Positions 1 to 64,000 of a stretch of DNA of 64,000 nt are shown here, one piece after another. Made by a program: the position numbers and the translations under genes. Each line of letters begins with the position of its first letter. Within the stretch, counting starts at the first letter, position 1. Under the pieces are notes generated by a model, which was not told the origin of the DNA, did not search any database, and was given only the letters and a program-made list of their open reading frames with translations. Origin of the DNA: Empedobacter brevis NBRC 14943 = ATCC 43319 (GTDB taxonomy: Bacteria > Bacteroidota > Bacteroidia > Flavobacteriales > Weeksellaceae); NCBI RefSeq assembly GCF_000382425.1, contig NZ_KB908292.1:248001-312000 (forward strand), given 5' to 3'.

Positions 1-167
1 CAATCTATATCATTTTTGGTAAATAATCGATTTCCTTTTTTATTCTTTTTGGGTTGAATAATTTCAAATTCTTTTTCCCAAAAACGAATCAATGATGCAT
101 TTACATCAAAAGCTTTGGCGACTTCGCCAATCGAGTAATATAGTTTATCAGGAAGGTCTGCGTTCAT
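1..167 (-). CDS. MerR-family HTH regulator, N-terminal part (runs off the window)
   Basis: The minus strand is open from an ATG at 167 to the window edge, about 55 codons. The translation contains YYSIGEVAKAFDVNASLIRF followed by WEKEFEII and a lysine-rich stretch ending LFTKNDID. This is the winged helix-turn-helix start of a MerR-type DNA-binding domain (IGEVA, LIRFWE, then R-L-F-T). Such short MerR-like regulators lie directly downstream of M23 peptidase genes in many flavobacteria (family knowledge). It starts 10 bp beyond the M23 stop codon on the same strand, so the two are probably co-transcribed. The effector domain, if any, is not in the window. Confidence 0.75.
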   Translation of the reverse strand, partial: MNADLPDKLYYSIGEVAKAFDVNASLIRFWEKEFEIIQPKKNKKGNRLFTKNDID

Positions 168-176
168 TATCAGCGT

Positions 177-1127
177 TTAATCCAAAGATAATGACAATTT
201 TTTAGAATTTTGATAGATTTTAATGAAATCGTCCGGATCGACATCATCATAGAAATACATAATCGGATCTACCGGTTCTCCGTTCTTATGAATTTCATAA
301 TGTAAATGCGCTCCTGTTGATAATCCTGTTGATCCGACATACCCGATTACATCTCCTCTTTTTACTTTTTGTCCATTGCGAACTTTGGCACGGGACATAT
401 GTGCATATAAGCTTTCGTATCCATTTCCGTGTTTTAAAACCACCATATTTCCATAACCGGAATTAAATTCTGACACTTTAACTGTTCCGTCTCCGGTTGC
501 ATAAATAGGCGTTCCTGTACTTGCTGCAAAATCCAATCCTTTGTGCATTTTGTTTACCTTCAGAATTGGATGAAAACGAGAACCATAACCGGATGCTAAT
601 CGACTTACATATTTATCAGCAACAGGTTTTAAAACCGGCATTGATGATAAATGAGCATCTTTAACTCCTGCAGAACGAAAGACTTCGTCTAAAGACTTTG
701 ATTCAGTTTCAATTTTAGCAATTAACTTTTCAATATCTTCTGCCGTATAATTGTCAATCTCCTGGTTGACAGAATCAATATTTTCGTTTACGCGCATATC
801 ATAAATTGTACGGTAAATATTGCGGTCTTTCTCTTCAATTTCTGTTAAAGCATCTTCAACTTCTTTGAATTTTTTATGTAACTCTTGGTTCTCATTCTCC
901 ATTCTTTCCAACTCTGCTAATAATTTGCTTTCGTTGTTTTTGAATTTTCCTGCTTTTGAAGCATACTCAGAATCATTGAAATGATATCCAATCATTCCTG
1001 CTGAGATTGTCGATAAACATAAAAATAATAAAACATACAATGCTGTTTTAGGTGTTTTCTGGACTCTTTTCTTCATCCAACTCATCAAAAATTTTGCAGA
1101 ATTATACTTATAGTTTTTATTTTCCAT
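177..1127 (-). CDS. M23 family peptidoglycan metallopeptidase, membrane-anchored
   Basis: A 316-residue protein with a short cytoplasmic N-terminus, one membrane helix at about residues 28-48, a coiled coil at about 58-105 and a C-terminal LytM/M23 domain from about 175. The zinc and catalytic residues of M23 are present: H195-xxx-D199 (HKGLD), H243 (YAH) and H274-x-H276 (HLHYEIH). It is therefore expected to be an active endopeptidase that cuts peptide crosslinks of peptidoglycan on the periplasmic face of the inner membrane. The layout resembles the MepM/NlpD-type proteins that flavobacteria place beside alaS. It is divergent from alaS with about 100 bp between the starts. Confidence 0.9.
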   Translation of the reverse strand: MENKNYKYNSAKFLMSWMKKRVQKTPKTALYVLLFLCLSTISAGMIGYHFNDSEYASKAGKFKNNESKLLAELERMENENQELHKKFKEVEDALTEIEEKDRNIYRTIYDMRVNENIDSVNQEIDNYTAEDIEKLIAKIETESKSLDEVFRSAGVKDAHLSSMPVLKPVADKYVSRLASGYGSRFHPILKVNKMHKGLDFAASTGTPIYATGDGTVKVSEFNSGYGNMVVLKHGNGYESLYAHMSRAKVRNGQKVKRGDVIGYVGSTGLSTGAHLHYEIHKNGEPVDPIMYFYDDVDPDDFIKIYQNSKKLSLSLD

Positions 1128-1146
1128 TACTTAACCAACCTTTTAT

Positions 1147-1154
1147 TATCTTTG
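1147..1154 (+). promoter_or_regulatory. Flavobacterial -7 promoter element of alaS
   Basis: The octamer TATCTTTG matches the Bacteroidota sigma-70 -7 consensus TAnnTTTG and lies 72 bp before the alaS start codon, in the divergent gap with the M23 gene. The leader that follows is AT-rich and has no Shine-Dalgarno motif. Confidence 0.55.
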
Positions 1155-1226
1155 TAAAACGTTTGCAAAGTAACAAATATTGTATGAGCAAACATGTTAA
1201 TCAAATGATAAAAATAATTTAATTAA

Positions 1227-3836
1227 ATGAAATCCAAAGATATAAGAAAAGAATTTCTGCATTTTTTTGAAACAAAAGGACACTTAATTGTAGACTCAGC
1301 ACCTATTGTTTTAAAAGATGACCCGACATTAATGTTCAATAATTCGGGGATGGCACAATTCAAAGAATTCTTTTTAGGAAATGGTACTCCAAAAAGTAAT
1401 CGTATCGCGGATACACAAAAATGTCTTCGTGTTTCTGGTAAGCATAATGATTTGGATGATGTAGGAAAAGATACTTACCACCACACGATGTTCGAAATGT
1501 TAGGAAACTGGTCTTTTGGCGATTATTTCAAAAAAGAAGCAATTGCCTGGGCGTGGGAACTACTAACAGAAAAATACGGAATCTCTAAAGATCAAATTTA
1601 TGTAACGGTTTTTGAAGGTGATAAAGGTGACGGAACATCATTAGATGAAGAAGCGTTAGAACTTTGGAAACAACATATTGCAGAAGACAGAATTCTTTAC
1701 GGAAATAAAAAAGATAATTTCTGGGAAATGGGTGATATAGGACCATGTGGACCATGTTCTGAAATTCACGTAGATATTCGTCCGGAGGCCGATCGTTTAG
1801 CTGTTGATGGTAAAACATTGGTTAATATGGATCATCCACAAGTTATCGAAATTTGGAACTTGGTATTTATGCAATACCAACGTAAAGCTGATGGTTCTTT
1901 AGAATCTCTACCAGCTCGCCACATCGATACAGGAATGGGATTTGAGCGTTTAGCAATGGTTTTACAAGGAAAATCATCTAATTATGATACAGATGTTTTT
2001 CAACCAACAATTCAAAAATTAGAAGAAATTTCTGGTGTAAAATATGGCGCAGCAGAAAAAACAGATATCGCGATTCGTGTTGTAGTTGACCATTTACGTG
2101 CAGTTTCTTTTGCAATTGCAGACGGACAATTACCATCAAACACAGGAGCAGGATATGTAATTCGTCGTATTTTACGTCGCGCAATTTCTTACGGATATCG
2201 TTTCTTAGGTCTTAAAGAACCTTTTATCTATAAATTATATCCAATCTTAAAAGCTGAAATGGGCGATTTCTTCCCGGAATTAGTGAAACAAGAAACAATT
2301 GTAACTGGCGTTATTCGTGAAGAAGAAGCTTCTTTCTTACGTACAATTGAACAAGGATTAAATCGATTAAATCAAATCATCGAGCAGTTAGGAGATTCTA
2401 AAATGGTTCCCGGTGATGTTGTATTCGAACTGTACGATACTTTCGGGTTCCCGGCAGATTTATCTCGCATCGTTGCAGAAGATCACGGTTTCACAATTGA
2501 TGAAGCTGGTTTTGAAGCTGAAATGGCGAAACAAAAAGAACGTTCGAAAAAAGCAACTGCTTTGGTAACGGATGACTGGGTTATTTTAGATGACAAAGGA
2601 AACGAAACGTCTATCGCTTATGATCACACAGAAGCTGAAGTTAACATTACGCGTTACAGAAAAGTAAAAAATAAAAAAGGAGAATTTTTCCAATTAGTAT
2701 TCAACCAAACCCCATTCTATGCAGAATCTGGAGGACAAATTGGTGATACAGGATCTATTTCTACTTTGAATGAAACAATAGAAGTTGTTGATACGAAAAA
2801 AGAAAACAACTTAGTAATTCATTTTGTTGAAACTTTACCAGAAAATGTAAACGCTATATTCAATGCTAAAGTTGATACAGAAAAACGTAACGAGACAACG
2901 AAAAATCACTCTGCAACACACTTAATGCACGAAGCTTTACGCGAAGTTTTAGGACCTCACGTAGAACAAAAAGGTTCGTATGTTGGGGATGATTATTTAC
3001 GTTTTGACTTTTCTCATTTCTCTAAAATGACAGATGAAGAATTGGCAATTGTTGAGCAAAAAGTAAATGATAAAATTGCCGAAGCTTTACCTTTAATCGA
3101 AAAAAGAGATTGTGAGATGAACGAAGCTATAGCTGAAGGTGCAATGGCACTTTTCGGTGAAAAATATGGTGACAAAGTTCGTGTCATTCGTTTTGGATCT
3201 TCTGTTGAATTATGTGGTGGTACACATGTAAAAAATACAGCTGATATTCGTTTATTCAGAATTTTATCTGAATCTTCTACTGCTGCAGGAATCCGCCGTA
3301 TCGAAGCAATTACTTCAAACAAAGCGATTGAAGCCTATAAAGATGCAGAGAAAAACTACAATGACGTTTTAGCTGCTCTTAAAACGAAAAATGATGCGGT
3401 AAAAGCTGTTCAACATTTATTGGATGAAAATGCTGAATTGAAGAAACAATTAGAATCATTCGTTGCTCAACAGGCTGCTGCAGAAAAAGCAACATGGAAA
3501 GCAGCAATCAAAGAAGTTAACGGGATTAATTTCTTAGCTGTAAAAACGAATTTAGATACCAATGCCGCAAAACAAAATGCAATCGATTTGACAAAAGAAA
3601 TCGAGAATGCGTTTATCGTTGTAGGAACAAATGATGCTGTAAAACCATCGATTACAATTTCTATCGCGAAAAACTTAGTGGATGAAAAAGGTTACAACGC
3701 CGGGCAGATTGTGAAAGAGATCGCCAAACATATCAACGGTGGCGGAGGAGGGCAACCTTTCTTAGCTACTGCAGGTGGTAAAGAGGTTTCCGGATTAGAC
3801 ACAGCGCTTAAACAAGCAGAAGATTTTGTAAAATAA
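1227..3836 (+). CDS. alaS: Alanine--tRNA ligase
   Basis: A full-length AlaRS of 869 residues, the usual size. Domains in order: class II catalytic core ([19 protein letters not shown] at the start, [10 protein letters not shown], the WNLVFMQY segment), tRNA-recognition helices, editing domain and C-Ala coiled coil/DHHA1 tail ending with a glycine-rich [10 protein letters not shown] motif. The editing-site zinc/water ligands are visible as H561-SAT-H565 and C663-GGT-H667. It attaches Ala to tRNA-Ala and hydrolyses mischarged Ser/Gly-tRNA. It is a single gene with its own promoter and a strong hairpin terminator. Confidence 0.98.
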
Positions 3837-3856
3837 TCTTTTCAGAAAATAAACTC

Positions 3857-3887
3857 AAAAAGCGTCTTGAATTCAAGGCGCTTTTTT
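3857..3887 (+). terminator. Rho-independent terminator of alaS
   Basis: Inverted repeat AAAAAGCGTCTTGAA / TTCAAGGCGCTTTTT (one G-T pair) with a T run, 20 bp after the alaS stop codon. Confidence 0.85.
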
Positions 3888-3934
3888 TATTTTTATCTCA
3901 CTGTATTGAATTAACACATTAACTAGATTTAATT

Positions 3935-4831
3935 TTGAAAGACATCAAATTATTGATTGCCATAAGTATCGTTGCCATTGTTTGGGGAACGACTTTTCTT
4001 GGAATTCGAGTAGCTGTCGAAACAATTCCGGGATGGTTTGTCGCAGGAATTCGCCAATTTATTGCTGGCATTATCATGTTTATTTTACTTCTTTATAAAA
4101 AAGAATTAAAATGGATCGGCTGGAAAAATTTGTCTTATCAGCTTATTTTTTCTTCTTTAATGCTAATTGCCGCAAACGGTTTAACAACAGTTGCTGAAGA
4201 AAATTTATCAAGTAGTCTGGCTGCCTTAATTAGCGCTACTTCTCCTATTCTCGTTTTTTTAGGAAGTATTTTTATTGGTCTTCAAAAATTTAGTTTCAAA
4301 GGGTTAATTGGTGTCTTGATGTGTTTTTGTGGAGTTTTATTTATTTTTTGGGATGGATTACAAGAATTAGCAAATCCCGAATTTAGAACAGGAATTCTTC
4401 TTCTTTTTTGCGCCATAACAGGTTGGGCTACCGGAACAATTTTTACTAAAAAAATGAATATTCAATCCAAAAATATTTCTCTCAATCTTTTTTATCAATT
4501 TATATTCGCCGGAATTATTCAAATTATTTTTGCTTTCATCTTTAGTGACAATTATAACTTTGGAAATTGGAGTACAAAAAGTATTTCAGCGATGCTTTAT
4601 TTAGCTGTTTTTGGTTCTGTTATTACCTTTTTCTCCTTTCATTATGCTTTAACCAAGATCTCTCCGATACAAGTTTCAATTTTATCCTATTTCAATACAA
4701 TTATCGCGATTGTCTTAGGTTGGTTAATATTAGATGAAGAAATTTCGAAAAAATTCATAGTAGCAACCATTCTTATTATTTGTGGCGTTTTTATTACAAA
4801 TTATAAACCGGAAATATTTAAGAAAAAGTAA
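3935..4831 (+). CDS. EamA/DMT-family permease
   Basis: A 298-residue protein with ten predicted membrane helices in two EamA repeats. The first opens with IVAIVWGTTFLGIRVA, the second with TGWATGTIFTKK, and both have the pore-lining helix pattern of the drug/metabolite transporter superfamily. Substrate is unknown. The start codon is TTG at 3935; no in-frame ATG lies close upstream. The last 133 bp of the gene (4694-4826) occur again at 11616-11748, on the far side of the bacteriocin island, so the 3' end of this gene is the point where that island entered. Its C-terminus reads KPEIFKKK, against KPEMFKKRII in the second copy. Confidence 0.9.
   Translation: MKDIKLLIAISIVAIVWGTTFLGIRVAVETIPGWFVAGIRQFIAGIIMFILLLYKKELKWIGWKNLSYQLIFSSLMLIAANGLTTVAEENLSSSLAALISATSPILVFLGSIFIGLQKFSFKGLIGVLMCFCGVLFIFWDGLQELANPEFRTGILLLFCAITGWATGTIFTKKMNIQSKNISLNLFYQFIFAGIIQIIFAFIFSDNYNFGNWSTKSISAMLYLAVFGSVITFFSFHYALTKISPIQVSILSYFNTIIAIVLGWLILDEEISKKFIVATILIICGVFITNYKPEIFKKK
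4694..4826 (+). repeat. Direct repeat, copy 1 (3' end of EamA gene)
   Basis: 133 bp starting AATACAATTATCGCG and ending TTTAAGAAAA. It is repeated at 11616-11748 with a constant offset of 6922 bp and one visible mismatch (A at 4816, G at 11738). It forms the left border of the peptide-export island. Confidence 0.95.
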
Positions 4832-4864
4832 ACTTATCCGTTGTATGAAACTTAATGGTTATTC

Positions 4865-5725
4865 TTAATAATTATTTTTATTATCATACTCTTTTAAAAT
4901 ATCATAAAAGTCCTCCTTCGAAATTCCATTCTTAGAGTTTAATTTTATATCGATTATAAAATCCATCTTATTTCTCTTCTGATTTGATATTGTATCAGCT
5001 ATATGATTGATAGAAAATTGTGACACCTGTATTTTATAAATTTTACTACCAACAGAATCAACAAAAAAATTTTGATTATCTAAATTATTGTAGTCATAAT
5101 ATTCTATGGTTACATCATAATTATTGGTAGTTTTTACATACGGCTTTTCAAAATAACTAATACAAAAGGGAATTATAGTTGCTAATATATTCCAAATTAT
5201 ATGTGAAAAAATAGCAGAAATAAAATTGAATTTAACTCTTAAGAAAGTATACAGATACCCCCCTATAATTTGGCTTCCTACCAAAATAGGAGATAATAAT
5301 ATTAATTTTAAATCAATATTTCCGTAATTCGAAAGGTGTACTATTCCAAAAATAAAAGGAATTAGATAAACTATATATGGAAATATTTTATTCCAAATAG
5401 ATCTTTTAATAAAAAGGGAATAAAACGTATTAAATCTTAATGGCAACCTAAAAATTAATTCCTCAATAACAGGTATTATAAAAGCCGTTATTATTATTGT
5501 ATGAATAAAGGTATTATCTTTGTATTCAATTTTTGAAAAATCTTCTGGTAAAAATTTTTGCTCACTTATATAATATAAAAATGGAAATATTATTATAAAA
5601 ATTACTAACTCTAACACTATCGTTAGTCCAATAAATTTAGTATTTTTTAACAATGTCCCTCCTAAATATTTACTATCCTTTGGTGTTTTGTAGAAATAAA
5701 ATAATTCTCTTATATATTCTTTCAT
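4865..5725 (-). CDS. CPBP-family intramembrane glutamic protease (possible immunity protein)
   Basis: A 286-residue multi-spanning protein with all three motifs of the CPBP/Abi (CAAX protease and bacteriocin-processing) family: EExxxR at E88-E89-R93, FxxxH at F126-H130 and HxxxN at H175-N179. The intact motifs predict an active intramembrane protease. After the last helix (about residue 195) there is a soluble tail of roughly 90 residues, which is unusual. It is the last gene of the peptide-export operon; its start overlaps the TolC-like gene by 4 bp. Abi proteins in Gram-positive bacteriocin loci serve as self-immunity or processing factors, so immunity is the best guess here (inference). 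Confidence 0.8.
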   Translation of the reverse strand: MKEYIRELFYFYKTPKDSKYLGGTLLKNTKFIGLTIVLELVIFIIIFPFLYYISEQKFLPEDFSKIEYKDNTFIHTIIITAFIIPVIEELIFRLPLRFNTFYSLFIKRSIWNKIFPYIVYLIPFIFGIVHLSNYGNIDLKLILLSPILVGSQIIGGYLYTFLRVKFNFISAIFSHIIWNILATIIPFCISYFEKPYVKTTNNYDVTIEYYDYNNLDNQNFFVDSVGSKIYKIQVSQFSINHIADTISNQKRNKMDFIIDIKLNSKNGISKEDFYDILKEYDNKNNY

Positions 5726-7122
5726 CTATCACTTGTATAAACTTCTATCATTTTTAATTTTAGAAGGTTTTTAATTTTAAGATTCGCTAATTCTGTTATA
5801 TTCGCAATGTTATCGTATCTCGATTTATTCAAGTCGTATAAATTTATCACTCCTGATTGGTATGCAATGAAAGACATATCATAGACTTCTTTAGAATTAA
5901 GCACTTTTTCTTCAGAAATTTTCATTAATTCTATACCATTATTATACATAAGTATTTCATTCATGATTAACTTATAAAGATTATTTTCTTCATTTAGTAA
6001 TACATTTTTTTGTTTTTCTTCATTTAAATTGGCTTGTAGTATAGAAGATTTCATTGAATACTCATTCAAAATAGGGATAGATATTCCAATTCCAATTCTA
6101 TTCGTAAAATTATTTTTCCATTGGGTCAATAATGGGTCGTTTTTTATTAAAGTCTCTAAAGATCCTATATAATTACTTCCTATAGAATAAAACCCAAAAA
6201 TTTTAGGTTTAAGCCTATTCTTAAGAAGTTTTGTTTCATACTGTATAGAAAAAAGATTATTTTTTTCAGCTAATAATGAGGGATAATCTGAGATCGTTTC
6301 TTTTATAGTTTCTTCTGTATATAAAATGTTACCAAACATAACATTTGATAAATCTTCTGAAAGTTCTATATTATGTATTTTGTAATCTTTCTGCAAAAAA
6401 TTGATCAAATTAAAAATTGATAATTCTAAATTCATTCTTTTTTCGGCCAAATCAAAAATAGCTGAATTATATTCTTGTTTTACTTGATTTAATTCAAATT
6501 TCGTTATTACTCCTACCTTATACTTTTTTTGTGTTATATTAAATAAATCAATAATATTTTTAACATTATTATCTGAAATTTTCAGAATTTCATTATTTAA
6601 CAAAGCTTCAAAATATAATTCGTTCAAACTAATAATAATCTTATTCTCTATATCTAATGATTTATAAATAGATGCATTATTGTCAAGTCTACTTTTCTCT
6701 TTTTTTATTTTAAGAGAATTATAATTATAAAGCAATACATTTGTCTCTAAACCAAACTCATTTTTATATTCAGAATACAATCTATTAAAATGTTCCTTGT
6801 GATTGTGATTCTCTGTGCCTGCTTCGTGAGAATTAACATCTGAATGGAAATATATTTCATCTAAATCATGATTATGTGAATATAAATTGTAATAATTATT
6901 AAAATAAGCATTTATATTTGGTATCCAATTTTTTTCAGCTTCTCTAATTTTTTCTTCTGACACTTTTATATCTATTCTAGAGTTTTTAATAATATAATTG
7001 TCGTTTTTTACTATATCAATACAATCTTGTAATGAAAGCCTAATTTTATTCTCTTGAGCACTTACATCAATTATTAATAGTAAAAAAAAAGAAAGTACTA
7101 ATTTAAAATTTGTTTTTGCCAC
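5722..7122 (-). CDS. TolC-family outer-membrane channel of the peptide exporter
   Basis: A 466-residue protein with a signal peptide (MAKTNFKLVLSFFLLLIIDVSAQ region, residues 1-22) and two OEP-type coiled-coil repeats, including KKYKVGVITKFELNQVKQEY and, in the second repeat, AYQSGVINLYDLNKSRYD. These are the helix-turn segments of TolC proteins. A His/Asp/Asn-rich loop occurs at about residues 68-95 (SHNHDLDEIYFHSDVNS, NHNHKEH), which could bind metal but is of unknown use. It overlaps the ABC gene by 25 bp upstream and the CPBP gene by 4 bp downstream. It would provide the outer-membrane exit for the secreted peptides. Confidence 0.88.
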   Translation of the reverse strand: MAKTNFKLVLSFFLLLIIDVSAQENKIRLSLQDCIDIVKNDNYIIKNSRIDIKVSEEKIREAEKNWIPNINAYFNNYYNLYSHNHDLDEIYFHSDVNSHEAGTENHNHKEHFNRLYSEYKNEFGLETNVLLYNYNSLKIKKEKSRLDNNASIYKSLDIENKIIISLNELYFEALLNNEILKISDNNVKNIIDLFNITQKKYKVGVITKFELNQVKQEYNSAIFDLAEKRMNLELSIFNLINFLQKDYKIHNIELSEDLSNVMFGNILYTEETIKETISDYPSLLAEKNNLFSIQYETKLLKNRLKPKIFGFYSIGSNYIGSLETLIKNDPLLTQWKNNFTNRIGIGISIPILNEYSMKSSILQANLNEEKQKNVLLNEENNLYKLIMNEILMYNNGIELMKISEEKVLNSKEVYDMSFIAYQSGVINLYDLNKSRYDNIANITELANLKIKNLLKLKMIEVYTSDR

Positions 7123-9251
7123 AATGAATAATATTTACCTTTAGCTTCAATTAGTTTATTATGATCCCCCTCTTCCATTAAACTCCCTTTTTCAATAACA
7201 ATTATTTTATCAGAGTTCATAACTGTACTTAGTCTATGTGCAATTACTATTAAAGTTTTATTCTTATTTTTAAAATTTTGTAATGCTTTTTGTATAAAAA
7301 TTTCTGATTCAGAATCTAATGAAGATGTGGCTTCATCTAATATTAAAACTTCTGGATCTTTATACAGAGCTCTTGCTATAGCAATTCTCTGTTTTTGTCC
7401 TCCTGATAAAAGAGCTCCATCCTCTCCTAAGTGTGTCTGAAACCCATTAGGTAGCTCCTCTATAAAATTTAATATACCAATGGATTTACTTATAGAAATA
7501 ATTTTTTCCATATCAGGAAAATCTTCCCCTAATGCTATATTTTCAATTACGTTTCCTGAAAATAGGTTGATTTTTTGAGGAACAGTAGCAACAATTTTTC
7601 TTAAAGAATAATTTGAGATATAATTCAGATCATAATCTCCTATTAAAATTTTCCCCCCTTTTAATGGATATAAGTTTTGCAACAAATTAGAAATGGTACT
7701 TTTCCCTGATCCACTTTCTCCTACAATAGCAGTAATCTTACCTTTTTCAAAAGAGCATGAGAAATTTTCAAAAATTTCTTTTCTTGTTCCATACGAAAAG
7801 AAAATATTATCAATTTTTATATTTCCTATCCTATCAACAGTAATATCAAATTTTTCTGTTGCCTCTTCTCTTTCCAAATCCATAATCTCAAATAATCTAT
7901 CAGAAGCTATTAATGCACTCTGAATTATTTTATTTGAATTAACTACTGAACTCATTGGTCCTGTCAAGAAGCCTATTAGAGTATAAAAAGACAACAACTC
8001 TCCTGCTGTAATTTCATTATTTATAACAAAAAAAGAACCAGACCATATAATTATTATAGTGAAAAATTTAGATACAAAATCTGTTGAATTGGTACTAAAC
8101 AACGAATTTTTAACAGATTTATAAATAGTTGAAAGTAAATTAGAAAAAAGATTATCTGTTTTATTTTTTTGATAATTTTCTATGCCAAATTGTTTGATAG
8201 TTTTTATTGAATTTAAAGATTCTACCAACTGACTTTGTAAATCAGCTGCATTTTCCATCAACTCTCTTTCAACTTTTTTATTTAATTTATTCATTACTAA
8301 ATAAATTATAAAATATAGTGGCAAAGTAATTAACATTATTAAGGCTAATTTCCAATGATAAGTAAACATCAAAGCAAAAGAAAATATAATAGTAAAAAAA
8401 TTCACAAACAATTCAATAGATACGTCATTTATAAACGTTCTTATCTTTACTGCATCATTAATTCTTGATGTTATTTCTCCTATTTTCATTGTGTCAAAGA
8501 AACGCTGTGGTAGATCTAATAAATGTTTATAATAACCGAGTATTAAATGCTTATCAATCTTTTGCCCTGTTTCAAATATGTATATATCTTGTAAATACCC
8601 CATTAATATTTGAAAAAATAAAACGATTAGCATTCCTACTGATAATAGGTTTAATAATCTAGTATTCCCATCTATAAGTACATAATCTGTTATTTTTTGT
8701 ATATATATAGAAGTTGATAAACCTAAGATAGTTATAACTATTGCTCCTAATAAACATTGAGTTAATATAGATTTATGTGGTTTTATTAAATTCCAAAACC
8801 TACTATAATTACTTTTCTTTTCATTTCTTTCTTCAAAATATTCATTCTTTTCCAATAAAATTAAAACTCCAGTCCATATTTTATTAAAATCTGAAAAGCT
8901 ATCTTGAACTATTTCTCCATATTCAGGGTCCATGTAGATAACTTTATTTTTTTTTATTTCATATATGACTACATAATGGTGTAATACTTCATCCTTTATT
9001 ACATGTGCTATTGCTGGTAATGGCACATGTAGTAAATTCTTTTCTTCAGTTTTTACTCCTTTTGCCTTAAACCCCATTTTTTCTAAACCTACAACTAGCC
9101 CTAAAGCATTTGTTCCTCTAGTATCAGTGTGGCATAGCTGTCTAATTTTAGCTATTGGTAAAAAAAGATTATAATATGCTCCTATTGAAGCTAAACACGC
9201 AGCACCACAATCTTTGAAATCATGCTGTTGTATTAAAATTTCTTTCTTCAT
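7098..9251 (-). CDS. Peptidase-containing ABC transporter (C39 PCAT) for double-glycine peptides
   Basis: A 717-residue protein in three parts. Residues 1-140 are a C39 cysteine peptidase with Q9, C15 (DCGAAC), H92 (HHYVVI) and D108 (MDPEYG). Residues 160-450 are a six-helix ABC exporter domain. Residues 480-717 are the ATPase with Walker A GESGSGKST, signature LSGGQKQR and Walker B VLILDEATSSLD. This family removes a leader after Gly-Gly and exports the core peptide. All catalytic residues are present. The three small GG-leader genes upstream on the same strand are its evident substrates. It overlaps its neighbours on both sides (ATGA with the HlyD gene). Confidence 0.96.
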   Translation of the reverse strand: MKKEILIQQHDFKDCGAACLASIGAYYNLFLPIAKIRQLCHTDTRGTNALGLVVGLEKMGFKAKGVKTEEKNLLHVPLPAIAHVIKDEVLHHYVVIYEIKKNKVIYMDPEYGEIVQDSFSDFNKIWTGVLILLEKNEYFEERNEKKSNYSRFWNLIKPHKSILTQCLLGAIVITILGLSTSIYIQKITDYVLIDGNTRLLNLLSVGMLIVLFFQILMGYLQDIYIFETGQKIDKHLILGYYKHLLDLPQRFFDTMKIGEITSRINDAVKIRTFINDVSIELFVNFFTIIFSFALMFTYHWKLALIMLITLPLYFIIYLVMNKLNKKVERELMENAADLQSQLVESLNSIKTIKQFGIENYQKNKTDNLFSNLLSTIYKSVKNSLFSTNSTDFVSKFFTIIIIWSGSFFVINNEITAGELLSFYTLIGFLTGPMSSVVNSNKIIQSALIASDRLFEIMDLEREEATEKFDITVDRIGNIKIDNIFFSYGTRKEIFENFSCSFEKGKITAIVGESGSGKSTISNLLQNLYPLKGGKILIGDYDLNYISNYSLRKIVATVPQKINLFSGNVIENIALGEDFPDMEKIISISKSIGILNFIEELPNGFQTHLGEDGALLSGGQKQRIAIARALYKDPEVLILDEATSSLDSESEIFIQKALQNFKNKNKTLIVIAHRLSTVMNSDKIIVIEKGSLMEEGDHNKLIEAKGKYYSLWQKQILN

Positions 9252-10333
9252 TTTCCTAAATTCGGATTGAACCAGTCATCTACATTATCAAATAACAGTT
9301 GCCAAATAGTTCTATCTAACAAATAAAAACGAACATTTACAGTCATTCCCTTTTCAATATTAGCTTTATATCCATTCTTTAACTTTAAGAATTTTTTATC
9401 CATAGAGCAAAATACTATAAAGTATGGCTCATTAGTTTTTTCATCATACGTTATATTTTTTTGAATCTCTATTACTTTGCCTGATAACAATCCCCATTGA
9501 TTATAATTATATGTGTCTACTTGTACTTTTATAGACTGTCCTTTCTTTATAAACCCTATATCTTTAGGAGAAACTCGCGCTTCTATTACCAAAGTACTTT
9601 CAGGAGATATAATTCCTACCTGTGTTCCTGTTGTAATATAATTTCCTACCTGTATTCCCGAATAGTTTATTAATCTACCATCATCAGGACTTTTAATGAT
9701 GTAATTGTCAAGTTTTTTATTTGTTGTATTTACTTCTTTTCTATTCTCTCTAATTATTCTTTCTAACTCCCTTTTTTCAATTTGCCATGTAGCAATCTGC
9801 TCTTGTTTTATATTTCCTATTTGTCTCTTTAAGTTTTCAACTTTAAATGAATTTTTATCATATTCTGCTTGAGTATAAATACCAGCATCAAATAACTTTT
9901 TAACTCTTTCAAAATCTCTTGTTGCTAAATTAAGTTCCGATTCTATTTGTGCAATCTTCTCTCTATAAGCGCTAACTTGTTTTTGATAAACACCTGTATT
10001 CAAATCATTTAACACACCTTTAGATAAACTTATTAAATCCTTCAACTGAGAACTAAAGTCTGTATATTGAGTATTTTGAAATTGATTATATTCTTCTAAT
10101 TGATCTGTATTAATTTCAATTATTGTATCACCTTTTTTAAAAAATTGATTATTTCTAATAACATTAGATTTAATTATTTTCCCTTCAACCATAGAAATAA
10201 TAGGATTATTATTTTTTAAATCATTTACTATCCCATAAGATGTTGCAGATATGGGGACCTTAATAAACGGTAATGAACAAAAAACCAAAAGAAATAATAC
10301 AACTATAGACGTATAAACATGTAAACCTCTCAT
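9248..10333 (-). CDS. HlyD-family periplasmic adaptor of the peptide exporter
   Basis: A 361-residue membrane-fusion protein: one N-terminal helix (about residues 7-28), a lipoyl half (MVEGKIIKSNVI), a long alpha-hairpin of about residues 85-210, then the second lipoyl half and beta-barrel domain (IKSPDDGRLINYSGIQVGNY, ARVSPKDIGFIKKGQSIKVQ). It links the inner-membrane ABC exporter to the TolC-like channel. It overlaps both neighbours by 4 bp (ATGA), as expected for tight translational coupling in one operon. Confidence 0.93.
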   Translation of the reverse strand: MRGLHVYTSIVVLFLLVFCSLPFIKVPISATSYGIVNDLKNNNPIISMVEGKIIKSNVIRNNQFFKKGDTIIEINTDQLEEYNQFQNTQYTDFSSQLKDLISLSKGVLNDLNTGVYQKQVSAYREKIAQIESELNLATRDFERVKKLFDAGIYTQAEYDKNSFKVENLKRQIGNIKQEQIATWQIEKRELERIIRENRKEVNTTNKKLDNYIIKSPDDGRLINYSGIQVGNYITTGTQVGIISPESTLVIEARVSPKDIGFIKKGQSIKVQVDTYNYNQWGLLSGKVIEIQKNITYDEKTNEPYFIVFCSMDKKFLKLKNGYKANIEKGMTVNVRFYLLDRTIWQLLFDNVDDWFNPNLGK

Positions 10334-10521
10334 TCTATTTTTTTCTTCTCTTTTCTTACTAGTAATAATATACCTATAAGTAACAGCGATAATAGTAAAC
10401 GCGGTATAGATATAGGGAACTCAAATGAAAAAACTCTTAATGGCTCATAATTTTCTCCTAAATAAAAAAAAATATGAGGTAATATTAATACTAGTATTAT
10501 ATATATGTGTGTTTGTCTCAT
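10330..10521 (-). CDS. Small two-helix membrane protein of the peptide-export operon
   Basis: A 63-residue protein with two hydrophobic helices (about residues 6-22 and 38-55) and a basic end RKEKKKIE. I do not recognise a family. It is the first gene after the precursor peptides, separated from them by a hairpin, and it overlaps the HlyD gene by 4 bp. Size, topology and position fit a bacteriocin immunity protein, but an accessory export role is equally possible (inference). Confidence 0.6.
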   Translation of the reverse strand: MRQTHIYIILVLILPHIFFYLGENYEPLRVFSFEFPISIPRLLLSLLLIGILLLVRKEKKKIE

Positions 10522-10531
10522 TTTAAAAAAT

Positions 10532-10556
10532 AAAAGTAGGATAGAATCCTACTTTA
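10532..10556 (-). terminator. Hairpin terminator/attenuator between precursor peptides and export genes
   Basis: A perfect 10-bp stem AAAGTAGGAT / ATCCTACTTT with a 3-nt loop, followed on the minus strand by a T-rich tract (TTTATTTTTT). It lies after the last peptide gene and 12 bp before the start of the 63-aa gene. Partial termination here would give many more peptide transcripts than exporter transcripts. Confidence 0.75.
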
Positions 10557-10582
10557 TTATAAATAGCTATATTATAAGGTTT

Positions 10583-10729
10583 TTAATCCCATAATTCATT
10601 CCAAGCATCTGTAATTTCATCAATTAGTAATGCATCTTTAATAGCTTTTCCTATTTTCTTACCAGTAGCTTTACATTTAGCACAACCTCCATCTATGTTT
10701 TGTAACTCCAATAATGTTAAATTTTTCAT
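10583..10729 (-). CDS. Double-glycine-leader bacteriocin-like precursor peptide 3 (48 aa)
   Basis: ATG at 10729, stop at 10583, 48 codons plus stop. The leader MKNLTLLELQNIDGG has the class II pattern (hydrophobic L4/L7, E8-L9, I12, G-G at -2/-1). Cleavage would release a 33-residue core that begins CAKCKATGKKIGKAIKDALL and ends in an acidic, Trp-containing tail (TDAWNELWD). The first residue of the core is Cys, forming a C-x-x-C pair. The leader is nearly identical to that of the neighbouring peptide at 10753-10893. Net composition is a basic N-half and an acidic C-half, suited to an amphipathic helix. Confidence 0.85.
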   Translation of the reverse strand: MKNLTLLELQNIDGGCAKCKATGKKIGKAIKDALLIDEITDAWNELWD

Positions 10730-10752
10730 AGTTTGTCTATTTTTATTAATTA

Positions 10753-10893
10753 CTAACCAAAAAGTCCATCATAAAGACCTTCCGCAAAATCTTTTACGTG
10801 ATTCCAAGCTTTTTTCACTGCTTTTCCTGCACTTTTACAAGTTGCACAACCTCCGTTTACTTCTTGTAACTCTAATAATGTTAAATTTTTCAT
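10753..10893 (-). CDS. Double-glycine-leader bacteriocin-like precursor peptide 2 (46 aa)
   Basis: ATG at 10893, TAG at 10753, 46 codons plus stop. The leader is MKNLTLLELQEVNGG. The predicted core of 31 residues begins CATCKSAGKAVKKAWNHVKD and ends FAEGLYDGLFG. It shares the C-x-x-C-K start and the G-K-A/I-K pattern with peptide 3, so the two are recent paralogues, but their C-terminal halves have diverged. That is the usual outcome for paired or multi-component bacteriocins. Confidence 0.85.
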   Translation of the reverse strand: MKNLTLLELQEVNGGCATCKSAGKAVKKAWNHVKDFAEGLYDGLFG

Positions 10894-10908
10894 AGTTTTA
10901 ATTCTTAA

Positions 10909-11064
10909 TTATCCTTCATTCCACCCATCAATAAAATCATCAACATGAGATTTGGCTGCTCTCCATAGTTTTTTAGCTCCTTTAACTATTGCTCCTATTC
11001 TACCTCCTCCTTCAATCTCTCTTAACTCACTAATGTTAAGCTCTTTAAAATTTTCTAAATTCAT
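10909..11064 (-). CDS. Double-glycine-leader bacteriocin-like precursor peptide 1 (51 aa)
   Basis: ATG at 11064, TAA at 10909, 51 codons plus stop. The leader MNLENFKELNISELREIEGG is longer than those of the other two and is followed by another Gly. The 31-residue core begins GRIGAIVKGAKKLWRAAKSH, carries no Cys and ends VDDFIDGWNEG. The alternation of small/hydrophobic and Lys residues and the Trp-containing, acidic end match the other two cores. It is the first gene of the peptide/export transcript, divergent from the XRE regulator. Confidence 0.85.
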   Translation of the reverse strand: MNLENFKELNISELREIEGGGRIGAIVKGAKKLWRAAKSHVDDFIDGWNEG

Positions 11065-11197
11065 AGTAATTATTTTTGATTTTTATTACGGTTACTAAAT
11101 AACTGTTTTTTTCAATGAATAAATATTCCATTTCGAATAAAATATTTCTTAACGAAGAATAACACTATTATAGTTTATTGCATTGTAAATATTTTTA

Positions 11198-11205
11198 TAC
11201 TTTTG
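11198..11205 (+). promoter_or_regulatory. Flavobacterial -7 element before the XRE regulator
   Basis: TACTTTTG (TAnnTTTG) lies about 22 bp before the ATG at 11227, with a TTG about 17 bp upstream (in GCATTGTAAAT). No such element was seen on the other strand for the peptide genes, which suggests that their promoter needs an activator or is non-canonical. Confidence 0.5.
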
Positions 11206-11226
11206 TGAAAAAACTACCTAAATTTT

Positions 11227-11508
11227 ATGAATACAAATGATTTTGGCTTAAAAATAAAAGCCTTAAGAGACTCTACTAATACTTCTCAAGAAGATTTAGC
11301 ATACGCTTTAAATATTTCGCAAAGTAAATTGTCTAAAATTGAAAGTGGAAAAGTAAAAAAAATAGATTTTATTTTAATGAATGAAATATGCAACTACTTT
11401 TCTGTTAACATTGAAGATATGATTTATAAAAGACCAAAAGAAATTATTTGGAATATAAGTAAATACATTAGTATAATATCATATTTTGATTATATCAATA
11501 TTCTTTAA
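11227..11508 (+). CDS. XRE-family HTH regulator of the peptide island
   Basis: A 93-residue protein whose first 62 residues form a Cro/C1-type helix-turn-helix (IKALRDSTNTSQEDLAYALN, ISQSKLSKIESGKVKKID). The Gln-Glu-Asp-Leu-Ala and Ser-xx-Ser-Lys-Ile-Glu-Ser-Gly signatures are canonical. The tail (residues 70-93, ISKYISIISYFDYINIL) is short and hydrophobic. It is the only gene of the island on the plus strand and is divergent from the precursor peptides with about 160 bp between starts, so it probably controls them. Its 3' end is close to the island border, so the tail may have been replaced at the junction. Confidence 0.82.
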   Translation: MNTNDFGLKIKALRDSTNTSQEDLAYALNISQSKLSKIESGKVKKIDFILMNEICNYFSVNIEDMIYKRPKEIIWNISKYISIISYFDYINIL

Positions 11509-11526
11509 ACTTAATTCCTATTAAAA

Positions 11527-11596
11527 AATAATCTCTAAAGAAATTCTTGTTTAGAGTATTACAGTGTATTTTGTTTTCAGGACACCCTGGAAAAAT
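11527..11596 (+). other. Two inverted repeats at the right edge of the island
   Basis: After the XRE stop codon there is an inverted repeat CTCTAAA / TTTAGAG (within 11530-11556) and a second hairpin TTTTCAGG-ACAC-CCTGGAAAA at about 11573-11594 (one bulged base) with short A/T runs. The second could terminate the XRE transcript. Both lie directly left of the second copy of the 133-bp repeat, so they may instead be an end of the inserted DNA. Confidence 0.4.
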
Positions 11597-11615
11597 ATTT
11601 GTTGTCTTGGAACTT

Positions 11616-11748
11616 AATACAATTATCGCGATTGTCTTAGGTTGGTTAATATTAGATGAAGAAATTTCGAAAAAATTCATAGTAGCAACCATTCTTATTA
11701 TTTGTGGCGTTTTTATTACAAATTATAAACCGGAAATGTTTAAGAAAA
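11616..11748 (+). repeat. Direct repeat, copy 2 (remnant of EamA gene 3' end)
   Basis: Near-identical copy of 4694-4826 (one mismatch). It is followed by a different ending (AGAATTATCTAA) from that of the intact gene. The open frame through it is a gene fragment with no start of its own, not an independent gene. It marks the right border of the island. Confidence 0.95.
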
Positions 11749-11816
11749 GAATTATCTAAAATTTTTATAACGCACAAATTTTCATATTTTTAACAAAATT
11801 TAACAAACCTAAAATT

Positions 11817-12266
11817 ATGATTGACTGGTATAAAAAAGCAGTTTTTAAAAACTATGCAAACTTTTCAGGAAGAGCAAGAAGAAGCGAATTTTGGTATTTC
11901 ATTTTATGTAATTTTACAATTACTTTTTTATTATATGCTCTATTATTTGCACTTTTAGCAATTTCGGGAAATATTGAAGAAGAAAGAAATAGAAGTATAA
12001 TGGCTTTATTTAGTGTATTAGCTTGGGGAATTATTCCTCTTTATTCTTTAGCCGTTTTTATACCTAATTTAGCCGTTTTTGTTAGACGTTTACACGATAC
12101 AGGTAAAAGTGGTTGGACTTTGTTAGTTTATTTTATTCCTCTTGTCGGACTAATACTTCTTATTGTTTGGTTAGCTTCTGATAGTCAACCTGGCTCAAAT
12201 AACTGGGGACCAAATCCAAAAGATTTAAATGATTCAATCAACCAAATTGGCTCAACAAACATTTAA
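11817..12266 (+). CDS. DUF805 family membrane protein
   Basis: A 149-residue protein with the DUF805 signatures: an N-terminal WYKKAVFKNYANFSGRARRSEFW, then about four membrane helices, the basic motif VRRLHDTGKSGW and the ending W-L-A-S-D-S-x-P-G-S-N-x-W-G-P-N-P. The function of the family is unknown; members sit in the inner membrane. It lies just outside the right border of the island and ends in a hairpin shared with the convergent gene that follows. Confidence 0.92.
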   Translation: MIDWYKKAVFKNYANFSGRARRSEFWYFILCNFTITFLLYALLFALLAISGNIEEERNRSIMALFSVLAWGIIPLYSLAVFIPNLAVFVRRLHDTGKSGWTLLVYFIPLVGLILLIVWLASDSQPGSNNWGPNPKDLNDSINQIGSTNI

Positions 12267-12296
12267 AATAGATTTTAATCAATTGTCTATAAAAAC

Positions 12297-12323
12297 AAAA
12301 AACTCGCAAATTGCGAGTTTTTT
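12297..12323. terminator. Bidirectional terminator
   Basis: Stem AACTCGCAA / TTGCGAGTT flanked by A and T runs, between the convergent DUF805 and DUF1704 genes. Confidence 0.85.
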
Positions 12324-12324
12324 G

Positions 12325-14331
12325 TTAATCTTTTATTCCGTTAAAAATATACTGTAAAATTGGATTAATTTCCGGATTTTCAAGGTGTTTCTTGAAAATT
12401 TTCGTGTAATATTTTGGTTTATTAATCATTTTACGTTCCACCAATTCGTCTATTGTATCAATGTATTCAACAGATGTTTTTCCAATCAATAAATTATCTA
12501 ATGATCTCCCTTGATCAACATAATTTAAAATTGTTTTCAACCCTTTTAAATAAAGTGCATCTTTTGTAAAACCTCCTCCGCGGTAGACACGAGTTGTTAG
12601 ATAAAAAGCGTCTTCAGGTTGCATTTTATATTCTTCCATTAAAATCATAAATGTTTCGTTGAATGATTTTCCGCTCGTTAACATATGTACAGCTATTACG
12701 CGCAATCCAAGCTCTCTTAATCGGCTATGATTAATAGAATCTGAATAATATTCACTTAAAATTGCCAGACCTTCCTGTGTTAACGTATTAACAGGTAAAC
12801 CAATGCTAAATATTTTCAATGGTTGATCCAACGAGTTCATTGTTGTCACCATGTGTACACCAATTTCGTGCTCAATTAAACCAGTTGTAAAGCGTTTATC
12901 AAATTTAACACCTCGTTTAATCACTACTTTTTTCTTACTGTTGATTACAAGTGCTTTTGAAGCAATATCATCAGAAACTTCTATATCAAATTTAAACCCG
13001 TAATCACTTGTTGCATTTCTAAAAAGATTCACGACTTCTTCTTCTGTATAATTTCCTTGTTTATCCATTCTAAACTCTGGGCAATACAAAATGAAATTTG
13101 CATTTTCGATGTCTTTTTTCGAAGGTTCCCCAAAGTAACGCAACGAATTGTATAAAAATTTATCGGTACCAAGATTGGCTAACAAATCTACTTTGTCAAA
13201 ATATGAATTTATCGTATCGACATACATATTTTGAATACTGATATCGTTTATCTTTTCAACCTTAATATTGGACAATTTTCTTTTAAACTCGAATGGATCA
13301 ATGTTCAAAGGATTGTATTTAAATTGAGGTTCATAAGTATATTTAGAAGCTAGGAATTTTTTCTTCTCAAATTCTAAATTAATAGGATTGATAACACTTA
13401 ACAACTCAAAGTTTTGAACCAATTGATACAATTGTTTATCAATTTTCACCAAATCTGACTCCAACTCATTGTGCAGAATGTTTACCTGTTTAGATCCAAC
13501 TTTATAAGTCGTTTCCGTTTTTACAAATTCAAAAGCATGATTAAGAATCGCAGATTTAAACCCTTCTTTTATTTGGTTGATAATTTCAGGAAAAGATTCT
13601 CCTGTTAGCTCATCACAATATATTTTAGAGACTTCAGTTGCCAGAACCAATGTATTCTTAAAATTAGTCGTCACAAATTCTAACAAATATCCACGACCAT
13701 AGAATACATCGTTTATCGCTGAATAATTGTGAATGTTTTCCAGCTCAATATTTGCTAATTCATCGCGCCAGCTTTCTACATATTTCCCGTAACGTTCATT
13801 GTCCACACGCTCAGAACCGATATTAAAAACAGGAACAGGTCTATCCCAACGTTTCCAATTGTACGAGTGTATATCATAAACCAAACATGATTTAAATTTC
13901 GATTCAAGTTTCTTAATCAAGGCTTCAAAAACTTCATAAAAAGCATGATGTTTCGCGATACTTTTTTGTTTTTGAGAAGTTGATAAAGGTTCTTTCCATA
14001 CTTGTTTTCCCCAAGCTTCTTCGTATACAGCAGTTTCAGGACCTCGGTTTAAATCATATTCAAAACGAGAATCACATCCTTGAATAAGAACAGGAAAAGT
14101 TTCGATAAACTCAGCAGTATGCGGATCTTCTTCATACCATCGCTCGTAATTACTCAACAAACATTTTTCGCGAATATCTTCACGCATCTGCCCGCCATCA
14201 TGAATTGCAGCGCAAACATAAGGAATGTATTCGTCAATTTTTATTTTGAATGATTCGTCTTCTGCATATGCTTCAAATACAATTTCGCTCTCAATGTTAT
14301 CTAAAATTTGCTGTATACTTAAGGTTTTCAT
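12325..14331 (-). CDS. Fused N-formylglutamate amidohydrolase-like / DUF1704 (QEGLA) metallopeptidase
   Basis: A 668-residue protein with two parts. Residues about 35-240 resemble N-formylglutamate amidohydrolase: a His-Asp-Gly-Gly site (AAIHDGG, 42-47), Asp/Arg pairs in GCDSRFEYDLNRG and YDIHSYNWKRW. Residues about 330-668 are DUF1704, annotated elsewhere as flavohemoglobin expression-modulating QEGLA protein; HExxxH is at 488-493 (HEIGVH) and QEGLA at 519-523. DUF1704 includes the animal tubulin tyrosine carboxypeptidase MATCAP, so a zinc carboxypeptidase activity is likely. Its start overlaps the ATP-grasp gene by 4 bp, so the two products should act together. The substrate is unknown. Confidence 0.85.
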   Translation of the reverse strand: MKTLSIQQILDNIESEIVFEAYAEDESFKIKIDEYIPYVCAAIHDGGQMREDIREKCLLSNYERWYEEDPHTAEFIETFPVLIQGCDSRFEYDLNRGPETAVYEEAWGKQVWKEPLSTSQKQKSIAKHHAFYEVFEALIKKLESKFKSCLVYDIHSYNWKRWDRPVPVFNIGSERVDNERYGKYVESWRDELANIELENIHNYSAINDVFYGRGYLLEFVTTNFKNTLVLATEVSKIYCDELTGESFPEIINQIKEGFKSAILNHAFEFVKTETTYKVGSKQVNILHNELESDLVKIDKQLYQLVQNFELLSVINPINLEFEKKKFLASKYTYEPQFKYNPLNIDPFEFKRKLSNIKVEKINDISIQNMYVDTINSYFDKVDLLANLGTDKFLYNSLRYFGEPSKKDIENANFILYCPEFRMDKQGNYTEEEVVNLFRNATSDYGFKFDIEVSDDIASKALVINSKKKVVIKRGVKFDKRFTTGLIEHEIGVHMVTTMNSLDQPLKIFSIGLPVNTLTQEGLAILSEYYSDSINHSRLRELGLRVIAVHMLTSGKSFNETFMILMEEYKMQPEDAFYLTTRVYRGGGFTKDALYLKGLKTILNYVDQGRSLDNLLIGKTSVEYIDTIDELVERKMINKPKYYTKIFKKHLENPEINPILQYIFNGIKD

Positions 14332-15308
14332 GCTTTAAATTCTTTATATCTCTCCAATAACATCGAAACAATTTGTTTTTGTATCTCCGTGTTATTGTTT
14401 ACATTATTGTGAGGAACAATTCCTCCGGGACTTACGACATTCAATTCAACCATTTTACCGTTAATCAAATCAATTCCGCAAAAATAGATTCCATCTTCAT
14501 TTAACTGTTTTCCTATTTTACGGCACAATTCTAATTCATGTTCATTCATATCATGTCGGATTGCAGAACCACCGGCTGAAATATTAGAACGATGATCACC
14601 TTCTGCAGGAACACGCATTATAGCACCAATTGGTTCTCCATTAATGACAATCGCACGAACATCTCCTTTTTCTGCTCCCTCTATATAATTTTGGCAAATA
14701 ATAGGTTGGGCATTTCCTGTATGGTTGATATAAAAATCGCAAATCGAGCTTAAGTTACCAATATTTTTTCGTTCAAAGAGTATAACACCTTTTCCTCCCA
14801 TGCCATCTAAAGGTTTGATGATAAATTTTTCAAACTTATTTTCTTCTACAAATGACCTGATTAAATCAATATCCTTTGTAATAAGTGTCTGAGGAACAAT
14901 CGTTTCTTCACCATCATCAAAAGATGCTGCATAGATTTTATTGTTTGCTTTACGTAAACCCGAAATTTTATTTACGAAGAATACTTTCTCTTCTATCAAT
15001 TCCAACATGTTTAGTAAAAGCGGATCAATAGGAGGATCTGCCCTCATAAAAATCATGTCAAACTCGGTCAAATCTTTTATACTACTTTCAAATTTCATGG
15101 TATGATAAAATTCAACACAATCTTCCGTTTCTGAAGTGATCATCTTTTTGCAGTTCCCTACAACTTTACCTTTGGCAATAGAGATATCTTTTTTTGTCAA
15201 ATAGGATACTTCAAAACCACGGTCTACGCATTCTTTGATAATTCGCATTGTGGTATCTTTACCTGGTTCAACCTTGTCCCAAGGATACATTACGAAGCAT
15301 ATTTTCAT
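14328..15308 (-). CDS. ATP-grasp ligase of the glutathione-synthetase type
   Basis: A 326-residue protein: pre-ATP-grasp domain (MKICFVMYPWDKVEPGKDTT), the lid and lysine loop FIIKPLDGMGGKGVILFE, and the Mg/ATP site near the end (GIYFCGIDLINGKMVELNVV, then SPGGI). This resembles bacterial GshB and RimK-like ligases, which join an amino acid to a carboxylate through an acyl phosphate. No gamma-glutamylcysteine ligase gene is nearby and bshC in this window points to bacillithiol as thiol, so glutathione synthesis is doubtful. It is translationally coupled to the amidohydrolase/DUF1704 gene, which suggests a ligate-and-cleave pair (inference). Confidence 0.85.
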   Translation of the reverse strand: MKICFVMYPWDKVEPGKDTTMRIIKECVDRGFEVSYLTKKDISIAKGKVVGNCKKMITSETEDCVEFYHTMKFESSIKDLTEFDMIFMRADPPIDPLLLNMLELIEEKVFFVNKISGLRKANNKIYAASFDDGEETIVPQTLITKDIDLIRSFVEENKFEKFIIKPLDGMGGKGVILFERKNIGNLSSICDFYINHTGNAQPIICQNYIEGAEKGDVRAIVINGEPIGAIMRVPAEGDHRSNISAGGSAIRHDMNEHELELCRKIGKQLNEDGIYFCGIDLINGKMVELNVVSPGGIVPHNNVNNNTEIQKQIVSMLLERYKEFKA

Positions 15309-15441
15309 ATAAATAAAAAGGGTATTAAAATCAATGCAATAATAACTAAAAGTTTAATACAAAAAATACTCTACAAAAAAATATATAATATTTGTTTCGA
15401 TTCTACGAAAACAACTGATTACTAACAAGTAATCAAACAAA

Positions 15442-15473
15442 AGGGTGATTGATTTTTTAATTTCAATCACCCT
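15442..15473 (-). terminator. Terminator of the TlpA-like gene
   Basis: Stem AGGGTGATTGA / TCAATCACCCT with a T-rich tail on the minus strand, 20 bp past the stop codon. Confidence 0.8.
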
Positions 15474-15492
15474 CAGGTTGGTAAACTATAAA

Positions 15493-16008
15493 CTATTTAT
15501 TTCTTAAACGATCAATTGTTTCTTGAACTTTCGGATCATCTGCTTTTACGCTGTAGTAATCTGCAATTTTTCCATTTTGATCAAGAACCATATACCGAGG
15601 TATCCAATTTAAATCAATACCTGTGCCAAAATTACCTTTCCAATTATTTCCCATGTAAAAGTGCTGACCTTCAATTTGATATTTTTCAATCCCTTTTTTC
15701 CATGCTTCCTCCGTTTTGTCCATTGAAAGGTAAACAAATGTTACATCAGGATTTTTTTCGTGTAAGGCTTTCAATGCAGGCATGTTTTTGATACAATCTC
15801 CACACCATGTTGCCCACAAGTCCAACAAGACAATTTGTCCTTTATAATTTGAAAAAGCTTTTTCGATGGTTACCGAATCTCCTTCAGAAGTTACCACTAT
15901 ATCCTGTAAGGCTGCCTCCGGAAATTCAGTTTTCATCACCGTCGGAATTTTCTGCGAAAAAGCAGTAATTCCTACAAATAATATTAAAACGCTAATTATT
16001 CTTTTCAT
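15493..16008 (-). CDS. TlpA/ResA-like periplasmic thiol-disulfide oxidoreductase
   Basis: A 171-residue thioredoxin-fold protein with a signal peptide (residues 1-18, ending TAFSQ). The active site is WATWCGDC, a CxxC with Gly-Asp between the cysteines, followed by the cis-Pro region (NWIPRYMVLDQNG). It would reduce or exchange disulfides in the periplasm; the specific partner is unknown. It is a single gene, divergent from pth. Confidence 0.92.
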   Translation of the reverse strand: MKRIISVLILFVGITAFSQKIPTVMKTEFPEAALQDIVVTSEGDSVTIEKAFSNYKGQIVLLDLWATWCGDCIKNMPALKALHEKNPDVTFVYLSMDKTEEAWKKGIEKYQIEGQHFYMGNNWKGNFGTGIDLNWIPRYMVLDQNGKIADYYSVKADDPKVQETIDRLRNK

Positions 16009-16108
16009 GATAATTTTTTATCGATTTCATGTATTTTCAAAATCTATACCAATTTAGTAGATTTATAAGCGAAGTTAAATATTTATTTCGAATCATAGCA
16101 AAAAGATG

Positions 16109-16116
16109 TAATTTTG
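16109..16116 (+). promoter_or_regulatory. Promoter -7 element directly before pth
   Basis: TAATTTTG ends only 4 bp before the ATG of pth (16121). Transcription would begin at or very near the start codon, so the mRNA is probably leaderless. Confidence 0.5.
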
Positions 16117-16120
16117 TTTC

Positions 16121-16687
16121 ATGCAAAAATATCTGATTATTGGGTTGGGAAATATTGGAGCTCAATACGAAAACACTCGTCATAACATTGGTTTCAAAGT
16201 CGTTGAAGAAGTTGCTAAAAGAGCGGATGCGAAATTCTCGCCTTCTAATTTTGGTGATATCGCCCAATTTAAATATAAGGCACGTCCGGTGACATTATTA
16301 AAACCAAACACTTACATGAATTTGAGTGGGGATGCAGTTCGTTTTTGGATGAAAAAGGAAAATATTTCACTCGAAAATATATTTGTCATCACAGATGATT
16401 TAAATCTGCCTTTTGGAACAATTCGTATACGTGGTAAAGGAAGTGATGGCGGACATAATGGATTGAAAGATATTCAAAATAAAATAGGTGGGCAAAGTTA
16501 TGCTCGATTACGCTTTGGTGTAGGAAACGAATTTTCTGACGGAAAACAAGTTGATTACGTTTTAGGAGAATGGTCTGCAGAAGAAAACGAAAAAATGAAT
16601 GAGCGATTAAATTTATCTGCAGATGCTATTTTATCGTTTATTTTTCAAGGATTAAGTAATACAATGAATCAATACAATGGGAAATAA
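16121..16687 (+). CDS. pth: Peptidyl-tRNA hydrolase
   Basis: A 188-residue Pth, the normal length. The start MQKYLIIGLGNIGAQYENTR, the catalytic His of TRHNIGF (H22 region), KPNTYMNLSG and the GSDGGHNGLKDI motif with the second essential Asp/His are all present. It releases tRNA from peptidyl-tRNA dropped by ribosomes. Its 3' end overlaps the next gene by 11 bp. Confidence 0.97.
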   Translation: MQKYLIIGLGNIGAQYENTRHNIGFKVVEEVAKRADAKFSPSNFGDIAQFKYKARPVTLLKPNTYMNLSGDAVRFWMKKENISLENIFVITDDLNLPFGTIRIRGKGSDGGHNGLKDIQNKIGGQSYARLRFGVGNEFSDGKQVDYVLGEWSAEENEKMNERLNLSADAILSFIFQGLSNTMNQYNGK

Positions 16688-17090
16688 AATTTTAGGAATC
16701 GCCCTGCTTACAGGTATACTATTTTTAAGCTCTTGTGCAAACCAATCACCAAATATTGAAGGAAAACAGGCTAAGCAAGAAGAAATCTTGTCAACATTGG
16801 ACAACGCATCGGAAGTTAATCTGAAAAATAAAAAGAATATTTTATTGGATGTTCGTACACCGGAGGAATTCGCTGAAGGGCATGTTCCCGGAGCAATTAA
16901 CATTGATGTAAAAAATTCGAGCTTTGAAAAAGAAATTCAGAAATTAGACCCAAAGAAAAATTATTACATCTACTGTAAATCTGGCGTTCGAGCGAAATTA
17001 GCAACTGAAAAAATGCAAGAAAAAGGGTTCAAGAATGCGAAGAATTTCAAAGATGGAATGTCTACTTACCAAGGAACTATAGCTAAATAA
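16677..17090 (+). CDS. Rhodanese-domain lipoprotein
   Basis: A 137-residue protein with a lipoprotein signal (LFLSSC, Cys20) and a single rhodanese domain: LLDVRTPEEFAEGHVPGAIN and the active loop YIYCKSGVRA with catalytic Cys100. It would sit in the periplasm and carry sulfur as a persulfide or sense thiols; the partner is unknown. It overlaps pth by 11 bp and touches the next gene. Confidence 0.92.
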   Translation: MGNKILGIALLTGILFLSSCANQSPNIEGKQAKQEEILSTLDNASEVNLKNKKNILLDVRTPEEFAEGHVPGAINIDVKNSSFEKEIQKLDPKKNYYIYCKSGVRAKLATEKMQEKGFKNAKNFKDGMSTYQGTIAK

Positions 17091-17332
17091 TGGAAGGATT
17101 TCGTCCCGAAATATTAAAAGAAATTGTCACAACAAAAATGCCCTTCGGTAAATATGAAGGGCGTTTATTATGCGACCTCCCTGTATCTTACCTCGAATGG
17201 TTTGTTGGTAAAGGTGGTTTTCCAAAGGGTAAACTGGGCATTTTATTATCGACCGTTTACGAAATAAAATTGAACGGATTAGAAGAGATTATCTATGAAT
17301 TGAAACGTCAATTTGGCTCAACTTCCAACTGA
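17090..17332 (+). CDS. DUF3820 family protein
   Basis: An 80-residue protein with the DUF3820 signature MPFGKYEGRLLCDLPVSYLE, then WFVGKGGFPKGKLG. These small proteins are of unknown function (named after a quorum-sensing-regulated factor in pseudomonads). Its ATG overlaps the stop of the rhodanese gene by one base, so it belongs to the pth operon. Its 3' end overlaps the convergent acetyltransferase gene by 25 bp. Confidence 0.85.
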   Translation: MEGFRPEILKEIVTTKMPFGKYEGRLLCDLPVSYLEWFVGKGGFPKGKLGILLSTVYEIKLNGLEEIIYELKRQFGSTSN

Positions 17333-17769
17333 TAGATTCTCGATTCTTCTTCCCAAGGATGATACCCTTGCCCAATATACTTGAAACCAAATTTCTCATA
17401 ATACCCCACATGATCTGTACAAAGATTCAGGTGTCTAAAGCCAAATTTCTTTGTATCTTTTTTAGCTTGATCAATTAAAAGTGAAGCATAATTATTCCCT
17501 CTTTCTTCCTCCGTAATATAAATGGCACAAATCCAAGGATAAAGATCCATTCTGCTAATAAAATCATTGGTAATCAAACCAGCACAACCAATAATTTTAT
17601 CGTCCTTTTCTAATAAATACCATTGAGGAAGCGGATTTTCTGAATTGATCGAATTTACGATACAATCTTCATAAATAATCGGAGCAACCTCGCTCCAACT
17701 TTCTTGTATATATTGAATTCCCTTGTTCAGATATTCTTTATTTTCTCTTAATGTAATAATCTTCATCAT
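17308..17769 (-). CDS. GNAT N-acetyltransferase
   Basis: A 153-residue GNAT protein with the core WYLLEKDDKIIGCAGLITND, the acetyl-CoA loop ITEEERGNNYASLLID (R/Q-x-x-G-x-A type) and the ending HVGYYEKFGFKYIGQG. Substrate unknown. It is second of two tandem acetyltransferase genes on this strand, separated by 9 bp. Confidence 0.85.
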   Translation of the reverse strand: MMKIITLRENKEYLNKGIQYIQESWSEVAPIIYEDCIVNSINSENPLPQWYLLEKDDKIIGCAGLITNDFISRMDLYPWICAIYITEEERGNNYASLLIDQAKKDTKKFGFRHLNLCTDHVGYYEKFGFKYIGQGYHPWEEESRIYQLEVEPN

Positions 17770-17778
17770 TTAATTAAT

Positions 17779-18222
17779 TTATTTGGTTTCCCATTCATAG
17801 AAATTTGCATCATTGCGCAATTGAAATCCTGCACTTGTATACAACGAATTCCCGATCTCATTTGTAACACTTGTCTCCAATAACATGGCACAAGCATCTG
17901 TTTTGCGACACAAATTCTTTGCTTTTTCAATCAATTCTCTCGAAAAACCTTGACCACGAAATTCTGGCGAAACAAACAAATCATTCAATATCCAGAAACG
18001 TTTCATTCGAGTGGATGAAAATAAAGGATACAATTGAATAAAACCTACCGCATTTTCTTTCTCATCAAAAACCAAATAAATAACAGATTCATTATTTACA
18101 ATTCGTGCTTTCAAAAATTCTTCAGCAGCTTTTACATCCGATTTTTTATCATAAAATTGACGATACGCATCAAATAAAGGAACTAATTCGTCTAAATTAT
18201 TGATTGTAGCTTGTGTTGTCAT
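17779..18222 (-). CDS. GNAT N-acetyltransferase
   Basis: A 147-residue GNAT protein with AVGFIQLYPLFSSTRMKRFW, the acetyl-CoA motif FVSPEFRGQGFSRELIEKA and NSLYTSAGFQLRND near the end. It is closest in style to small GNATs that acetylate amines or aminoacyl groups, but the substrate is not evident. Its 5' end overlaps the preceding gene by 26 bp. Confidence 0.85.
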   Translation of the reverse strand: MTTQATINNLDELVPLFDAYRQFYDKKSDVKAAEEFLKARIVNNESVIYLVFDEKENAVGFIQLYPLFSSTRMKRFWILNDLFVSPEFRGQGFSRELIEKAKNLCRKTDACAMLLETSVTNEIGNSLYTSAGFQLRNDANFYEWETK

Positions 18223-18712
18223 GATTTTTTAATTTTCGATAAATTATTATTACATATAAGATTAGAAATGCTAAAAAAGCTATAATGATAAAATAATTTC
18301 TTTTATTATGAATAGATTTTGAAATTAAAATTTGATTGCCTTTTTCTAACTGAATGATAGAAATTGTATTTTGATTTTTATCAATTCCTTCATTATAAAT
18401 TTTTACAAAGTCACCAATTTTTAAATCATGTATTATTGATTGATAATTATTTGAAAATCTTTCAAAATAAGAATATTTATTGTTATCATTTTTAATTTTC
18501 ATGTAGAATACATCAGTTTTTGTTGTAATGCTTCTATGAGAAGTTCCTTTACTAATTCTTTCTGTTATTCCTATTTCAGAAATTATACCTTGATTTAATT
18601 TAAAATCATTTTCAGATTTGGTAATGTCTTTTATTAAACCGAAAATAATGAATACAAATACAATTGGTAAAAAAACAATACCTAACCATTTTATTAAATT
18701 AGAAATTCTCAC
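18197..18712 (-). CDS. Unknown membrane protein with two helices
   Basis: A 171-residue protein with a membrane helix near each end (about residues 9-28 and 140-158) and a soluble extracytoplasmic middle of about 105 residues that looks beta-rich (KTDVFYMKIKNDNNKYSYFE). The layout resembles DUF3592-type proteins, but I cannot place it in a family. It lies between nadD and the acetyltransferase genes on the same strand. Confidence 0.65.
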   Translation of the reverse strand: MRISNLIKWLGIVFLPIVFVFIIFGLIKDITKSENDFKLNQGIISEIGITERISKGTSHRSITTKTDVFYMKIKNDNNKYSYFERFSNNYQSIIHDLKIGDFVKIYNEGIDKNQNTISIIQLEKGNQILISKSIHNKRNYFIIIAFLAFLILYVIIIYRKLKNHDNTSYNQ

Positions 18713-18727
18713 ATTTTCAAATTAAAT

Positions 18728-19294
18728 TCATCCATACAAATTACTTCCATCAAGATATTCCCAAACTTTTGGAGGTAACATTGGTTTGATATTTTTTCCA
18801 TCTTTGATTGCATTTCGGATAAATGTAGAAGAAATTTCCATCAAAGGTGCTTCGACCATTTCTACATTATCCAAATTTTCTTCTTGCGAATAACCGGGAC
18901 GCGGATAAACATACAATTGATAATCGCGCATTAAAATCTCAGCATTTTTCCATTTTGAAATTCCATCTAAATTATCAGAACCCATAATCAACGCAAAATC
19001 ATGTTCAGGATATTTCTCGTTGAGATGAATTAACGTATCAATTGTGTACGAAGGTTTCGGTAAAGTGAATTCGATGTTCGACGCACGAAGATTAGGATAA
19101 TCTTTAATCGCTAATTCAACCATTTCTAATCGGTCGTATTCATTTGCCAAAGAACTTTTTTTCTTCAACGGATTTTGAGGCGAAACCACAAACCAAACCT
19201 GATCCAAATCGGTAAATTGCTGAAAATGATTCGCAATAATTAAATGTCCAACATGAATAGGATTGAATGATCCAAAATATAAACCGACCTTCAT
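18728..19294 (-). CDS. nadD: Nicotinate-nucleotide adenylyltransferase
   Basis: A 188-residue nucleotidyltransferase with the H-x-G-H site in GSFNPIHVGHLIIANHF and the SSTFIRNAI signature near the C-terminus. The middle LIMGSDNLDGISKWK is typical of NadD. It makes deamido-NAD from nicotinate mononucleotide and ATP. Length is normal for the family. Confidence 0.96.
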   Translation of the reverse strand: MKVGLYFGSFNPIHVGHLIIANHFQQFTDLDQVWFVVSPQNPLKKKSSLANEYDRLEMVELAIKDYPNLRASNIEFTLPKPSYTIDTLIHLNEKYPEHDFALIMGSDNLDGISKWKNAEILMRDYQLYVYPRPGYSQEENLDNVEMVEAPLMEISSTFIRNAIKDGKNIKPMLPPKVWEYLDGSNLYG

Positions 19295-19338
19295 AGAATT
19301 GTTTTTTTATAAAAAACAAAAATACAATAAATCCACTA

Positions 19339-19364
19339 TTAAAAAATCCAGCCGGAGCTGGATT
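19339..19364 (-). terminator. Terminator of maf
   Basis: Stem AATCCAGC / GCTGGATT, TCCG loop and a T run on the minus strand, just after the maf stop codon. Confidence 0.8.
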
Positions 19365-19371
19365 CTATAAT

Positions 19372-19956
19372 CTAAAATTTCATCAATTCTTTATATAGCT
19401 TATGTGTGGGAAGCCCCATCACATTAAAATAACTCCCGTTCATATTGTCTACTCCAATATAACCTATCCATTCTTGGACACCGTATGCCCCGGCTTTATC
19501 AAAAGGTTTGTAATGATCAATATAAAAATAAATTTCTTCATCAGATAATTCAGTAAAAGTCACTTGTGTTTCATCCGAAAAAGTCACTTCTTTTTCAATG
19601 GAACGAATCGTAACAGAAGTATAAACAGAATGTGTTTTTCCACTCAATTTTTTTATCATTTCATAAGCTTCTTCACGATTTGAAGCTTTCTCTAACGATT
19701 CATCATCTAGCCAAACAGTTGTATCAGATGTAATGATTAAATCATTGGGCTGAATAGCTGAGTAGGCCTTTGCTTTCTTTGCAGAAAGATATGCTGTGAT
19801 TTGTTCTTTTTTGAATTGATCCCGGTCAAAAGACTCATCAATATCAAGTGAAACTGTCGAAAATTGTAATCCTAACCCCGCTAAAAGTTCTTTTCGTCTT
19901 GGCGATTGAGATGCCAAAATAATGTTGGCCTCCTTAAATTTTTCTGTTAATAACAT
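19372..19956 (-). CDS. maf: Maf-family nucleoside-triphosphate pyrophosphatase
   Basis: A 194-residue Maf protein: IILASQSPRRKELLAGLGL at the start, the catalytic Asp region IITSDTTVWLDDESLEKASN, KLSGKTHSVYTSV and DKAGAYGVQEWIG. Maf proteins hydrolyse non-canonical or specific NTPs (dTTP/UTP/m7GTP types) to monophosphates. It lies 11 bp after the KdsC-like gene in an operon with the DUF2520 gene. Confidence 0.95.
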   Translation of the reverse strand: MLLTEKFKEANIILASQSPRRKELLAGLGLQFSTVSLDIDESFDRDQFKKEQITAYLSAKKAKAYSAIQPNDLIITSDTTVWLDDESLEKASNREEAYEMIKKLSGKTHSVYTSVTIRSIEKEVTFSDETQVTFTELSDEEIYFYIDHYKPFDKAGAYGVQEWIGYIGVDNMNGSYFNVMGLPTHKLYKELMKF

Positions 19957-19967
19957 TTTAAATTCTC

Positions 19968-20492
19968 TTATACCGAAGCGACACCTTCGGCATTATACCA
20001 TTTGTCCTGAACTTTTAAGATTTGCTCTAATAGATCACGAACGCATCCTTTCCCTCCATTCTCTGGTGAAATATATTCTGACGCTTTACGCACATCCATA
20101 CACGCATCATTCGGACAACATGCCAAGCCTACTAGACTCATCACAGCTAAGTCTGGATAATCGTCGCCCATATAAGCTACTTCATCAGGATTCAAACCAT
20201 ACGAAAAAAGTAAATCTTCGAAAGCTTCCACTTTGTCGCGTTTATTCACATAAATATCTGTTAAGCCTAAATATTTTAGGCGATTTATTACCGCTTCGTC
20301 TTTTCCTCCTGTAATTACGGCAACTCTGATTCCTTGTTTGATGGCTAATTGCATCGCATAACCATCGCGTGTATTCATTGTTCTCACCATTTCGCCAGTT
20401 GGTAATAAAATTAAATTTCCATCTGTCAAAACTCCATCTACATCTAAAATAACCGTTTTAATGTTATTTAATTTCTCTTTGTAACTTATCAT
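19968..20492 (-). CDS. kdsC: KdsC-like HAD phosphatase (Kdo-8-phosphate phosphatase)
   Basis: A 174-residue capless HAD subfamily IIIA phosphatase: motif I LDVDGVLTDG with the nucleophile Asp17, motif II VITGG, and motif IV MGDDYPDLAVM. It matches the C-type Kdo-8-phosphate phosphatases of Bacteroidota, which release Kdo for lipopolysaccharide core synthesis. Its start overlaps the DUF2520 gene by 4 bp. Confidence 0.88.
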   Translation of the reverse strand: MISYKEKLNNIKTVILDVDGVLTDGNLILLPTGEMVRTMNTRDGYAMQLAIKQGIRVAVITGGKDEAVINRLKYLGLTDIYVNKRDKVEAFEDLLFSYGLNPDEVAYMGDDYPDLAVMSLVGLACCPNDACMDVRKASEYISPENGGKGCVRDLLEQILKVQDKWYNAEGVASV

Positions 20493-21253
20493 TTTTCGTA
20501 AACTCGCTTTATTGAATCTGTCAATAGTTGGTAAATCTGTAATAATCTCGAATCATTTTGTAAAGCCTCTAAATGACGATCTATAATCATCTGATCTCCA
20601 CGTTTTGCAGGACCTGTTTGAGCATCTTTCGGATTCATTTCAATTACTTTATTTGCTGTTTCCTGAATCAGGGGTAATAATACATCAAACGGAACATTAT
20701 TTTGTTCACAAATATTACCCGCTATATAATACAAGTGATTGACAAAGTTATTTGCCCAAACACCTGTCATGTGAACTTGCATTCGGCTTGCAAAATTTAG
20801 TTCATGTACTTCACTTGAAATACGGCTCCCTAATTCATTTAACTTTTTTAAATCGTCCGGATTTTCAGCTTCAATAAAAAATGGAATATTATCATAGCGC
20901 ATTGTTCTTTCTTTTGAGAAAGTTTGCAAAGGATAAAAAACGCCTTTGCGGTAATCTCCTTTCAAAACTGACAGAGGAGATGAACCGGAAGTATGAACGA
21001 CCAAAACGTCGTCGTATGGAATATAATGCGAAAATTCTTCGATTCCAGAATCTGCACTCGCGATAATATAAATGTCTGCTTTTTCTATTTCAGATATTCT
21101 ATCTGTATAAGAAATTCTATTGGCTTCACCGATTTCTTTAGCGTGCTCTAATGTTCTATTGAATATTTGTCGAACATTGCAAGTGTTTTCGATTAATGCA
21201 CGAGTTAAATGAAATGCAACATTTCCCGCACCTAATATGACAATTGAACTCAA
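20489..21253 (-). CDS. DUF2520 / Rossmann-fold oxidoreductase-like protein
   Basis: A 254-residue protein with an N-terminal NAD(P)-binding fold (IVILGAGNVAFHLTRAL, GxGxxA) and a helical DUF2520 C-terminal domain (MTGVWANNFVNHLYYIAGNI). It looks like a ketopantoate- or F420-dependent-reductase relative; the substrate is unknown. It is the first gene of the DUF2520-kdsC-maf operon. Confidence 0.88.
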   Translation of the reverse strand: MSSIVILGAGNVAFHLTRALIENTCNVRQIFNRTLEHAKEIGEANRISYTDRISEIEKADIYIIASADSGIEEFSHYIPYDDVLVVHTSGSSPLSVLKGDYRKGVFYPLQTFSKERTMRYDNIPFFIEAENPDDLKKLNELGSRISSEVHELNFASRMQVHMTGVWANNFVNHLYYIAGNICEQNNVPFDVLLPLIQETANKVIEMNPKDAQTGPAKRGDQMIIDRHLEALQNDSRLLQIYQLLTDSIKRVYEK

Positions 21254-21378
21254 TGTTTTAGCATTTTTCTTGTTAATATTAAACGAATGATAAAAGTAGC
21301 TTTTTCATTCGAGGAAATAAAATTTTAAAAAAAAATTAAAATTGCTGTAACATTTTTGACTCCTTTGCGTCTTATAGG

Positions 21379-21403
21379 GAAAAGTTGCTCTAATCAACTT
21401 TTT
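21379..21403 (+). promoter_or_regulatory. Leader hairpin before the TonB-dependent receptor
   Basis: Stem AAAAGTTG / CAACTTTTT with loop CTCTAAT. It may be an upstream terminator or an attenuator; it runs directly into the first of two repeated palindromes. The rest of the 290-bp gap shows only AT-rich DNA. Confidence 0.4.
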
Positions 21404-21426
21404 GTATTATGTAAAACATAGTACTT
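21403..21426 (+). promoter_or_regulatory. Palindromic 24-bp site, copy 1
   Basis: TGTATTATGTAAAACATAGTACTT; its core is a near-perfect palindrome, GTA-T-TATGT-AAA-ACATA-G-TAC. An identical copy follows 101 bp later (see next entry). Likely a dimeric repressor or activator site. Confidence 0.6.
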
Positions 21427-21503
21427 AAAAAAAATAAAAAATTTTGTAACAAAACGTTTTTTAAAACGTCTAATTAGATAAAAATTGTGACAACTGTGAT
21501 AAT

Positions 21504-21527
21504 GTATTATGTAAAACATAGTACTTG
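21504..21527 (+). promoter_or_regulatory. Palindromic 24-bp site, copy 2
   Basis: Second identical copy of the site at 21403-21426, ending 16 bp before the receptor's start codon. The 101-bp spacing is close to ten helical turns, so two bound dimers would lie on the same DNA face and could form a loop. Confidence 0.6.
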
Positions 21528-21543
21528 TTAAAAAATATTAACT

Positions 21544-23931
21544 ATGAGATTAAACAAAATTACTTTAGCTATTCTTTTCTCCGTTTGCTCTATTTACGGA
21601 TTTGCACAGGAACACTATCCTGTGAAAGGAAAGATTGAAAACGCAAAAAATGAAGCTGTCGGTATGGCGGCAATTCAAATTTATAAAGCAGATTCAAAAG
21701 AATTGTTCGACGAAGTCTATGCCAATGAAGATGGAACATTCGAAATTCCAGATTTAGAAGATGGCAACTACCGTTTAATCATTACAGAATTTGGTTATCA
21801 ACAATCTGTGACAACTGCAGAGGTAAAAGGAGGCGAACTAAATTTAGGTAACATTGTTTTACAAAATTCAAAAACTGAAACCGTAGAGTTGAAAGGTGCT
21901 TTTGTTCGTGCAGAAGTTTCTCAATACCGCAACGAAATTGATAAACGTGTGGTAGAAGTCGGGAATGATTTAATCAGTTCCGGAGCAGATGCTGCCGCAG
22001 TTTTGAATAATATACCTTCTGTTAATGTTGATCAGCAAACTGGAGAATTATCGTTAAGAGGTAATGAAAACGTGAAAATTTACATCGACGGAAAACCTTC
22101 TTCTTTGTCTGCATCACAAGTATTAAAACAGATTCCTTCCAACCAAATTCAACGTGTTGAAATTATCACGAATCCATCTGCAAAATACGAAGCAGACGGT
22201 AAATCCGGAATTATTAATATTGTAATGGTTAAAGGTCAAAAGAAAGGGTATAATATCGCTTTAAATACAGGTTATGAACAAGGAAAAAGAAGTCGTTTTA
22301 ATAATTCATTAACTGCAAATGTAAACACTGGATCTTTCAATTTTTTCGGAAATTATAGTTACAATAAACGTCCAAGTGAATTTCATGGTTATTTGAATAA
22401 TTATGACACTAATCTTAGAAGTGCAATTGATATTTTAAATAATGATGAAAGTCAAGCTGGAAAAATTGGTTTTGACTGGTTTATTGATGACAAAACAGCT
22501 TTAACAGTTTATACCAATCAATGGTTTGGAAAAGGAACGGGAGAAATTGGTTCGGATATGATTAATACATCTAATCAAAATTTTTATCCTAACAATTCAA
22601 ATTATGATGGAGACTGGAGAAGCCAAGATTATAGTTTGAACTTTAAACGAGATTTTGATAAAGAAGATCATAACATTGTATTAGACGCATTCTTCTCGAA
22701 AGCAAAAAATACAGATTTACGAAATATGTATAATTACTATCCGGAAGAAGAAAAATATTATGAAGATCGTGATGATAGAACGGATAACATTCGTGTCAAT
22801 TTAGATTATACAAACCAAATAAAAGACGGTGGTAAAATAGAAGCCGGGGTACAATTTAGAAGAGAACAAAACGATAATAGTTTGTTAACAGATAGACGTA
22901 TTCTAGTAAAAGGACAAATTTATGACCCAAGTACTGATTTTAATTTTACGAGAGATTTTTTCTCTGCATATGTTAATTATGGTCAAAAATTTGGGAAATT
23001 TGGAATGCAGTTAGGCCTACGTGCAGAACAATTTAAAGATAAAGGAGATTATTTGGTAAATGTTATTGAAGAAGGAAAAATTGATCAAGATAAATTAGAC
23101 TTCTTTCCATCTGCTTTCTTAACGTACGATGTAACTGAAAAAGGACAAGTCTCTTTAAACTATAGCCGCCGTATTGATCGTCCAAGAATTGGACAACTAT
23201 CTCCGGTTCCGGAATGGTCAACGCCAATGATGTCAAGTATCGGAAACCCTTTATTAAGACCAGAGTACACAAATAGTTTAGAGGTTGGTTATTTACAACG
23301 TTTTGGCAAAAACTCCATTTCTGCCAATGTTTTCTATAGACATATCAAAGATAATATCTTCAGAAATGTTTTACGAAACGAAGAAGTTGCCGGAGCATAT
23401 ATTCAGAATTATGAAAACTATGACAAGGTAAGTGCCTATGGTTTTGAACTAAGTTTTAATCTTGCCCCAACAAAATGGTGGTCGTCTAACATTAGTGGAG
23501 ATTATACACACAATACAATGGTTGTTCAACAAAACGATGAATTAGTAGAAATGGATGCAAACCGCTTAACAGCCCGTATGAACAACACCTTCAAACTTAC
23601 AAAAGCAATTAGTTTACAGCATTTCTTTATGTACCAAGGAAAATTCAGGTTTATTCAAGGAGAAATGCAGGACATGTGGCGTATGGATTTAGGCGCTCGT
23701 TATACATTTATGGGTGGAAAAGCATCATTAAGTGCTCGTGTCAGTGATATTTTCAGAACATTCTACGGACGTTTAGAAATGTATTCACCAGATAGAGGGT
23801 CAGGAAATTTCCGTTGGGAAGCACATACAATGAACATTGGGTTCACCTACAATTTTGGAGGAAAAGTACGTAATCGTGCAGAAGCTCAACAAAATAAATC
23901 AGATAACCAAGGTGGTGGAGTTGGTTTCTAA
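21544..23931 (+). CDS. Outer-membrane beta-barrel (TonB-dependent receptor-like) protein
   Basis: A 795-residue protein: signal peptide (1-21, SIYGFAQ), carboxypeptidase-regulatory-like domain (about 24-105), plug (NIPSVNVDQQTGELSLRGNE, ITNPSAKYEADGKSGIINIV) and a large OMP_b-brl_3 barrel ending in Phe after a Gly-rich tail (GGGVGF). This family lacks a clear TonB box and is often linked to peptide or metal uptake, but the ligand here is unknown. It is monocistronic, preceded by two identical palindromic sites and followed by a hairpin terminator. Confidence 0.92.
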   Translation: MRLNKITLAILFSVCSIYGFAQEHYPVKGKIENAKNEAVGMAAIQIYKADSKELFDEVYANEDGTFEIPDLEDGNYRLIITEFGYQQSVTTAEVKGGELNLGNIVLQNSKTETVELKGAFVRAEVSQYRNEIDKRVVEVGNDLISSGADAAAVLNNIPSVNVDQQTGELSLRGNENVKIYIDGKPSSLSASQVLKQIPSNQIQRVEIITNPSAKYEADGKSGIINIVMVKGQKKGYNIALNTGYEQGKRSRFNNSLTANVNTGSFNFFGNYSYNKRPSEFHGYLNNYDTNLRSAIDILNNDESQAGKIGFDWFIDDKTALTVYTNQWFGKGTGEIGSDMINTSNQNFYPNNSNYDGDWRSQDYSLNFKRDFDKEDHNIVLDAFFSKAKNTDLRNMYNYYPEEEKYYEDRDDRTDNIRVNLDYTNQIKDGGKIEAGVQFRREQNDNSLLTDRRILVKGQIYDPSTDFNFTRDFFSAYVNYGQKFGKFGMQLGLRAEQFKDKGDYLVNVIEEGKIDQDKLDFFPSAFLTYDVTEKGQVSLNYSRRIDRPRIGQLSPVPEWSTPMMSSIGNPLLRPEYTNSLEVGYLQRFGKNSISANVFYRHIKDNIFRNVLRNEEVAGAYIQNYENYDKVSAYGFELSFNLAPTKWWSSNISGDYTHNTMVVQQNDELVEMDANRLTARMNNTFKLTKAISLQHFFMYQGKFRFIQGEMQDMWRMDLGARYTFMGGKASLSARVSDIFRTFYGRLEMYSPDRGSGNFRWEAHTMNIGFTYNFGGKVRNRAEAQQNKSDNQGGGVGF

Positions 23932-23970
23932 TAAATTACATTCTTCATTTATATAATATTTTTAAAACTA

Positions 23971-24002
23971 AAAAGAGTTCCAAAATAATTTGGAACTCTT
24001 TT
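23971..24002. terminator. Bidirectional terminator
   Basis: Stem AAAAGAGTTCCA / TGGAACTCTTTT between the convergent receptor and symporter genes. Confidence 0.88.
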
Positions 24003-24023
24003 TTATTGAGTAATATATTATTT

Positions 24024-25193
24024 TTATTGAATTTCTTTTTTGAATAATTTGTTCAAGGTCACAGTAATTGCACCATCGCCGGTAACATTTCCCGCCGTTC
24101 CAAAACTATCCATCGCTATATAAAGCGCAATCATCAATGCTTGATTTTCGGCACTGAATCCCAGCATCGAAGCAATAATTCCGATTGCAGCCATAATTGC
24201 ACCTCCGGGAACTCCTGGTGCCGCAACCATTGCAATTCCAAGCATCATGATAAATCCTAAAAATTGTACAAAATCAATTTGCATTCCTTGTATCAACATC
24301 AAAGCCAAACAGCAACAGACAATTTTTAACATCGATCCTGATAAATGGATTGTTGCACACAAAGGCACAGAAAAGTTAGCAATTTCTTCGCGAACACCAA
24401 TTCTCTTTACTTGTTCTATTGTAACAGGAATTGTTGCTGCAGAAGACTGTGTTCCTAAAGCTGTAAAATAAGCAGGTAACATTAATTTGAGCATTTTGAA
24501 TGGATTTTTCTTTGCAACAATTCCTGCTATTGTAAATTGAATAATCAATAAAATAACATGAAGCACGAAAATAACCCCAATAATTTTTAAGAAAACATTC
24601 ATAATGGTCACTACTTGTCCTGAATAAGACATATTTAAGAAAATTCCAAAAATAAAGATGGGCAATAATGGAATGATTAAATGTTGAATCAAGTACGTGA
24701 TGATTTCTTCAAAATCGGCTGCAAATTTACCAAAAGTTGAGTCTTTTAATCGCGATAATCCTATTCCGAAAAGAAAGGAAAATACCAAAGCCGGCATCAC
24801 CTCAAATAACGGAGGGAATTCTATTGAAAAATAAGGTGTAAATTCTTTTGCTTTCTCAACCAGATTCAATTGTCCAGTTTGATGTTCTAATAAACTCGGA
24901 AATACAGACATACTCACAGAATAACCTAATAAACCTGAAAAAATCGTTGAACCATAAGCTATTAAAACTGTTGTTAATAAGAGTTTCCCTGCAGTTTGTC
25001 CTAACCTTCCAATGGACGGAACGATTAACCCAACGATAATTAAAGGAATAAGAAAGTTAAGTAATTCGCTAAAAAAATCGTTGAATGTCATAAATATACG
25101 ACCAATAGCTTCCGGAATAATTCCGCCTAATGCAATTCCAAGTACAATGGCAAGAATTACTTTTACAAGTAAGTTGTCTTTAAGTTTGTGCAT
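24024..25193 (-). CDS. Dicarboxylate/amino acid:cation (Na+ or H+) symporter, DAACS family
   Basis: A glutamate-transporter-fold protein of about 389 residues. The serine-rich HP1 tip GTQSSAATIPVTIEQVKR, HP2 (AAPGVPGGAIMAAIGIIASM) and the substrate-binding helix YIAMDSFGTAGNVTGDGAI are all present. It imports acidic amino acids or dicarboxylates with cations. I chose the ATG at 25193 (MHKLKDNLLVKVI); an ATG 9 codons upstream at 25220 is open but adds a non-family extension. It is transcribed alone, after a strong terminator. Confidence 0.92.
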   Translation of the reverse strand: MHKLKDNLLVKVILAIVLGIALGGIIPEAIGRIFMTFNDFFSELLNFLIPLIIVGLIVPSIGRLGQTAGKLLLTTVLIAYGSTIFSGLLGYSVSMSVFPSLLEHQTGQLNLVEKAKEFTPYFSIEFPPLFEVMPALVFSFLFGIGLSRLKDSTFGKFAADFEEIITYLIQHLIIPLLPIFIFGIFLNMSYSGQVVTIMNVFLKIIGVIFVLHVILLIIQFTIAGIVAKKNPFKMLKLMLPAYFTALGTQSSAATIPVTIEQVKRIGVREEIANFSVPLCATIHLSGSMLKIVCCCLALMLIQGMQIDFVQFLGFIMMLGIAMVAAPGVPGGAIMAAIGIIASMLGFSAENQALMIALYIAMDSFGTAGNVTGDGAITVTLNKLFKKEIQ

Positions 25194-25253
25194 TTTCAAA
25201 TTTAAAAAAAATCCACCCATTTCATGATTTTTATTCCAATTGTTGAAAAAAGA

Positions 25254-25286
25254 AAAAGCGATACTTATACTTAAGTATCGCTTTTT
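25254..25286 (-). terminator. Terminator of the LysM protein gene
   Basis: A 15-bp stem AAAAAGCGATACTTA / TAAGTATCGCTTTTT with T run, 20 bp past the stop codon. Confidence 0.88.
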
Positions 25287-25307
25287 ATATGAAAATAAAA
25301 TATAAAA

Positions 25308-27158
25308 TTATTTTTTAGGTAAACGTACAATTCGGCTCGCATCGTTTGTGTAAGCTTTGTTTCCACTTAATTTTTTGTATGCAAATTTAGAAGCCAAACG
25401 CGTATTTTCAGAACTAATATTGTTTGTCACATCTCCTTTATTATTCATTCGATCAACAATATCATAGGTTACATCATACCCCAACTGTTCGTAACGCGTA
25501 GGAAATTCACAATACACTTCTTTAAAATCTTTAATGACACTTTGTACCTCTGTATCTCTTGTATTGATTAAACGTGCCGTACTGAATACAAACCCAAATT
25601 CACGGAAAGCATCAATATTTTTTGCATTTTCGGAACTATAAACATCATACACCGAAACAGATTTTATTCCGTAGGCTTTGATATTATCCTTGTTAAATGT
25701 TTTTAATTTTTCTAAATACTGTCTACCCAAAGTATCATCATCACCAACTAAAACCGTAATAATTGGTGTATAATAATCTTCGTTATTTACTTTATCGTGA
25801 GGTTGCACAATTTTCGTAGCACTATCAACAATCACAACATTCGCTTTCAACTGTTTTTCAAGTTGTTTCTTGGTATAATTTGCTAATTCCTGGTCGTCTC
25901 GATTTGTCAACAAATAAACTTGTTCCCCGGCAAAGTTTTTTCCAATTTCTTCAATAATTTGATCAGCAATTACTTCATCTTTTGGATTAGAAATCAATAA
26001 ATCATTAAAAGAATTTAATGAGTCATCATTTGCATAAGGAGAAATTACAGGGATACCTGAATTACTAAAGAAATTCGCCACTTCGGTAACATCGGAAGTA
26101 TTCAATGGTCCGATAACGGCATCTGTTTTGCTAAAATCTGTTGTCGATAAAATATCATGTAAAGAGCCATTTTTAGTATCAATAACTTTAACATTCACAC
26201 TTTTTCCTTTTTTTGCCAAACGAGTCAAAGCTAACTTTGTACCTGTGAAAAATTGCATGGCTTGCGAATTTTTCAATTGTGGATTATTCGCGACATCAAA
26301 AGGGAGCATAATGGCAATATTAATTTCATTGTCACTTGCACGTTTCAACTTACCTGCTGTTCCGTATTTAATAATTTTTGCTCCTTTTTGCAATGGAATT
26401 CTCAATGTCATTCCAGCTTTTAAACCATTAATTAAATCAGGATTTAAACGCAGCAATTCATCTAAATTCGTATTGTATTTCTCTAAAATACCATAAGCAG
26501 AATCTCCGTTTTGAACCACATAATTTATCGTATTTTCTTCTATAACGGCAGAACCTGATTTCTTTGGAATAGTAATTACCATTCCTTCTTTCTCTCCTGT
26601 CTGCAGAGCTGGATTTTCAGCATAAAAATCATCCACGCTCACATTATACTGTTTAGCTAACGTATACAAGGTTTCTCCTTTTTTGATTAAATGAGTTCCT
26701 TTTGGAACAGAGAATACTTTGTTATTTACAGTTTTCGGAATCTTAATCACGTCTCCGATTTCTAATCCTCTTTCTTTTAGCTGAGGATTTAGAGAATTTA
26801 ATGTTTCTTCCGAAATTTTATATTTTTTTGTCAAATTGTAAACCGTTTCTTTCGGTTCAATTGTAATGTACAAATAATTATCGTCCGAAGTCGTTTCATT
26901 CGAAACTGTACTTTTAGGTGTATTATCTTCAGTTGGTTTGGTTGTCGTAGCTCCTTTACCCGGAATCACGATCAAATCACCTGGATGAATTCCATTTTTT
27001 TCAATCTTAGGATTGGCTTTATACAATTCTTCCTGCGAAACACCGTACTGTTTCGAAATTCCGTAAACGGTTTCTTTCGCTTGAACTGTATGCGTTTTTT
27101 GCTGTGCATAAAGTGATGATGCTCCGACAAATAACAATAAAGCTAATATTTTTTTCAT
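25308..27158 (-). CDS. LysM-repeat protein with periplasmic-binding-protein domain
   Basis: A 616-residue exported protein (signal 1-19). Four LysM repeats follow, at about residues 21-66, 95-141, 155-200 and 213-257, each with a T/E-V-Y-x-I/L-x-K-x-Y-x-V/I-S pattern. From about residue 275 there is a type 1 periplasmic-binding-protein fold (INIAIMLPFDVANN, then DAVIGPLNTSDVTEVANFF and PVISPYANDD). The LysM part should hold it on peptidoglycan. The C-terminal domain resembles Leu/Ile/Val-binding proteins and may bind a ligand or partner. It is 42 bp after bshC on the same strand. Confidence 0.9.
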   Translation of the reverse strand: MKKILALLLFVGASSLYAQQKTHTVQAKETVYGISKQYGVSQEELYKANPKIEKNGIHPGDLIVIPGKGATTTKPTEDNTPKSTVSNETTSDDNYLYITIEPKETVYNLTKKYKISEETLNSLNPQLKERGLEIGDVIKIPKTVNNKVFSVPKGTHLIKKGETLYTLAKQYNVSVDDFYAENPALQTGEKEGMVITIPKKSGSAVIEENTINYVVQNGDSAYGILEKYNTNLDELLRLNPDLINGLKAGMTLRIPLQKGAKIIKYGTAGKLKRASDNEINIAIMLPFDVANNPQLKNSQAMQFFTGTKLALTRLAKKGKSVNVKVIDTKNGSLHDILSTTDFSKTDAVIGPLNTSDVTEVANFFSNSGIPVISPYANDDSLNSFNDLLISNPKDEVIADQIIEEIGKNFAGEQVYLLTNRDDQELANYTKKQLEKQLKANVVIVDSATKIVQPHDKVNNEDYYTPIITVLVGDDDTLGRQYLEKLKTFNKDNIKAYGIKSVSVYDVYSSENAKNIDAFREFGFVFSTARLINTRDTEVQSVIKDFKEVYCEFPTRYEQLGYDVTYDIVDRMNNKGDVTNNISSENTRLASKFAYKKLSGNKAYTNDASRIVRLPKK

Positions 27159-27200
27159 TTAGATGAATTTTCGTGGTCAAATATACAAATTATGTTTTGT

Positions 27201-28799
27201 TTAAAGTTCTTCATTCAATGTATTTATGATAAACTCAAACGCAAAAGGCTGGAGACTATCTTCAATAAAATCAATGAAATACTGGATGTCAATGTAATCA
27301 AAATCAGCAAAATTTTTCACACGTTCCTGCAGTCCATTTTGTTGAGAAAGTTCATTCAATAATTGTTCAATTCTTTTCAGTAAATCTTCATTCTTCTTGA
27401 CTTCTGCATGCACCAAACGTTTTTTGATTTTCTCAAAACCTTTCAATTGTTTTGTACGTTGCGCTTGTATCATATCAGCAAAAGAAGACTCTGTTAACGA
27501 ACTCAAATGTTCCAAACGATTAAAAATACTCTTTAATTCTTCTTCCAATTCAGGAAGTTTTGGAGCAATCTCTGAAGAAGCCATCGATTGGCTTTTCGTA
27601 ATAGCCAAACTACTTGAAAATAAATCTTCATTTGACACTTTCAGTTTTTGTTGTTTTTCGTATTGTTTACCAGTTCTGATTAACAATGAATTTCTCAAAA
27701 CCAAAAGTGGAAAATCAACCTTAAACTGATTGAACATTTCTTTCAATTGCAACCAATAAGCTATTTCACCTCCTCCACCAACATAAGCAACATTTGGTAA
27801 AATTGTTTCCTGATACAACGGTCTCAAAATCACATTTGGACTAAATTTATCTGGATTTTGGTACAAATCAGCTAGTATTTCTTCTTTCGAAAATTTGACT
27901 GAAGTGTTATTGACAAAATACGTTCCGTTTTGTTCCACAATACGTTCACGCGAATTATTTTCTTTGATGTAAAATAAGTTTATTTCACGTGGGTTTACCT
28001 GAATCGAATAACCTAATTGTTCTAATTTTTTATTTTGAGGAATCACTTTTTTAAAAGCGATTGAATTGACTAATTCCTCTTCAAAAGCTGGAACCATCAC
28101 TCTTTTTAACTCTTTATCATCTCCATCAATCATCAACAATCCTTCATCTTTGAAAAGCAAATGCACCAATTTCCGTGTAGCATCAGTTAATTTTTCGTTC
28201 GATAAATAAGATTGTTCAATTAAATTTTGAAGTTCTGTTTTCTTCTTTCCATTCGGTAAAAGTGTCAAAAAAGAGTTGAAAACTTCTTTCAATCCTTCTG
28301 TCGATAAACGTCCAACGGGTCCTCCAAAATCTTTTTCCCAATGAATAATTCGATCTCTAAATTTGAAATGATTGATTTCCTCAAAATCATGGTCTTCTGT
28401 TGCCATCCAAAACATTGGAACAAAATTAATTTCATCTTGTTCTTGGTTCAATTCTTTGCACGCTTTAACCACTTGCAAAATCTTATAAAAAAAGAAAATA
28501 GGTCCTGTAAATAAATTTAACTGATGTCCTGTTGTAATGGTAACAGTATTGTTTTCCGCTAATTTTTTGAGATTTTTCTGTTGTTTCTTCGACAATTCCA
28601 AATGACTCAATTGCTTCGAAATTTGTTCAACAAGAATTCCTCTGTTTTTATAATGTTCAAGCTTGTTTTTTGCTTGTTCGATATAGTTTTTTTTTGTTGG
28701 ATATAAATGATAGAATTCTTTTAAGTTATCATCTTGATTGATATAGTTTAACATCAATTTTGAGAAATAGTTTGAATCCTTAAGTGATATTGTCTCCAT
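27201..28799 (-). CDS. bshC: Bacillithiol biosynthesis cysteine-adding enzyme BshC
   Basis: A 532-residue BshC of normal size, with the Rossmann-like core (TVTITTGHQLNLFTGPIFFF, MFWMATEDHDFEEINHFKF, PNVAYVGGGGEIAYWLQLKE) and the C-terminal coiled coil. It joins cysteine to GlcN-malate in the last step of bacillithiol synthesis, the low-molecular-weight thiol of many Bacteroidota and Firmicutes. Its start abuts the glycerophosphodiesterase gene stop. Confidence 0.95.
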   Translation of the reverse strand: METISLKDSNYFSKLMLNYINQDDNLKEFYHLYPTKKNYIEQAKNKLEHYKNRGILVEQISKQLSHLELSKKQQKNLKKLAENNTVTITTGHQLNLFTGPIFFFYKILQVVKACKELNQEQDEINFVPMFWMATEDHDFEEINHFKFRDRIIHWEKDFGGPVGRLSTEGLKEVFNSFLTLLPNGKKKTELQNLIEQSYLSNEKLTDATRKLVHLLFKDEGLLMIDGDDKELKRVMVPAFEEELVNSIAFKKVIPQNKKLEQLGYSIQVNPREINLFYIKENNSRERIVEQNGTYFVNNTSVKFSKEEILADLYQNPDKFSPNVILRPLYQETILPNVAYVGGGGEIAYWLQLKEMFNQFKVDFPLLVLRNSLLIRTGKQYEKQQKLKVSNEDLFSSSLAITKSQSMASSEIAPKLPELEEELKSIFNRLEHLSSLTESSFADMIQAQRTKQLKGFEKIKKRLVHAEVKKNEDLLKRIEQLLNELSQQNGLQERVKNFADFDYIDIQYFIDFIEDSLQPFAFEFIINTLNEEL

Positions 28800-29696
28800 T
28801 TAATTCTTATTAATTGTTTGATGGACATCCAACGCTCTGTCTGTAGCAAAAATGTCCACGCCGTCTTTTTCTAAATCGCGATAAAGTTGTCCATTTCTTG
28901 TCGAAGCACTTTTATCCAAGTTGCCTAATGTTCCAAAAATAACCAAAATATCTTTGTCATGAATTTTATCTAAAAATGACTTTTCGTTGCGACGAGTTCC
29001 CGTAAAGGCAACCATCTTGTCAGTCGGGATTCCACTATTAATCATTTCATTCAATTCACGTTCGTTTCGCATGGAAACAGACAATAACATATTTGGTGCA
29101 AGTTGATGCAACTTTCTTGCCTGGCCAACTGTATACGTTACCAATACAACCTTCTTTTGCATATTCGTTTGTTCTATTGTCGAAACAATATCGCGATAAT
29201 CAACACCTTTTTTAATGTCAACCATAAAATAAATTGGTTTACTTTTCCCCCAATTTAATGCTTCTGCAAATGTCGGTACTCTATAAGAGGTTTGTTGTCC
29301 GAAATCATCTACCAAAAAGTATTCCTTAATCATTTTCAGATCAACTTGATTGACATCTTGTCGTCCTGTAGTTGTCCGCTGCAACGAATTGTCATGCATT
29401 AAAATCAATTGATTGTCTTTTGTTTCTGCAACATCTATCTCAAAGATTTGGATCCCTTTTTGAGCTAAATAGTCAAACGTTTCGATGCAATTTTCCGGAA
29501 AACCTTTTATGCCGCTTCCTCCACGATGAGCGCTGACAAAATTTTTGTTTTTGGTCGAATATTTGAAGGAGATCACATCAGAAGATGTGTGTTGATTTTG
29601 TTCGGCTTGACTTTTATTTGGATTACAACTGAAAACAGCAAGTAAACTTAAAATGAAAATTCCGAAACAAAACCGTTGAAAATATTTGAAATTCAT
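28800..29696 (-). CDS. Glycerophosphodiester phosphodiesterase family lipoprotein
   Basis: A 298-residue protein with a lipoprotein signal (LAVFSCNP) and a GDPD TIM barrel: SAHRGGSGIKGFPENCIETF with the first catalytic His-Arg, IFEIDVAETKDNQLILMHDN with metal-binding Glu/Asp and the second His, and IFATDRALDV near the end. It would hydrolyse glycerophosphodiesters in the periplasm. The stop is directly followed by the bshC start. Confidence 0.92.
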   Translation of the reverse strand: MNFKYFQRFCFGIFILSLLAVFSCNPNKSQAEQNQHTSSDVISFKYSTKNKNFVSAHRGGSGIKGFPENCIETFDYLAQKGIQIFEIDVAETKDNQLILMHDNSLQRTTTGRQDVNQVDLKMIKEYFLVDDFGQQTSYRVPTFAEALNWGKSKPIYFMVDIKKGVDYRDIVSTIEQTNMQKKVVLVTYTVGQARKLHQLAPNMLLSVSMRNERELNEMINSGIPTDKMVAFTGTRRNEKSFLDKIHDKDILVIFGTLGNLDKSASTRNGQLYRDLEKDGVDIFATDRALDVHQTINKN

Positions 29697-29786
29697 ATTT
29701 TTAAATAAAAATTTAATTTAATTCATCCTAGTATAGTGAATGATGCAGTAAATTTAAAGTGAAAATAATCAACAAAATAAATTATT

Positions 29787-30218
29787 ATGGGACTTAGAAC
29801 TTTTTTGAAACGAATTTTAGGAAAAACTGAAACAGCAATAGATGTTGCAGGAGATAAATTTGATGATGTATCTGCAACTGTCAAAAAAACAGGATCATCC
29901 ATTGCAGATGATGCGTCAGATTTTGCTCGGAAAACAATTAATAATCTCAAAGACGCATCCGGAGAACTGAAAGAACAATCAAAAGAAGCAGCGAAAGACT
30001 TTAAAGAAAGATCAAAAAAAGACTATGAAGATGTAAAAGATATTGCGGAAAAGCAAATGAAAGAAACAAGTGCTTTTGTAAAAGAAAAAATTTCTGACTT
30101 AAAAGACTCTGTAAAAGAAGAAAAAACTGAACTGGAAATAAAAGCGGAAGAATTGAAAACGGAAGCAGAAAATAAATTGGATGAAATTTCAGGAGATATA
30201 AAAAAAGAAAGCAATTAA
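29787..30218 (+). CDS. YtxH/apolipoprotein-like helical repeat protein
   Basis: A 143-residue protein that is almost wholly charged helix, rich in Lys, Glu, Asp and Ala, with 11-residue-type repeats (KDASGELKEQSKEAAKDFKE, then KERSKKDYEDVKDIAEKQMK). There is no signal peptide. This composition is common among stress-associated and membrane-surface-binding proteins (YtxH, LEA-like), but no activity can be assigned. It is monocistronic. Confidence 0.75.
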   Translation: MGLRTFLKRILGKTETAIDVAGDKFDDVSATVKKTGSSIADDASDFARKTINNLKDASGELKEQSKEAAKDFKERSKKDYEDVKDIAEKQMKETSAFVKEKISDLKDSVKEEKTELEIKAEELKTEAENKLDEISGDIKKESN

Positions 30219-30346
30219 TTTAGTGTTATTTGATTTTTGATTTATTTTTACCAACATTTCCGAATGTTAAATTTCTAAAGAATTTTTAAAAGCTATGAGA
30301 ATGGTTTAATTTTTGTAGCTTGTATTATTCCTCGAATTAATGAATA

Positions 30347-31321
30347 ATGACTGAATATAAAGATCTCGAGCCCTCTACTAATCCTAAGCATAAAAACGAA
30401 TTCGTCAAGAATATCATCATTGCCGTTTTGGCTGTAGCCTTATTGTTGGCTATTGGCTATATTGTTTATTCTAAAGAAGCTAATGCAAAGAATTCAATAG
30501 AAATGCAAAGTGATATCAATGATTTGGAGCGTTCCAGAGAAATTTTAAAACAAGAATTACGTATCGTCAGAGCTGATTTTGATGATGCAAAAACTCGTGT
30601 TGTAAAAAAAGATTCATCATTAAGCTATCAAGACCGATTAATTTTAGAAAAGCAAAAGGAAATCCAAGCGATTCTTAATAAAGAAGACATTACCGGCGAC
30701 GAATTAAATCGTGCAAAACGCTTGATTACGTCTTTACAAGCTGATATTAAAGTGTACAAAGAAGAAATTGTTCGTTTGAAAGATGAAAACAAAAAATTAA
30801 CGAATAAAAACACTGAATTAACTTCTCAAAACTCAAATTTAACAGATCAAAAACAAGCTGTTGAAACGCATTTGAATGAAGAGAAAGAAAGTCATCAAAA
30901 CTTAATCAAAGAAACTAATTCTACTTTGTCAATTTCCAACTATACCATCACAGGTTTACGCGTAAAGTCTAGTGGAAAAGAAATTGAAACAACAAGAGCA
31001 CGAAGAATTGATAAAGTTCGAGTATCTTTTGATTTAGATAAAAACCTAAATGCAACTTCTGAAATCAAAGAGTTATACGTCACAGTTTATAAACCAAATG
31101 GAGAAATAGGAAAGTTTAAAGGTGCAAACTCCGGAGAAACAACTTTACGTTCAGGAAGTTCTATTGACTATTCGGACCGCGTTAAAGTAGATTACAATAA
31201 TATGTCAGGGTCTAGGGTAACTTTTGATTGGGTCGATTATGATTTTCCAAAAGGAGAATACAAAATTGACATTTACCAAAACGGTTATAAAGTTGGTCAG
31301 AATGTCATTACATTGAAATAA
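30347..31321 (+). CDS. Membrane-anchored coiled-coil protein of unknown function
   Basis: A 324-residue protein: short cytoplasmic start, one membrane helix (about residues 26-45, IIIAVLAVALLLAIGYIVYS), a long coiled coil (about 50-195) and a beta-rich C-terminal domain of about 125 residues (SNYTITGLRVKSSGKEIETT and KGEYKIDIYQNGYKVGQ). This architecture is common in Bacteroidota and is not characterised. It is followed by a strong terminator shared with the convergent manC. Confidence 0.7.
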   Translation: MTEYKDLEPSTNPKHKNEFVKNIIIAVLAVALLLAIGYIVYSKEANAKNSIEMQSDINDLERSREILKQELRIVRADFDDAKTRVVKKDSSLSYQDRLILEKQKEIQAILNKEDITGDELNRAKRLITSLQADIKVYKEEIVRLKDENKKLTNKNTELTSQNSNLTDQKQAVETHLNEEKESHQNLIKETNSTLSISNYTITGLRVKSSGKEIETTRARRIDKVRVSFDLDKNLNATSEIKELYVTVYKPNGEIGKFKGANSGETTLRSGSSIDYSDRVKVDYNNMSGSRVTFDWVDYDFPKGEYKIDIYQNGYKVGQNVITLK

Positions 31322-31332
31322 AAGAAGCAAAT

Positions 31333-31370
31333 AAAAAAGAGCGACTCATAATTATGAGTCGCTCTTTTTT
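31333..31370. terminator. Bidirectional terminator
   Basis: An 18-bp perfect stem AAAAAAGAGCGACTCATA / TATGAGTCGCTCTTTTTT between convergent genes. Confidence 0.92.
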
Positions 31371-31372
31371 AT

Positions 31373-32467
31373 TTAACAATATTTTTCTCCATTTTTCTGC
31401 AACTTCAAATCACTTACATATGTTTTGATGTACTGTACATTGCTTCGCGGACAAATCAATAAACCTTTCTCTGAATTAATAACAATATAACCATCCAATC
31501 CATCTACAATAATAGCTTTATCTTCTGTTGAATAAATGAAATTATTCTGAGCATTGTAGCCCGAAAAATGTTTACACAATAATGTATTCTGATTATCATC
31601 TTGGTCTTCGCCTGTGTATTTATACTTTTCGTTGATTGCAGACCAGGTTCCTATATCACTCCAACCAAAAGTTGTAGGAATGACATACACATTGTCTGCT
31701 TGCTCTAAAATACCTTTGTTGATTGAAGTGACGTCCAACGTCGTGTAAATTGGTTTTAGGGTTTCTGTATTTTGCAAAGATTGATCAAGATCAAAATACT
31801 TTTTCAATGTTTCCTGCGTCGAAGGTAAATATAATTTAAATGCCTTTATAATACTATCCACCGACCAGATAAGAATCCCTGTGTTCCAAATAAATTCCCC
31901 ACTTTTGATAAAAGATTCTGCAAATTCAAGATCAGGTTTATCGATGTAAGATTTTACTTTTTTAATAGGAGTTGGATGTTCTATAAACTGGATATAACTG
32001 TAATTAACATCCGGCCTCGTAGGTGCAACGCCCAAAGAAATTAATCGGTCGTTATCAGCATCTTCAAATGCTATTTTCACTTTTTCAGCAAATTCTTCTT
32101 CATCAAAAATGAAATGGTCTGAAGGAGAAATAATCAGTTTTGCATTTGGATTAATCTGTTGAATTGTCATCGCAGCCAGTAAATTACACGCTGCCGTGTT
32201 CATTACCCTTGGTTCTATGATAAAATTATTTTCATCAAATTCAGGAAGTTGCTCTTTTACAATTTCTTTATAATCGTGAATTGTCACAACAAATATATTT
32301 TCTTTTGGAACAACTTTTTTTAATCGATTATATGTTAATTGAATAAATGTTTTTCCGATTCCTAGTAAATCATGAAATTGTTTCGGTTTTTTTATTGTAC
32401 TCAAAGGCCATAATCTCACTCCAGTACCGCTAGCAAGGATAATAGCATAATTATCTTTATTATTCAT
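31373..32467 (-). CDS. manC: Mannose-1-phosphate guanylyltransferase
   Basis: A 364-residue nucleotidyltransferase with the pyrophosphorylase signature ILASGTGVRLWPLSTIKKPK at the start and the GDP-mannose-type motifs LIISPSDHFIFDEEEF and TTFGWSDIGTWSAI. It lacks the C-terminal isomerase domain of bifunctional ManC/AlgA enzymes. It makes GDP-mannose for surface polysaccharide and glycoprotein synthesis. It is 9 bp after the SprT-like gene on the same strand. Confidence 0.94.
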   Translation of the reverse strand: MNNKDNYAIILASGTGVRLWPLSTIKKPKQFHDLLGIGKTFIQLTYNRLKKVVPKENIFVVTIHDYKEIVKEQLPEFDENNFIIEPRVMNTAACNLLAAMTIQQINPNAKLIISPSDHFIFDEEEFAEKVKIAFEDADNDRLISLGVAPTRPDVNYSYIQFIEHPTPIKKVKSYIDKPDLEFAESFIKSGEFIWNTGILIWSVDSIIKAFKLYLPSTQETLKKYFDLDQSLQNTETLKPIYTTLDVTSINKGILEQADNVYVIPTTFGWSDIGTWSAINEKYKYTGEDQDDNQNTLLCKHFSGYNAQNNFIYSTEDKAIIVDGLDGYIVINSEKGLLICPRSNVQYIKTYVSDLKLQKNGEKYC

Positions 32468-32476
32468 GATTGTTTT

Positions 32477-33076
32477 TTAAAGTTTATTTACAGTTGCAGT
32501 CGCGTTGATCAAATATTTTTTCTTGGTTTTCAACTCTAAACAAAGATACCTTAATTTCCGTTTGGATTCTTTTTTAAAGACTCTTTTTCCTATTGAAAAT
32601 ATTGTGCCATCCTCTAAATCTTCTAAATAAGTTTGAGCAGGATTTTTATCATCAATGATATATTTTGAGATATTAATATCAGCTCCTAAACTCGCTTTTG
32701 GATGTTTTGCGTGATGAAGAATATAAGGTTGTAATTCTTTTGGATAGATATGGAGCGATTCTAATAACAAATGTCCAAAAATAGTCTTCCATTCCTTTCC
32801 GTGAGGATTTATTTTCCGGGAATCAAACTGGACGAATGTTTTGAGATGAGCTACTTCATGTGTAAATACAAAAAAGAAAGCATAAGGATTAAGATCGCCA
32901 TTTACCGTTATTTGATGACGATTATTTTCGATCAATTTGCGATAATCTCCTAACTTAGTTTCTCTTCTTTTTGTAATCTTAAGTGTGATATAATGATTTT
33001 CCAACCATTTTTTCACATACAAGTCTGCATGAGTAGGGAGATAAGAAATTAAATGTTCTAAATTCACATTGTGCAA
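32477..33076 (-). CDS. SprT-like zinc metalloprotease-domain protein
   Basis: A 199-residue SprT-like protein with the zinc motif HEVAH in FFVFTHEVAHLKTFVQFDSR, and NPHGKEWKTIFGHLL further on, typical of the family. SprT-like proteins in bacteria are uncharacterised; the eukaryotic relative Spartan cleaves DNA-protein crosslinks. It is upstream of manC and divergent from mlaE. Confidence 0.88.
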   Translation of the reverse strand: MHNVNLEHLISYLPTHADLYVKKWLENHYITLKITKRRETKLGDYRKLIENNRHQITVNGDLNPYAFFFVFTHEVAHLKTFVQFDSRKINPHGKEWKTIFGHLLLESLHIYPKELQPYILHHAKHPKASLGADINISKYIIDDKNPAQTYLEDLEDGTIFSIGKRVFKKESKRKLRYLCLELKTKKKYLINATATVNKL

Positions 33077-33107
33077 GATAAATAAAAAGCCTTTCCAATA
33101 AAAATAT

Positions 33108-33115
33108 TAATTTTG
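33108..33115 (+). promoter_or_regulatory. Promoter -7 element directly before mlaE
   Basis: TAATTTTG ends 5 bp before the ATG at 33121, the same arrangement as for pth, so a leaderless or nearly leaderless mRNA is likely. Confidence 0.5.
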
Positions 33116-33120
33116 TCGTA

Positions 33121-33867
33121 ATGAAATTAATTGCAAACATAGGGTCGTACTTTATGCTTATGGGTAAAGTATTTAGTAAACCTCAAAAAATAGGAGTTTT
33201 CTGGAAACTGACTGTTAGGGAAATATATGATTTAGGTGTCAATTCCTTAGGAATTGTGACCTTTATTTCAACATTTATGGGAGCTGTAGTTGCGATACAA
33301 ATGGCACAAAACTTCCAAGGAGCTGCTATTCCTGTGCCAGATTCCTATATCGGTTATGCTACAAAAGTAGTTTTAGTCTTAGAATTTGCACCTACCATTA
33401 TGTCGCTGATTTTAGTTGGTAAAGTAGGTTCTTACATCGCTTCGAGTATCGGGACTATGCGTGTTACAGAACAAATTGATGCACTCGATGTAATGGGAAT
33501 TAATTCAGCTAACTTTTTAATTTTACCAAAAATTATAGCATGTGTATTCTTTAACCCATTATTAGTCATGATTTCCATTGGATTTGGGCTATTAGGGGGG
33601 TATTACATTGGCGTTTTTACAAAAATGTGGTCTGCAGCCGATTTTATTACCGGTTTACAAATGAATATGGCAACAAAATTGTTTGTTTATACATTTGTTA
33701 AAACAATGGTTTTCGCTTTTGTTATTGCAACAATTCCAGCTTATTACGGTTATAAAGTAAAAGGTGGATCCTTAGAAGTTGGTCGCTCTGCAACAACAGC
33801 AGTCGTTTGGACATCTGTAGCGATTATTGTAATCAATTTAATTTTAACACAAACAATTTTAAGCTAA
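33121..33867 (+). CDS. mlaE: MlaE-family ABC transporter permease
   Basis: A 248-residue permease of the MlaE/YrbE family: five to six helices, LVLEFAPTIMSLILVGKVGS, the coupling segment ASSIGTMRVTEQIDALDVMG and the C-terminal IPAYYGYKVKGGSLEVGRSA. In Gram-negative bacteria MlaE and MlaF, with an MCE-domain protein, move phospholipids between the membranes. Its stop overlaps the start of mlaF by one base (TAATG). Confidence 0.93.
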   Translation: MKLIANIGSYFMLMGKVFSKPQKIGVFWKLTVREIYDLGVNSLGIVTFISTFMGAVVAIQMAQNFQGAAIPVPDSYIGYATKVVLVLEFAPTIMSLILVGKVGSYIASSIGTMRVTEQIDALDVMGINSANFLILPKIIACVFFNPLLVMISIGFGLLGGYYIGVFTKMWSAADFITGLQMNMATKLFVYTFVKTMVFAFVIATIPAYYGYKVKGGSLEVGRSATTAVVWTSVAIIVINLILTQTILS

Positions 33868-34637
33868 TGATTGAAGTAAAAGAAATCAGAAAATCATTTG
33901 ATGCAGTTGAAGTACTGAAAGGTTTTTCTGTGACTTTCGAGAAAGGAAAAGTTAGTTTGATTATTGGTCAAAGTGGTTCCGGAAAAACTGTTTTTCTTAA
34001 AAACTTGATTGGATTATTAACTCCAACCTCTGGACAAATTTTGTACGAAGGTGATAACATGATTGAATTTGATTACAAAGAAAAACAACGCTTGCGTTCA
34101 GAAATCGGAGTTGTTTTTCAGGGATCAGCTTTATATGACACGATGAATATTGTAGAAAATGTAAAATTCCCTTTGGAAATGTTTTCAACTATGTCAAATG
34201 CAGATGCGGAAAAACGTGCGAGAGAAGTATTAGACCGTGTAGAAATTGCCCGTACAGCACTTAAAAAATATCCGTCAGAAATATCTGGAGGAATGCAAAA
34301 ACGTGTAGCTATTGCGCGTGCGATTGTAAATAATCCTAAATATTTATTTGCTGATGAACCAAACTCTGGTTTAGACCCTAAAACTGCATTAGTTATCGAC
34401 CAGTTAATCTATGACATTACAAAAGAATATAATACCACGACGGTTGTGAATACACATGACATGAACTCGGTGATGGAAATCGGTGACCATATCGTATTTC
34501 TTAAAAACGGTTTCTTAGAATGGGAAGGGACGAAAGAAGAGATTTTAGTGGCTGATAATCCGAATGTAATTGATTTTGTATATTCGTCAAATCTTTTCAA
34601 GAAATTGAGAGAAGCTCTATTAAAAGAAAAACAATAA
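33867..34637 (+). CDS. mlaF: MlaF-type ABC transporter ATP-binding protein
   Basis: An ATPase of 256 residues starting at ATG 33867 (MIEVKEIRKSFD); the same frame is open further upstream inside mlaE but that extension is out of keeping with the family. Walker A is GQSGSGKT, the signature SGGMQKRVAIARA, Walker B YLFADEPNSGLD and the H-loop NTHD. It powers the MlaE permease. No MCE-domain gene follows, so that partner must be encoded elsewhere. Confidence 0.94.
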   Translation: MIEVKEIRKSFDAVEVLKGFSVTFEKGKVSLIIGQSGSGKTVFLKNLIGLLTPTSGQILYEGDNMIEFDYKEKQRLRSEIGVVFQGSALYDTMNIVENVKFPLEMFSTMSNADAEKRAREVLDRVEIARTALKKYPSEISGGMQKRVAIARAIVNNPKYLFADEPNSGLDPKTALVIDQLIYDITKEYNTTTVVNTHDMNSVMEIGDHIVFLKNGFLEWEGTKEEILVADNPNVIDFVYSSNLFKKLREALLKEKQ

Positions 34638-34660
34638 AAATCAATAAAAATAAAAATTCT

Positions 34661-35257
34661 ATGAAAAAATTAATTTTAGCTGCATTTATCGGCTTAACTG
34701 CAAATTTTGCAATGGCTCAAAATATCAATTTTGGACTTAAAGGAGGAGCTGTCTTCAACACCGACAAAGGAGAAGTGTGGAACGACGCAACAAGAAATAT
34801 TTTCAAAGGTAAAGCTGCAGCTGGTTTTCAGGCGGGTGCTTTAGCAAGAATTTCTTTAGCCGGAATTTATATTCAACCAGAATTACTGTATACGCAATTC
34901 AAAAATGAATACAATATTGAAGGAGAAAGTTTTGATGTTACTAAAAAACGTATGGATATTCCTGTAAATGTTGGGAAAAGGTTTTTAGGAATTGCGCACA
35001 TTCAAGCAGGTCCTGTTTTCTCTTATTATTTTGACGATAAACTTTCTGTGAAAGAGTTTACTAAAGCAAAACAAGATGAATTTAATGTCGGAATGCAAAT
35101 TGGCGGAGGCGTACAGGTTTCTAAATTATTGTTCGATTTACGTTACGAATTTGGTCTAGGAAAAATCGGTTCTGAAATTGTTAACTCTGATGGCAGACAA
35201 TTTCAAACAGAAAATCGTCCACAAATGTTAAACTTATCTGTGGCATATTTATTCTAA
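34661..35257 (+). CDS. PorT-like outer-membrane beta-barrel protein
   Basis: A 198-residue protein with a signal peptide (1-19, NFAMAQ) and an eight-stranded barrel pattern: NINFGLKGGAVFNTDKGEVW, IYIQPELLYTQFKNEYN, IGGGVQVSKLLFDLRYEFGL and the terminal LNLSVAYLF with a final Phe. It is 23 bp after mlaF and could share its transcript. Specific function unknown. Confidence 0.88.
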   Translation: MKKLILAAFIGLTANFAMAQNINFGLKGGAVFNTDKGEVWNDATRNIFKGKAAAGFQAGALARISLAGIYIQPELLYTQFKNEYNIEGESFDVTKKRMDIPVNVGKRFLGIAHIQAGPVFSYYFDDKLSVKEFTKAKQDEFNVGMQIGGGVQVSKLLFDLRYEFGLGKIGSEIVNSDGRQFQTENRPQMLNLSVAYLF

Positions 35258-35304
35258 AAGGTTGTTTGTAAATAAATTTATTGGATATATTTGTTCCAAA
35301 TTGT

Positions 35305-35312
35305 ATTTTTGC
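35305..35312 (+). promoter_or_regulatory. Promoter -7 element before the TPR gene
   Basis: TATTTTTG (TAnnTTTG) lies 20 bp before the start codon at 35332. Confidence 0.45.
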
Positions 35313-35331
35313 AACCTCGTAAATTATTAAA

Positions 35332-36039
35332 ATGGCAAAAAATAATAAAAAAGAAGAATTTGCTACAGAGCAATTCGTAGAAAAATTAGATAGAACAGCT
35401 TTCAACGTCGAATATTTTGTTGAAAAATATGCTAAAGCAATTGGTATTGGTTTAGGCGTAATTATTGTAGCTGTTTTAGGTTATTTTGCTTACTTAAAAT
35501 TAGTCGTTGAACCTAAGTCAGAAGACGCGTTCAAAGAAATGGTTCAAGCAGAACGTCTTTTCGACCAAGATTCTATCAATGTAGCGCTTAATGGAAGTGC
35601 AGGAAGTTTTCAGGGTTTACAACAAATTGTAGATGAATATGGAAATACTGACGCTGGTAATTTAGCACGCTTCAAAGCAGCTAGTTCATATTATAAATTA
35701 GGCGATTATGCATCTGCTGTAAAATTATTAGAAGATTTTGATACAGATGATAAGGTAATGCTTGCTCAAAAATACGGGATGCTAGGAAATGCTTTAGTCG
35801 CTTCTAACAAAATGGAAGAAGGACTGCCTTACTACGTAAAAGCAGCTGAAGCAACAGAAGTTGAAACTTTACAATCAACTTACTACACAAAAGCAGGTCA
35901 AATTGCAATGGAATTAGGTAAAAATGCAGATGCATTAAACTATTTCCAAGCTTTAGAGGCTAAATATCCAAATGCAAACAATGGTGAAACTGCAAAATTT
36001 ATTGAGCGTTTAAAATACGCTGCAGAAACTGCAAAATAA
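35332..36039 (+). CDS. Tetratricopeptide-repeat membrane protein (YfgM-like)
   Basis: A 235-residue protein with a cytoplasmic start, one membrane helix (about residues 36-55, AIGIGLGVIIVAVLGYFAYL) and three or four TPR units (LARFKAASSYYKLGDYASAV, YYTKAGQIAMELGKNADALN). The topology matches YfgM, a periplasmic TPR partner of translocon chaperones, but this is only an analogy. A strong terminator follows. Confidence 0.85.
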   Translation: MAKNNKKEEFATEQFVEKLDRTAFNVEYFVEKYAKAIGIGLGVIIVAVLGYFAYLKLVVEPKSEDAFKEMVQAERLFDQDSINVALNGSAGSFQGLQQIVDEYGNTDAGNLARFKAASSYYKLGDYASAVKLLEDFDTDDKVMLAQKYGMLGNALVASNKMEEGLPYYVKAAEATEVETLQSTYYTKAGQIAMELGKNADALNYFQALEAKYPNANNGETAKFIERLKYAAETAK

Positions 36040-36060
36040 TTCACTTCAAATAATCGTTAC

Positions 36061-36088
36061 AAGCCGAACAAATTGTTCGGCTTTTTTT
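36061..36088 (+). terminator. Terminator of the TPR gene
   Basis: Stem AAGCCGAACAA / TTGTTCGGCTT with a T run 20 bp past the stop codon. Confidence 0.88.
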
Positions 36089-36153
36089 ATTGATTCAAAT
36101 CAAAGCTTATCCAGAATCATTTTTGTAATTTTACCAATCAATTTATATACAAA

Positions 36154-36651
36154 ATGGCAACAGAAAATAAAAATTTATCTCAATATACCAAAGCTGAATT
36201 ACCAAATGTCGCAGGTTCAAAATTTGCAATCATCACTTCTGAATGGAACAATCATATCACCTTCAATTTGAGAGATGGTGCAAAAGATACCCTTATCGAT
36301 TTAGGAGCATCCCCGGAAGATGTAACCTTGTATCAAGTTCCTGGTAGTTTTGAATTGATTTACGGAGCTGACAAAGTTGCACAAACTCATCCTGATTTGG
36401 ACGGAATAATCGTTGTAGGATGTGTGATTCGTGGAGCTACTGCACATTTTGATTATGTTTGTCAAGGTGTAACACAAGGAATAAAAGAACTGAATATCAA
36501 ACATGATATGCCAATTATTTTTTGTGTTTTAACAGATGAAAACGAACAACAATCAATTGATCGTTCTGGAGGAAAACACGGAAACAAAGGTGTAGAAGCT
36601 GGTGTTGCTGCTGTAATGATGGCTGATATGAAAAAGAAATTATTTTCCTAA
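36154..36651 (+). CDS. ribH: 6,7-dimethyl-8-ribityllumazine synthase
   Basis: A 165-residue lumazine synthase: EWNNHITFNLRDGAKDTL, the substrate-binding VPGSFELIYGADKVAQTH, IIVVGCVIRGATAHFDYVCQ with the catalytic His, and IIFCVLTDENEQQSIDRSGG. It condenses the butanone phosphate and ribitylamino-uracil in riboflavin synthesis. No other rib gene is in the window. Confidence 0.97.
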   Translation: MATENKNLSQYTKAELPNVAGSKFAIITSEWNNHITFNLRDGAKDTLIDLGASPEDVTLYQVPGSFELIYGADKVAQTHPDLDGIIVVGCVIRGATAHFDYVCQGVTQGIKELNIKHDMPIIFCVLTDENEQQSIDRSGGKHGNKGVEAGVAAVMMADMKKKLFS

Positions 36652-36691
36652 TTCCTTTTATTTAAAAAACTCATCACTTAAGATTTTTTCA

Positions 36692-37432
36692 ATGCCAATA
36701 GCAGAAGATTTTCAATCAATTTATGCTAAGAATTGGGAAATTTATTTCTCACAATGCGATCCGACCGGAAAAATGAAATTGACAGAAATGGCCAATCTTT
36801 TTCAATTAACCGCTTCTGAACATGCGATAAAAGGAGGCCTTGGTTTTTTTGATTTGCAAAAATCAAATCAGTCCTGGGTAATGAATCGTCTTAGAATAGA
36901 AATCGATGAACTACCTTCCTGGACAGATTTTGTTGAAGTCAAAACATGGATTGAAGTTTTGAAAGGAGCTAAATCAATCCGTGATTTTACAATTGAGAGA
37001 AATGGAAAAAAACTGATTGGTGCTTCAAGTTTGTGGGCGGTTTTCAATACCGAAAAACGTCGTCCGGATATTCTACAACTAGATTCATCCCATATTCAAC
37101 GATTTCCTGATTTGAAACCAACAAAAGTTGAAAATTCTATCCTGAATACAGCTTTTGAACCGACAGAAATTATACATTATAAAATACAGTTTTCGGATTT
37201 AGATATTGTGAGACATGCGAATAATACCAAATATTTAGAATGGTGCTTGAATACTATTGATCCCGAAATTATATTGGAACATCGTGTTAAAGCTATTGAT
37301 ATGAACTTCCTGAAAGAATTAAGTTTACATGATGAAATCGAAATTCAGAAATCAGAAAGTGAAAAACTCATTCAGTTTAAAATTGTAAAAGACCAACAAA
37401 TAAATTTTGTGTGTCGATTAGAATTAAAATAA
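36692..37432 (+). CDS. Acyl-ACP thioesterase
   Basis: A 246-residue double-hotdog thioesterase of the FatA/FatB type: WEIYFSQCDPTGKMKLTEMA in the first hotdog and FSDLDIVRHANNTKYLEWCL in the second, where the catalytic Asp/Asn-His residues lie. It releases fatty acids from acyl carrier protein. It is 40 bp after ribH on the same strand and may share its transcript. Bacterial members often tune membrane fatty-acid supply. Confidence 0.9.
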   Translation: MPIAEDFQSIYAKNWEIYFSQCDPTGKMKLTEMANLFQLTASEHAIKGGLGFFDLQKSNQSWVMNRLRIEIDELPSWTDFVEVKTWIEVLKGAKSIRDFTIERNGKKLIGASSLWAVFNTEKRRPDILQLDSSHIQRFPDLKPTKVENSILNTAFEPTEIIHYKIQFSDLDIVRHANNTKYLEWCLNTIDPEIILEHRVKAIDMNFLKELSLHDEIEIQKSESEKLIQFKIVKDQQINFVCRLELK

Positions 37433-37513
37433 GATCGAACTGGAAATAAATTCATTCTGAACTTGTTTCAAAAGCACGCTTTATAGAATAATGAGAAACA
37501 TTCAGCTTGACAA

Positions 37514-37545
37514 TAAAAAAAGGCTTCAATATGAAACCTTTTTTT
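37514..37545. terminator. Bidirectional terminator (imperfect)
   Basis: AAAAAAAGG-C-TTCA / TGAA-A-CCTTTTTTT hairpin with one internal mismatch between convergent genes. Confidence 0.7.
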
Positions 37546-37546
37546 A

Positions 37547-38008
37547 TTATTTTAATTCTTTTCTTAGCTCAAATTTGGTAGAATCTGCTGTTTCTATTTT
37601 CTTTTGGTCTTTATCCAATTGGCTAATTTTCCCTTCTTCCACTAAAAAAGCATTCGGCACATTCGCAATTTCCGGAAAAACAATTGTATTTCCATCTTCT
37701 TCAAAATGAAATGTACCGGTCGTCATCATTGCATCTTTATCAAGTCCTAAACGTTTTGTCGAATAAACATATCCTTTATTCGGTAACAATCTGATTTCCA
37801 TTTCAACCTCTTTACAATCTTTCTCGAAACAAGGTAAAATTCCTTTGTAGGTTCCTTCGAACTGAATAGAACTCTCGGCCGTCTTCGTTTCAACTTTCAA
37901 AGAATCTGTCGTATTCTCAACTTCATTTTTCACTGACTCTGTCTCGCTTTTACAACTTGACACAACAAATGCTGCGATTGTAAATGTGGCTAAAATTATT
38001 TTTTTCAT
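37547..38008 (-). CDS. NlpE-like copper-resistance lipoprotein
   Basis: A 153-residue lipoprotein (signal ending VVSSC, Cys19) with the NlpE N-terminal fold: FEGTYKGILPCFEKDCKEVE, then MEIRLLPNKGYVYSTKRLG. The two Cys in PCFEKDC correspond to the C-x(n)-C pair of NlpE, an outer-membrane lipoprotein that signals surface or copper stress in enterobacteria. The second (OB-fold) NlpE domain is missing, as is usual for Bacteroidota members. Confidence 0.85.
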   Translation of the reverse strand: MKKIILATFTIAAFVVSSCKSETESVKNEVENTTDSLKVETKTAESSIQFEGTYKGILPCFEKDCKEVEMEIRLLPNKGYVYSTKRLGLDKDAMMTTGTFHFEEDGNTIVFPEIANVPNAFLVEEGKISQLDKDQKKIETADSTKFELRKELK

Positions 38009-38052
38009 TTTTTAGAATTTGATTTAAAGGTAAGTAAATTTTAAGCCAAAAA

Positions 38053-38082
38053 AAATCCTTCCGAAGAATTTCGGAAGGATTT
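38053..38082 (-). terminator. Terminator of ndk
   Basis: Stem AAATCCTTCCGA / TCGGAAGGATTT followed by a long T run on the minus strand. Confidence 0.88.
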
Positions 38083-38109
38083 ATGATATGTTTGATCTAC
38101 TTATTTTGA

Positions 38110-38526
38110 TTAGAAAATCTCTTTCGCAGCAAAGTGGAAAGCAGCTTCAATTGCAGCATTTTCATCAGAATCAGAACCGTGAACAGCATTCGCATCGATA
38201 GATTCTGCATATTTAGCACGAATTGTACCTTCAGCAGCTTCAGCTGGATTAGTCGCACCAATTAACGTACGGAAATCAGCAACTGCATTATCTTTTTCTA
38301 AAACTGCAGCAACGATTGGTCCAGAAGTCATGAACTCAACTAAATCGTTGAAAAAAGGACGCTCTTTGTGGATAGCGTAAAATGCTTCTGCATCTTGTTT
38401 CGCTAATTGAGTCATTTTAGCCGCTTTGATTTTGAAACCAGCGTCAGTAATGTCTTTTAAAATATCTCCGATGTGTCCTTTTGCAACCGCATCAGGCTTA
38501 ATCATTGTAAATGTAATGTTTGCCAT
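38110..38526 (-). CDS. ndk: Nucleoside-diphosphate kinase
   Basis: A 138-residue Ndk with [19 protein letters not shown] at the start and the catalytic His116 in [13 protein letters not shown]. It transfers phosphate among nucleoside di- and triphosphates. The 180-bp gap upstream holds only AT-rich DNA. It ends in a strong terminator and is monocistronic. Confidence 0.97.
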
Positions 38527-38706
38527 TTTATTGATTTGTATTTAATTCTTAGTTTTTGAGTAGGCAAAATTACAAAAATCATTCAAACTCTTTCTATTTT
38601 AAGAAAAAATTTCTTTTATTAGAAAATATAATAAATAATTATCCATTTCAGACAACTTAAAAGAGACAATCTAAAAACTAATGGGAAAAAATTAATCTCG
38701 CTTTTG

Positions 38707-39999
38707 TCATTCTATATCTTTCGAATCAATGCGTTTATCAACATAAAACAAAATAATTCCTAATGCGATAATTCCTAAACCAAATAGACTTTCCTTTGGC
38801 TTTTGCATCAAAACAAAATAACAGATGTATAAGCTAAACATTAGAAAAACAGCAGGTAATACATAAAAAAACCTACTTTTAATGATGGTTAATTCATCCC
38901 GTTTAATAAAAAAAGCTGTACATATCGCTAAGGTTGCTAAAATCTGCAGCACAAAAGAGGTGTATGTGAAGATCACTTCAAAATCACCTGAAAAAATCAG
39001 AAAAATACTTATTGTGGTATGAACCCAAATTGCCCGAACAGGAATTCTGTTTTTATTTTCTTTGGCCATGAAATTCCACAATTTATTTTCTCTGGCTGTT
39101 GCCTGTGTTAGCCGGGAACCAATCCATAAATACCCACTAATTGTCGCTATTAGCTGCAACGCAATAAAACAGCTCACCCATTTAACATGATTGCCTAATA
39201 AATTCCCAAATGAAATATTTGCGATATTTTCTTGTCCTTCTAAAGCAGCAGAAGATGCATGTTTTAGAAATACAAAATTCAGTAAAACATAAGAAATTGT
39301 CACAAAAATAACTCCTACAAATAACGCTTTCGGCAAATTTCGTTTTGGGCGATCGATCTCTTCAATAATATAAGAAGCTGAATTCCAGCCGGTATATGCA
39401 AATGTTACATAAACCAAAGAAGTTGCAAATGCAGGAAGCAACAATTCATTTTTCCAAGTTGAATCAAAAAGTACTGCATTGGGTTCTACTGCCGGGGCAA
39501 AATAAAAGCCTAAAGCAATTAAAATAATAATAAATCCGACTTTTAAGACCGTAAATATATTCTGAAATTTACTGCTTAAATTTAAGCTAAATGATTGAAA
39601 AACTGCTACAATCACAATCATTGCAATCGCAAACTCTTTTCCTAATTCGAGTCCAAACACATTGAGGTATTTTCCCATTGCCAATGCCGCTAATGAAATC
39701 GGCGCCGAAAAACCTACGAACAAGGAAATCCAACTTGACAAATAACCAAAAAGCGGATGAAATGTTCGTGACAAGTAAATATAATCTCCTCCGGATTGTT
39801 TAAATTTTGATGCCAACTCCGAATAGATAAACGCCCCTATCAACGCCAACACCCCTCCTATTGACCAAAGCAATAAGATGGAAGTCGTATTTTTAAGATC
39901 CGATATTTGATAACCTAAACTGGTAAATACCCCAGTTCCTATCATATTCGAAATGACTAATGCTGCTGCGGTCTTCCAACCAATTTTAGAATGTGCCAT
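38707..39999 (-). CDS. APC-family amino acid permease
   Basis: A twelve-helix permease of 430 residues. The unwound helix 1 motif ALVISNMIGTGVFTSLGYQI, helix 2 GGVLALIGAFIYSELASKF and the helix 6 region LVYVTFAYTGWNSASYIIEE match the APC superfamily, closest to the LAT/AdiC-type exchangers. Substrate unknown. I chose ATG 39999 (MAHSKIGW); the frame opens 2 codons earlier at a TTG, but that codon lies within the tail of the preceding terminator. Confidence 0.9.
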   Translation of the reverse strand: MAHSKIGWKTAAALVISNMIGTGVFTSLGYQISDLKNTTSILLLWSIGGVLALIGAFIYSELASKFKQSGGDYIYLSRTFHPLFGYLSSWISLFVGFSAPISLAALAMGKYLNVFGLELGKEFAIAMIVIVAVFQSFSLNLSSKFQNIFTVLKVGFIIILIALGFYFAPAVEPNAVLFDSTWKNELLLPAFATSLVYVTFAYTGWNSASYIIEEIDRPKRNLPKALFVGVIFVTISYVLLNFVFLKHASSAALEGQENIANISFGNLLGNHVKWVSCFIALQLIATISGYLWIGSRLTQATARENKLWNFMAKENKNRIPVRAIWVHTTISIFLIFSGDFEVIFTYTSFVLQILATLAICTAFFIKRDELTIIKSRFFYVLPAVFLMFSLYICYFVLMQKPKESLFGLGIIALGIILFYVDKRIDSKDIE

Positions 40000-40002
40000 A
40001 CA

Positions 40003-40050
40003 CAAAAAAGTGTCAATTGAAATGTTTAATTTACATTAAAATTGACACTT
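40003..40050 (-). terminator. Terminator of the riboswitch-controlled receptor gene
   Basis: Long hairpin with 18-bp arms (AAGTGTCAATT.. / ..AATTGACACTT, two mismatches) followed by a T run on the minus strand, between the receptor stop and the permease start. Confidence 0.85.
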
Positions 40051-40067
40051 GCTGATTATTATTTTTA

Positions 40068-42455
40068 TTAGAATTTAAAACTTGCTCGAGCAAAATAATA
40101 TGCTCCTGTCATCCCCATTTGAACCGGCGCATACGGAAACACTCCGTAATATGAATTTTCGTACACCTGTTTATCCGGGAACACGTCAAAAAGATTATTT
40201 GCTCCTATTGTGAAATTAAAATTCTTTGTGATATCATATCCAATCGAAGCATCCGTCACCACTTTTCCTGTATGCTCTTGTATACTTCCCCAAGGGTAAC
40301 CATCTTTTACAACTTTTCCGAAATACGTGTTACGCACCATAAAATGGAATCCTGAAATCGTATAATTCAATCCTAAAGTAGCTTTTGTTTTAGGACTTAA
40401 TGATTCGATAATGTTCACTTGATCCGGTCCAAAAAATTCATTCGTCGGAATAGTTAATGCTTTTGGAAAATGATAACCTACAATCTTCGTTTCATTAATG
40501 TTTCCTGATAAACTCGCATTCAGTTTCCCTTTACCTAAACGGGTATCATATGAAATAACCAAATCTACACCTTTTGTCTCGGTATCTATCGCATTGGTAA
40601 AAATACGTGCAGTCGCGACATTGTATTTTTCTAATGCAGGATCTGTTATATCAGATGTCAAAACAATACGGTCATCAACTTTTATAAAATACCCATCCAA
40701 TGTGATGAATAATTTTGAAGTCGGACGAAAAGTTAAACCAAGGCTAGCATTGATTGACTTTTCTTCTTTCAGCTTATCCAAGCCTATCTCTCTTGAAAGT
40801 TCAGATTCATTTCTGATAATTCCTTTTGTAACCAAAACCTGGTCGCCATTATCATTCAAGAATAAATCTGTGTAAGAATTGCTGAAGTATTTTTGCTGTA
40901 ACGAAGGCGCTCTAAATCCTGTAGAAATAGCTCCACGAATAGAATATCCTTTAGCATATTCATACCTCATCGCCAATTTCCCATTAACTGTACTTCCAAA
41001 ATCAGAGTAATTTTCGAAACGTCCCGCTAAATCTGCTGTAAAATGACCAAATTTTAATTCTCCGTCAATATATGCCGCAACGGAATGACGGTCTCCTTTT
41101 ACAGCATTCAATGGAGAAAATCCTACAAAAGACTCTGATCCTGATCCGATATAAGACGCTTCATCTCCTGCTTCAATTTTATATTGTTCAAAACGATATT
41201 CACCACCAAAAGCTAAACTGATGTTTTCATTGATTCGTTTCGAAAAATCTAAATTAACTGTGTTTTGTAAAAATTGATGTTTACCTGCGTAAAAATCTGT
41301 TGGAGAATTTAATCCTAACGATTGATTGATCGAATTTTCTAAATCATATTTGAATGAATTCAATCCAAACGTATTGCTCAAATCAACTTTCCATCCATCA
41401 TACGAATAGCGTAATCCAGTTGAATTTGAATAATCATTTACATTTGATTTTAAAACTGCTTGAAAACCATTTGGGTAAACTTTCAACGCATCTTCTGACA
41501 ATTCACTTGGAAGTCTTCTAAATCCAAAACCATTTCCTTGACGCAGGGAAACTCCTCCGAATGAATAAAAATCCAGTTGATCATTAATAGCTGTTTCTGC
41601 GTTGATAAAAAATTGTTGATTTTTTATCGCTGCGTCTCCAATTTGAAACCTAAAATCTTTTCTGAAAAGCCCTAATGCAGAAATCTTAGCATCATCAGCT
41701 GCTCTTGCTGCATCCGGATTATCAGCAAAATCGTACGCAAAATTATCTCCGAAAATATCTAAATTATGATCTTTTGAACGATTCGTTTTCTTGCGCTCAC
41801 TTACAACCGCTGAAAAAACAATCGAACCCGATTGTCCTAATTTTGTTCCGTAACTTCCGTTAAAATTATACGTTTCACCATCATTACGTGAAGTTTGACC
41901 ATATGTTAGCGAAGCATCTCCTCCCGGTTTAGATTTCAACACAATATTTACCACTCCCGCAATTGCATCAGAACCATATTGCGCAGCCGCACCATCACGT
42001 AAAACTTCAATTTTATCAATTGCTGAAATCGGAATTGCTCCTAAATCTGTTCCAACAGAACCATTCCCAACCGTATTTTGATAATTCACCAACGAGGTTG
42101 TGTGACGACGTTTTCCATTAATTAAAACCAAAACCTGATCTGGTCCCATTCCGCGCAATGTCACAGGATCGATATGCTCAGTTCCATCGGCAGATGATTG
42201 ACGAACCGAATTAAAAGAAGGAATAACCACGTTTAAAATATCATTCACACTCAATTGGGGTGAAGATGTTTTCAATTTTTCAACATCGATAATATCGACA
42301 GGAACTGATGAATTAACCACCGTTCTTTCTGATGTACGACCACCGATTAAAATAACTTCGTTAAGATTTGTTTCCTCTTTTTCAACCTCTTGAGCGAAAA
42401 GTGTCGATGCGCAAATAAATGCGAATGAAGCAAGTAAAAATTTGTTTCTTTTCAT
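40068..42455 (-). CDS. TonB-dependent receptor under SAM riboswitch control
   Basis: A 795-residue TonB-dependent receptor: signal peptide (1-21, ASTLFAQ), plug (about 45-165: NVVIPSFNSVRQSSADGTEH, LRGMGPDQVLVLINGKRRHT, VLRDGAAAQYGSDAIAGVVN) and a 22-strand barrel ending YYFARASFKF. Its leader carries a SAM-I riboswitch, so expression should fall when S-adenosylmethionine is plentiful. The receptor therefore probably imports methionine, a precursor, or another sulfur compound (inference). No transporter partner gene is in the same transcript; it ends in a strong terminator. Confidence 0.94.
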   Translation of the reverse strand: MKRNKFLLASFAFICASTLFAQEVEKEETNLNEVILIGGRTSERTVVNSSVPVDIIDVEKLKTSSPQLSVNDILNVVIPSFNSVRQSSADGTEHIDPVTLRGMGPDQVLVLINGKRRHTTSLVNYQNTVGNGSVGTDLGAIPISAIDKIEVLRDGAAAQYGSDAIAGVVNIVLKSKPGGDASLTYGQTSRNDGETYNFNGSYGTKLGQSGSIVFSAVVSERKKTNRSKDHNLDIFGDNFAYDFADNPDAARAADDAKISALGLFRKDFRFQIGDAAIKNQQFFINAETAINDQLDFYSFGGVSLRQGNGFGFRRLPSELSEDALKVYPNGFQAVLKSNVNDYSNSTGLRYSYDGWKVDLSNTFGLNSFKYDLENSINQSLGLNSPTDFYAGKHQFLQNTVNLDFSKRINENISLAFGGEYRFEQYKIEAGDEASYIGSGSESFVGFSPLNAVKGDRHSVAAYIDGELKFGHFTADLAGRFENYSDFGSTVNGKLAMRYEYAKGYSIRGAISTGFRAPSLQQKYFSNSYTDLFLNDNGDQVLVTKGIIRNESELSREIGLDKLKEEKSINASLGLTFRPTSKLFITLDGYFIKVDDRIVLTSDITDPALEKYNVATARIFTNAIDTETKGVDLVISYDTRLGKGKLNASLSGNINETKIVGYHFPKALTIPTNEFFGPDQVNIIESLSPKTKATLGLNYTISGFHFMVRNTYFGKVVKDGYPWGSIQEHTGKVVTDASIGYDITKNFNFTIGANNLFDVFPDKQVYENSYYGVFPYAPVQMGMTGAYYFARASFKF

Positions 42456-42510
42456 TTTTAATTTTCATAAAACTTTCAAGAAACCAACAGATAAAAGTGA
42501 AATACTTTTA

Positions 42511-42610
42511 CTCATCTTTCCCTCTAATAGGTTGGATTTAGCACCTTAGATTATAAGTCATCTGGTTGCTAAGGTTTCATAGGGCCAATCCCTCCACCTT
42601 TCTTGATAAG
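42511..42610 (-). ncRNA. SAM-I (S-box) riboswitch
   Basis: The minus strand from 42610 reads CTTATCAAG, then AAAGGTGGAGGGATTGGCCC, TATGAAACCTTAGCAACC and GGTGCTAAATCCAACC, ending AAAGATGAG. These are the conserved blocks of the SAM-I aptamer: the GAGGGA and GATGAAACC-type junction strands, the GCAACC loop and the GGTGCTAAATCC arm. Helix P1 pairs CTTATC with GATGAG. It ends 55 nt before the receptor start codon. A 7-bp hairpin (TAAAAGT / ACTTTTA, 42492-42510) follows at once and may be part of the expression platform, but it has no U tract, so control may be translational. Confidence 0.95.
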
Positions 42611-42615
42611 TGATG

Positions 42616-42623
42616 CAAAGATA
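42616..42623 (-). promoter_or_regulatory. Promoter -7 element of the riboswitch transcript
   Basis: TATCTTTG on the minus strand ends 5 bp before the first base of riboswitch helix P1, so the RNA should begin directly with the aptamer. Confidence 0.6.
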
Positions 42624-42670
42624 ATGTTAAAAAATGAATCAGCAAATAATACTCTATTAATTTTATAGAG

Positions 42671-43270
42671 TTATTTTATAAGTAGAGAAATATCCAATTC
42701 CTGACTTTCTTCCAAATCCATCATTGCATTCACTCGCTTGAATGATTTGAAATTCGATAAATCTGACACTTTAATATTTTTCTGAATAATCTGACCTGAT
42801 TGTAATAAAGCTTCTCTCATTGTTCCTTTTAATAGAAAAGTTCGTGGTGTGATCCATTGAGAACCGTCAAAAAAAACGATATTCGAATAAATACAATCGG
42901 TAATATAATTTGATTTTACCAAGACCAAATCATCTGTTTTTGATTCTTTTAAATATTCATCAAAAAACCAACGATCTAAATATTTGTATGAATAATCAAT
43001 TTTATTTTCAATCTCAAAGAGCTTAATTGAATGAATAGGCTGAATATGATAAGGCTGAAATTCTATGGACTGAATTTCGCGATCATAGACAATTCTCACC
43101 TTATATTTTTCAGGGGTTATATCATTTGGAAACTTGATCATTTCATGCAATAAAATAGGTTCTATTTCATTAAAATGGTCATTTCTTGTCCGGTTAAATC
43201 TCGCTTGATGAAACTCTAAATTTCGAAGTTGTTTGTCAACACAACAAATCGATTCAATAAATTGGAACAT
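42671..43270 (-). CDS. pabC: Aminotransferase class IV protein (4-amino-4-deoxychorismate lyase-like)
   Basis: A 199-residue fold-type IV PLP enzyme. The residues DDLVLVKSNYITDCIYSNIV and the later ITPRTFLLKGTMREALLQSG match the PabC/BCAT core, though it is shorter than typical PabC (about 270). Its start overlaps the pabB-like gene by 17 bp, which supports the p-aminobenzoate role: releasing pyruvate from aminodeoxychorismate to give PABA for folate. Confidence 0.85.
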   Translation of the reverse strand: MFQFIESICCVDKQLRNLEFHQARFNRTRNDHFNEIEPILLHEMIKFPNDITPEKYKVRIVYDREIQSIEFQPYHIQPIHSIKLFEIENKIDYSYKYLDRWFFDEYLKESKTDDLVLVKSNYITDCIYSNIVFFDGSQWITPRTFLLKGTMREALLQSGQIIQKNIKVSDLSNFKSFKRVNAMMDLEESQELDISLLIK

Positions 43271-44213
43271 ATACTTTCTGAATTAATTCTTCGTATTCTG
43301 CTTTTGCTTTACTTTTTGCGGTAATTCCTCCTCCACTCTTAAAAAATAACTCTCCTTGTTTATTTTCAATAAAACGAATCATCACTGCACTGTCAAGATT
43401 TTCACCATCAAAAACACCGAAAACACCTGTGTAGAAATTCCGATTGTACTTTTCGGCTTCTAAAATAATTTCGACGGTTTTCTTTTTTGGCGCACCGCAA
43501 ATAGAACCTGCAGGTAAAAGTTGATCGAAAATCGTTCCTAAATTTTTATAATACTCATCGTTTAACTCTCCTTTTATTTCGGAACTAACTTGCAGCAAGG
43601 TGTTGTCATTTGTTTTTACTTCGTCAATATATCGGTAATTTATCACCTCTACATTTTCGGAAACAAGACTCAAATCATTTCTGATTAAATCAACAATCGT
43701 CGCATGTTCAGCAGCTTCTTTTTCATCATCCAAAATCAGTTTTCTTGCATTTGGAATCGATGCATCAATTGTTCCTTTCATAGGATTTGAGAAAATTTTT
43801 TGATGTTTAATTTTCACGAAACGTTCAGGAGAAAAACAAACAAATTCATCTTTATATTTCAACTTGTATTTTGCTTGAGAAAATTTAAAAATCTCCTCCA
43901 AAGTCAAATCGGTTTCAATCTTAGTTGGAAGTGTTAAATTCGTTAAATACGAATTCCCAACTAAAATATTGTCATGAACATTGTTGAATTTTGGCAAATA
44001 TTCATCGAAAGTTATTGGACATTTCTTCAGTTCAAAATCCCTCTCAATTGATTCTTTTTGAAGAAAATTAATCTCAAACTTTATTTCTTGGGTTAATTCT
44101 TTTAATGGAATAACCTCTCCGTTTTCCTTCAAAAAGTCAATCATAAAAAAAAAGGGAACTTTTTCAGCTCCCAATTCATTCATTTTTGTAAAAATCGAAT
44201 GCTTTGCTAACAT
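43254..44213 (-). CDS. pabB: Aminodeoxychorismate synthase component I
   Basis: A 319-residue chorismate-binding enzyme: NILVGNSYLTNLTLPTKIET, FSPERFVKIKHQKIFSNPMK, then GTIDAS with the conserved KGT-type site, IVDLIRNDLSLVSENVEV and QLLPAGSICGAPKKKTVEII. It aminates chorismate to aminodeoxychorismate, using ammonia or a separate glutaminase. The short N-terminus is typical of stand-alone PabB of Bacteroidota. It is coupled to the class IV aminotransferase downstream. Confidence 0.93.
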   Translation of the reverse strand: MLAKHSIFTKMNELGAEKVPFFFMIDFLKENGEVIPLKELTQEIKFEINFLQKESIERDFELKKCPITFDEYLPKFNNVHDNILVGNSYLTNLTLPTKIETDLTLEEIFKFSQAKYKLKYKDEFVCFSPERFVKIKHQKIFSNPMKGTIDASIPNARKLILDDEKEAAEHATIVDLIRNDLSLVSENVEVINYRYIDEVKTNDNTLLQVSSEIKGELNDEYYKNLGTIFDQLLPAGSICGAPKKKTVEIILEAEKYNRNFYTGVFGVFDGENLDSAVMIRFIENKQGELFFKSGGGITAKSKAKAEYEELIQKVYVPIY

Positions 44214-44228
44214 TCGATAAAATTAATA

Positions 44229-44990
44229 TTATTCTTGATTTGTTCCAAGCAGATCAATTTCTGTTTTTTCATCATCCGTTAAAATCATCTCTTTTAACAT
44301 AAAATAGACCATCATATATCCAATCGGATAAGTTGCAAGTGCTCCTACATAACATGCAATTGTACCAATTGAAGCGACTAAACTTACAACTAAAGCCATT
44401 AAAACCATCCACCAAAAATTCTTTTTTACGATTGCATAAGACGTTTTTATTGCTTCGACAGCACCCATATTTCCATAATGAATAAAATATGGCGCTAAGA
44501 AAATACAGGCTTGTAAAAAAAGTAAAAAAATTGTTGCTACAAACAGGTACATTATTCCAAAAAGTGATGAACCTAAAACAAATGCCGGGCTCACATTTTC
44601 AGGATCATTGAGCATAAGCGGTAAGAAGGAAAAGATGATATAAGGTGACATCACAGCTAATGAAACTCCGATAATGATAAGAGTAAAAAGAAAATAACTT
44701 CCTATATTTTTGAATCCTCCAAAAAAGTCTCCTACTTCTAACGTCGTTTTATTTTCAGCACGTTCTGCTCCTATCATAAATCCCATCAAAAGTGGATACA
44801 TGACAAAAAGCAAACCTATAACAGTAAAAGAAGTAAAGACATATATAATTGCAGCAACTAAGGCATAGATCACAAAAGGCTGCCAATTATTTTGAAAAAG
44901 CTCCAAAGATTGATTAAAGTACTTACCTATATCAAACTTAAATTTATTGTTTTTGTAATACTCAATTTTGTTGTAATCTAATGTTTTCAT
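44229..44990 (-). CDS. Multi-spanning membrane protein of unknown function
   Basis: A 253-residue protein with about six hydrophobic helices after an N-terminal amphipathic stretch (FKFDIGKYFNQSLELFQNNW). The pattern, with VEAIKTSYAIVKKNFWWMVL later on, resembles DUF975-like or glycerophosphodiesterase-membrane-domain proteins. No catalytic motif is seen. It is 15 bp upstream of pabB on the same strand. Confidence 0.7.
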   Translation of the reverse strand: MKTLDYNKIEYYKNNKFKFDIGKYFNQSLELFQNNWQPFVIYALVAAIIYVFTSFTVIGLLFVMYPLLMGFMIGAERAENKTTLEVGDFFGGFKNIGSYFLFTLIIIGVSLAVMSPYIIFSFLPLMLNDPENVSPAFVLGSSLFGIMYLFVATIFLLFLQACIFLAPYFIHYGNMGAVEAIKTSYAIVKKNFWWMVLMALVVSLVASIGTIACYVGALATYPIGYMMVYFMLKEMILTDDEKTEIDLLGTNQE

Positions 44991-45018
44991 CTTAACGTTG
45001 GTTTAATTGAAATTAATG

Positions 45019-45026
45019 TAAATTTG
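45019..45026 (+). promoter_or_regulatory. Promoter -7 element before the nitroreductase gene
   Basis: TAAATTTG (TAnnTTTG) 36 bp before the start codon at 45063. Confidence 0.45.
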
Positions 45027-45062
45027 TCTGATTAGTAGAGTAAAATTAATAATTGTTACAAC

Positions 45063-45635
45063 ATGAATGCAAGCGATTTATTATCAATCATAAAAAACAG
45101 ACGTTCTATATTTCCTCCTCAATACAACCAGGAAGAAATCACACGCGAAGAATTAAATCAAATTTTTGAAGCAGCCAATTGGGCTCCCTCACATAAAAAA
45201 ACAGAACCTTGGCGTTTCATCGTTTTAGAAGGTCCTGTGAAAGATCGTTTTCGCGAGTATGTAAAACGTATTTATGTACAAGGAACTCCTCCTGATCAGT
45301 TAAGCGACCGAAAAATAAATGCTTTAATTGAGAAATGTGATAAATCGAATAAAATTGTTTTAATTAACTTTTTAGACACAGAAAAAAATCCTGAATGGGA
45401 AGAATTAGCTGCAACATCCATGGCTGTACAAAATATGTGGTTAATGGCAAGTACACTAAATATCGGGGCATATTGGTCTTCTCCAACAAATGTAATTGCA
45501 AATGTTGACGAGTTCACAACCATGGAAGAAGGTGAGAAATGTGTTGGTGTTTTCTATATGGGAAAATATGATGGTGAGACACCTGAAGCTGTCCGTCAGC
45601 CTATCGAAAATAAGGTGAAATTTTTAGCATATTAA
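45063..45635 (+). CDS. Nitroreductase-family FMN oxidoreductase
   Basis: A 190-residue nitroreductase fold protein: IIKNRRSIFPPQYNQEEITR (FMN-phosphate Arg/Ser), EAANWAPSHKKTEPWRFIVL and the C-terminal GVFYMGKYDGETPEAVRQPI. Most similar in style to YdjA-type single-domain enzymes. It reduces nitro or quinone compounds with NAD(P)H; the natural substrate is unknown. It is monocistronic with a strong terminator. Confidence 0.92.
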   Translation: MNASDLLSIIKNRRSIFPPQYNQEEITREELNQIFEAANWAPSHKKTEPWRFIVLEGPVKDRFREYVKRIYVQGTPPDQLSDRKINALIEKCDKSNKIVLINFLDTEKNPEWEELAATSMAVQNMWLMASTLNIGAYWSSPTNVIANVDEFTTMEEGEKCVGVFYMGKYDGETPEAVRQPIENKVKFLAY

Positions 45636-45677
45636 ATTAAAAAAGGTTGTCAAAATTGACAACCTTTTTTAATTTAA
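45634..45677 (+). terminator. Terminator of the nitroreductase gene
   Basis: Long stem ATTAAAAAAGGTTGTCAA-type / TTGACAACCTTTTTTAAT with T run; overlaps the stop codon. Confidence 0.9.
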
Positions 45678-45786
45678 TATGCTAATCTGATTATCTTTCA
45701 TTGTTTTCATTGATTAAAACTCAGCATATTTCGGATTTATTATCTGACGAAAAAAGCAGAAATTTGATTTATAAAAACATGTTCAA

Positions 45787-46635
45787 ATGGAAACGATTAT
45801 GCATCTAAATTACAAACGTATTGCCAACGCAATTGAGTTTATTCAGGAGAATTTCCAAAAACAACCTCAACTACACGAAATTGCTGCACATGTCAATATG
45901 AGTCCGGCACATTTTCAACGCATGTTTACAGAATGGGCAGGAACAAGTCCGAAGAAATTTCTCCAGTACATTAGTATTGAACATGCTAAAGAAATGTTGA
46001 AAAATCCGGAGAATTCTATATTTGAGACAACCTATGAAACAGGTTTATCAAGCACCAGCCGCCTTCATGACCTATTCATCACGATAGAAGGAATGACGCC
46101 TGCAGAATACAAGAACGGCGGAGCTGATTTAAAGATCAATTATACTTATATTGAAAGTCCATTTGGAATGCTATTGATTGCCTCAACACAAAAAGGAATT
46201 TGTCATATGGCTTTTGAAGATAATTTTGATGAAGGCTATTTGCATTTAACAAAAAAATTTTCCAATGCTGATTTTGAATCTCGTTCAGATGTGATCCAAA
46301 CAAATGCCCTAAAAATATTCGACCACAATCAAACTAATCTCAAGCATATCAAGCTACATCTAAAAGGAACGGATTTTCAATTAAAAGTATGGGAAAGTCT
46401 CTTGAAAATCCCTAACGGTAATGTATCGACATATGGAAAAGTTGCAGAACAAATCGGCAACTCTAAAGCATCCAGGGCAGTAGGAACCGCAATTGGTCAA
46501 AATCCAATCGCCTATTTAATACCATGCCACAGAGTCATTCAGTCTACAGGTAAAATAGGCAATTATATGTGGGGAAAAACAAGAAAAGCAATGATACTTG
46601 GCTGGGAAGCAAGTCATGATGAAAAATTGATTTAA
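45787..46635 (+). CDS. AraC-type HTH fused to methylated-DNA--cysteine methyltransferase (Ada-like)
   Basis: A 282-residue protein equal to the middle and C-terminal parts of E. coli Ada. Residues 8-105 are an AraC helix-turn-helix (HEIAAHVNMSPAHFQRMFTE, STSRLHDLFITIEGMTPAEY). Residues 115-280 are an O6-methylguanine methyltransferase with KVWESLLKIPNGNVSTYGKV and the acceptor Cys247 in PCHRV. The N-terminal phosphotriester-repair domain is absent but appears as a separate gene 53 bp downstream. It repairs O6-methylguanine and probably controls the operon. Confidence 0.94.
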   Translation: METIMHLNYKRIANAIEFIQENFQKQPQLHEIAAHVNMSPAHFQRMFTEWAGTSPKKFLQYISIEHAKEMLKNPENSIFETTYETGLSSTSRLHDLFITIEGMTPAEYKNGGADLKINYTYIESPFGMLLIASTQKGICHMAFEDNFDEGYLHLTKKFSNADFESRSDVIQTNALKIFDHNQTNLKHIKLHLKGTDFQLKVWESLLKIPNGNVSTYGKVAEQIGNSKASRAVGTAIGQNPIAYLIPCHRVIQSTGKIGNYMWGKTRKAMILGWEASHDEKLI

Positions 46636-46687
46636 TTATACAGCTTATATTTAATTCATTAATTTTAATCGTATCAAAAAAAGAGCT

Positions 46688-46933
46688 ATGATCAAACATA
46701 CACAATTGAAGCCCGAAGAATTGAAACATAAGATTCGCCATCGAGAAATTCTTTTCGGAGGCAATCAAAAATTAAAAATCTATGGCCGGTTAAACTGTAC
46801 TTCGGGTAAAAGAATGAAAATTGAAAACCGAGTCTTTTTCACTTCTGAGCAGGATGCTATTGCACATCATTTCCGTCCTTGCGGACATTGTATGAAAGTT
46901 GAATATTTAAAGTGGAAAAATGGACTTATTTAA
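46688..46933 (+). CDS. Stand-alone Ada-type metal-binding domain protein
   Basis: An 81-residue protein resembling the N-terminal zinc domain of Ada: KLKIYGRLNCTSGKRM, then FRPCGHCMKVEYLKW. Three Cys are present (C37, C65, C68); the fourth Ada ligand, four residues after the first Cys, is Lys here. H67 or another residue would have to complete a metal site. Whether it takes methyl groups from phosphotriesters as Ada does is uncertain. It overlaps alkB by 14 bp. Confidence 0.82.
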   Translation: MIKHTQLKPEELKHKIRHREILFGGNQKLKIYGRLNCTSGKRMKIENRVFFTSEQDAIAHHFRPCGHCMKVEYLKWKNGLI

Positions 46934-47528
46934 CCAAGAAACAGAATCAACTGAAAATCATCTTCCATATGATGGTACAGTGAATTACTACGGACAAGTT
47001 TTTACAAAAACGGAAGCTGATTATTATTACACACTGTTGATGGAAAACATCGAGTGGCGCAATGATGAAGCTGTTATTTTTGGGAAAAAGATTATAACAA
47101 AAAGAAAAGTAGCCTGGTACGGCGATAAAAAATTCGAATATTCTTATTCGAATATAACAAAGCATGCATTGGAGTGGACAAAAGAATTATTAGCATTAAA
47201 AACGATTGTTGAAGAAAAAACAGGAGAAACCTATAATTCCTGTTTATTAAATCTTTATCATTCCGGAGATGAAGGGATGGCATGGCACAGTGATGGAGAA
47301 ACAGACTTAAAGAAAGATGGTGCAATTGCTTCCTTAACATTTGGTGCTGTACGCAAATTTTTGTTTAAACATAAAGAAACCAAAGCAAAAGTTGAGTTCA
47401 TTTTAGATCACGGAAGTCTTTTGGTTATGAAAGATACAACCCAAACGTATTGGTTGCATCGCTTACCTCCAACTAAAAAAGTAAAAACTCCACGAATTAA
47501 TCTCACTTTCCGAACCATCATCGATTAA
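46920..47528 (+). CDS. alkB: Alpha-ketoglutarate-dependent dioxygenase AlkB
   Basis: A 202-residue AlkB/ALKBH2-3-like enzyme: the iron ligands His-x-Asp in MAWHSDGETDL and the distal His in TYWLHRLPPTKK, and the alpha-ketoglutarate-binding Arg in RINLTFRTI. It oxidatively removes methyl groups from 1-methyladenine and 3-methylcytosine. Its 14-bp overlap with the Ada-domain gene makes a direct-repair operon. Confidence 0.95.
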   Translation: MDLFNQETESTENHLPYDGTVNYYGQVFTKTEADYYYTLLMENIEWRNDEAVIFGKKIITKRKVAWYGDKKFEYSYSNITKHALEWTKELLALKTIVEEKTGETYNSCLLNLYHSGDEGMAWHSDGETDLKKDGAIASLTFGAVRKFLFKHKETKAKVEFILDHGSLLVMKDTTQTYWLHRLPPTKKVKTPRINLTFRTIID

Positions 47529-47610
47529 ATGTTTTCATTTCCCTTTTACTATTGTATGATTCAATCGTAAAAAACTGTATTTTTGATTGATAAAAAATGA
47601 AACCACATTT

Positions 47611-48432
47611 ATGAAAGCAATTTTTAAACTAGTCGTCGCTATACTTTTACCTCTTTTCTTATGGAATTGTAAAACTACAGCTTATCCCGAATACAATGAT
47701 CCAATTCCAGCTCATGACACATTTACGATTCAATCTAAAAGTGTAGATGAGTTACGTACAATTAATGTATGGATTCCTGAAGACTATAAAAACTCAACCG
47801 AAGGAGTTGATGTTCTTTACATGCCGGACGGAGGAACCAAAGAAGATTTTCCGCATATTGCCAATACTTTAGATGAATTAATTAAAGCTAAAAAAATAAA
47901 ACCTATTTTACTGGTTGGAATCGAAAATACGCAAAGAAGAAGAGATTTGACAGGAAAAACGGACAATGAAGAAGATAAAAAAATTGCACCGACAGTTGGA
48001 GGGTCTTCCGAATTCAGAGCATTTATTAAAGATGAACTATTTAATGAGATTCAAAAACGCTACCGCATTACTGATAAAAAAGGAATTATTGGTGAATCAT
48101 TAGCAGGTTTATTTATTGTTGAAACTTTTCTGAAGCAACCTGACATGTTTGATTACTATATTGCAATGGATCCGTCTTTATGGTGGAATAATCATAAAAT
48201 GGTACAAAATGCTAAAAATGATTTACTAAACTTTACAGCATCCAATAAAAAAATATGGTTTGCCAGTTCAAAAGCAACAGATATCGTACCTTACAGTCAA
48301 GAACTATCAAGAACATTAAAAGAAACAAACAGCAAAAACATTCAGTGGCAATATTCAAATGAACCTAAAGAAGATCATAGCACAATCTATAGAGCAACAA
48401 AAGAGAAAGCCCTAATCTGGTCATTGAATTAA
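47611..48432 (+). CDS. Alpha/beta hydrolase (Fes/esterase D type) lipoprotein
   Basis: A hydrolase of about 273 residues with a lipoprotein-type signal (LFLWNC), the nucleophile elbow GESLAGLF and a late His in KEDHSTIYRAT. The fold VDVLYMPDGGTKEDFPHIAN and KPILLVGIENTQRRRDLTG match the esterase D/enterochelin esterase family, so it may open siderophores or esters in the periplasm. I chose the ATG at 47611; the frame extends 8 codons up to a TTG, but that would bury the signal peptide. Confidence 0.9.
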   Translation: MKAIFKLVVAILLPLFLWNCKTTAYPEYNDPIPAHDTFTIQSKSVDELRTINVWIPEDYKNSTEGVDVLYMPDGGTKEDFPHIANTLDELIKAKKIKPILLVGIENTQRRRDLTGKTDNEEDKKIAPTVGGSSEFRAFIKDELFNEIQKRYRITDKKGIIGESLAGLFIVETFLKQPDMFDYYIAMDPSLWWNNHKMVQNAKNDLLNFTASNKKIWFASSKATDIVPYSQELSRTLKETNSKNIQWQYSNEPKEDHSTIYRATKEKALIWSLN

Positions 48433-48433
48433 A

Positions 48434-48473
48434 TAAAAAAACCTTCGAAATAATTTACTTCGAAGGTTTTTTT
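48434..48473. terminator. Bidirectional terminator
   Basis: Stem AAAAAAACCTTCGAA / TTCGAAGGTTTTTTT between convergent genes. Confidence 0.88.
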
Positions 48474-48480
48474 ATGTTTC

Positions 48481-49008
48481 TCATTGTTCACTTAATTCTT
48501 TTAATTTAGACAAACCTTCTCCATACGATTTTTCCATTTGCGAATCCATTAATAATTTCATCAAATTCATTGGATAATCAAATTTACAATCCATGCTCCA
48601 AGTCACTTTTGTCGCATTCCCTTCTTTTGTTAATACCACATCAGAAGTCGCGTCACTTTCAAAAGGTTTTTTGAACAACATTTTTGTTGCAACTTTTTCA
48701 TTCGGTTCTAAAGCGGTGATGATATGACAACCTTGTCCTACTTCATCATTTCCATCCCAACAATATTCATCTCCAACTTCGCCTTGATTTCCTGAATAAG
48801 TTAATTTCAGATTTGGATCTAATTTCATCCACGGATTCCATTCATTAAATTTCTTCGACGAACTAACTTGTTCATACACCTTTTCTATTGGCGCATTAAT
48901 AACTATAGAGGTTTCGAAATGATATTGTTTACCCAAAGCAAACATTAATATTGTGAGTACTATAAGCAAGCCTACAATAAAAAGTAGAATTTTTTTAAGA
49001 ATTTTCAT
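48481..49008 (-). CDS. SRPBCC-family (polyketide cyclase-like) protein
   Basis: A 175-residue protein with an N-terminal membrane helix (about residues 7-26) and an SRPBCC/START-type fold: FETSIVINAPIEKVYEQVSS, NEWNPWMKLDPNLKLTYSGN and a C-terminal long helix. Such proteins bind hydrophobic ligands; the ligand is unknown. It is transcribed alone. Confidence 0.85.
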   Translation of the reverse strand: MKILKKILLFIVGLLIVLTILMFALGKQYHFETSIVINAPIEKVYEQVSSSKKFNEWNPWMKLDPNLKLTYSGNQGEVGDEYCWDGNDEVGQGCHIITALEPNEKVATKMLFKKPFESDATSDVVLTKEGNATKVTWSMDCKFDYPMNLMKLLMDSQMEKSYGEGLSKLKELSEQ

Positions 49009-49097
49009 ATCGTGTATTTTGAAATAATTATTTGAATACTAATATATTAATTCTTATTCTCAAAGTAACGGAATTAAAAAAATAATTCTAAATTCTC

Positions 49098-49559
49098 CTA
49101 AAAAGGAATATTCTTTTTCATTGAAAACATATACCCTAAATGCATTGCTTCATGAATATTATTGTATAAGATTGCATCTTCAATAGATTCCAAACTCATT
49201 CCAAAACTTGTTTTATACGAACGATAATAGGATAGTTTTTCTGAACGATAATCTTTAAACAGTTGCATCGGTGTACTTTCAAGCATTTCTTTCAACTCTT
49301 GCACCTCATTTTCTGTTACCTCCGTATTTCCTAAAGTTCCTTTCTTATATTTTTGAATAAACTGAATATCCACCAGCATCCTATTATCCGTCAAATAATA
49401 ATGAATCAGTTGTTGGGTTGCAAGAACATGAGCCGCATTCCAAAACAAATTATTCTTATACCCTACAGGGATATAAAGTAATTGCTTTAACGAATGTTGT
49501 TCAAGCTCATCAATGATCTGTTTTCTAATATTTGTCAGATAAATAATATGCTCTTCCAT
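49098..49559 (-). CDS. DinB-family protein
   Basis: A 153-residue four-helix bundle of the DinB/DUF664 type with the three metal-ligand His positions: WNAAHVLATQQ, then two in NIHEAMHLGYMFSM. DinB proteins are putative metal-dependent thiol transferases; some bacillithiol S-transferases (BstA) belong here, which is worth noting because bshC is in this window (inference). Confidence 0.85.
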   Translation of the reverse strand: MEEHIIYLTNIRKQIIDELEQHSLKQLLYIPVGYKNNLFWNAAHVLATQQLIHYYLTDNRMLVDIQFIQKYKKGTLGNTEVTENEVQELKEMLESTPMQLFKDYRSEKLSYYRSYKTSFGMSLESIEDAILYNNIHEAMHLGYMFSMKKNIPF

Positions 49560-49667
49560 AGTGAGATTTAAAGGTTAAAGATACATTAAATTACTACTTT
49601 TTATCAAATAATAGACTAAAACAATTAAAATCACATTTATAGATTATTTAAAGTCTTTGATTCTTTG

Positions 49668-49675
49668 TAATTTTG
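49668..49675 (+). promoter_or_regulatory. Promoter -7 element before mrp
   Basis: TAATTTTG (TAnnTTTG), 18 bp before the mrp start codon. Confidence 0.5.
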
Positions 49676-49693
49676 TCTCATTAAAATCAAAAG

Positions 49694-50794
49694 ATGGCTT
49701 ACACAAGAGATCAGATATATCAAGTATTAGAAGAATTGGGTATTCGCAATTGGATGCGTAATGCTCAAGTAATGGGAAATGATATTATTTTAGATATTGT
49801 TTCTCCTTCTCCTGCAATGCATGAACGCAAGCGTTTGGAAATTGCTTTAAAAAATGCTTTTAAAGAAAATTTACCTGAAGCAAATCTTAAATTAAATATT
49901 TCGGTTGAAGTAGAAGAAAAAAATACAAACGAAATAAAAGGTTCTGAATTACCGGGCGTTAAAAATATTATCGCAGTAGCATCAGGAAAAGGTGGTGTTG
50001 GAAAATCTACCGTTTCATCAAATCTGGCAATAAGTTTAGCAAACATGGGCTTTAAAGTTGGTTTATTAGATGCCGATATTTATGGGCCTTCTATGCCAAT
50101 TATGTTCGATTGTCAGGATGCACGTCCATATTCTGTTGAAGTAAACGGTAAAACAAAAATAAAACCCGTAGAAGCTTATGGAATCAAATTATTATCAATT
50201 GGATTCTTTGCAGATACAGATCAAGCAATTGTTTGGAGAGGGCCGATGGCAGCAAAAGCTTTGAATCAAATGATTCGTGATGCACATTGGGGAGAACTAG
50301 ATTTCTTATTAATCGATTTACCTCCGGGAACAGGTGATATTCATTTATCTATTGTTCAGCAAGTTCCTATCACAGGTGCTGTTGTCGTTTCTACGCCTCA
50401 AAATATCGCTTTAGCAGATGCTCGTAAAGGAGTTGGAATGTTCCAAATGGAAGCAATCAATGTTCCTGTATTAGGAATTGTAGAAAATATGGCGTATTTT
50501 ACACCGGAAGAATTGCCAACTAATAAATATTATATCTTTGGACAAAATGGTGCTAAAGATTTGGCTGAACAAATTGGTGTTCCTTTCTTAGGTGAAATTC
50601 CAATTGTTCAATCAATTCGAGAAGCTGCTGATGTTGGACGTCCGGCTGCAATGCAAGAAGACACTCTTGTAGCAGAGGTATATAAAAACATTGCACGCAA
50701 CACTGTTCAAAGTTTAGTAGAACGTAATAACACATTGCCTCCAACAGAAGCTGTTCGTATTACGACAATGGCAGGGTGTTCGGCAAAAAATTAA
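49694..50794 (+). CDS. mrp: Mrp/NBP35-type iron-sulfur carrier ATPase
   Basis: A 366-residue P-loop protein: a DUF59/MIP18-like N-terminal domain (residues 1-85), the deviant Walker [35 protein letters not shown] and an NH2-terminal half typical of ApbC. The late Cys pair seen in some Mrp proteins is absent, but a final Cys occurs in MAGCSAKN. It transfers Fe-S clusters to apo-proteins. It is 13 bp before the NifU-like gene, which is a functional partner. Confidence 0.94.
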
Positions 50795-50807
50795 AAAAGA
50801 AAAGATC

Positions 50808-51098
50808 ATGACTCCAGAAGAAAAATATTCAGAAGTTGAAAAGGCCTTAACTGAAATTAGACCATTCTTAAATTCAGACGGAGGCGATATCGAATTAATA
50901 TCTGTAGAAGATAATATTGTAAAAGTTCGCCTAACAGGTGCATGTATTGCATGTTCAGTTAACCAGATGACATTAAAGTCAGGGGTTGAAATGACAATTA
51001 AAAAATATGTACCTGAAATCGTTTCAGTTATTAATGTTTCAGATTTTGAAACTCCTACTGAAGCTGATCAAGTCTCTTCGGTTAAAGAAGAAAATTAG
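50808..51098 (+). CDS. NifU C-terminal-domain Fe-S scaffold protein
   Basis: A 96-residue Nfu-type protein with IRPFLNSDGGDIELISVEDN and the cluster-binding C-x-x-C in LTGACIACSVNQMTLKSGVE. It holds or delivers an Fe-S cluster and is in one transcript with mrp. A strong terminator follows. Confidence 0.95.
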   Translation: MTPEEKYSEVEKALTEIRPFLNSDGGDIELISVEDNIVKVRLTGACIACSVNQMTLKSGVEMTIKKYVPEIVSVINVSDFETPTEADQVSSVKEEN

Positions 51099-51122
51099 AA
51101 TATCGTTTTATTCAAATAAATT

Positions 51123-51156
51123 AAAACGCCTTTATATCAATTTATAAAGGCGTTTT
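51123..51156 (+). terminator. Terminator of the mrp-nfu operon
   Basis: A 14-bp stem AAAACGCCTTTATA / TATAAAGGCGTTTT with a T run. The -7 promoter element TATTTTTG (51159-51166) of the next gene begins right behind it. Confidence 0.88.
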
Positions 51157-51207
51157 ATTATTTTTGGCAAACAATTTGAATCTTAACCACAAAACGAAAA
51201 ATCGAAA

Positions 51208-51978
51208 ATGAAAAAATATATTTTATTTTTTACTTTTATTGTCCTTTCATTCGCTTTACCATTACATGCCCAAACCAATTATAAAGTCGGAGAAAATCTT
51301 AAATTTAGGGTTCATTATTCCGGGCTAAATGCCGGCTTTGCGAGTATAGATGTCCGCGAAGCTACATTGAATGGAAAAAGTCATTACCATATTGTAGGAA
51401 AAGGAAATTCAACCGGAGCCGTACGCGCTTTTTTTAAAGTAGATGATAATTATGAATCGTATATTGATAAAACCGATCTGAAACCGACCAAATTTGTCCG
51501 AAATATTGTTGAAGGAAGTTATAAACGTCATCAAATTTATTATTTTGACCATGCTAACAGAAAAGCAAAAGTTGAAAATAAAAGAGATGGAAAAATAACG
51601 ACAGAGACAATTCCTTATGATGCACAGGATTTATTATCTGCTTTTTACAGTCTACGAAATGCTGATTCTTCTAAATTGAAAACAGGGGATTTCCTGAATG
51701 AAAATATTTTTTTGGGAGACGAGACTTTAAAATTTAGGTTGAAAGTTTTGGGGCGCGAAACCTTGAAAACAAAATTTGGTAAGATTTCGGCCATCAAAAT
51801 TCGTCCTTATGTGCAATCAGGCCGCATTTTCAAAGAATCTGAGTCTGTTACCATGTGGATTTCTGACGATGCAAACCTGGTTCCGCTTAAAATAAAAGCG
51901 GGCTTATTGGTAGGATCTTTAAACGCTGATCTTAACGAATATAAAAATCTAAAATATCCACTAAATTTCACAAAGTAA
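51208..51978 (+). CDS. DUF3108 family exported protein
   Basis: A 256-residue protein with a signal peptide (1-21, LPLHAQ) and the DUF3108 pattern: NYKVGENLKFRVHYSGLNAG, NSTGAVRAFFKVDDNYESYI, LLSAFYSLRNADSSKLKTGD and WISDDANLVPLKIKAGLLVG. The family is periplasmic, beta-rich and of unknown function. It is the last chromosomal gene read toward the conjugative element. Confidence 0.9.
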   Translation: MKKYILFFTFIVLSFALPLHAQTNYKVGENLKFRVHYSGLNAGFASIDVREATLNGKSHYHIVGKGNSTGAVRAFFKVDDNYESYIDKTDLKPTKFVRNIVEGSYKRHQIYYFDHANRKAKVENKRDGKITTETIPYDAQDLLSAFYSLRNADSSKLKTGDFLNENIFLGDETLKFRLKVLGRETLKTKFGKISAIKIRPYVQSGRIFKESESVTMWISDDANLVPLKIKAGLLVGSLNADLNEYKNLKYPLNFTK

Positions 51979-51998
51979 TTTCTTATAAATTCTATCAA

Positions 51999-52023
51999 AA
52001 ATCCCTCACTTAATGAGGGATTT
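51999..52023. terminator. Hairpin terminator between DUF3108 and the truncated DUF1398 gene
   Basis: Stem AAATCCCTCA / TGAGGGATTT with a T-rich tail; it overlaps the last codons of the minus-strand gene. Confidence 0.8.
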
Positions 52024-52348
52024 CTTCTTTTAAAATAACAATTCCTTTTGCATCATAATAGATACAAGAATAATCTTCTAGCGAAACGACCCATTTTTCT
52101 ATTCCAGTATTAGCACAATGCATACAAAAAGTATAATAATCTGTTTCTCCTTGTTGATGAATTTTCAAGTAATTTTGAAATTGTTCTCTGTTCACTTCTT
52201 TCGAAATTGAGAGTTCTTCGTATTTCGGTAAAGAAGAAATTTTGTAATTATCTGTCCCCAAATAATTCGTATGGCTATCCGAAACCCAGGTTTCGAAAGA
52301 TTTAACACCTAATTCATTTATTTTTTTAATAAAAATACAAAATAAAGT
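52010..52348 (-). pseudogene. DUF1398 family protein, 5' end removed by the conjugative element
   Basis: The reading frame, read upward from its stop at 52010, contains INELGVKSFETWVSDSHTNY, then a Gly-Thr-Asp-Asn-Tyr turn, YLKIHQQGETDYYTFCMHCA and GIEKWVVSLEDYSCIYYDAK, ending EEIPH. This is the conserved core of DUF1398 (HQQGxTDYxTFC, GVEKWxVD, TYYD). The homology starts only at about the 28th residue of the family; before it the frame has no ATG and runs into a stop at 52352-52354. A TTG at 52261 would give an 83-residue remnant. The missing first exon-like piece of about 25-30 codons should lie at the other end of the element. Confidence 0.75.
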
Positions 52349-52354
52349 TCTCTA

Positions 52355-52609
52355 TGTAGACAAACCCCGACATAAAGAGGAAAGTGTCAACATATTGAAG
52401 ATTTTAACAGAGTAAATTTAAACAACAAAAGCCATAAATTAGCCTTAGATCGACAAAGATGCCGCTCTAAATCGTACCCCCTTATTATGCAGACAAAAGG
52501 GAGACAAAAAAAGAGTTAAAAAGGCTGTTTTTGACCAATAACTGACTACTATTGTCCACCCTGGAAGCCACTCATTTTTAAAGGTTGAATTTAATTTTAC
52601 AACATAAAA
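52355..52609 (+). other. Left end of the conjugative element, integrase upstream region
   Basis: About 255 bp with no gene. It holds several AGACAAA words (in TAGACAAACCCC, CAGACAAAAGGG and GGAGACAAAAAA), which are candidates for integrase arm-binding sites. The promoter of the integrase should also lie here; no clear TAnnTTTG was found. Confidence 0.45.
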
Positions 52610-53848
52610 ATGAAGCGTATGAGAAGTACATTCAAAGTCCTTTTCTTTCTGAAAAGAGACAAACAAAAAAAAGACGGAAGTGTACCTGTTTATTGCAGGA
52701 TTACCATTGATGGAAAAGAAGCCCGTTTCGGAATGAAAAAGGATATTGATCCTAAACTTTGGAAGGTGAAAGAAGGAAAGGCAACGGGAAAAAGTGCCGA
52801 ATCATCTGAAATAAATGCACTGCTTGAAACAACAAAAGCCGCAATCCATAAAATTTATCGTGATGTTCAAGAGCGAGAAAATGCCGTTACAGCCGAAAAA
52901 GTAAAAAACATTTTTCTCGGAATCGACAGCAAACAATATATGTTGTTGAAAGCATTTGACGAACACGTTGAAGAAAATTTTAATCTGATAGGTAAAAGGA
53001 TTGTAAAATCTACCTATACTAGATATTACTATCTACGAATCAGGTTATCGGAATTTCTTTTAGAAAAATACAACCTTTCTGACATTCCACTTCGGGAAAT
53101 CAACTATCAGTTTATCCGTGATTTTGAAATGTATCTACTGACAGTTCGTGGAAATAAGCAAAGTACCATTGCCCAATATTTAATCAGTTTAAAGAAAATA
53201 GTCGAGTTGGCTTACAAAAATGAATGGATTTTCCGGAATCCGTTTATCAATTATAAAATAGAAGACGAAAAATCTGAAAGAGGCTATCTTACCCAAAGAG
53301 AAATCGAAATTTTGATGAATTGGAAATTGGATAAAAGACTGGAGAGAACAAGAGATGTTTTTATTTTCTGCTGCTTTACGGGTTTATCCTATATTGATGT
53401 ATTCAAATTTACCAAAGAAAAAATTCAATTATCTATTGACGGGCAACAGTGGATTATGGGGAAACGAGAGAAAACCGATATGGATTATTTTATTCCAATG
53501 ATGGAAATACCAAAGAAAATTCTGGATAAATATAAAAACCAAACTTTCAAAGACGGGAAACTACTTCCTGTAAAAACGAGTAGAACAGTGAATCCACATT
53601 TAAAAGAAATTGCGGAAATATGTGGAATTAAAAAGCATCTGACTTTTCACTTATCACGCCATACTTTTGCCACTTTAGCCATGTCAAAAGGCGTTTCATT
53701 GGAAAGCGTGAGTAAAATGTTGGGACATAAAGATATAAAAACTACCCAGATTTATGCAAAAATGACGACTGAAAAAGTTAGCAGAGATATGGCAATTTTC
53801 AAAGAAAGCATCAAAGAAACTGAAAGAAAATTTGCAATGAATTTTTGA
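52610..53848 (+). CDS. int: Tyrosine site-specific integrase of the conjugative element (IntDOT-like)
   Basis: A 412-residue integrase: N-terminal arm-binding domain (1-100), SAM-like core-binding domain (about 108-205) and catalytic domain (about 220-395). Catalytic residues seen are H347-x-x-R350 (HLSRHTF), H373 (LGH) and Tyr382 (IYAKM). The position of the first catalytic Arg is Ser260 (CFTGLSYIDV), as in IntDOT of the Bacteroides element CTnDOT, where the first Arg is also replaced by Ser (established knowledge). It lies at the very end of the element, beside the junction with the DUF1398 gene, and would excise and insert the element. Confidence 0.95.
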   Translation: MKRMRSTFKVLFFLKRDKQKKDGSVPVYCRITIDGKEARFGMKKDIDPKLWKVKEGKATGKSAESSEINALLETTKAAIHKIYRDVQERENAVTAEKVKNIFLGIDSKQYMLLKAFDEHVEENFNLIGKRIVKSTYTRYYYLRIRLSEFLLEKYNLSDIPLREINYQFIRDFEMYLLTVRGNKQSTIAQYLISLKKIVELAYKNEWIFRNPFINYKIEDEKSERGYLTQREIEILMNWKLDKRLERTRDVFIFCCFTGLSYIDVFKFTKEKIQLSIDGQQWIMGKREKTDMDYFIPMMEIPKKILDKYKNQTFKDGKLLPVKTSRTVNPHLKEIAEICGIKKHLTFHLSRHTFATLAMSKGVSLESVSKMLGHKDIKTTQIYAKMTTEKVSRDMAIFKESIKETERKFAMNF

Positions 53849-53947
53849 AAAAAAAACCGAATATAAACATACAAACGGAAATGGTTTTTTATAGCTGTTT
53901 TCGTTTTTTGTATTCACTCATAAATAAAGAACCTACTAGTTATAATA

Positions 53948-54030
53948 CCTATAAAAATAATACAGGGTACAAATTATCCACCTATAAAAAATACTGCAAG
54001 TCTCAACCACTGACCTGTGATAAGTAAGAG
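53948..54030 (+). repeat. Short block of 33-bp palindromic repeats
   Basis: Three units starting at 53948, 53981 and 54014, exactly 33 bp apart: CCTATAAAAATAATACAGGG, CCTATAAAAAATACTGCAAG and a decayed CCTGTGATAAG. They are the same repeat as the large array at 58592-59079, so one array has been split by the cargo between them. Confidence 0.85.
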
Positions 54031-54109
54031 CTATTGGTATCTAATTTTTCAGCAAGTAATTATAGCAAAAGTCCTTTTTCGTTAAATTCATTGTTGTTTT
54101 CAAACTTTT

Positions 54110-54358
54110 CAAGTTTGCATCGTAGGTCTGTAAAAACCTCTTTGCTTTGTATGATGTTTTTTTATGTCTTCAGCATTTATACTTTTGACATATTCGAGCA
54201 AATCTCTTCCTGTCAATTGAAGTAGTTTATCATTAATCATTACCGCAACTCCACTTTTTCCGATGATTGAAATTTGATTGTTGAACCTTAAGATTGGGTG
54301 TAATTCTTAGTATATCTATTGCTGTTCCTCCAGAACCAGCTACGGAATTTTCAACATT
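54110..54358 (-). pseudogene. Remnant of a TonB-dependent (OMP beta-barrel) receptor plug
   Basis: On the minus strand two frames join to give SGGTAIDILRITPNLKV followed, after a frameshift, by NNQISIIGKSGVAVMINDKL and LQLTGRDLLEYVKSINAEDI. This is the plug of an OMP_b-brl_3-type receptor. The match is cut off sharply at 54358 on the 5' side, and on the 3' side the frame breaks after DIKK at 54157. It is too short and broken to be a gene. Confidence 0.7.
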
Positions 54359-54362
54359 AAAA

Positions 54363-54537
54363 ACTAATTTGAATGAGCTTCGCATTAATTATATTACTTA
54401 TGAATTGTATCATAATCCCAATTTTGGAGTATACTGTTGAAGGTTTAGCTTTGAATTGTGGTGTCTTCTCCCGACAGAATTTCTCTGATCTTTTTCAGGA
54501 AATTAACGGTATTCGTCCAACAGATTTTATAAAGTAA
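54363..54537 (+). pseudogene. Remnant of an AraC-family regulator (C-terminal half of the HTH)
   Basis: Frame 1 gives NLNELRINYITYELYHNPNF, then after a 1-base shift YTVEGLALNCGVFSRQNFSD and LFQEINGIRPTDFIK with a stop at 54535. This is the second helix-turn-helix of an AraC protein. The 5' part of the gene is missing; its cut end is within 5 bp of the cut end of the receptor remnant on the opposite strand. Confidence 0.72.
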
Positions 54538-54602
54538 AGAAAAGCTGAATTAAAGGAAAAAGAAACTAAAAAGGAGGGATGTTAAAAATTATTTTTTAAG
54601 AG

Positions 54603-54625
54603 AACTCCTTCAATAATCAGGAGTT
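54603..54625 (-). terminator. Hairpin after the nuclease gene
   Basis: Stem AACTCCT / AGGAGTT with a 9-nt loop, just past the stop codon on the minus strand; the T tract is weak. Confidence 0.5.
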
Positions 54626-54630
54626 TACAG

Positions 54631-55347
54631 CTAGTTTTGTATTATTTTGGAATAATCTAAAAACAAATGGAAAATAGAAAATAAAGAACAATCCTTTTTC
54701 TTATGTTCTGATAAATACGATGCATCAAAACCATTTTTAATCATTAGATTTTCTAGCTGTTTAATAGTTTCAATATCCGAATTTGAAGAAAGTTTTTGAT
54801 TTATTTTTCCGGATAGCATTATATGAGTTAAAGACGGATTTTCTATAAAAGCTAATTGTCCCTCAAAAGGCAATCTTAATTTTGTATAATTCCTCTCAGT
54901 AATTTTTTTTGTGTCTGTAACATATTCCGTAACTGATGAAGATGTTAATCTTTTGCATTCAATTGCAAAATATGGCTTGGTGTTTTTACCCCACGAATTT
55001 TTTTGTGCTTTATCTACGATATGAATATCAATAGGATCATTATGTAATTTATCATCTACCAAACCTCTGTACTCCTCAGAAACTTCCTTATTAACTGTAA
55101 AACGATCTGTTCCATCTTCAAACAAACAAAGCTCATTTTCAAGATAATCATCAACTAAACGGTTTCGTAAATAATCCTCTTTTTTTATTTTTCCAATTGT
55201 TTTTTCAGAAAGATCATAAACTATTTTATCTGTGATAATTTTTTCGTAACTACTAATTACACAAGTCAAAATATCTTTAATCTGTTTTTTAGTTAAGGAT
55301 ATTTTTTCTCGTCTTTTTTTAACAAAGTTTGAAGCATTTGAATTCAT
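54631..55347 (-). CDS. PD-(D/E)xK nuclease-like protein, partner of the methyltransferase
   Basis: A 238-residue protein. The stretch DPIDIHIVDKAQKNSWGKN followed by PYFAIECKRL gives the pattern P-x-D107 ... E130-x-K132 of PD-(D/E)xK nucleases, with an acidic residue upstream in EEYRGLVDD (91-99). The rest is helical and not recognised. It overlaps the methyltransferase gene by 4 bp (ATGA), so it is translated with it. Restriction or defence nuclease is the likely role. A non-cleaving accessory factor is the alternative. Confidence 0.7.
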   Translation of the reverse strand: MNSNASNFVKKRREKISLTKKQIKDILTCVISSYEKIITDKIVYDLSEKTIGKIKKEDYLRNRLVDDYLENELCLFEDGTDRFTVNKEVSEEYRGLVDDKLHNDPIDIHIVDKAQKNSWGKNTKPYFAIECKRLTSSSVTEYVTDTKKITERNYTKLRLPFEGQLAFIENPSLTHIMLSGKINQKLSSNSDIETIKQLENLMIKNGFDASYLSEHKKKDCSLFSIFHLFLDYSKIIQN

Positions 55348-58300
55348 TCAGCAGACTTGTTTAATTCGTTTAACTCTGCTTCTTGGATAATCTCTTTAAA
55401 TTCTGCTACATCATACCAAGCCATTGCTCTGTGCCAACATTTATATTCATTGGGTTTAATGATGTAAAAAGCATTATCTTCAAAACCTTTTATATCTTTT
55501 TGAATAAATAAGTTCTTTTCTATGTTATCTGTACTTACGATTTCAGAAACACTTAATGTATTTGCCAAACTTTTTAGTACGCTTTGTATATTTTTATTTT
55601 CTGAATAAATAATCGGATTATCTGGTTTTTCTTCTTTCATTATAAAATTCATTGCAATGAAATGATTTAAGGTATATACTTCAACTTGAATATATTCATC
55701 AACATAAATCTTTGAAAATTCATTAAGATAGATTTCTGCATATCTTTTCAAAAGCTCAATGTCATCATCTACCTTATGAGTAAATAAATCTTGTTTGCTT
55801 TCTTGAAACTGATATCTTGAGACATTTAAGACATAATCAATAAGATCTTTTTCATATTCTTTTATATCGTATAGTTCATAAATGATATTGTTTATTCTAT
55901 CTAAAGCATTATTGTCGATTGGTGGCTCTGGATTTTTATGGTTGGCTGATTTTAATTCAAATTTAGTATCATCCTTTTTAATATTGTTTAGATAGAATTC
56001 CTTTATAGGAGTCAATAATGAATCGAATAACTGTGTTATTTTCGTTTTTATTTCTTCGTTTGCAATTACAATAGGAAAATTTAGATATTCATCATCAAAT
56101 CTAATTGCAGGTCTTGTTCCAATTCCCCATGCGCCTGTAATATAAAATAAATAATAATTGTATAAATCACTAATTAATAGTGTATAAAGAAATTTCAGGA
56201 AGTTTTTATCATTGGAAGAAATAGAAAAAGTTCCTTTTCTAAAAACACTATCACTTTCTACGTATGAAATTACAGGTTTATTCCAATTTTTACTTTGTTC
56301 TTTTAATAAAATTTTTTCACCTAAAAATATATCTTTATTTCTTCCTCTTGATAGATAAACATCACTCTCTGAAAGTATTTTCGATTTACTAGTAAGAGTA
56401 TAGTATTCATTAATATCATTATTCTCAATTATCGGAAGACCAATTAATCCTTCAAATTTTTTGCAATCTTTTCCTCTTTCAATACCTGCTCCTTTAAGGA
56501 GTTTACCTTTTTTTACAAAATCAAAAATTTTATCTTTATTATAATTAACTTTATTTATGAAATGAAAATCTAAAGTATTCCCGTATAAAGCTACTTTAAA
56601 CATCCAATCATTTTCTATAAAATGTTTTTGAAGAATTTCTTTTTGATCAAATTTTTCAATGACAAGCATTCTGAAGTTTTTCAAAAAAGAATTTACTTTT
56701 AAACTATGGTGTTTTACAGTATTATTGAAATGTTCATTGTTATTCGATAACCGAAAGAATATTATAGACGTAGGACTTTCTTGGGTATCAAAAAGAGATT
56801 GTTTCACTGCTGATAAATCAAAAAACTTATCAATACAATATGTATTTAATACATCTTTTTTGAATTTTCTTGTAGTCTTTGAAACATTATAAAACATTGT
56901 ACTTGTTAATATTAATGCACTTTTTGTATCAAAAGTCATAAAATCCTTAACTCGTAATAAGAAAGATTGTGCAATCTCGAAGTTTCCAACAGTTTTGTTA
57001 TTTGTTGTTAGCCATTTAGTGTGTATTACATCATCTTTTTTACTCTTCCACGGCGGATTTCCAAGAATGAATTTCGGTTGTATATTTTTTATTGTTTCCT
57101 CAAAATCAGCAGATTCTAAATTATTTTCATTATTTAGTTTTCCAAAAAAGTTAGATTCAAAAAGGTTCTTACCTATTAACTTAGGAAATTGGTATATATT
57201 AATATCCGCAGGGTCTAAATAGTCTAACAATGCAATATAAATCGAAAAGCAAGTAACTTTCAAAGCCTGTGAGTTAATATCAATACCATAAAGGTTATTT
57301 TCTGCAAAACTTTTTATTTTTTCACTAAATAGAATTTTATCATCATTTCCATTTAATTCAATCTCTTTCTCGATGATTCTACGAAGAGATTGAACAAGAA
57401 ATATCCCTGAACCTACTGCTACCTCAAAAATAGTACAGTCTTCGGGTTTATTGTTTTTTAGAAACTCATCAACAGTATCTTTTAATATATAGTCTACTAA
57501 AAATGAAGGCGTATAGACTGCGGAATCTAGTTTTCTTTTCTCCTCATCAATTAGAGACTCGTAAATTCCCGAAATAACTTCTACAGGAATAATTGAAAAG
57601 TCAAATATTTCAAAAAAGAAATTTTTAAATAATGAATCATCTCCATCCAATTCTCCGGCAAAAACTGCAGATAAATAATCGGCTTGGTTATTTGTTAGTA
57701 CAAACTCTGTTTCTTTAAATAAAACTCCATTAAAACGTTTATTAAGTTTAATAAACAGTTGATTGAGATTTTCCGGATCTTTTATAAGCTGAATAAAGTT
57801 TTTACGTCTTTCATTCAAGTTCTCGACATCACCAGGAATTAATTCGTTATCTATATTGATTTTTCTATCAATCAGATAACGAATAAATATTAGTCTTAAA
57901 ATCAAAGAATTTGCCTCATTTTCATTCAATGAAGAATCGCTAGTTAAATGATTTCTAACCTCTTTTATATTACTGAATAAACGTTCGTTTACTCTTTTTC
58001 TATGGGTTTTACCTTTCTGTTTTTCAATATATTCTTTCTGGAACCAATCCCAAGTATTTCCACTTTCTAATTCCCAAAGATTAAATAATCTTTTTATTTC
58101 ATCCTCAGATAAATCTATTTTTTCAAGAGTGTTTTGCTTTTTGTCCTTAATATAATTTAGGGCATTAAAAACCTCAATACCTGTATCTTTGAGAATAAAA
58201 ATAATTGAGGTGTTATCAAAAGACCATACCTTTTTATACAAATCACTTAACTCTCGATTATCTTTTGTAAGGTCGAAAAACAGAATTAAAGGTTGCGAAT

Positions 58301-58469
58301 TAAAAATATAAACAGCATCAGGTAAAATTGATTCTATCTTTTGTTGGATATCCTTATGAAACTGTACATCATAATTGTTGTTGCTTTTATTTCTAAAAAC
58401 AACACTTTGGTCGAGATCAAGACTCTTCAGTACTTTATTTAAGCTATAATTATCCACAATATTCCTCAA
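55344..58469 (-). CDS. Eco57I-type N6-adenine DNA methyltransferase, large
   Basis: A 1041-residue protein. Methyltransferase motifs: Y319-TPSFLVDYIL (motif X type), FEVAVGSGIFLVQSL (motif I, about 348-362), NLYGIDINSQAL (motif II) and the catalytic GNPPW at 470-474. A long C-terminal half follows with a GTRPAIRFDDEYLNFPIVIA segment that resembles the target-recognition region of type IIG/BREX PglX-like enzymes. An N-terminal domain of about 150 residues (YIFNSQPLILFFDLT) precedes the helical region; I see no PD-(D/E)xK in it, so cleavage would come from the partner gene. It is the 5' gene of the two-gene unit. Confidence 0.9.
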   Translation of the reverse strand: MRNIVDNYSLNKVLKSLDLDQSVVFRNKSNNNYDVQFHKDIQQKIESILPDAVYIFNSQPLILFFDLTKDNRELSDLYKKVWSFDNTSIIFILKDTGIEVFNALNYIKDKKQNTLEKIDLSEDEIKRLFNLWELESGNTWDWFQKEYIEKQKGKTHRKRVNERLFSNIKEVRNHLTSDSSLNENEANSLILRLIFIRYLIDRKINIDNELIPGDVENLNERRKNFIQLIKDPENLNQLFIKLNKRFNGVLFKETEFVLTNNQADYLSAVFAGELDGDDSLFKNFFFEIFDFSIIPVEVISGIYESLIDEEKRKLDSAVYTPSFLVDYILKDTVDEFLKNNKPEDCTIFEVAVGSGIFLVQSLRRIIEKEIELNGNDDKILFSEKIKSFAENNLYGIDINSQALKVTCFSIYIALLDYLDPADINIYQFPKLIGKNLFESNFFGKLNNENNLESADFEETIKNIQPKFILGNPPWKSKKDDVIHTKWLTTNNKTVGNFEIAQSFLLRVKDFMTFDTKSALILTSTMFYNVSKTTRKFKKDVLNTYCIDKFFDLSAVKQSLFDTQESPTSIIFFRLSNNNEHFNNTVKHHSLKVNSFLKNFRMLVIEKFDQKEILQKHFIENDWMFKVALYGNTLDFHFINKVNYNKDKIFDFVKKGKLLKGAGIERGKDCKKFEGLIGLPIIENNDINEYYTLTSKSKILSESDVYLSRGRNKDIFLGEKILLKEQSKNWNKPVISYVESDSVFRKGTFSISSNDKNFLKFLYTLLISDLYNYYLFYITGAWGIGTRPAIRFDDEYLNFPIVIANEEIKTKITQLFDSLLTPIKEFYLNNIKKDDTKFELKSANHKNPEPPIDNNALDRINNIIYELYDIKEYEKDLIDYVLNVSRYQFQESKQDLFTHKVDDDIELLKRYAEIYLNEFSKIYVDEYIQVEVYTLNHFIAMNFIMKEEKPDNPIIYSENKNIQSVLKSLANTLSVSEIVSTDNIEKNLFIQKDIKGFEDNAFYIIKPNEYKCWHRAMAWYDVAEFKEIIQEAELNELNKSAE

Positions 58470-58591
58470 TATGCAAATCTAAATATAAAAAATAATATTA
58501 AGACTATAATTTGTTCTCCATTGTCAAAACAAATAAACTGTTAAAATATTTTAACTGGGACTGACTGTTAATTAGCGTTCAATCACCAGCC

Positions 58592-59079
58592 TATAAAGAA
58601 TAATGTAAGGTTCTATAGCTGACCTGTAAGAAATAATACAGGGTTCAATCACTGACCTATAAAAAATAGTGTAAGGTTCAACATTCAACCTGTAAAATAT
58701 AATACAGGGTGCAAATCACTCACCTATAAAAATACTACAAGGTTCAACGCTTTAACCTGTAAAAAATAATGTAAGGTTTAGCATTTCAACCTGTAAAGAA
58801 TACTGCAAGGTCCAGCCACTGACCTATAAAAAATAGTGTAAGGTTCAACATTCAACCTGTAAAATATAATACAGGGTTCAACATCCAACCTATAAAAAAT
58901 AACATAGGGTTTAGTACCCCAGCTATAAAGAATAATGTAGAGTACGAATCACCCGCCTATAAAAAATACTACAACGTCCAATGCTCTAACCTATAAAAAA
59001 TACTACAAGGTTCAGCCACTGACCTGTAAAAAATAAAGTAATGTTTAATACTTCAACCTGTAAAAAATAGCACAAGGTA
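58592..59079 (+). repeat. Tandem array of about 15 degenerate 33-bp palindromic repeats
   Basis: Units begin CCTRTAAA at a period of 33-34 bp (14 periods between 58592 and 59057). The core of each is an inverted repeat of about 20 bp, perfect in several units (CCTGTA-N8-TACAGG), degenerate in others, followed by a linker such as GTTCAACATTCAA. A 60-bp segment is present twice without change (58651-58710 and 58818-58877). The array is not coding and has no unique spacers. A short piece of the same array lies at 53948-54030. Confidence 0.93.
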
Positions 59080-59456
59080 TTCTTTTTAGATTTTTAAAAA
59101 CTTTAAATATTGATAATCATAAGTTTAACAAATAAAACACCCATTTTTTCAGAACTCTCAAAAAATCAGCCTTATTAATGAGCAAGATGTGTCTTTGTAT
59201 ATACAAATTTTAGCAAATTTCTATATCTAAAAGACCTCTTGCCTTTTTTGCAAAAAGGGGAAAAAACGACGGAACTTGTTTTTTAAAATTTCAATGAAAA
59301 TAGGTTTAATTATCCAAAAAAATCCATTTTACTCTTTTTTAATCTTTTCCTATTCCAGACTAATCTAAAGTAGTCTTACTCCGTCCAAGTCGCGTGAATA
59401 CTATTGTTTTCATGGTTTTGATGTGCCAATTTTGTAAAGGAAATATCCATGAAAAA
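59080..59456 (+). other. Intergenic region with candidate oriT
   Basis: No gene is seen. An inverted repeat at 59182-59242 has arms GCAAGA-tgt-GTCTTT and AAAGAC-c-TCTTGC, with a palindrome GTATATAC inside the loop. A hairpin CCTTTTT-TGC-AAAAAGG follows at 59243-59258. The position directly before the mobilization genes is where oriT sits in related elements (family knowledge), but no nick site can be named. Confidence 0.5.
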
Positions 59457-59813
59457 ATGAAAAATGGAAAAGAAGACGTGATTATTATAAGAGTTCAAAA
59501 ATTAAGAAAGAAAAACTGGAAGCAACTCTGTTTAGAAAAAAATATTTCTCTGACCAATTTAATCATTGATTCTGTAGAAAACAGGATTCTGGATGATGAG
59601 AGAAGAAAAATAGTAACGTTCATTGAAAAGCAGGACAACATCTTTGTTAAAATTGAAACCAACATTAATCAGATTGCCAAAACGGTAAACGGTCAAAAGT
59701 TCATTTCGGACTGTCAATTACAAAAGTTCTCTGAGCAGCTTGCTGAAATTATAGCACTAAAAAAGCAACAGAATGACCTTTTTCTAAAAATCTATTCAAT
59801 GCTTGGGAAATGA
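59457..59813 (+). CDS. Mobilization accessory protein (MobA/MobC-like, ribbon-helix-helix)
   Basis: About 118 residues from ATG 59457. An N-terminal ribbon-helix-helix-like segment (KEDVIIIRVQKLRKKNWKQL, NISLTNLIIDSVENRI) is followed by the typical tail KIETNINQIAKTVNGQ of relaxosome proteins. It would bind oriT and recruit the relaxase. The frame is open to a GTG at 59394, but the extra 21 residues are hydrophobic and unlike the family. Its stop overlaps the relaxase start (ATGA). Confidence 0.85.
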   Translation: MKNGKEDVIIIRVQKLRKKNWKQLCLEKNISLTNLIIDSVENRILDDERRKIVTFIEKQDNIFVKIETNINQIAKTVNGQKFISDCQLQKFSEQLAEIIALKKQQNDLFLKIYSMLGK

Positions 59814-61264
59814 TTGTAAAGATTATGGAATCCGCAGGACCTTCCTTCCCCGGAGTAAAATACAACGATAAAAAGGTAGGTAATGGAAAAGGCGAATTAA
59901 TGCTGATGAAAAATTTTCCGTCGTTCATTAACGAATCAAGCAACCGGGAAGAAGTAAAATCCTATTTGGCTTGCATTTCCAAAAACGAGAAAGTAAAGAA
60001 ACCGCAATTCCACGCCATGATTTCAACCAAGTTTCAAGAACATTCCAAAGAAGAGCTCAGCCAAATTGCTGAAAAGTTTATGGAAGAAATGGGCTACGGA
60101 AACCAGCCTTTTCTCATCGTTTTTCACAACGATACTGAAAGCAGCCATGTGCATATTGTTTCGACAAGGGTAGATAAACAAACCGGAAAAAAGATAAACG
60201 ACAGCTATGAAAAGCTGAAAGCGCAAAGAGCTTTGGCAAATGTAATGGAAAAGATGTACGGAATAAACAATGTAGAAAATATCAATAAGCTTCTGAGTTA
60301 CCGGACCGGCTCTTTAAAACAATTGGAACTTTTACTGGAAAGACATGGATTCCGGTTAGCTCAGAACAAAGAAGACCAAATTAAATGGGATATTCTGAAA
60401 AATGGTGTTTGTGAAAAAACAATTTACGGGAATCAGTTTGTTTTTGACAACAGAAAGAATGATGCCAGAACGAAACAAATAAGGGCTATTCTAAGCAAAT
60501 ACAAAGAGCTCTGCTCCAATAAGGTGTTTAAAGTGGAAGACAGAAGAAAACAAGATTCAATGCTTCCGAAAGAAAAACAGGATGAAGATTGGAAACCTAA
60601 AATCGAGTTTGAAAGTGAGCTTCAGAAAAAACTCAGAGAGGTTTTCGGGATTGATATTGTATTTCATCATAAAGACACGAAGAACCCTTTCGGTTATACA
60701 GTGGTTGACCATAAAACAAAAGCGGTTTACAAAGGAAGCGAGATCATGAAAATGAATGACTTGTTTGAGTTCACTTCCGAAACAATGGACAAACGGCTTT
60801 TTGAACGGTTGAAAGATTTTAACATTCCGGATAAAGAAATAAAAACAGTGCTTTTGAATTTTTTGAAAACAAAGCATCCGGAAAGTGATCTGTATGACTT
60901 TATGCTTTTTGAAAACAGAAAAAGAAAGGATAAGGAAACTTTTAATGCAATAAGAAATGATGTAAAAGAGCATCTTACGGCACAGAATCACCATGATGTT
61001 CACCTTATAAAATCGGAACACGGAAAATATTACACCATCCATTCCAAATTCCATTACATCGGAAAACTGGAACAATTGATTGGAGAAAAAGAGTATCAGA
61101 AATTTATACATCCAAATGAAAATCACTCAGGCAATCTAACCACCAAAGAACTAACAAAAGCAGTCAATCAAATGCTGTTCGAATGGACGAAAACTTCAAC
61201 AACAGGAAAAGATCCTGCACAAGATGAATTCAAGAAAAGACGTAAAAACAAAAAAAAATCATAA
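59810..61264 (+). CDS. mobB: MobB-type relaxase
   Basis: A 484-residue relaxase/mobilization nuclease. The histidine triad is present: H68 (FHAMISTKF) and H113-x-H115 (SSHVHIVSTRVDKQTGKKIN). A candidate nucleophile Tyr18 lies in GVKYNDKK at the N-terminus. It nicks oriT and pilots the transferred strand. The long C-terminal half is helical and not assigned. It follows the accessory protein with an ATGA overlap and precedes the ParA-like gene by 1 bp. Confidence 0.93.
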   Translation: MIVKIMESAGPSFPGVKYNDKKVGNGKGELMLMKNFPSFINESSNREEVKSYLACISKNEKVKKPQFHAMISTKFQEHSKEELSQIAEKFMEEMGYGNQPFLIVFHNDTESSHVHIVSTRVDKQTGKKINDSYEKLKAQRALANVMEKMYGINNVENINKLLSYRTGSLKQLELLLERHGFRLAQNKEDQIKWDILKNGVCEKTIYGNQFVFDNRKNDARTKQIRAILSKYKELCSNKVFKVEDRRKQDSMLPKEKQDEDWKPKIEFESELQKKLREVFGIDIVFHHKDTKNPFGYTVVDHKTKAVYKGSEIMKMNDLFEFTSETMDKRLFERLKDFNIPDKEIKTVLLNFLKTKHPESDLYDFMLFENRKRKDKETFNAIRNDVKEHLTAQNHHDVHLIKSEHGKYYTIHSKFHYIGKLEQLIGEKEYQKFIHPNENHSGNLTTKELTKAVNQMLFEWTKTSTTGKDPAQDEFKKRRKNKKKS

Positions 61265-61265
61265 T

Positions 61266-61913
61266 ATGATTATCACATTCGCCACACAAAAAGGAGGAGC
61301 AGGCAAAACCACGCTGGCTATTGCTTTTGCCAATTATATTTCGGCACTATCCGACAGAAAAATCAATGTTTTTGACTTTGACTATCAGAAGTCCTTCTAT
61401 AATAAATGGAAAGAAGATGAACTTTCCGAATTGCCGAAACGCTATGAAGTCAAAGTAGCAGGAGATGGAGAGAACCCTTTTTCAGATTTAGAGCAGCTGA
61501 TTGGTTTAAAGGAAAGCAGAGATATAAATGTCTTTGATTTAGCCGGAACACTTGATGAAAAATACAGCGACCTGTTGATTTACAGTGATGTGATTATCAT
61601 TCCTTTCGAATATTCCGATGTATCGGTAAAGTCCACACTGGTTTTCAAAAATGTTCTCGGAATGCTGGAAAGCGAAGCAGAACGCATTTTCATCCGCTCT
61701 AAATACGATAAGGGATATAAATACCTCAATCAAAAGGAAATGGATGTTGAGATTTCGAAATACGGAATTCTGATTGAAAGCCCTGTCTTCAAAAGAAACT
61801 GCCTGCAAACCATTGATACCAGAAAATTAACCTATGAACAGAAATATGCTGTAAAGAATCCTTTTAATGAAATCATAGCACACATTAACGAAGCACTTCA
61901 AACCACTATTTAG
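61266..61913 (+). CDS. traA: ParA-like ATPase (TraA of the conjugative element)
   Basis: A 215-residue ATPase from ATG 61266 (MIITFATQKGGAGKTTLAIA), with the deviant Walker A KGGAGKTT and a Walker A' Asp in INVFDFDYQK. The frame is open to 61224, inside the relaxase gene, but the Met at 61266 starts the family. TraA of CTnDOT-like elements is such a ParA protein. Its role may be positioning or copy control of the element. Confidence 0.9.
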   Translation: MIITFATQKGGAGKTTLAIAFANYISALSDRKINVFDFDYQKSFYNKWKEDELSELPKRYEVKVAGDGENPFSDLEQLIGLKESRDINVFDLAGTLDEKYSDLLIYSDVIIIPFEYSDVSVKSTLVFKNVLGMLESEAERIFIRSKYDKGYKYLNQKEMDVEISKYGILIESPVFKRNCLQTIDTRKLTYEQKYAVKNPFNEIIAHINEALQTTI

Positions 61914-61946
61914 AAAAGAATTGAGAACCTAAAAAAATCTAAAACA

Positions 61947-62399
61947 ATGATCAAATATTCACTTCTACTTATAACAGCTTATGTTATTTATTATGCCGGA
62001 AACATTATCTACGATCTTTTTCTTAAAAAAGAAACTGCTGTAAACCGGGAAGAATCAGAAGTCTTTTCTTTTTCTGATTATGCTTTAGATAAAGAAGAAC
62101 CGGAAGCTGTAGGAATTGAAGATGTCGAGAACCTCAATCTGCCGCAATCGTTCACTCAAAAAGAAATCATCCCGAAACTTTCCCCGGAGCATGAAGAAAG
62201 ACTGAGTCTGGATGAATTAAGACAGCGTTTTGAGTCCGAACAGGATTTGGATGACGTTTTGGAAAACGAGCCTGAAAGAACAAAAGAAGAATCGAAAAAC
62301 AAAGATAACGGATGGCATCAAATCCTTAACCTTTCAGAAACTATGGTTCAGCTGGTTTCCAATATCGACGGGCACAAGGTGTATCATTCAACAATGTAA
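61947..62399 (+). CDS. Conjugative-element membrane protein of unknown function
   Basis: A 150-residue protein with one N-terminal membrane helix (about residues 5-24) and an acidic, probably disordered, tail rich in Glu/Asp, with the conserved-looking end HQILNLSETMVQLVSNIDGH. It lies between traA and traE, where related elements carry variable tra genes. I do not recognise a family. Confidence 0.7.
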   Translation: MIKYSLLLITAYVIYYAGNIIYDLFLKKETAVNREESEVFSFSDYALDKEEPEAVGIEDVENLNLPQSFTQKEIIPKLSPEHEERLSLDELRQRFESEQDLDDVLENEPERTKEESKNKDNGWHQILNLSETMVQLVSNIDGHKVYHSTM

Positions 62400-62445
62400 A
62401 TCAAATTCAACTCTTATTTAACCTAAATTTTAATTTTTTATTACG

Positions 62446-62766
62446 ATGAAAAAGAATTTCAAAAAAAACGTGACAACAAAAAAGGCTCTAACCCTTGCTT
62501 TAGTACTGTTGGCAACGGTTCCGATGTTTGCCCAGGGCGGAGCAACCGCAATCTCCAATGCAGCAAGTGACATCAGGGACTATTGGGACCCCATTAAGCT
62601 GATTCTGAAAGCAGTTGGCGGATTGGTCGGATTTATCGGTGGCCTGCGGGTTTATAACAAATGGACCAACGGAGATCAGGATGTGAACAAGGAAATTCTT
62701 GGTTATGGAGGAGCCATGATCTTTTTGCTTGTAGTTCCGGAATTTGTCACTGCATTCTTTGCCTAA
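62446..62766 (+). CDS. traE: DUF4134 family conjugation protein (TraE)
   Basis: A 106-residue protein with a signal-like first helix ending MFAQGG and two more helices. The segment GGATAISNAASDIRDYWDPI and GGLRVYNKWTNGDQDVNKEI match DUF4134, a VirB2-like candidate pilin subunit of Bacteroidota elements (inference from family position). Confidence 0.94.
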   Translation: MKKNFKKNVTTKKALTLALVLLATVPMFAQGGATAISNAASDIRDYWDPIKLILKAVGGLVGFIGGLRVYNKWTNGDQDVNKEILGYGGAMIFLLVVPEFVTAFFA

Positions 62767-62767
62767 T

Positions 62768-63082
62768 ATGGGGTTTTATCTCTACAAGGGGCTGAAAAAG
62801 CCTCTTGTATTTTTCGGATTGAAAGGAAAGTACATTTTTTATGCTGTGGGTATTATCGCAGGTGGTGTCGTAAGCTCCCTTATCTTATCCAAATTCGGAT
62901 TGTTAGGTTCTTTGCTTGGACTTGGTGTAACCGCAGGGTGTGTTTATCTCATTTTTAAAAGGCAGGACAAATACGGATTGTATGACAAAACCAAAAACTT
63001 CAATCAGATTTTAATTTTTCCCAAAAGGATAAGCAACAAAACACGATTAAAACGAAATGAAAACAAAAAAGCAAGCATTTGA
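62768..63082 (+). CDS. traF: DUF4133 family conjugation protein (TraF)
   Basis: A 104-residue protein from ATG 62768, right after the traE stop, with two membrane helices and the motifs LYKGLKKPLVFFGLKGKYIF and KRQDKYGLYDKTKNFNQ. This is DUF4133, a VirB3-like partner. The frame is open 8 codons further upstream inside traE, but that start is not used in the family. It overlaps traG by 26 bp. Confidence 0.92.
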   Translation: MGFYLYKGLKKPLVFFGLKGKYIFYAVGIIAGGVVSSLILSKFGLLGSLLGLGVTAGCVYLIFKRQDKYGLYDKTKNFNQILIFPKRISNKTRLKRNENKKASI

Positions 63083-64000
63083 TATTCCTTTTATCGGCTA
63101 CGATTATGGCAAAGATATGGGATGGGATTTTGATGTTCTTTTTGGACAATATGGAAATCCGGTTATCGGTATCAGTATCAAGAATAGTGTAGAACAGTAC
63201 TCGGCAGACCCCGATAATTATCTCCATTTTCATACAGTTCTCAATCAGGTCGTAGCCATTATCGGAGAAGGACGAATTGTTCAAAAGCTCGACCTGTTTT
63301 CAAAAAAGAAATACACAGCTGAACCATTCAATCAATTTTTACAGCAAAAATATTCAGAACATTTTGATGGGCGACTTTTTAAAACAATTGAAACGGTACT
63401 TCTCTTCACAGATATTATAGATGACAAGCTGAAAAAGAAAAACAAACAGTACGACTTTTCTGATAAAAGTTACAAAGAACTTCGGGACAAATGCCAAAAA
63501 GTATTTATGCTTCTAAAGCAGAGCGATTGTGAGCCGGAATTCTTATTTGAAAAAGACTTTGAATACTATATTTCCGGGGCATTGTCAATGCAATTTACAA
63601 ATACACCATCTTTTGATAATATTAAAAGTACAAATGAGTATTTGCGAATCGGAAACCGATACGTTAAAAATATTTCCTACGTTGATGTTGAAAATATTGA
63701 TCTACCCTCTGAGATTGAACCTTATTCTATCTTGGGAGGTAACGGAGCAGCAGCAGAAACAGCAGTCGATAATTTTACGTTCATCAATGAGTTGGAAGAT
63801 TACGAAACGATTATTTACAATCAGGTTATTACCATTCCACCACAGGCACAGCAGCAAAGGGAACTCGACAAAAAAAAGAAAAAGCATGAAGGAGCAGCCA
63901 ATAATTCACCATCCAATGCCATTATCGCAGAAGAGATTGGGACGCTTTTACATCATATCGCCATTGATGGACAACTCGTTGTCAATGCTCATTTTTCTAT
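63057..64000 (+). CDS. traG: TraG conjugation ATPase (VirB4-like), N-terminal part
   Basis: An open frame from ATG 63057 to the window end, about 314 codons. It begins MKTKKQAFDIPFIGYDYGKD and contains QYSADPDNYLHFHTVLNQVV and the tail GTLLHHIAIDGQLVVNAHFS. This matches the N-terminal region of Bacteroidota TraG ATPases. The Walker A motif is expected beyond the window. The start overlaps traF by 26 bp in another frame. It would power the mating-channel assembly. Confidence 0.92.
   Translation, partial: MKTKKQAFDIPFIGYDYGKDMGWDFDVLFGQYGNPVIGISIKNSVEQYSADPDNYLHFHTVLNQVVAIIGEGRIVQKLDLFSKKKYTAEPFNQFLQQKYSEHFDGRLFKTIETVLLFTDIIDDKLKKKNKQYDFSDKSYKELRDKCQKVFMLLKQSDCEPEFLFEKDFEYYISGALSMQFTNTPSFDNIKSTNEYLRIGNRYVKNISYVDVENIDLPSEIEPYSILGGNGAAAETAVDNFTFINELEDYETIIYNQVITIPPQAQQQRELDKKKKKHEGAANNSPSNAIIAEEIGTLLHHIAIDGQLVVNAHFS

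Follow-up and report, generated by a model that had tools for sequence, protein, structure and literature searches.

To our knowledge, few unmodified bacteriocins of Bacteroidota have been characterised. A tested example is provided by the bacteroidetocins, and the available part of the report on them (PMC6671954) describes bacteroidetocins A and B as having 42-residue cores with four cysteines and a thiol oxidoreductase gene, further members being accepted with at least two cysteines. In a 64,000-nucleotide stretch of the genome of Empedobacter brevis NBRC 14943 (hereafter the window) we analysed a module of approximately 6.8 kb that encodes three short peptide precursors, P1, P2 and P3. The phylum, a 15-residue double-glycine (GG) leader, a C39-ABC exporter and cysteine in the core are shared with the bacteroidetocins, as far as these are described in the accessible text of PMC6671954. 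P1 and P2 contain two cysteines each, fewer than the four of bacteroidetocins A and B and in agreement with the looser form of the definition, P3 contains none, and no adjacent thiol oxidoreductase gene was found among the module ORFs with Pfam and NCBIfam.

Lactococcin G relatives act on BacA/UppP (PMC12765074, in the portion available), and the group of lactococcin G, enterocin 1071 and enterocin C (NF038035, NF038034) has GG leaders, short helical cores, the GxxxG motif and paired genes in common with the locus. Unlike this group, the E. brevis module has a Gram-negative type I exporter and three peptides, two of which (P1 and P2) carry a CxxC. As far as is known, class II microcins use the chromosomal TolC. 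Those of Enterobacterales, according to the part of PMC9746304 at hand, resemble the locus in the GG leader, the C39-ABC transporter with a membrane-fusion protein and the immunity gene; in contrast to them, the module bears its own TolC and encodes, in three genes, cores of 31-33 residues. CdzC/CdzD of Caulobacter is likewise Gram-negative, a two-protein class IIb-like system with type I secretion and a small membrane immunity protein; the available text of PMC5380434 gives CdzC and CdzD as proteins of 84-86 aa with long hydrophobic glycine zippers, whereas the window cores are short and charged. As in class IIb, different peptides are encoded together, here by three genes; they are predicted to be unmodified, and no modification enzyme was found among the module ORFs (Pfam and NCBIfam).

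Organization of the module and signature of insertion

The original prediction described three adjacent minus-strand genes of 48, 46 and 51 residues with GG leaders, followed by a complete C39-ABC/HlyD/TolC exporter. All three genes were recovered (Table 1), with the transcription order P3-P2-P1, and the exporter is indeed complete; it does not follow immediately, as a terminator-like hairpin and an ORF for a 63-residue hydrophobic protein lie between. Two genes had gone unmentioned, those encoding a CPBP protease after TolC and a divergent XRE regulator. The module thus consists of the peptides, hairpin, 63-aa protein, HlyD, C39-ABC, TolC, CPBP and divergent XRE, and its eight operon ORFs, all open, overlap or are tightly spaced.

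Table 1. Features of the E. brevis module and its flanks (positions in the window).
Feature	Position	Strand	Description
133-nt direct repeat, copy 1	4694..4826	+	3' end of complete EamA gene (3935-4831)
CPBP/Rce1-like membrane protease	4865..5725	-	PF02517, 34.4 bits over 22.4
TolC-family outer-membrane channel	5722..7122	-	PF02321, 4e-30
C39 peptidase-ABC exporter, 717 aa	7098..9251	-	TIGR01193, 533.6 bits (cut-off 523.85); PF03412, 7e-35
HlyD-type periplasmic adaptor	9248..10333	-	PF13437, 8e-15
63-aa hydrophobic protein	10330..10521	-	overlaps HlyD start; two likely TM segments (by eye)
Terminator-like hairpin and T run	10533..10555	-	between peptide and export genes; z -2.11, 5/200 shuffles
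P1	10583..10729	-	48-aa precursor: 15-aa leader and 33-aa core starting CAKCK
P2	10753..10893	-	46-aa precursor: 15-aa leader and 31-aa core starting CATCK
P3	10909..11064	-	51-aa precursor: 20-aa GG leader and 31-aa core (GRIGAIVKGAKKLWRAAKSHVDDFIDGWNEG)
XRE-family HTH regulator, 93 aa	11227..11508	+	divergent from P3; PF13443, 4e-9
133-nt direct repeat, copy 2	11616..11748	+	leftover EamA 3' end, joined to native EamA-DUF805 spacer

The hairpin may be an attenuator; three terminator-like sites were found in positions 4600-11800, with 1.2 expected. A promoter scan returned 55 sites against 54.1 expected. The gap between XRE and P3 contains at 11121-11147 an imperfect palindrome, AAATATT..TTCGAA..AATATTT, noticed by eye, which could be a repressor site. 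Pfam matches of the XRE protein over cut-off are to HTH domains only. A reading of the module as a defence system was rejected: with PADLOC, HTH_VI and PDC-M69A matched the XRE protein and mad3 and mad8 the ABC protein, and none matched HlyD, CPBP or the 63-aa protein. Nor was a graspetide or radical-SAM RiPP system retained, as the genes at 12325-15308, which we take to be ATP-grasp and DUF1704-like, are situated outside the repeat-flanked module. Elsewhere in the same genome, two other C39 genes (on contigs C16 and C1, loci L001 and L003) adjoin ORFs that by eye are radical-SAM-like; these are probably separate RiPP systems.

The GC content of positions 4830-11615 is 25.3%, compared with 32.5% elsewhere in the window, and in 92 overlapping stretches of equal size from position 11616 onward the lowest value was not under 28.7%. 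The two copies of the 133-nt repeat differ by one mismatch. In a congener (G007) EamA adjoins DUF805, with neither the module nor a second repeat copy between, and repeat copy 2 of the window continues into the spacer that separates the two genes in that genome. HlyD (E <= 1e-20) was present in 2 of 14 genomes of the genus, the producer's own and one other (G002). The module looks like an insertion that duplicated the EamA 3' end or brought it along, and the cassette appears to have been acquired horizontally; scans of the module ORFs with Pfam and NCBIfam revealed no integrase. EamA itself stays whole despite the repetition of its 3' end, as with integration at the end of a gene. Plasmid origin was rejected, since 80% coverage of the module was reached by no plasmid record, and 95 match parts of it only; the partial matches listed (15 of the 95) fall under ABC-type genes or are unannotated, and the best ABC match on a plasmid has 60%.

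Precursor peptides and properties of their cores

The GG leaders of P1-P3 are beyond chance. When 934 ORF/start pairs of the window were ranked with a matrix of 21 leaders from other genomes, none of them from the window, P3, P2 and P1 took the top places with scores of 27.2, 19.7 and 17.8, the fourth being 9.4. The precursors thus combine a leader of hydrophobic pattern that ends in GG with an adjacent C39-ABC exporter, as double-glycine leader peptides exported by such transporters do. P3 passes a single family model, the 15-position leader model TIGR01847 (18.4 bits; cut-off 15.7). The near identity of the P1 and P2 leaders (MKNLTLLELQ...GG) claimed beforehand was borne out at the codon level, with 11/15 codons identical, one synonymous and three non-synonymous differences, but only 5/14 of the first core codons are identical; P1 and P2 look like a duplication with diverged cores. 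Both cores open with C-x-x-C-K and P3 is without Cys, again as predicted. The cores of P2 and P3 are 41% identical over 27 aa, a similarity that had escaped the original prediction.

A Lys-rich start and a Trp-bearing, acidic end had been ascribed to all three cores. The basic-to-acidic polarity is present in each of them, and the Trp-bearing end in P1 and P3; the sole Trp of P2 is mid-core, at residue 15 of 31. The difference in charge between halves was 12 (P1), 6 (P2) and 8 (P3), with shuffle p values of 0.00025, 0.034 and 0.011, respectively, and the joint polarity of the three cores, a basic first half and an acidic second half, was not reached in any of 20,000 shuffles. The helical hydrophobic moment is strong over a stretch of 18 residues in P2 (0/3000 shuffles) and P3 (p 0.0057), and less clear in P1 (p 0.087). 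AlphaFold2, run on P2 alone with no alignment, modelled the core as a single helix (residues 16-45, pTM 0.41). Each window core contains one strict GxxxG. A precedent for disulfides in two-peptide bacteriocins is gallocin A, described in the available part of PMC10100652 as forming helical hairpins, 42 and 60 residues long.

Relatives of the exporter and their peptides

HlyD relatives (E <= 1e-20) were found in 32 of 320 family genomes, own included. Of the 32 relatives elsewhere in the family, 28 have 44-53% identity and four 32-38%. All 32 of these places adjoin a C39-ABC gene whose product is 56-69% identical to that of the window, with the qualification that at one (L063) C39-ABC was matched in two pieces and that some contigs end nearby; a match to the window's TolC was near HlyD in 7/32. 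For the analysis of peptides we named the best 80 of 194 contig stretches encoding an HlyD relative, and scanned up to 3.5 kb upstream of HlyD with a matrix of 24 leaders, namely the three of the window and 21 of family loci overlapping these records. This revealed 95 leader candidates in the sense orientation against 4 in the antisense control. At least one upstream candidate is present in 49/80 named loci and none in 31/80, a count that is not independent of training, because the training leaders overlap the records (the antisense control being the check on this), and that may be too low, because GG peptides also occur downstream of the exporter (L119) and the scan covered the upstream side. 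Among the loci free of candidates, some are truncated by a contig end (L084, L085) and others are full-length stretches (L102, L105-L108), and zero candidates were found upstream in the Apibacter loci L093, L116 and L126. Peptides were borne by loci of Chryseobacterium, Epilithonimonas, Cloacibacterium, Capnocytophaga, Tenacibaculum, Zobellia, Sphingobacterium, Pedobacter, Dyadobacter and Bacteroidales. An XRE homologue on the opposite strand is located within 1.7 kb upstream of HlyD in 10/80 named loci, and in an eleventh at a distance of 6.6 kb.

In 12 of the named loci (L081-L083, L086, L090, L092, L095-L100) a peptide with a long leader, termed 'a', is encoded upstream of a second, termed 'b'. 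The order a-b-b' of L081 and L096 matches the layout of the window, where P3 with its 20-aa leader precedes P2 and P1, whose 15-aa leaders are nearly identical. At their C-terminal end the a-type cores carry a motif like W..DI.EGF.DG. The sorting, done by eye, relied on gene position, leader and motif; first or only peptides lacking the motif (e.g. L055/L087, L057/L091, L061, L065, L068/L089, L088) were left out of the a set, and L083a, first noticed as a match of P3, was included. GxxxG is present in 13/15 a-type cores compared with a shuffle mean of 6.1 (0/2000 shuffles reached 13), and is not enriched in b-type cores (8/13 against 6.7 by shuffling; 612/2000).

An HMM of the 15 a-type cores, none from the window, scored P2 at 15.0 bits (0/2000 shuffles), P3 at 9.6 bits (3/2000) and P1 at 0.7 bits (332/2000), and a narrower model of seven mutually similar cores gave 11.2 bits (0/2000), 3.3 bits (95/2000) and 0.3 bits (419/2000), respectively. 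With the b-type HMM (13 cores) the shuffle counts were 23/2000 for P1, 279/2000 for P2 and 186/2000 for P3. Judged by these models, the P2 core is a-type in its C-terminal half, an assignment that follows from the HMM scores of the core, yet leader and N-terminus pair P2 with P1. P3, in which the C-terminal motif is weaker, is probably a-type as well, and P1 is at best b-like, with uncertainty.

In direct searches, P2 gave no match outside its own genome at E <= 0.01 in 320 family genomes and was found only in its own among 14 genomes of the genus, and neither P2 nor P3 matched any plasmid. Within the fetched loci, weak relatives were found of P2 in L098 (E 0.001) and of P3 in L119 (3e-5; its best tblastn match, with 54% across the leader and the beginning of the core), in L051/L083 (about 1e-3) and in L111 (0.003). 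P1 was searched through a profile of P1 and P2 (A6) and in the fetched loci. In 395 genomes of the order A6 had matches in 29 genomes at E <= 0.1, own included; the best outside the own genome (9.6e-4, L172) was rejected as a short look-alike of P1, since it is a thioredoxin-like protein that carries GCAKCK. Among the 95 candidate cores from relatives' loci none has an N-terminal CxxC, so that the CxxC of P1 and P2 is unusual in this sample; CxxC occurs in one core (Cys-rich, L154) and a Cys start in one (L144). The features that are unusual here are the N-terminal CxxC on two cores and the basic-to-acidic polarity.

Several related loci encode peptides of other appearance. In Sphingobacterium puteale (L119, 12033-12315) tandem GG peptides with cores GKIGDAMRAAGELLIFLSNYF and GKIGVIMRTVGEILVSLSVYF lie 3' of TolC; they begin with GKIG and are followed by CPBP-like ORFs, and the second of the two is the P3 match mentioned above. 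At approximately 1 kb upstream of HlyD, Sphingobacterium loci L111-L113, L117-L120 and L127 have a short charged GG peptide (core of about 21-24 aa) beside a divergent XRE gene; this peptide may belong to a different class. In a single genome of Chryseobacterium potabilaquae, two loci (L094, L103) each hold four GG peptides in tandem, which do not resemble the a/b pair. The same exporter type is accompanied in Pedobacter and Dyadobacter (L136, L137, L143, L145, L148, L149, L153) by longer Gly/Ser/Leu-rich GG peptides, a further cargo class.

Candidate immunity proteins

According to the available part of PMC6957408, some immunity proteins of two-peptide bacteriocins are of the Abi type with EXXXR and FXXXH motifs, and others are small (42-55 aa). 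The window holds candidates of both kinds. Its CPBP protein has EXXXR, FXXXH and HXXXN motifs, which together with the PF02517 match place it in the CPBP/Abi family, and it is the probable immunity protein; the 63-aa hydrophobic protein is a candidate for the same role. The latter had no match in Pfam or NCBIfam and no homologue in the 80 named loci (E < 1). Ten CPBP-like ORFs between peptides and HlyD were chosen by eye from 18 loci, and eight of them exceed the PF02517 cut-off; the remaining two show weak similarity to the CPBP protein of the window (tblastn, 1e-4 and 9e-4). By eye, no CPBP-like ORF was seen upstream of HlyD in 7/18 loci. In the Capnocytophaga locus L100, a leaderless 43-aa ORF (about 6443-6574) ends in a near copy of the adjacent a-type core (LISVIEYPEAFKAGFLGR versus MISVIEYPQDFVDGLLGR), possibly a case of immunity by mimicry.

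Similarity to named bacteriocin families

The peptides had been described as not obviously related to named families. This holds insofar as the family cut-offs were missed. With NF038034, P1 and P2 score 13.2 and 15.4 bits against a cut-off of 37 and P3 is unlisted, and NF038035 lists none of the three. With the lactobin A/cerein 7B model TIGR03949, whose leader the locus has in common, P2 reaches 19.7 and P1 17.6 bits against 21.5, matches that are mostly leader, and P3 is unlisted. Bacteriocin_IIc (PF10439) gives 21.5 bits for P3 against 27.1 and lists neither P1 nor P2. Pfam MccV matched 2/10 peptides of set A4 (best E 0.0085). The related loci qualify the description: one a-type (25.5) and one b-type relative (21.8) pass the 21.5 bits of TIGR03949, and with NF038035, the lactococcin G-alpha model, a b-type relative has an E value of 6.9e-6 and 26.1 bits against a cut-off of 37. 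A core-only profile of nine b-type cores, none from the window, was compared with 177,635 PDB sequences, and its best match was lactococcin G-alpha (2jpj, E 0.0062), in two stretches of 11-13 residues each. The 'b' cores of related loci appear to resemble lactococcin G-alpha weakly.

The core-only a-type profile (10 cores) had zero matches in PDB. Plantaricin J (E 0.65) was discarded, as the a-type profile listed it only when leaders and window peptides were included, and it was gone with the core-only profile free of window peptides. The P1 and P3 cores had no PDB matches, and the sole match of the P2 core was a repeat in FtbJ (E 0.55), which indicates that W..DF..G..DG can arise in unrelated helices. 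In openly licensed literature, the matches listed by title included none on paired type I-exported bacteriocins of Flavobacteriales, and the main text of PMC11494933, in the part available, contains no words beginning with Bacteroid- or Flavobacter-.

Proposed mode of action and alternative explanations

We consider it likely that P1-P3 are a secreted, unmodified, class IIb-like multi-peptide bacteriocin with CPBP-type immunity, whereas the chance that at least two of the peptides cooperate is somewhat short of even. The HTH (XRE) protein would probably repress the divergent promoter. Once expressed, the precursors would be cleaved behind Gly-Gly, by the exporter's C39 domain, and the peptides would leave the cell through ABC-HlyD-TolC. 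The mature 31-33-residue cores are expected to be helical, the N-half being basic and the C-half acidic, and a P2/P3-type 'a' peptide may act together with a P1-type partner. The probable target would be a membrane protein of closely related bacteria, whose membrane would become leaky, and the producer would be shielded by the CPBP protease, the 63-aa hydrophobic protein, or both. A more specific version is improbable, namely a three-component bacteriocin that needs all three charge-polarised helices in an antiparallel bundle (basic N-halves to acidic C-halves), with the CxxC of P1 and P2 as a redox lock or an inter-peptide disulfide formed only outside the cell.

The likelihoods that we assign do not sum to one, because two of the alternatives overlap with the bacteriocin reading. 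One of these is a variant of it, in which P1-P3 are three independent one-peptide bacteriocins on one exporter; P2 and probably P3 both being a-type, P1 fitting no type convincingly, and the single candidate in some related loci (L087, L088, L091) would agree with this, but the a-upstream-of-b pair recurs in 12 named loci, and P1 and P2 have the leader and the start of the core in common and seem to be duplicates; we regard independence as unlikely. The other overlapping alternative would make P1 or P2 protective, as a mimic that does not kill and that keeps the active peptide from assembling. It has parallels in the leaderless ORF of L100 and in gallocin A, for which immunity by a peptide of similar fold has been proposed (PMC10100652, in the part available); both P1 and P2 bear export leaders, however, and should for that reason be sent out with P3, and we regard protection by mimicry as very improbable.

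The original prediction left the choice between a multi-component bacteriocin and a pheromone, and of the two the bacteriocin with its own C39-ABC/HlyD/TolC is the better supported. As secreted signals, the peptides would act on the divergent XRE protein and so control the island or some other process. The leader of P3 resembles those of ComC/BlpC, the XRE gene is divergent from P3, and an XRE gene beside a short GG peptide recurs in the Sphingobacterium loci. On the other hand, the ComC/BlpC matches are to the leader only and under cut-offs, the XRE protein is 93 aa long and exceeds cut-offs for HTH domains only, Pfam and NCBIfam revealed no sensor kinase in the module ORFs, and a signal needs less than three different helical cores and a CPBP gene; signalling is rather improbable. 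Least probable of all is a degenerate or unexpressed remnant. The GC of 25% and the recent insertion could be taken in its favour, but the eight operon ORFs are open and closely packed, and the one-base difference between the 133-nt repeats leaves little time for decay.

Hence the machinery of the module is of a known kind, and the peptide family is apparently uncharacterised. The related exporters with their highly varied GG-leader candidates point, by sequence, to a large class of probable narrow-spectrum weapons that has received little examination. From the paired a/b layout, two-peptide action across an outer membrane would be predicted, and the CPBP gene in the module makes it testable in a Gram-negative bacterium how CPBP proteins give immunity. 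If the three-component reading is true, paired bacteriocins exported by type I systems would form a family that extends across the Bacteroidota, with the E. brevis peptides as its first member to be studied.
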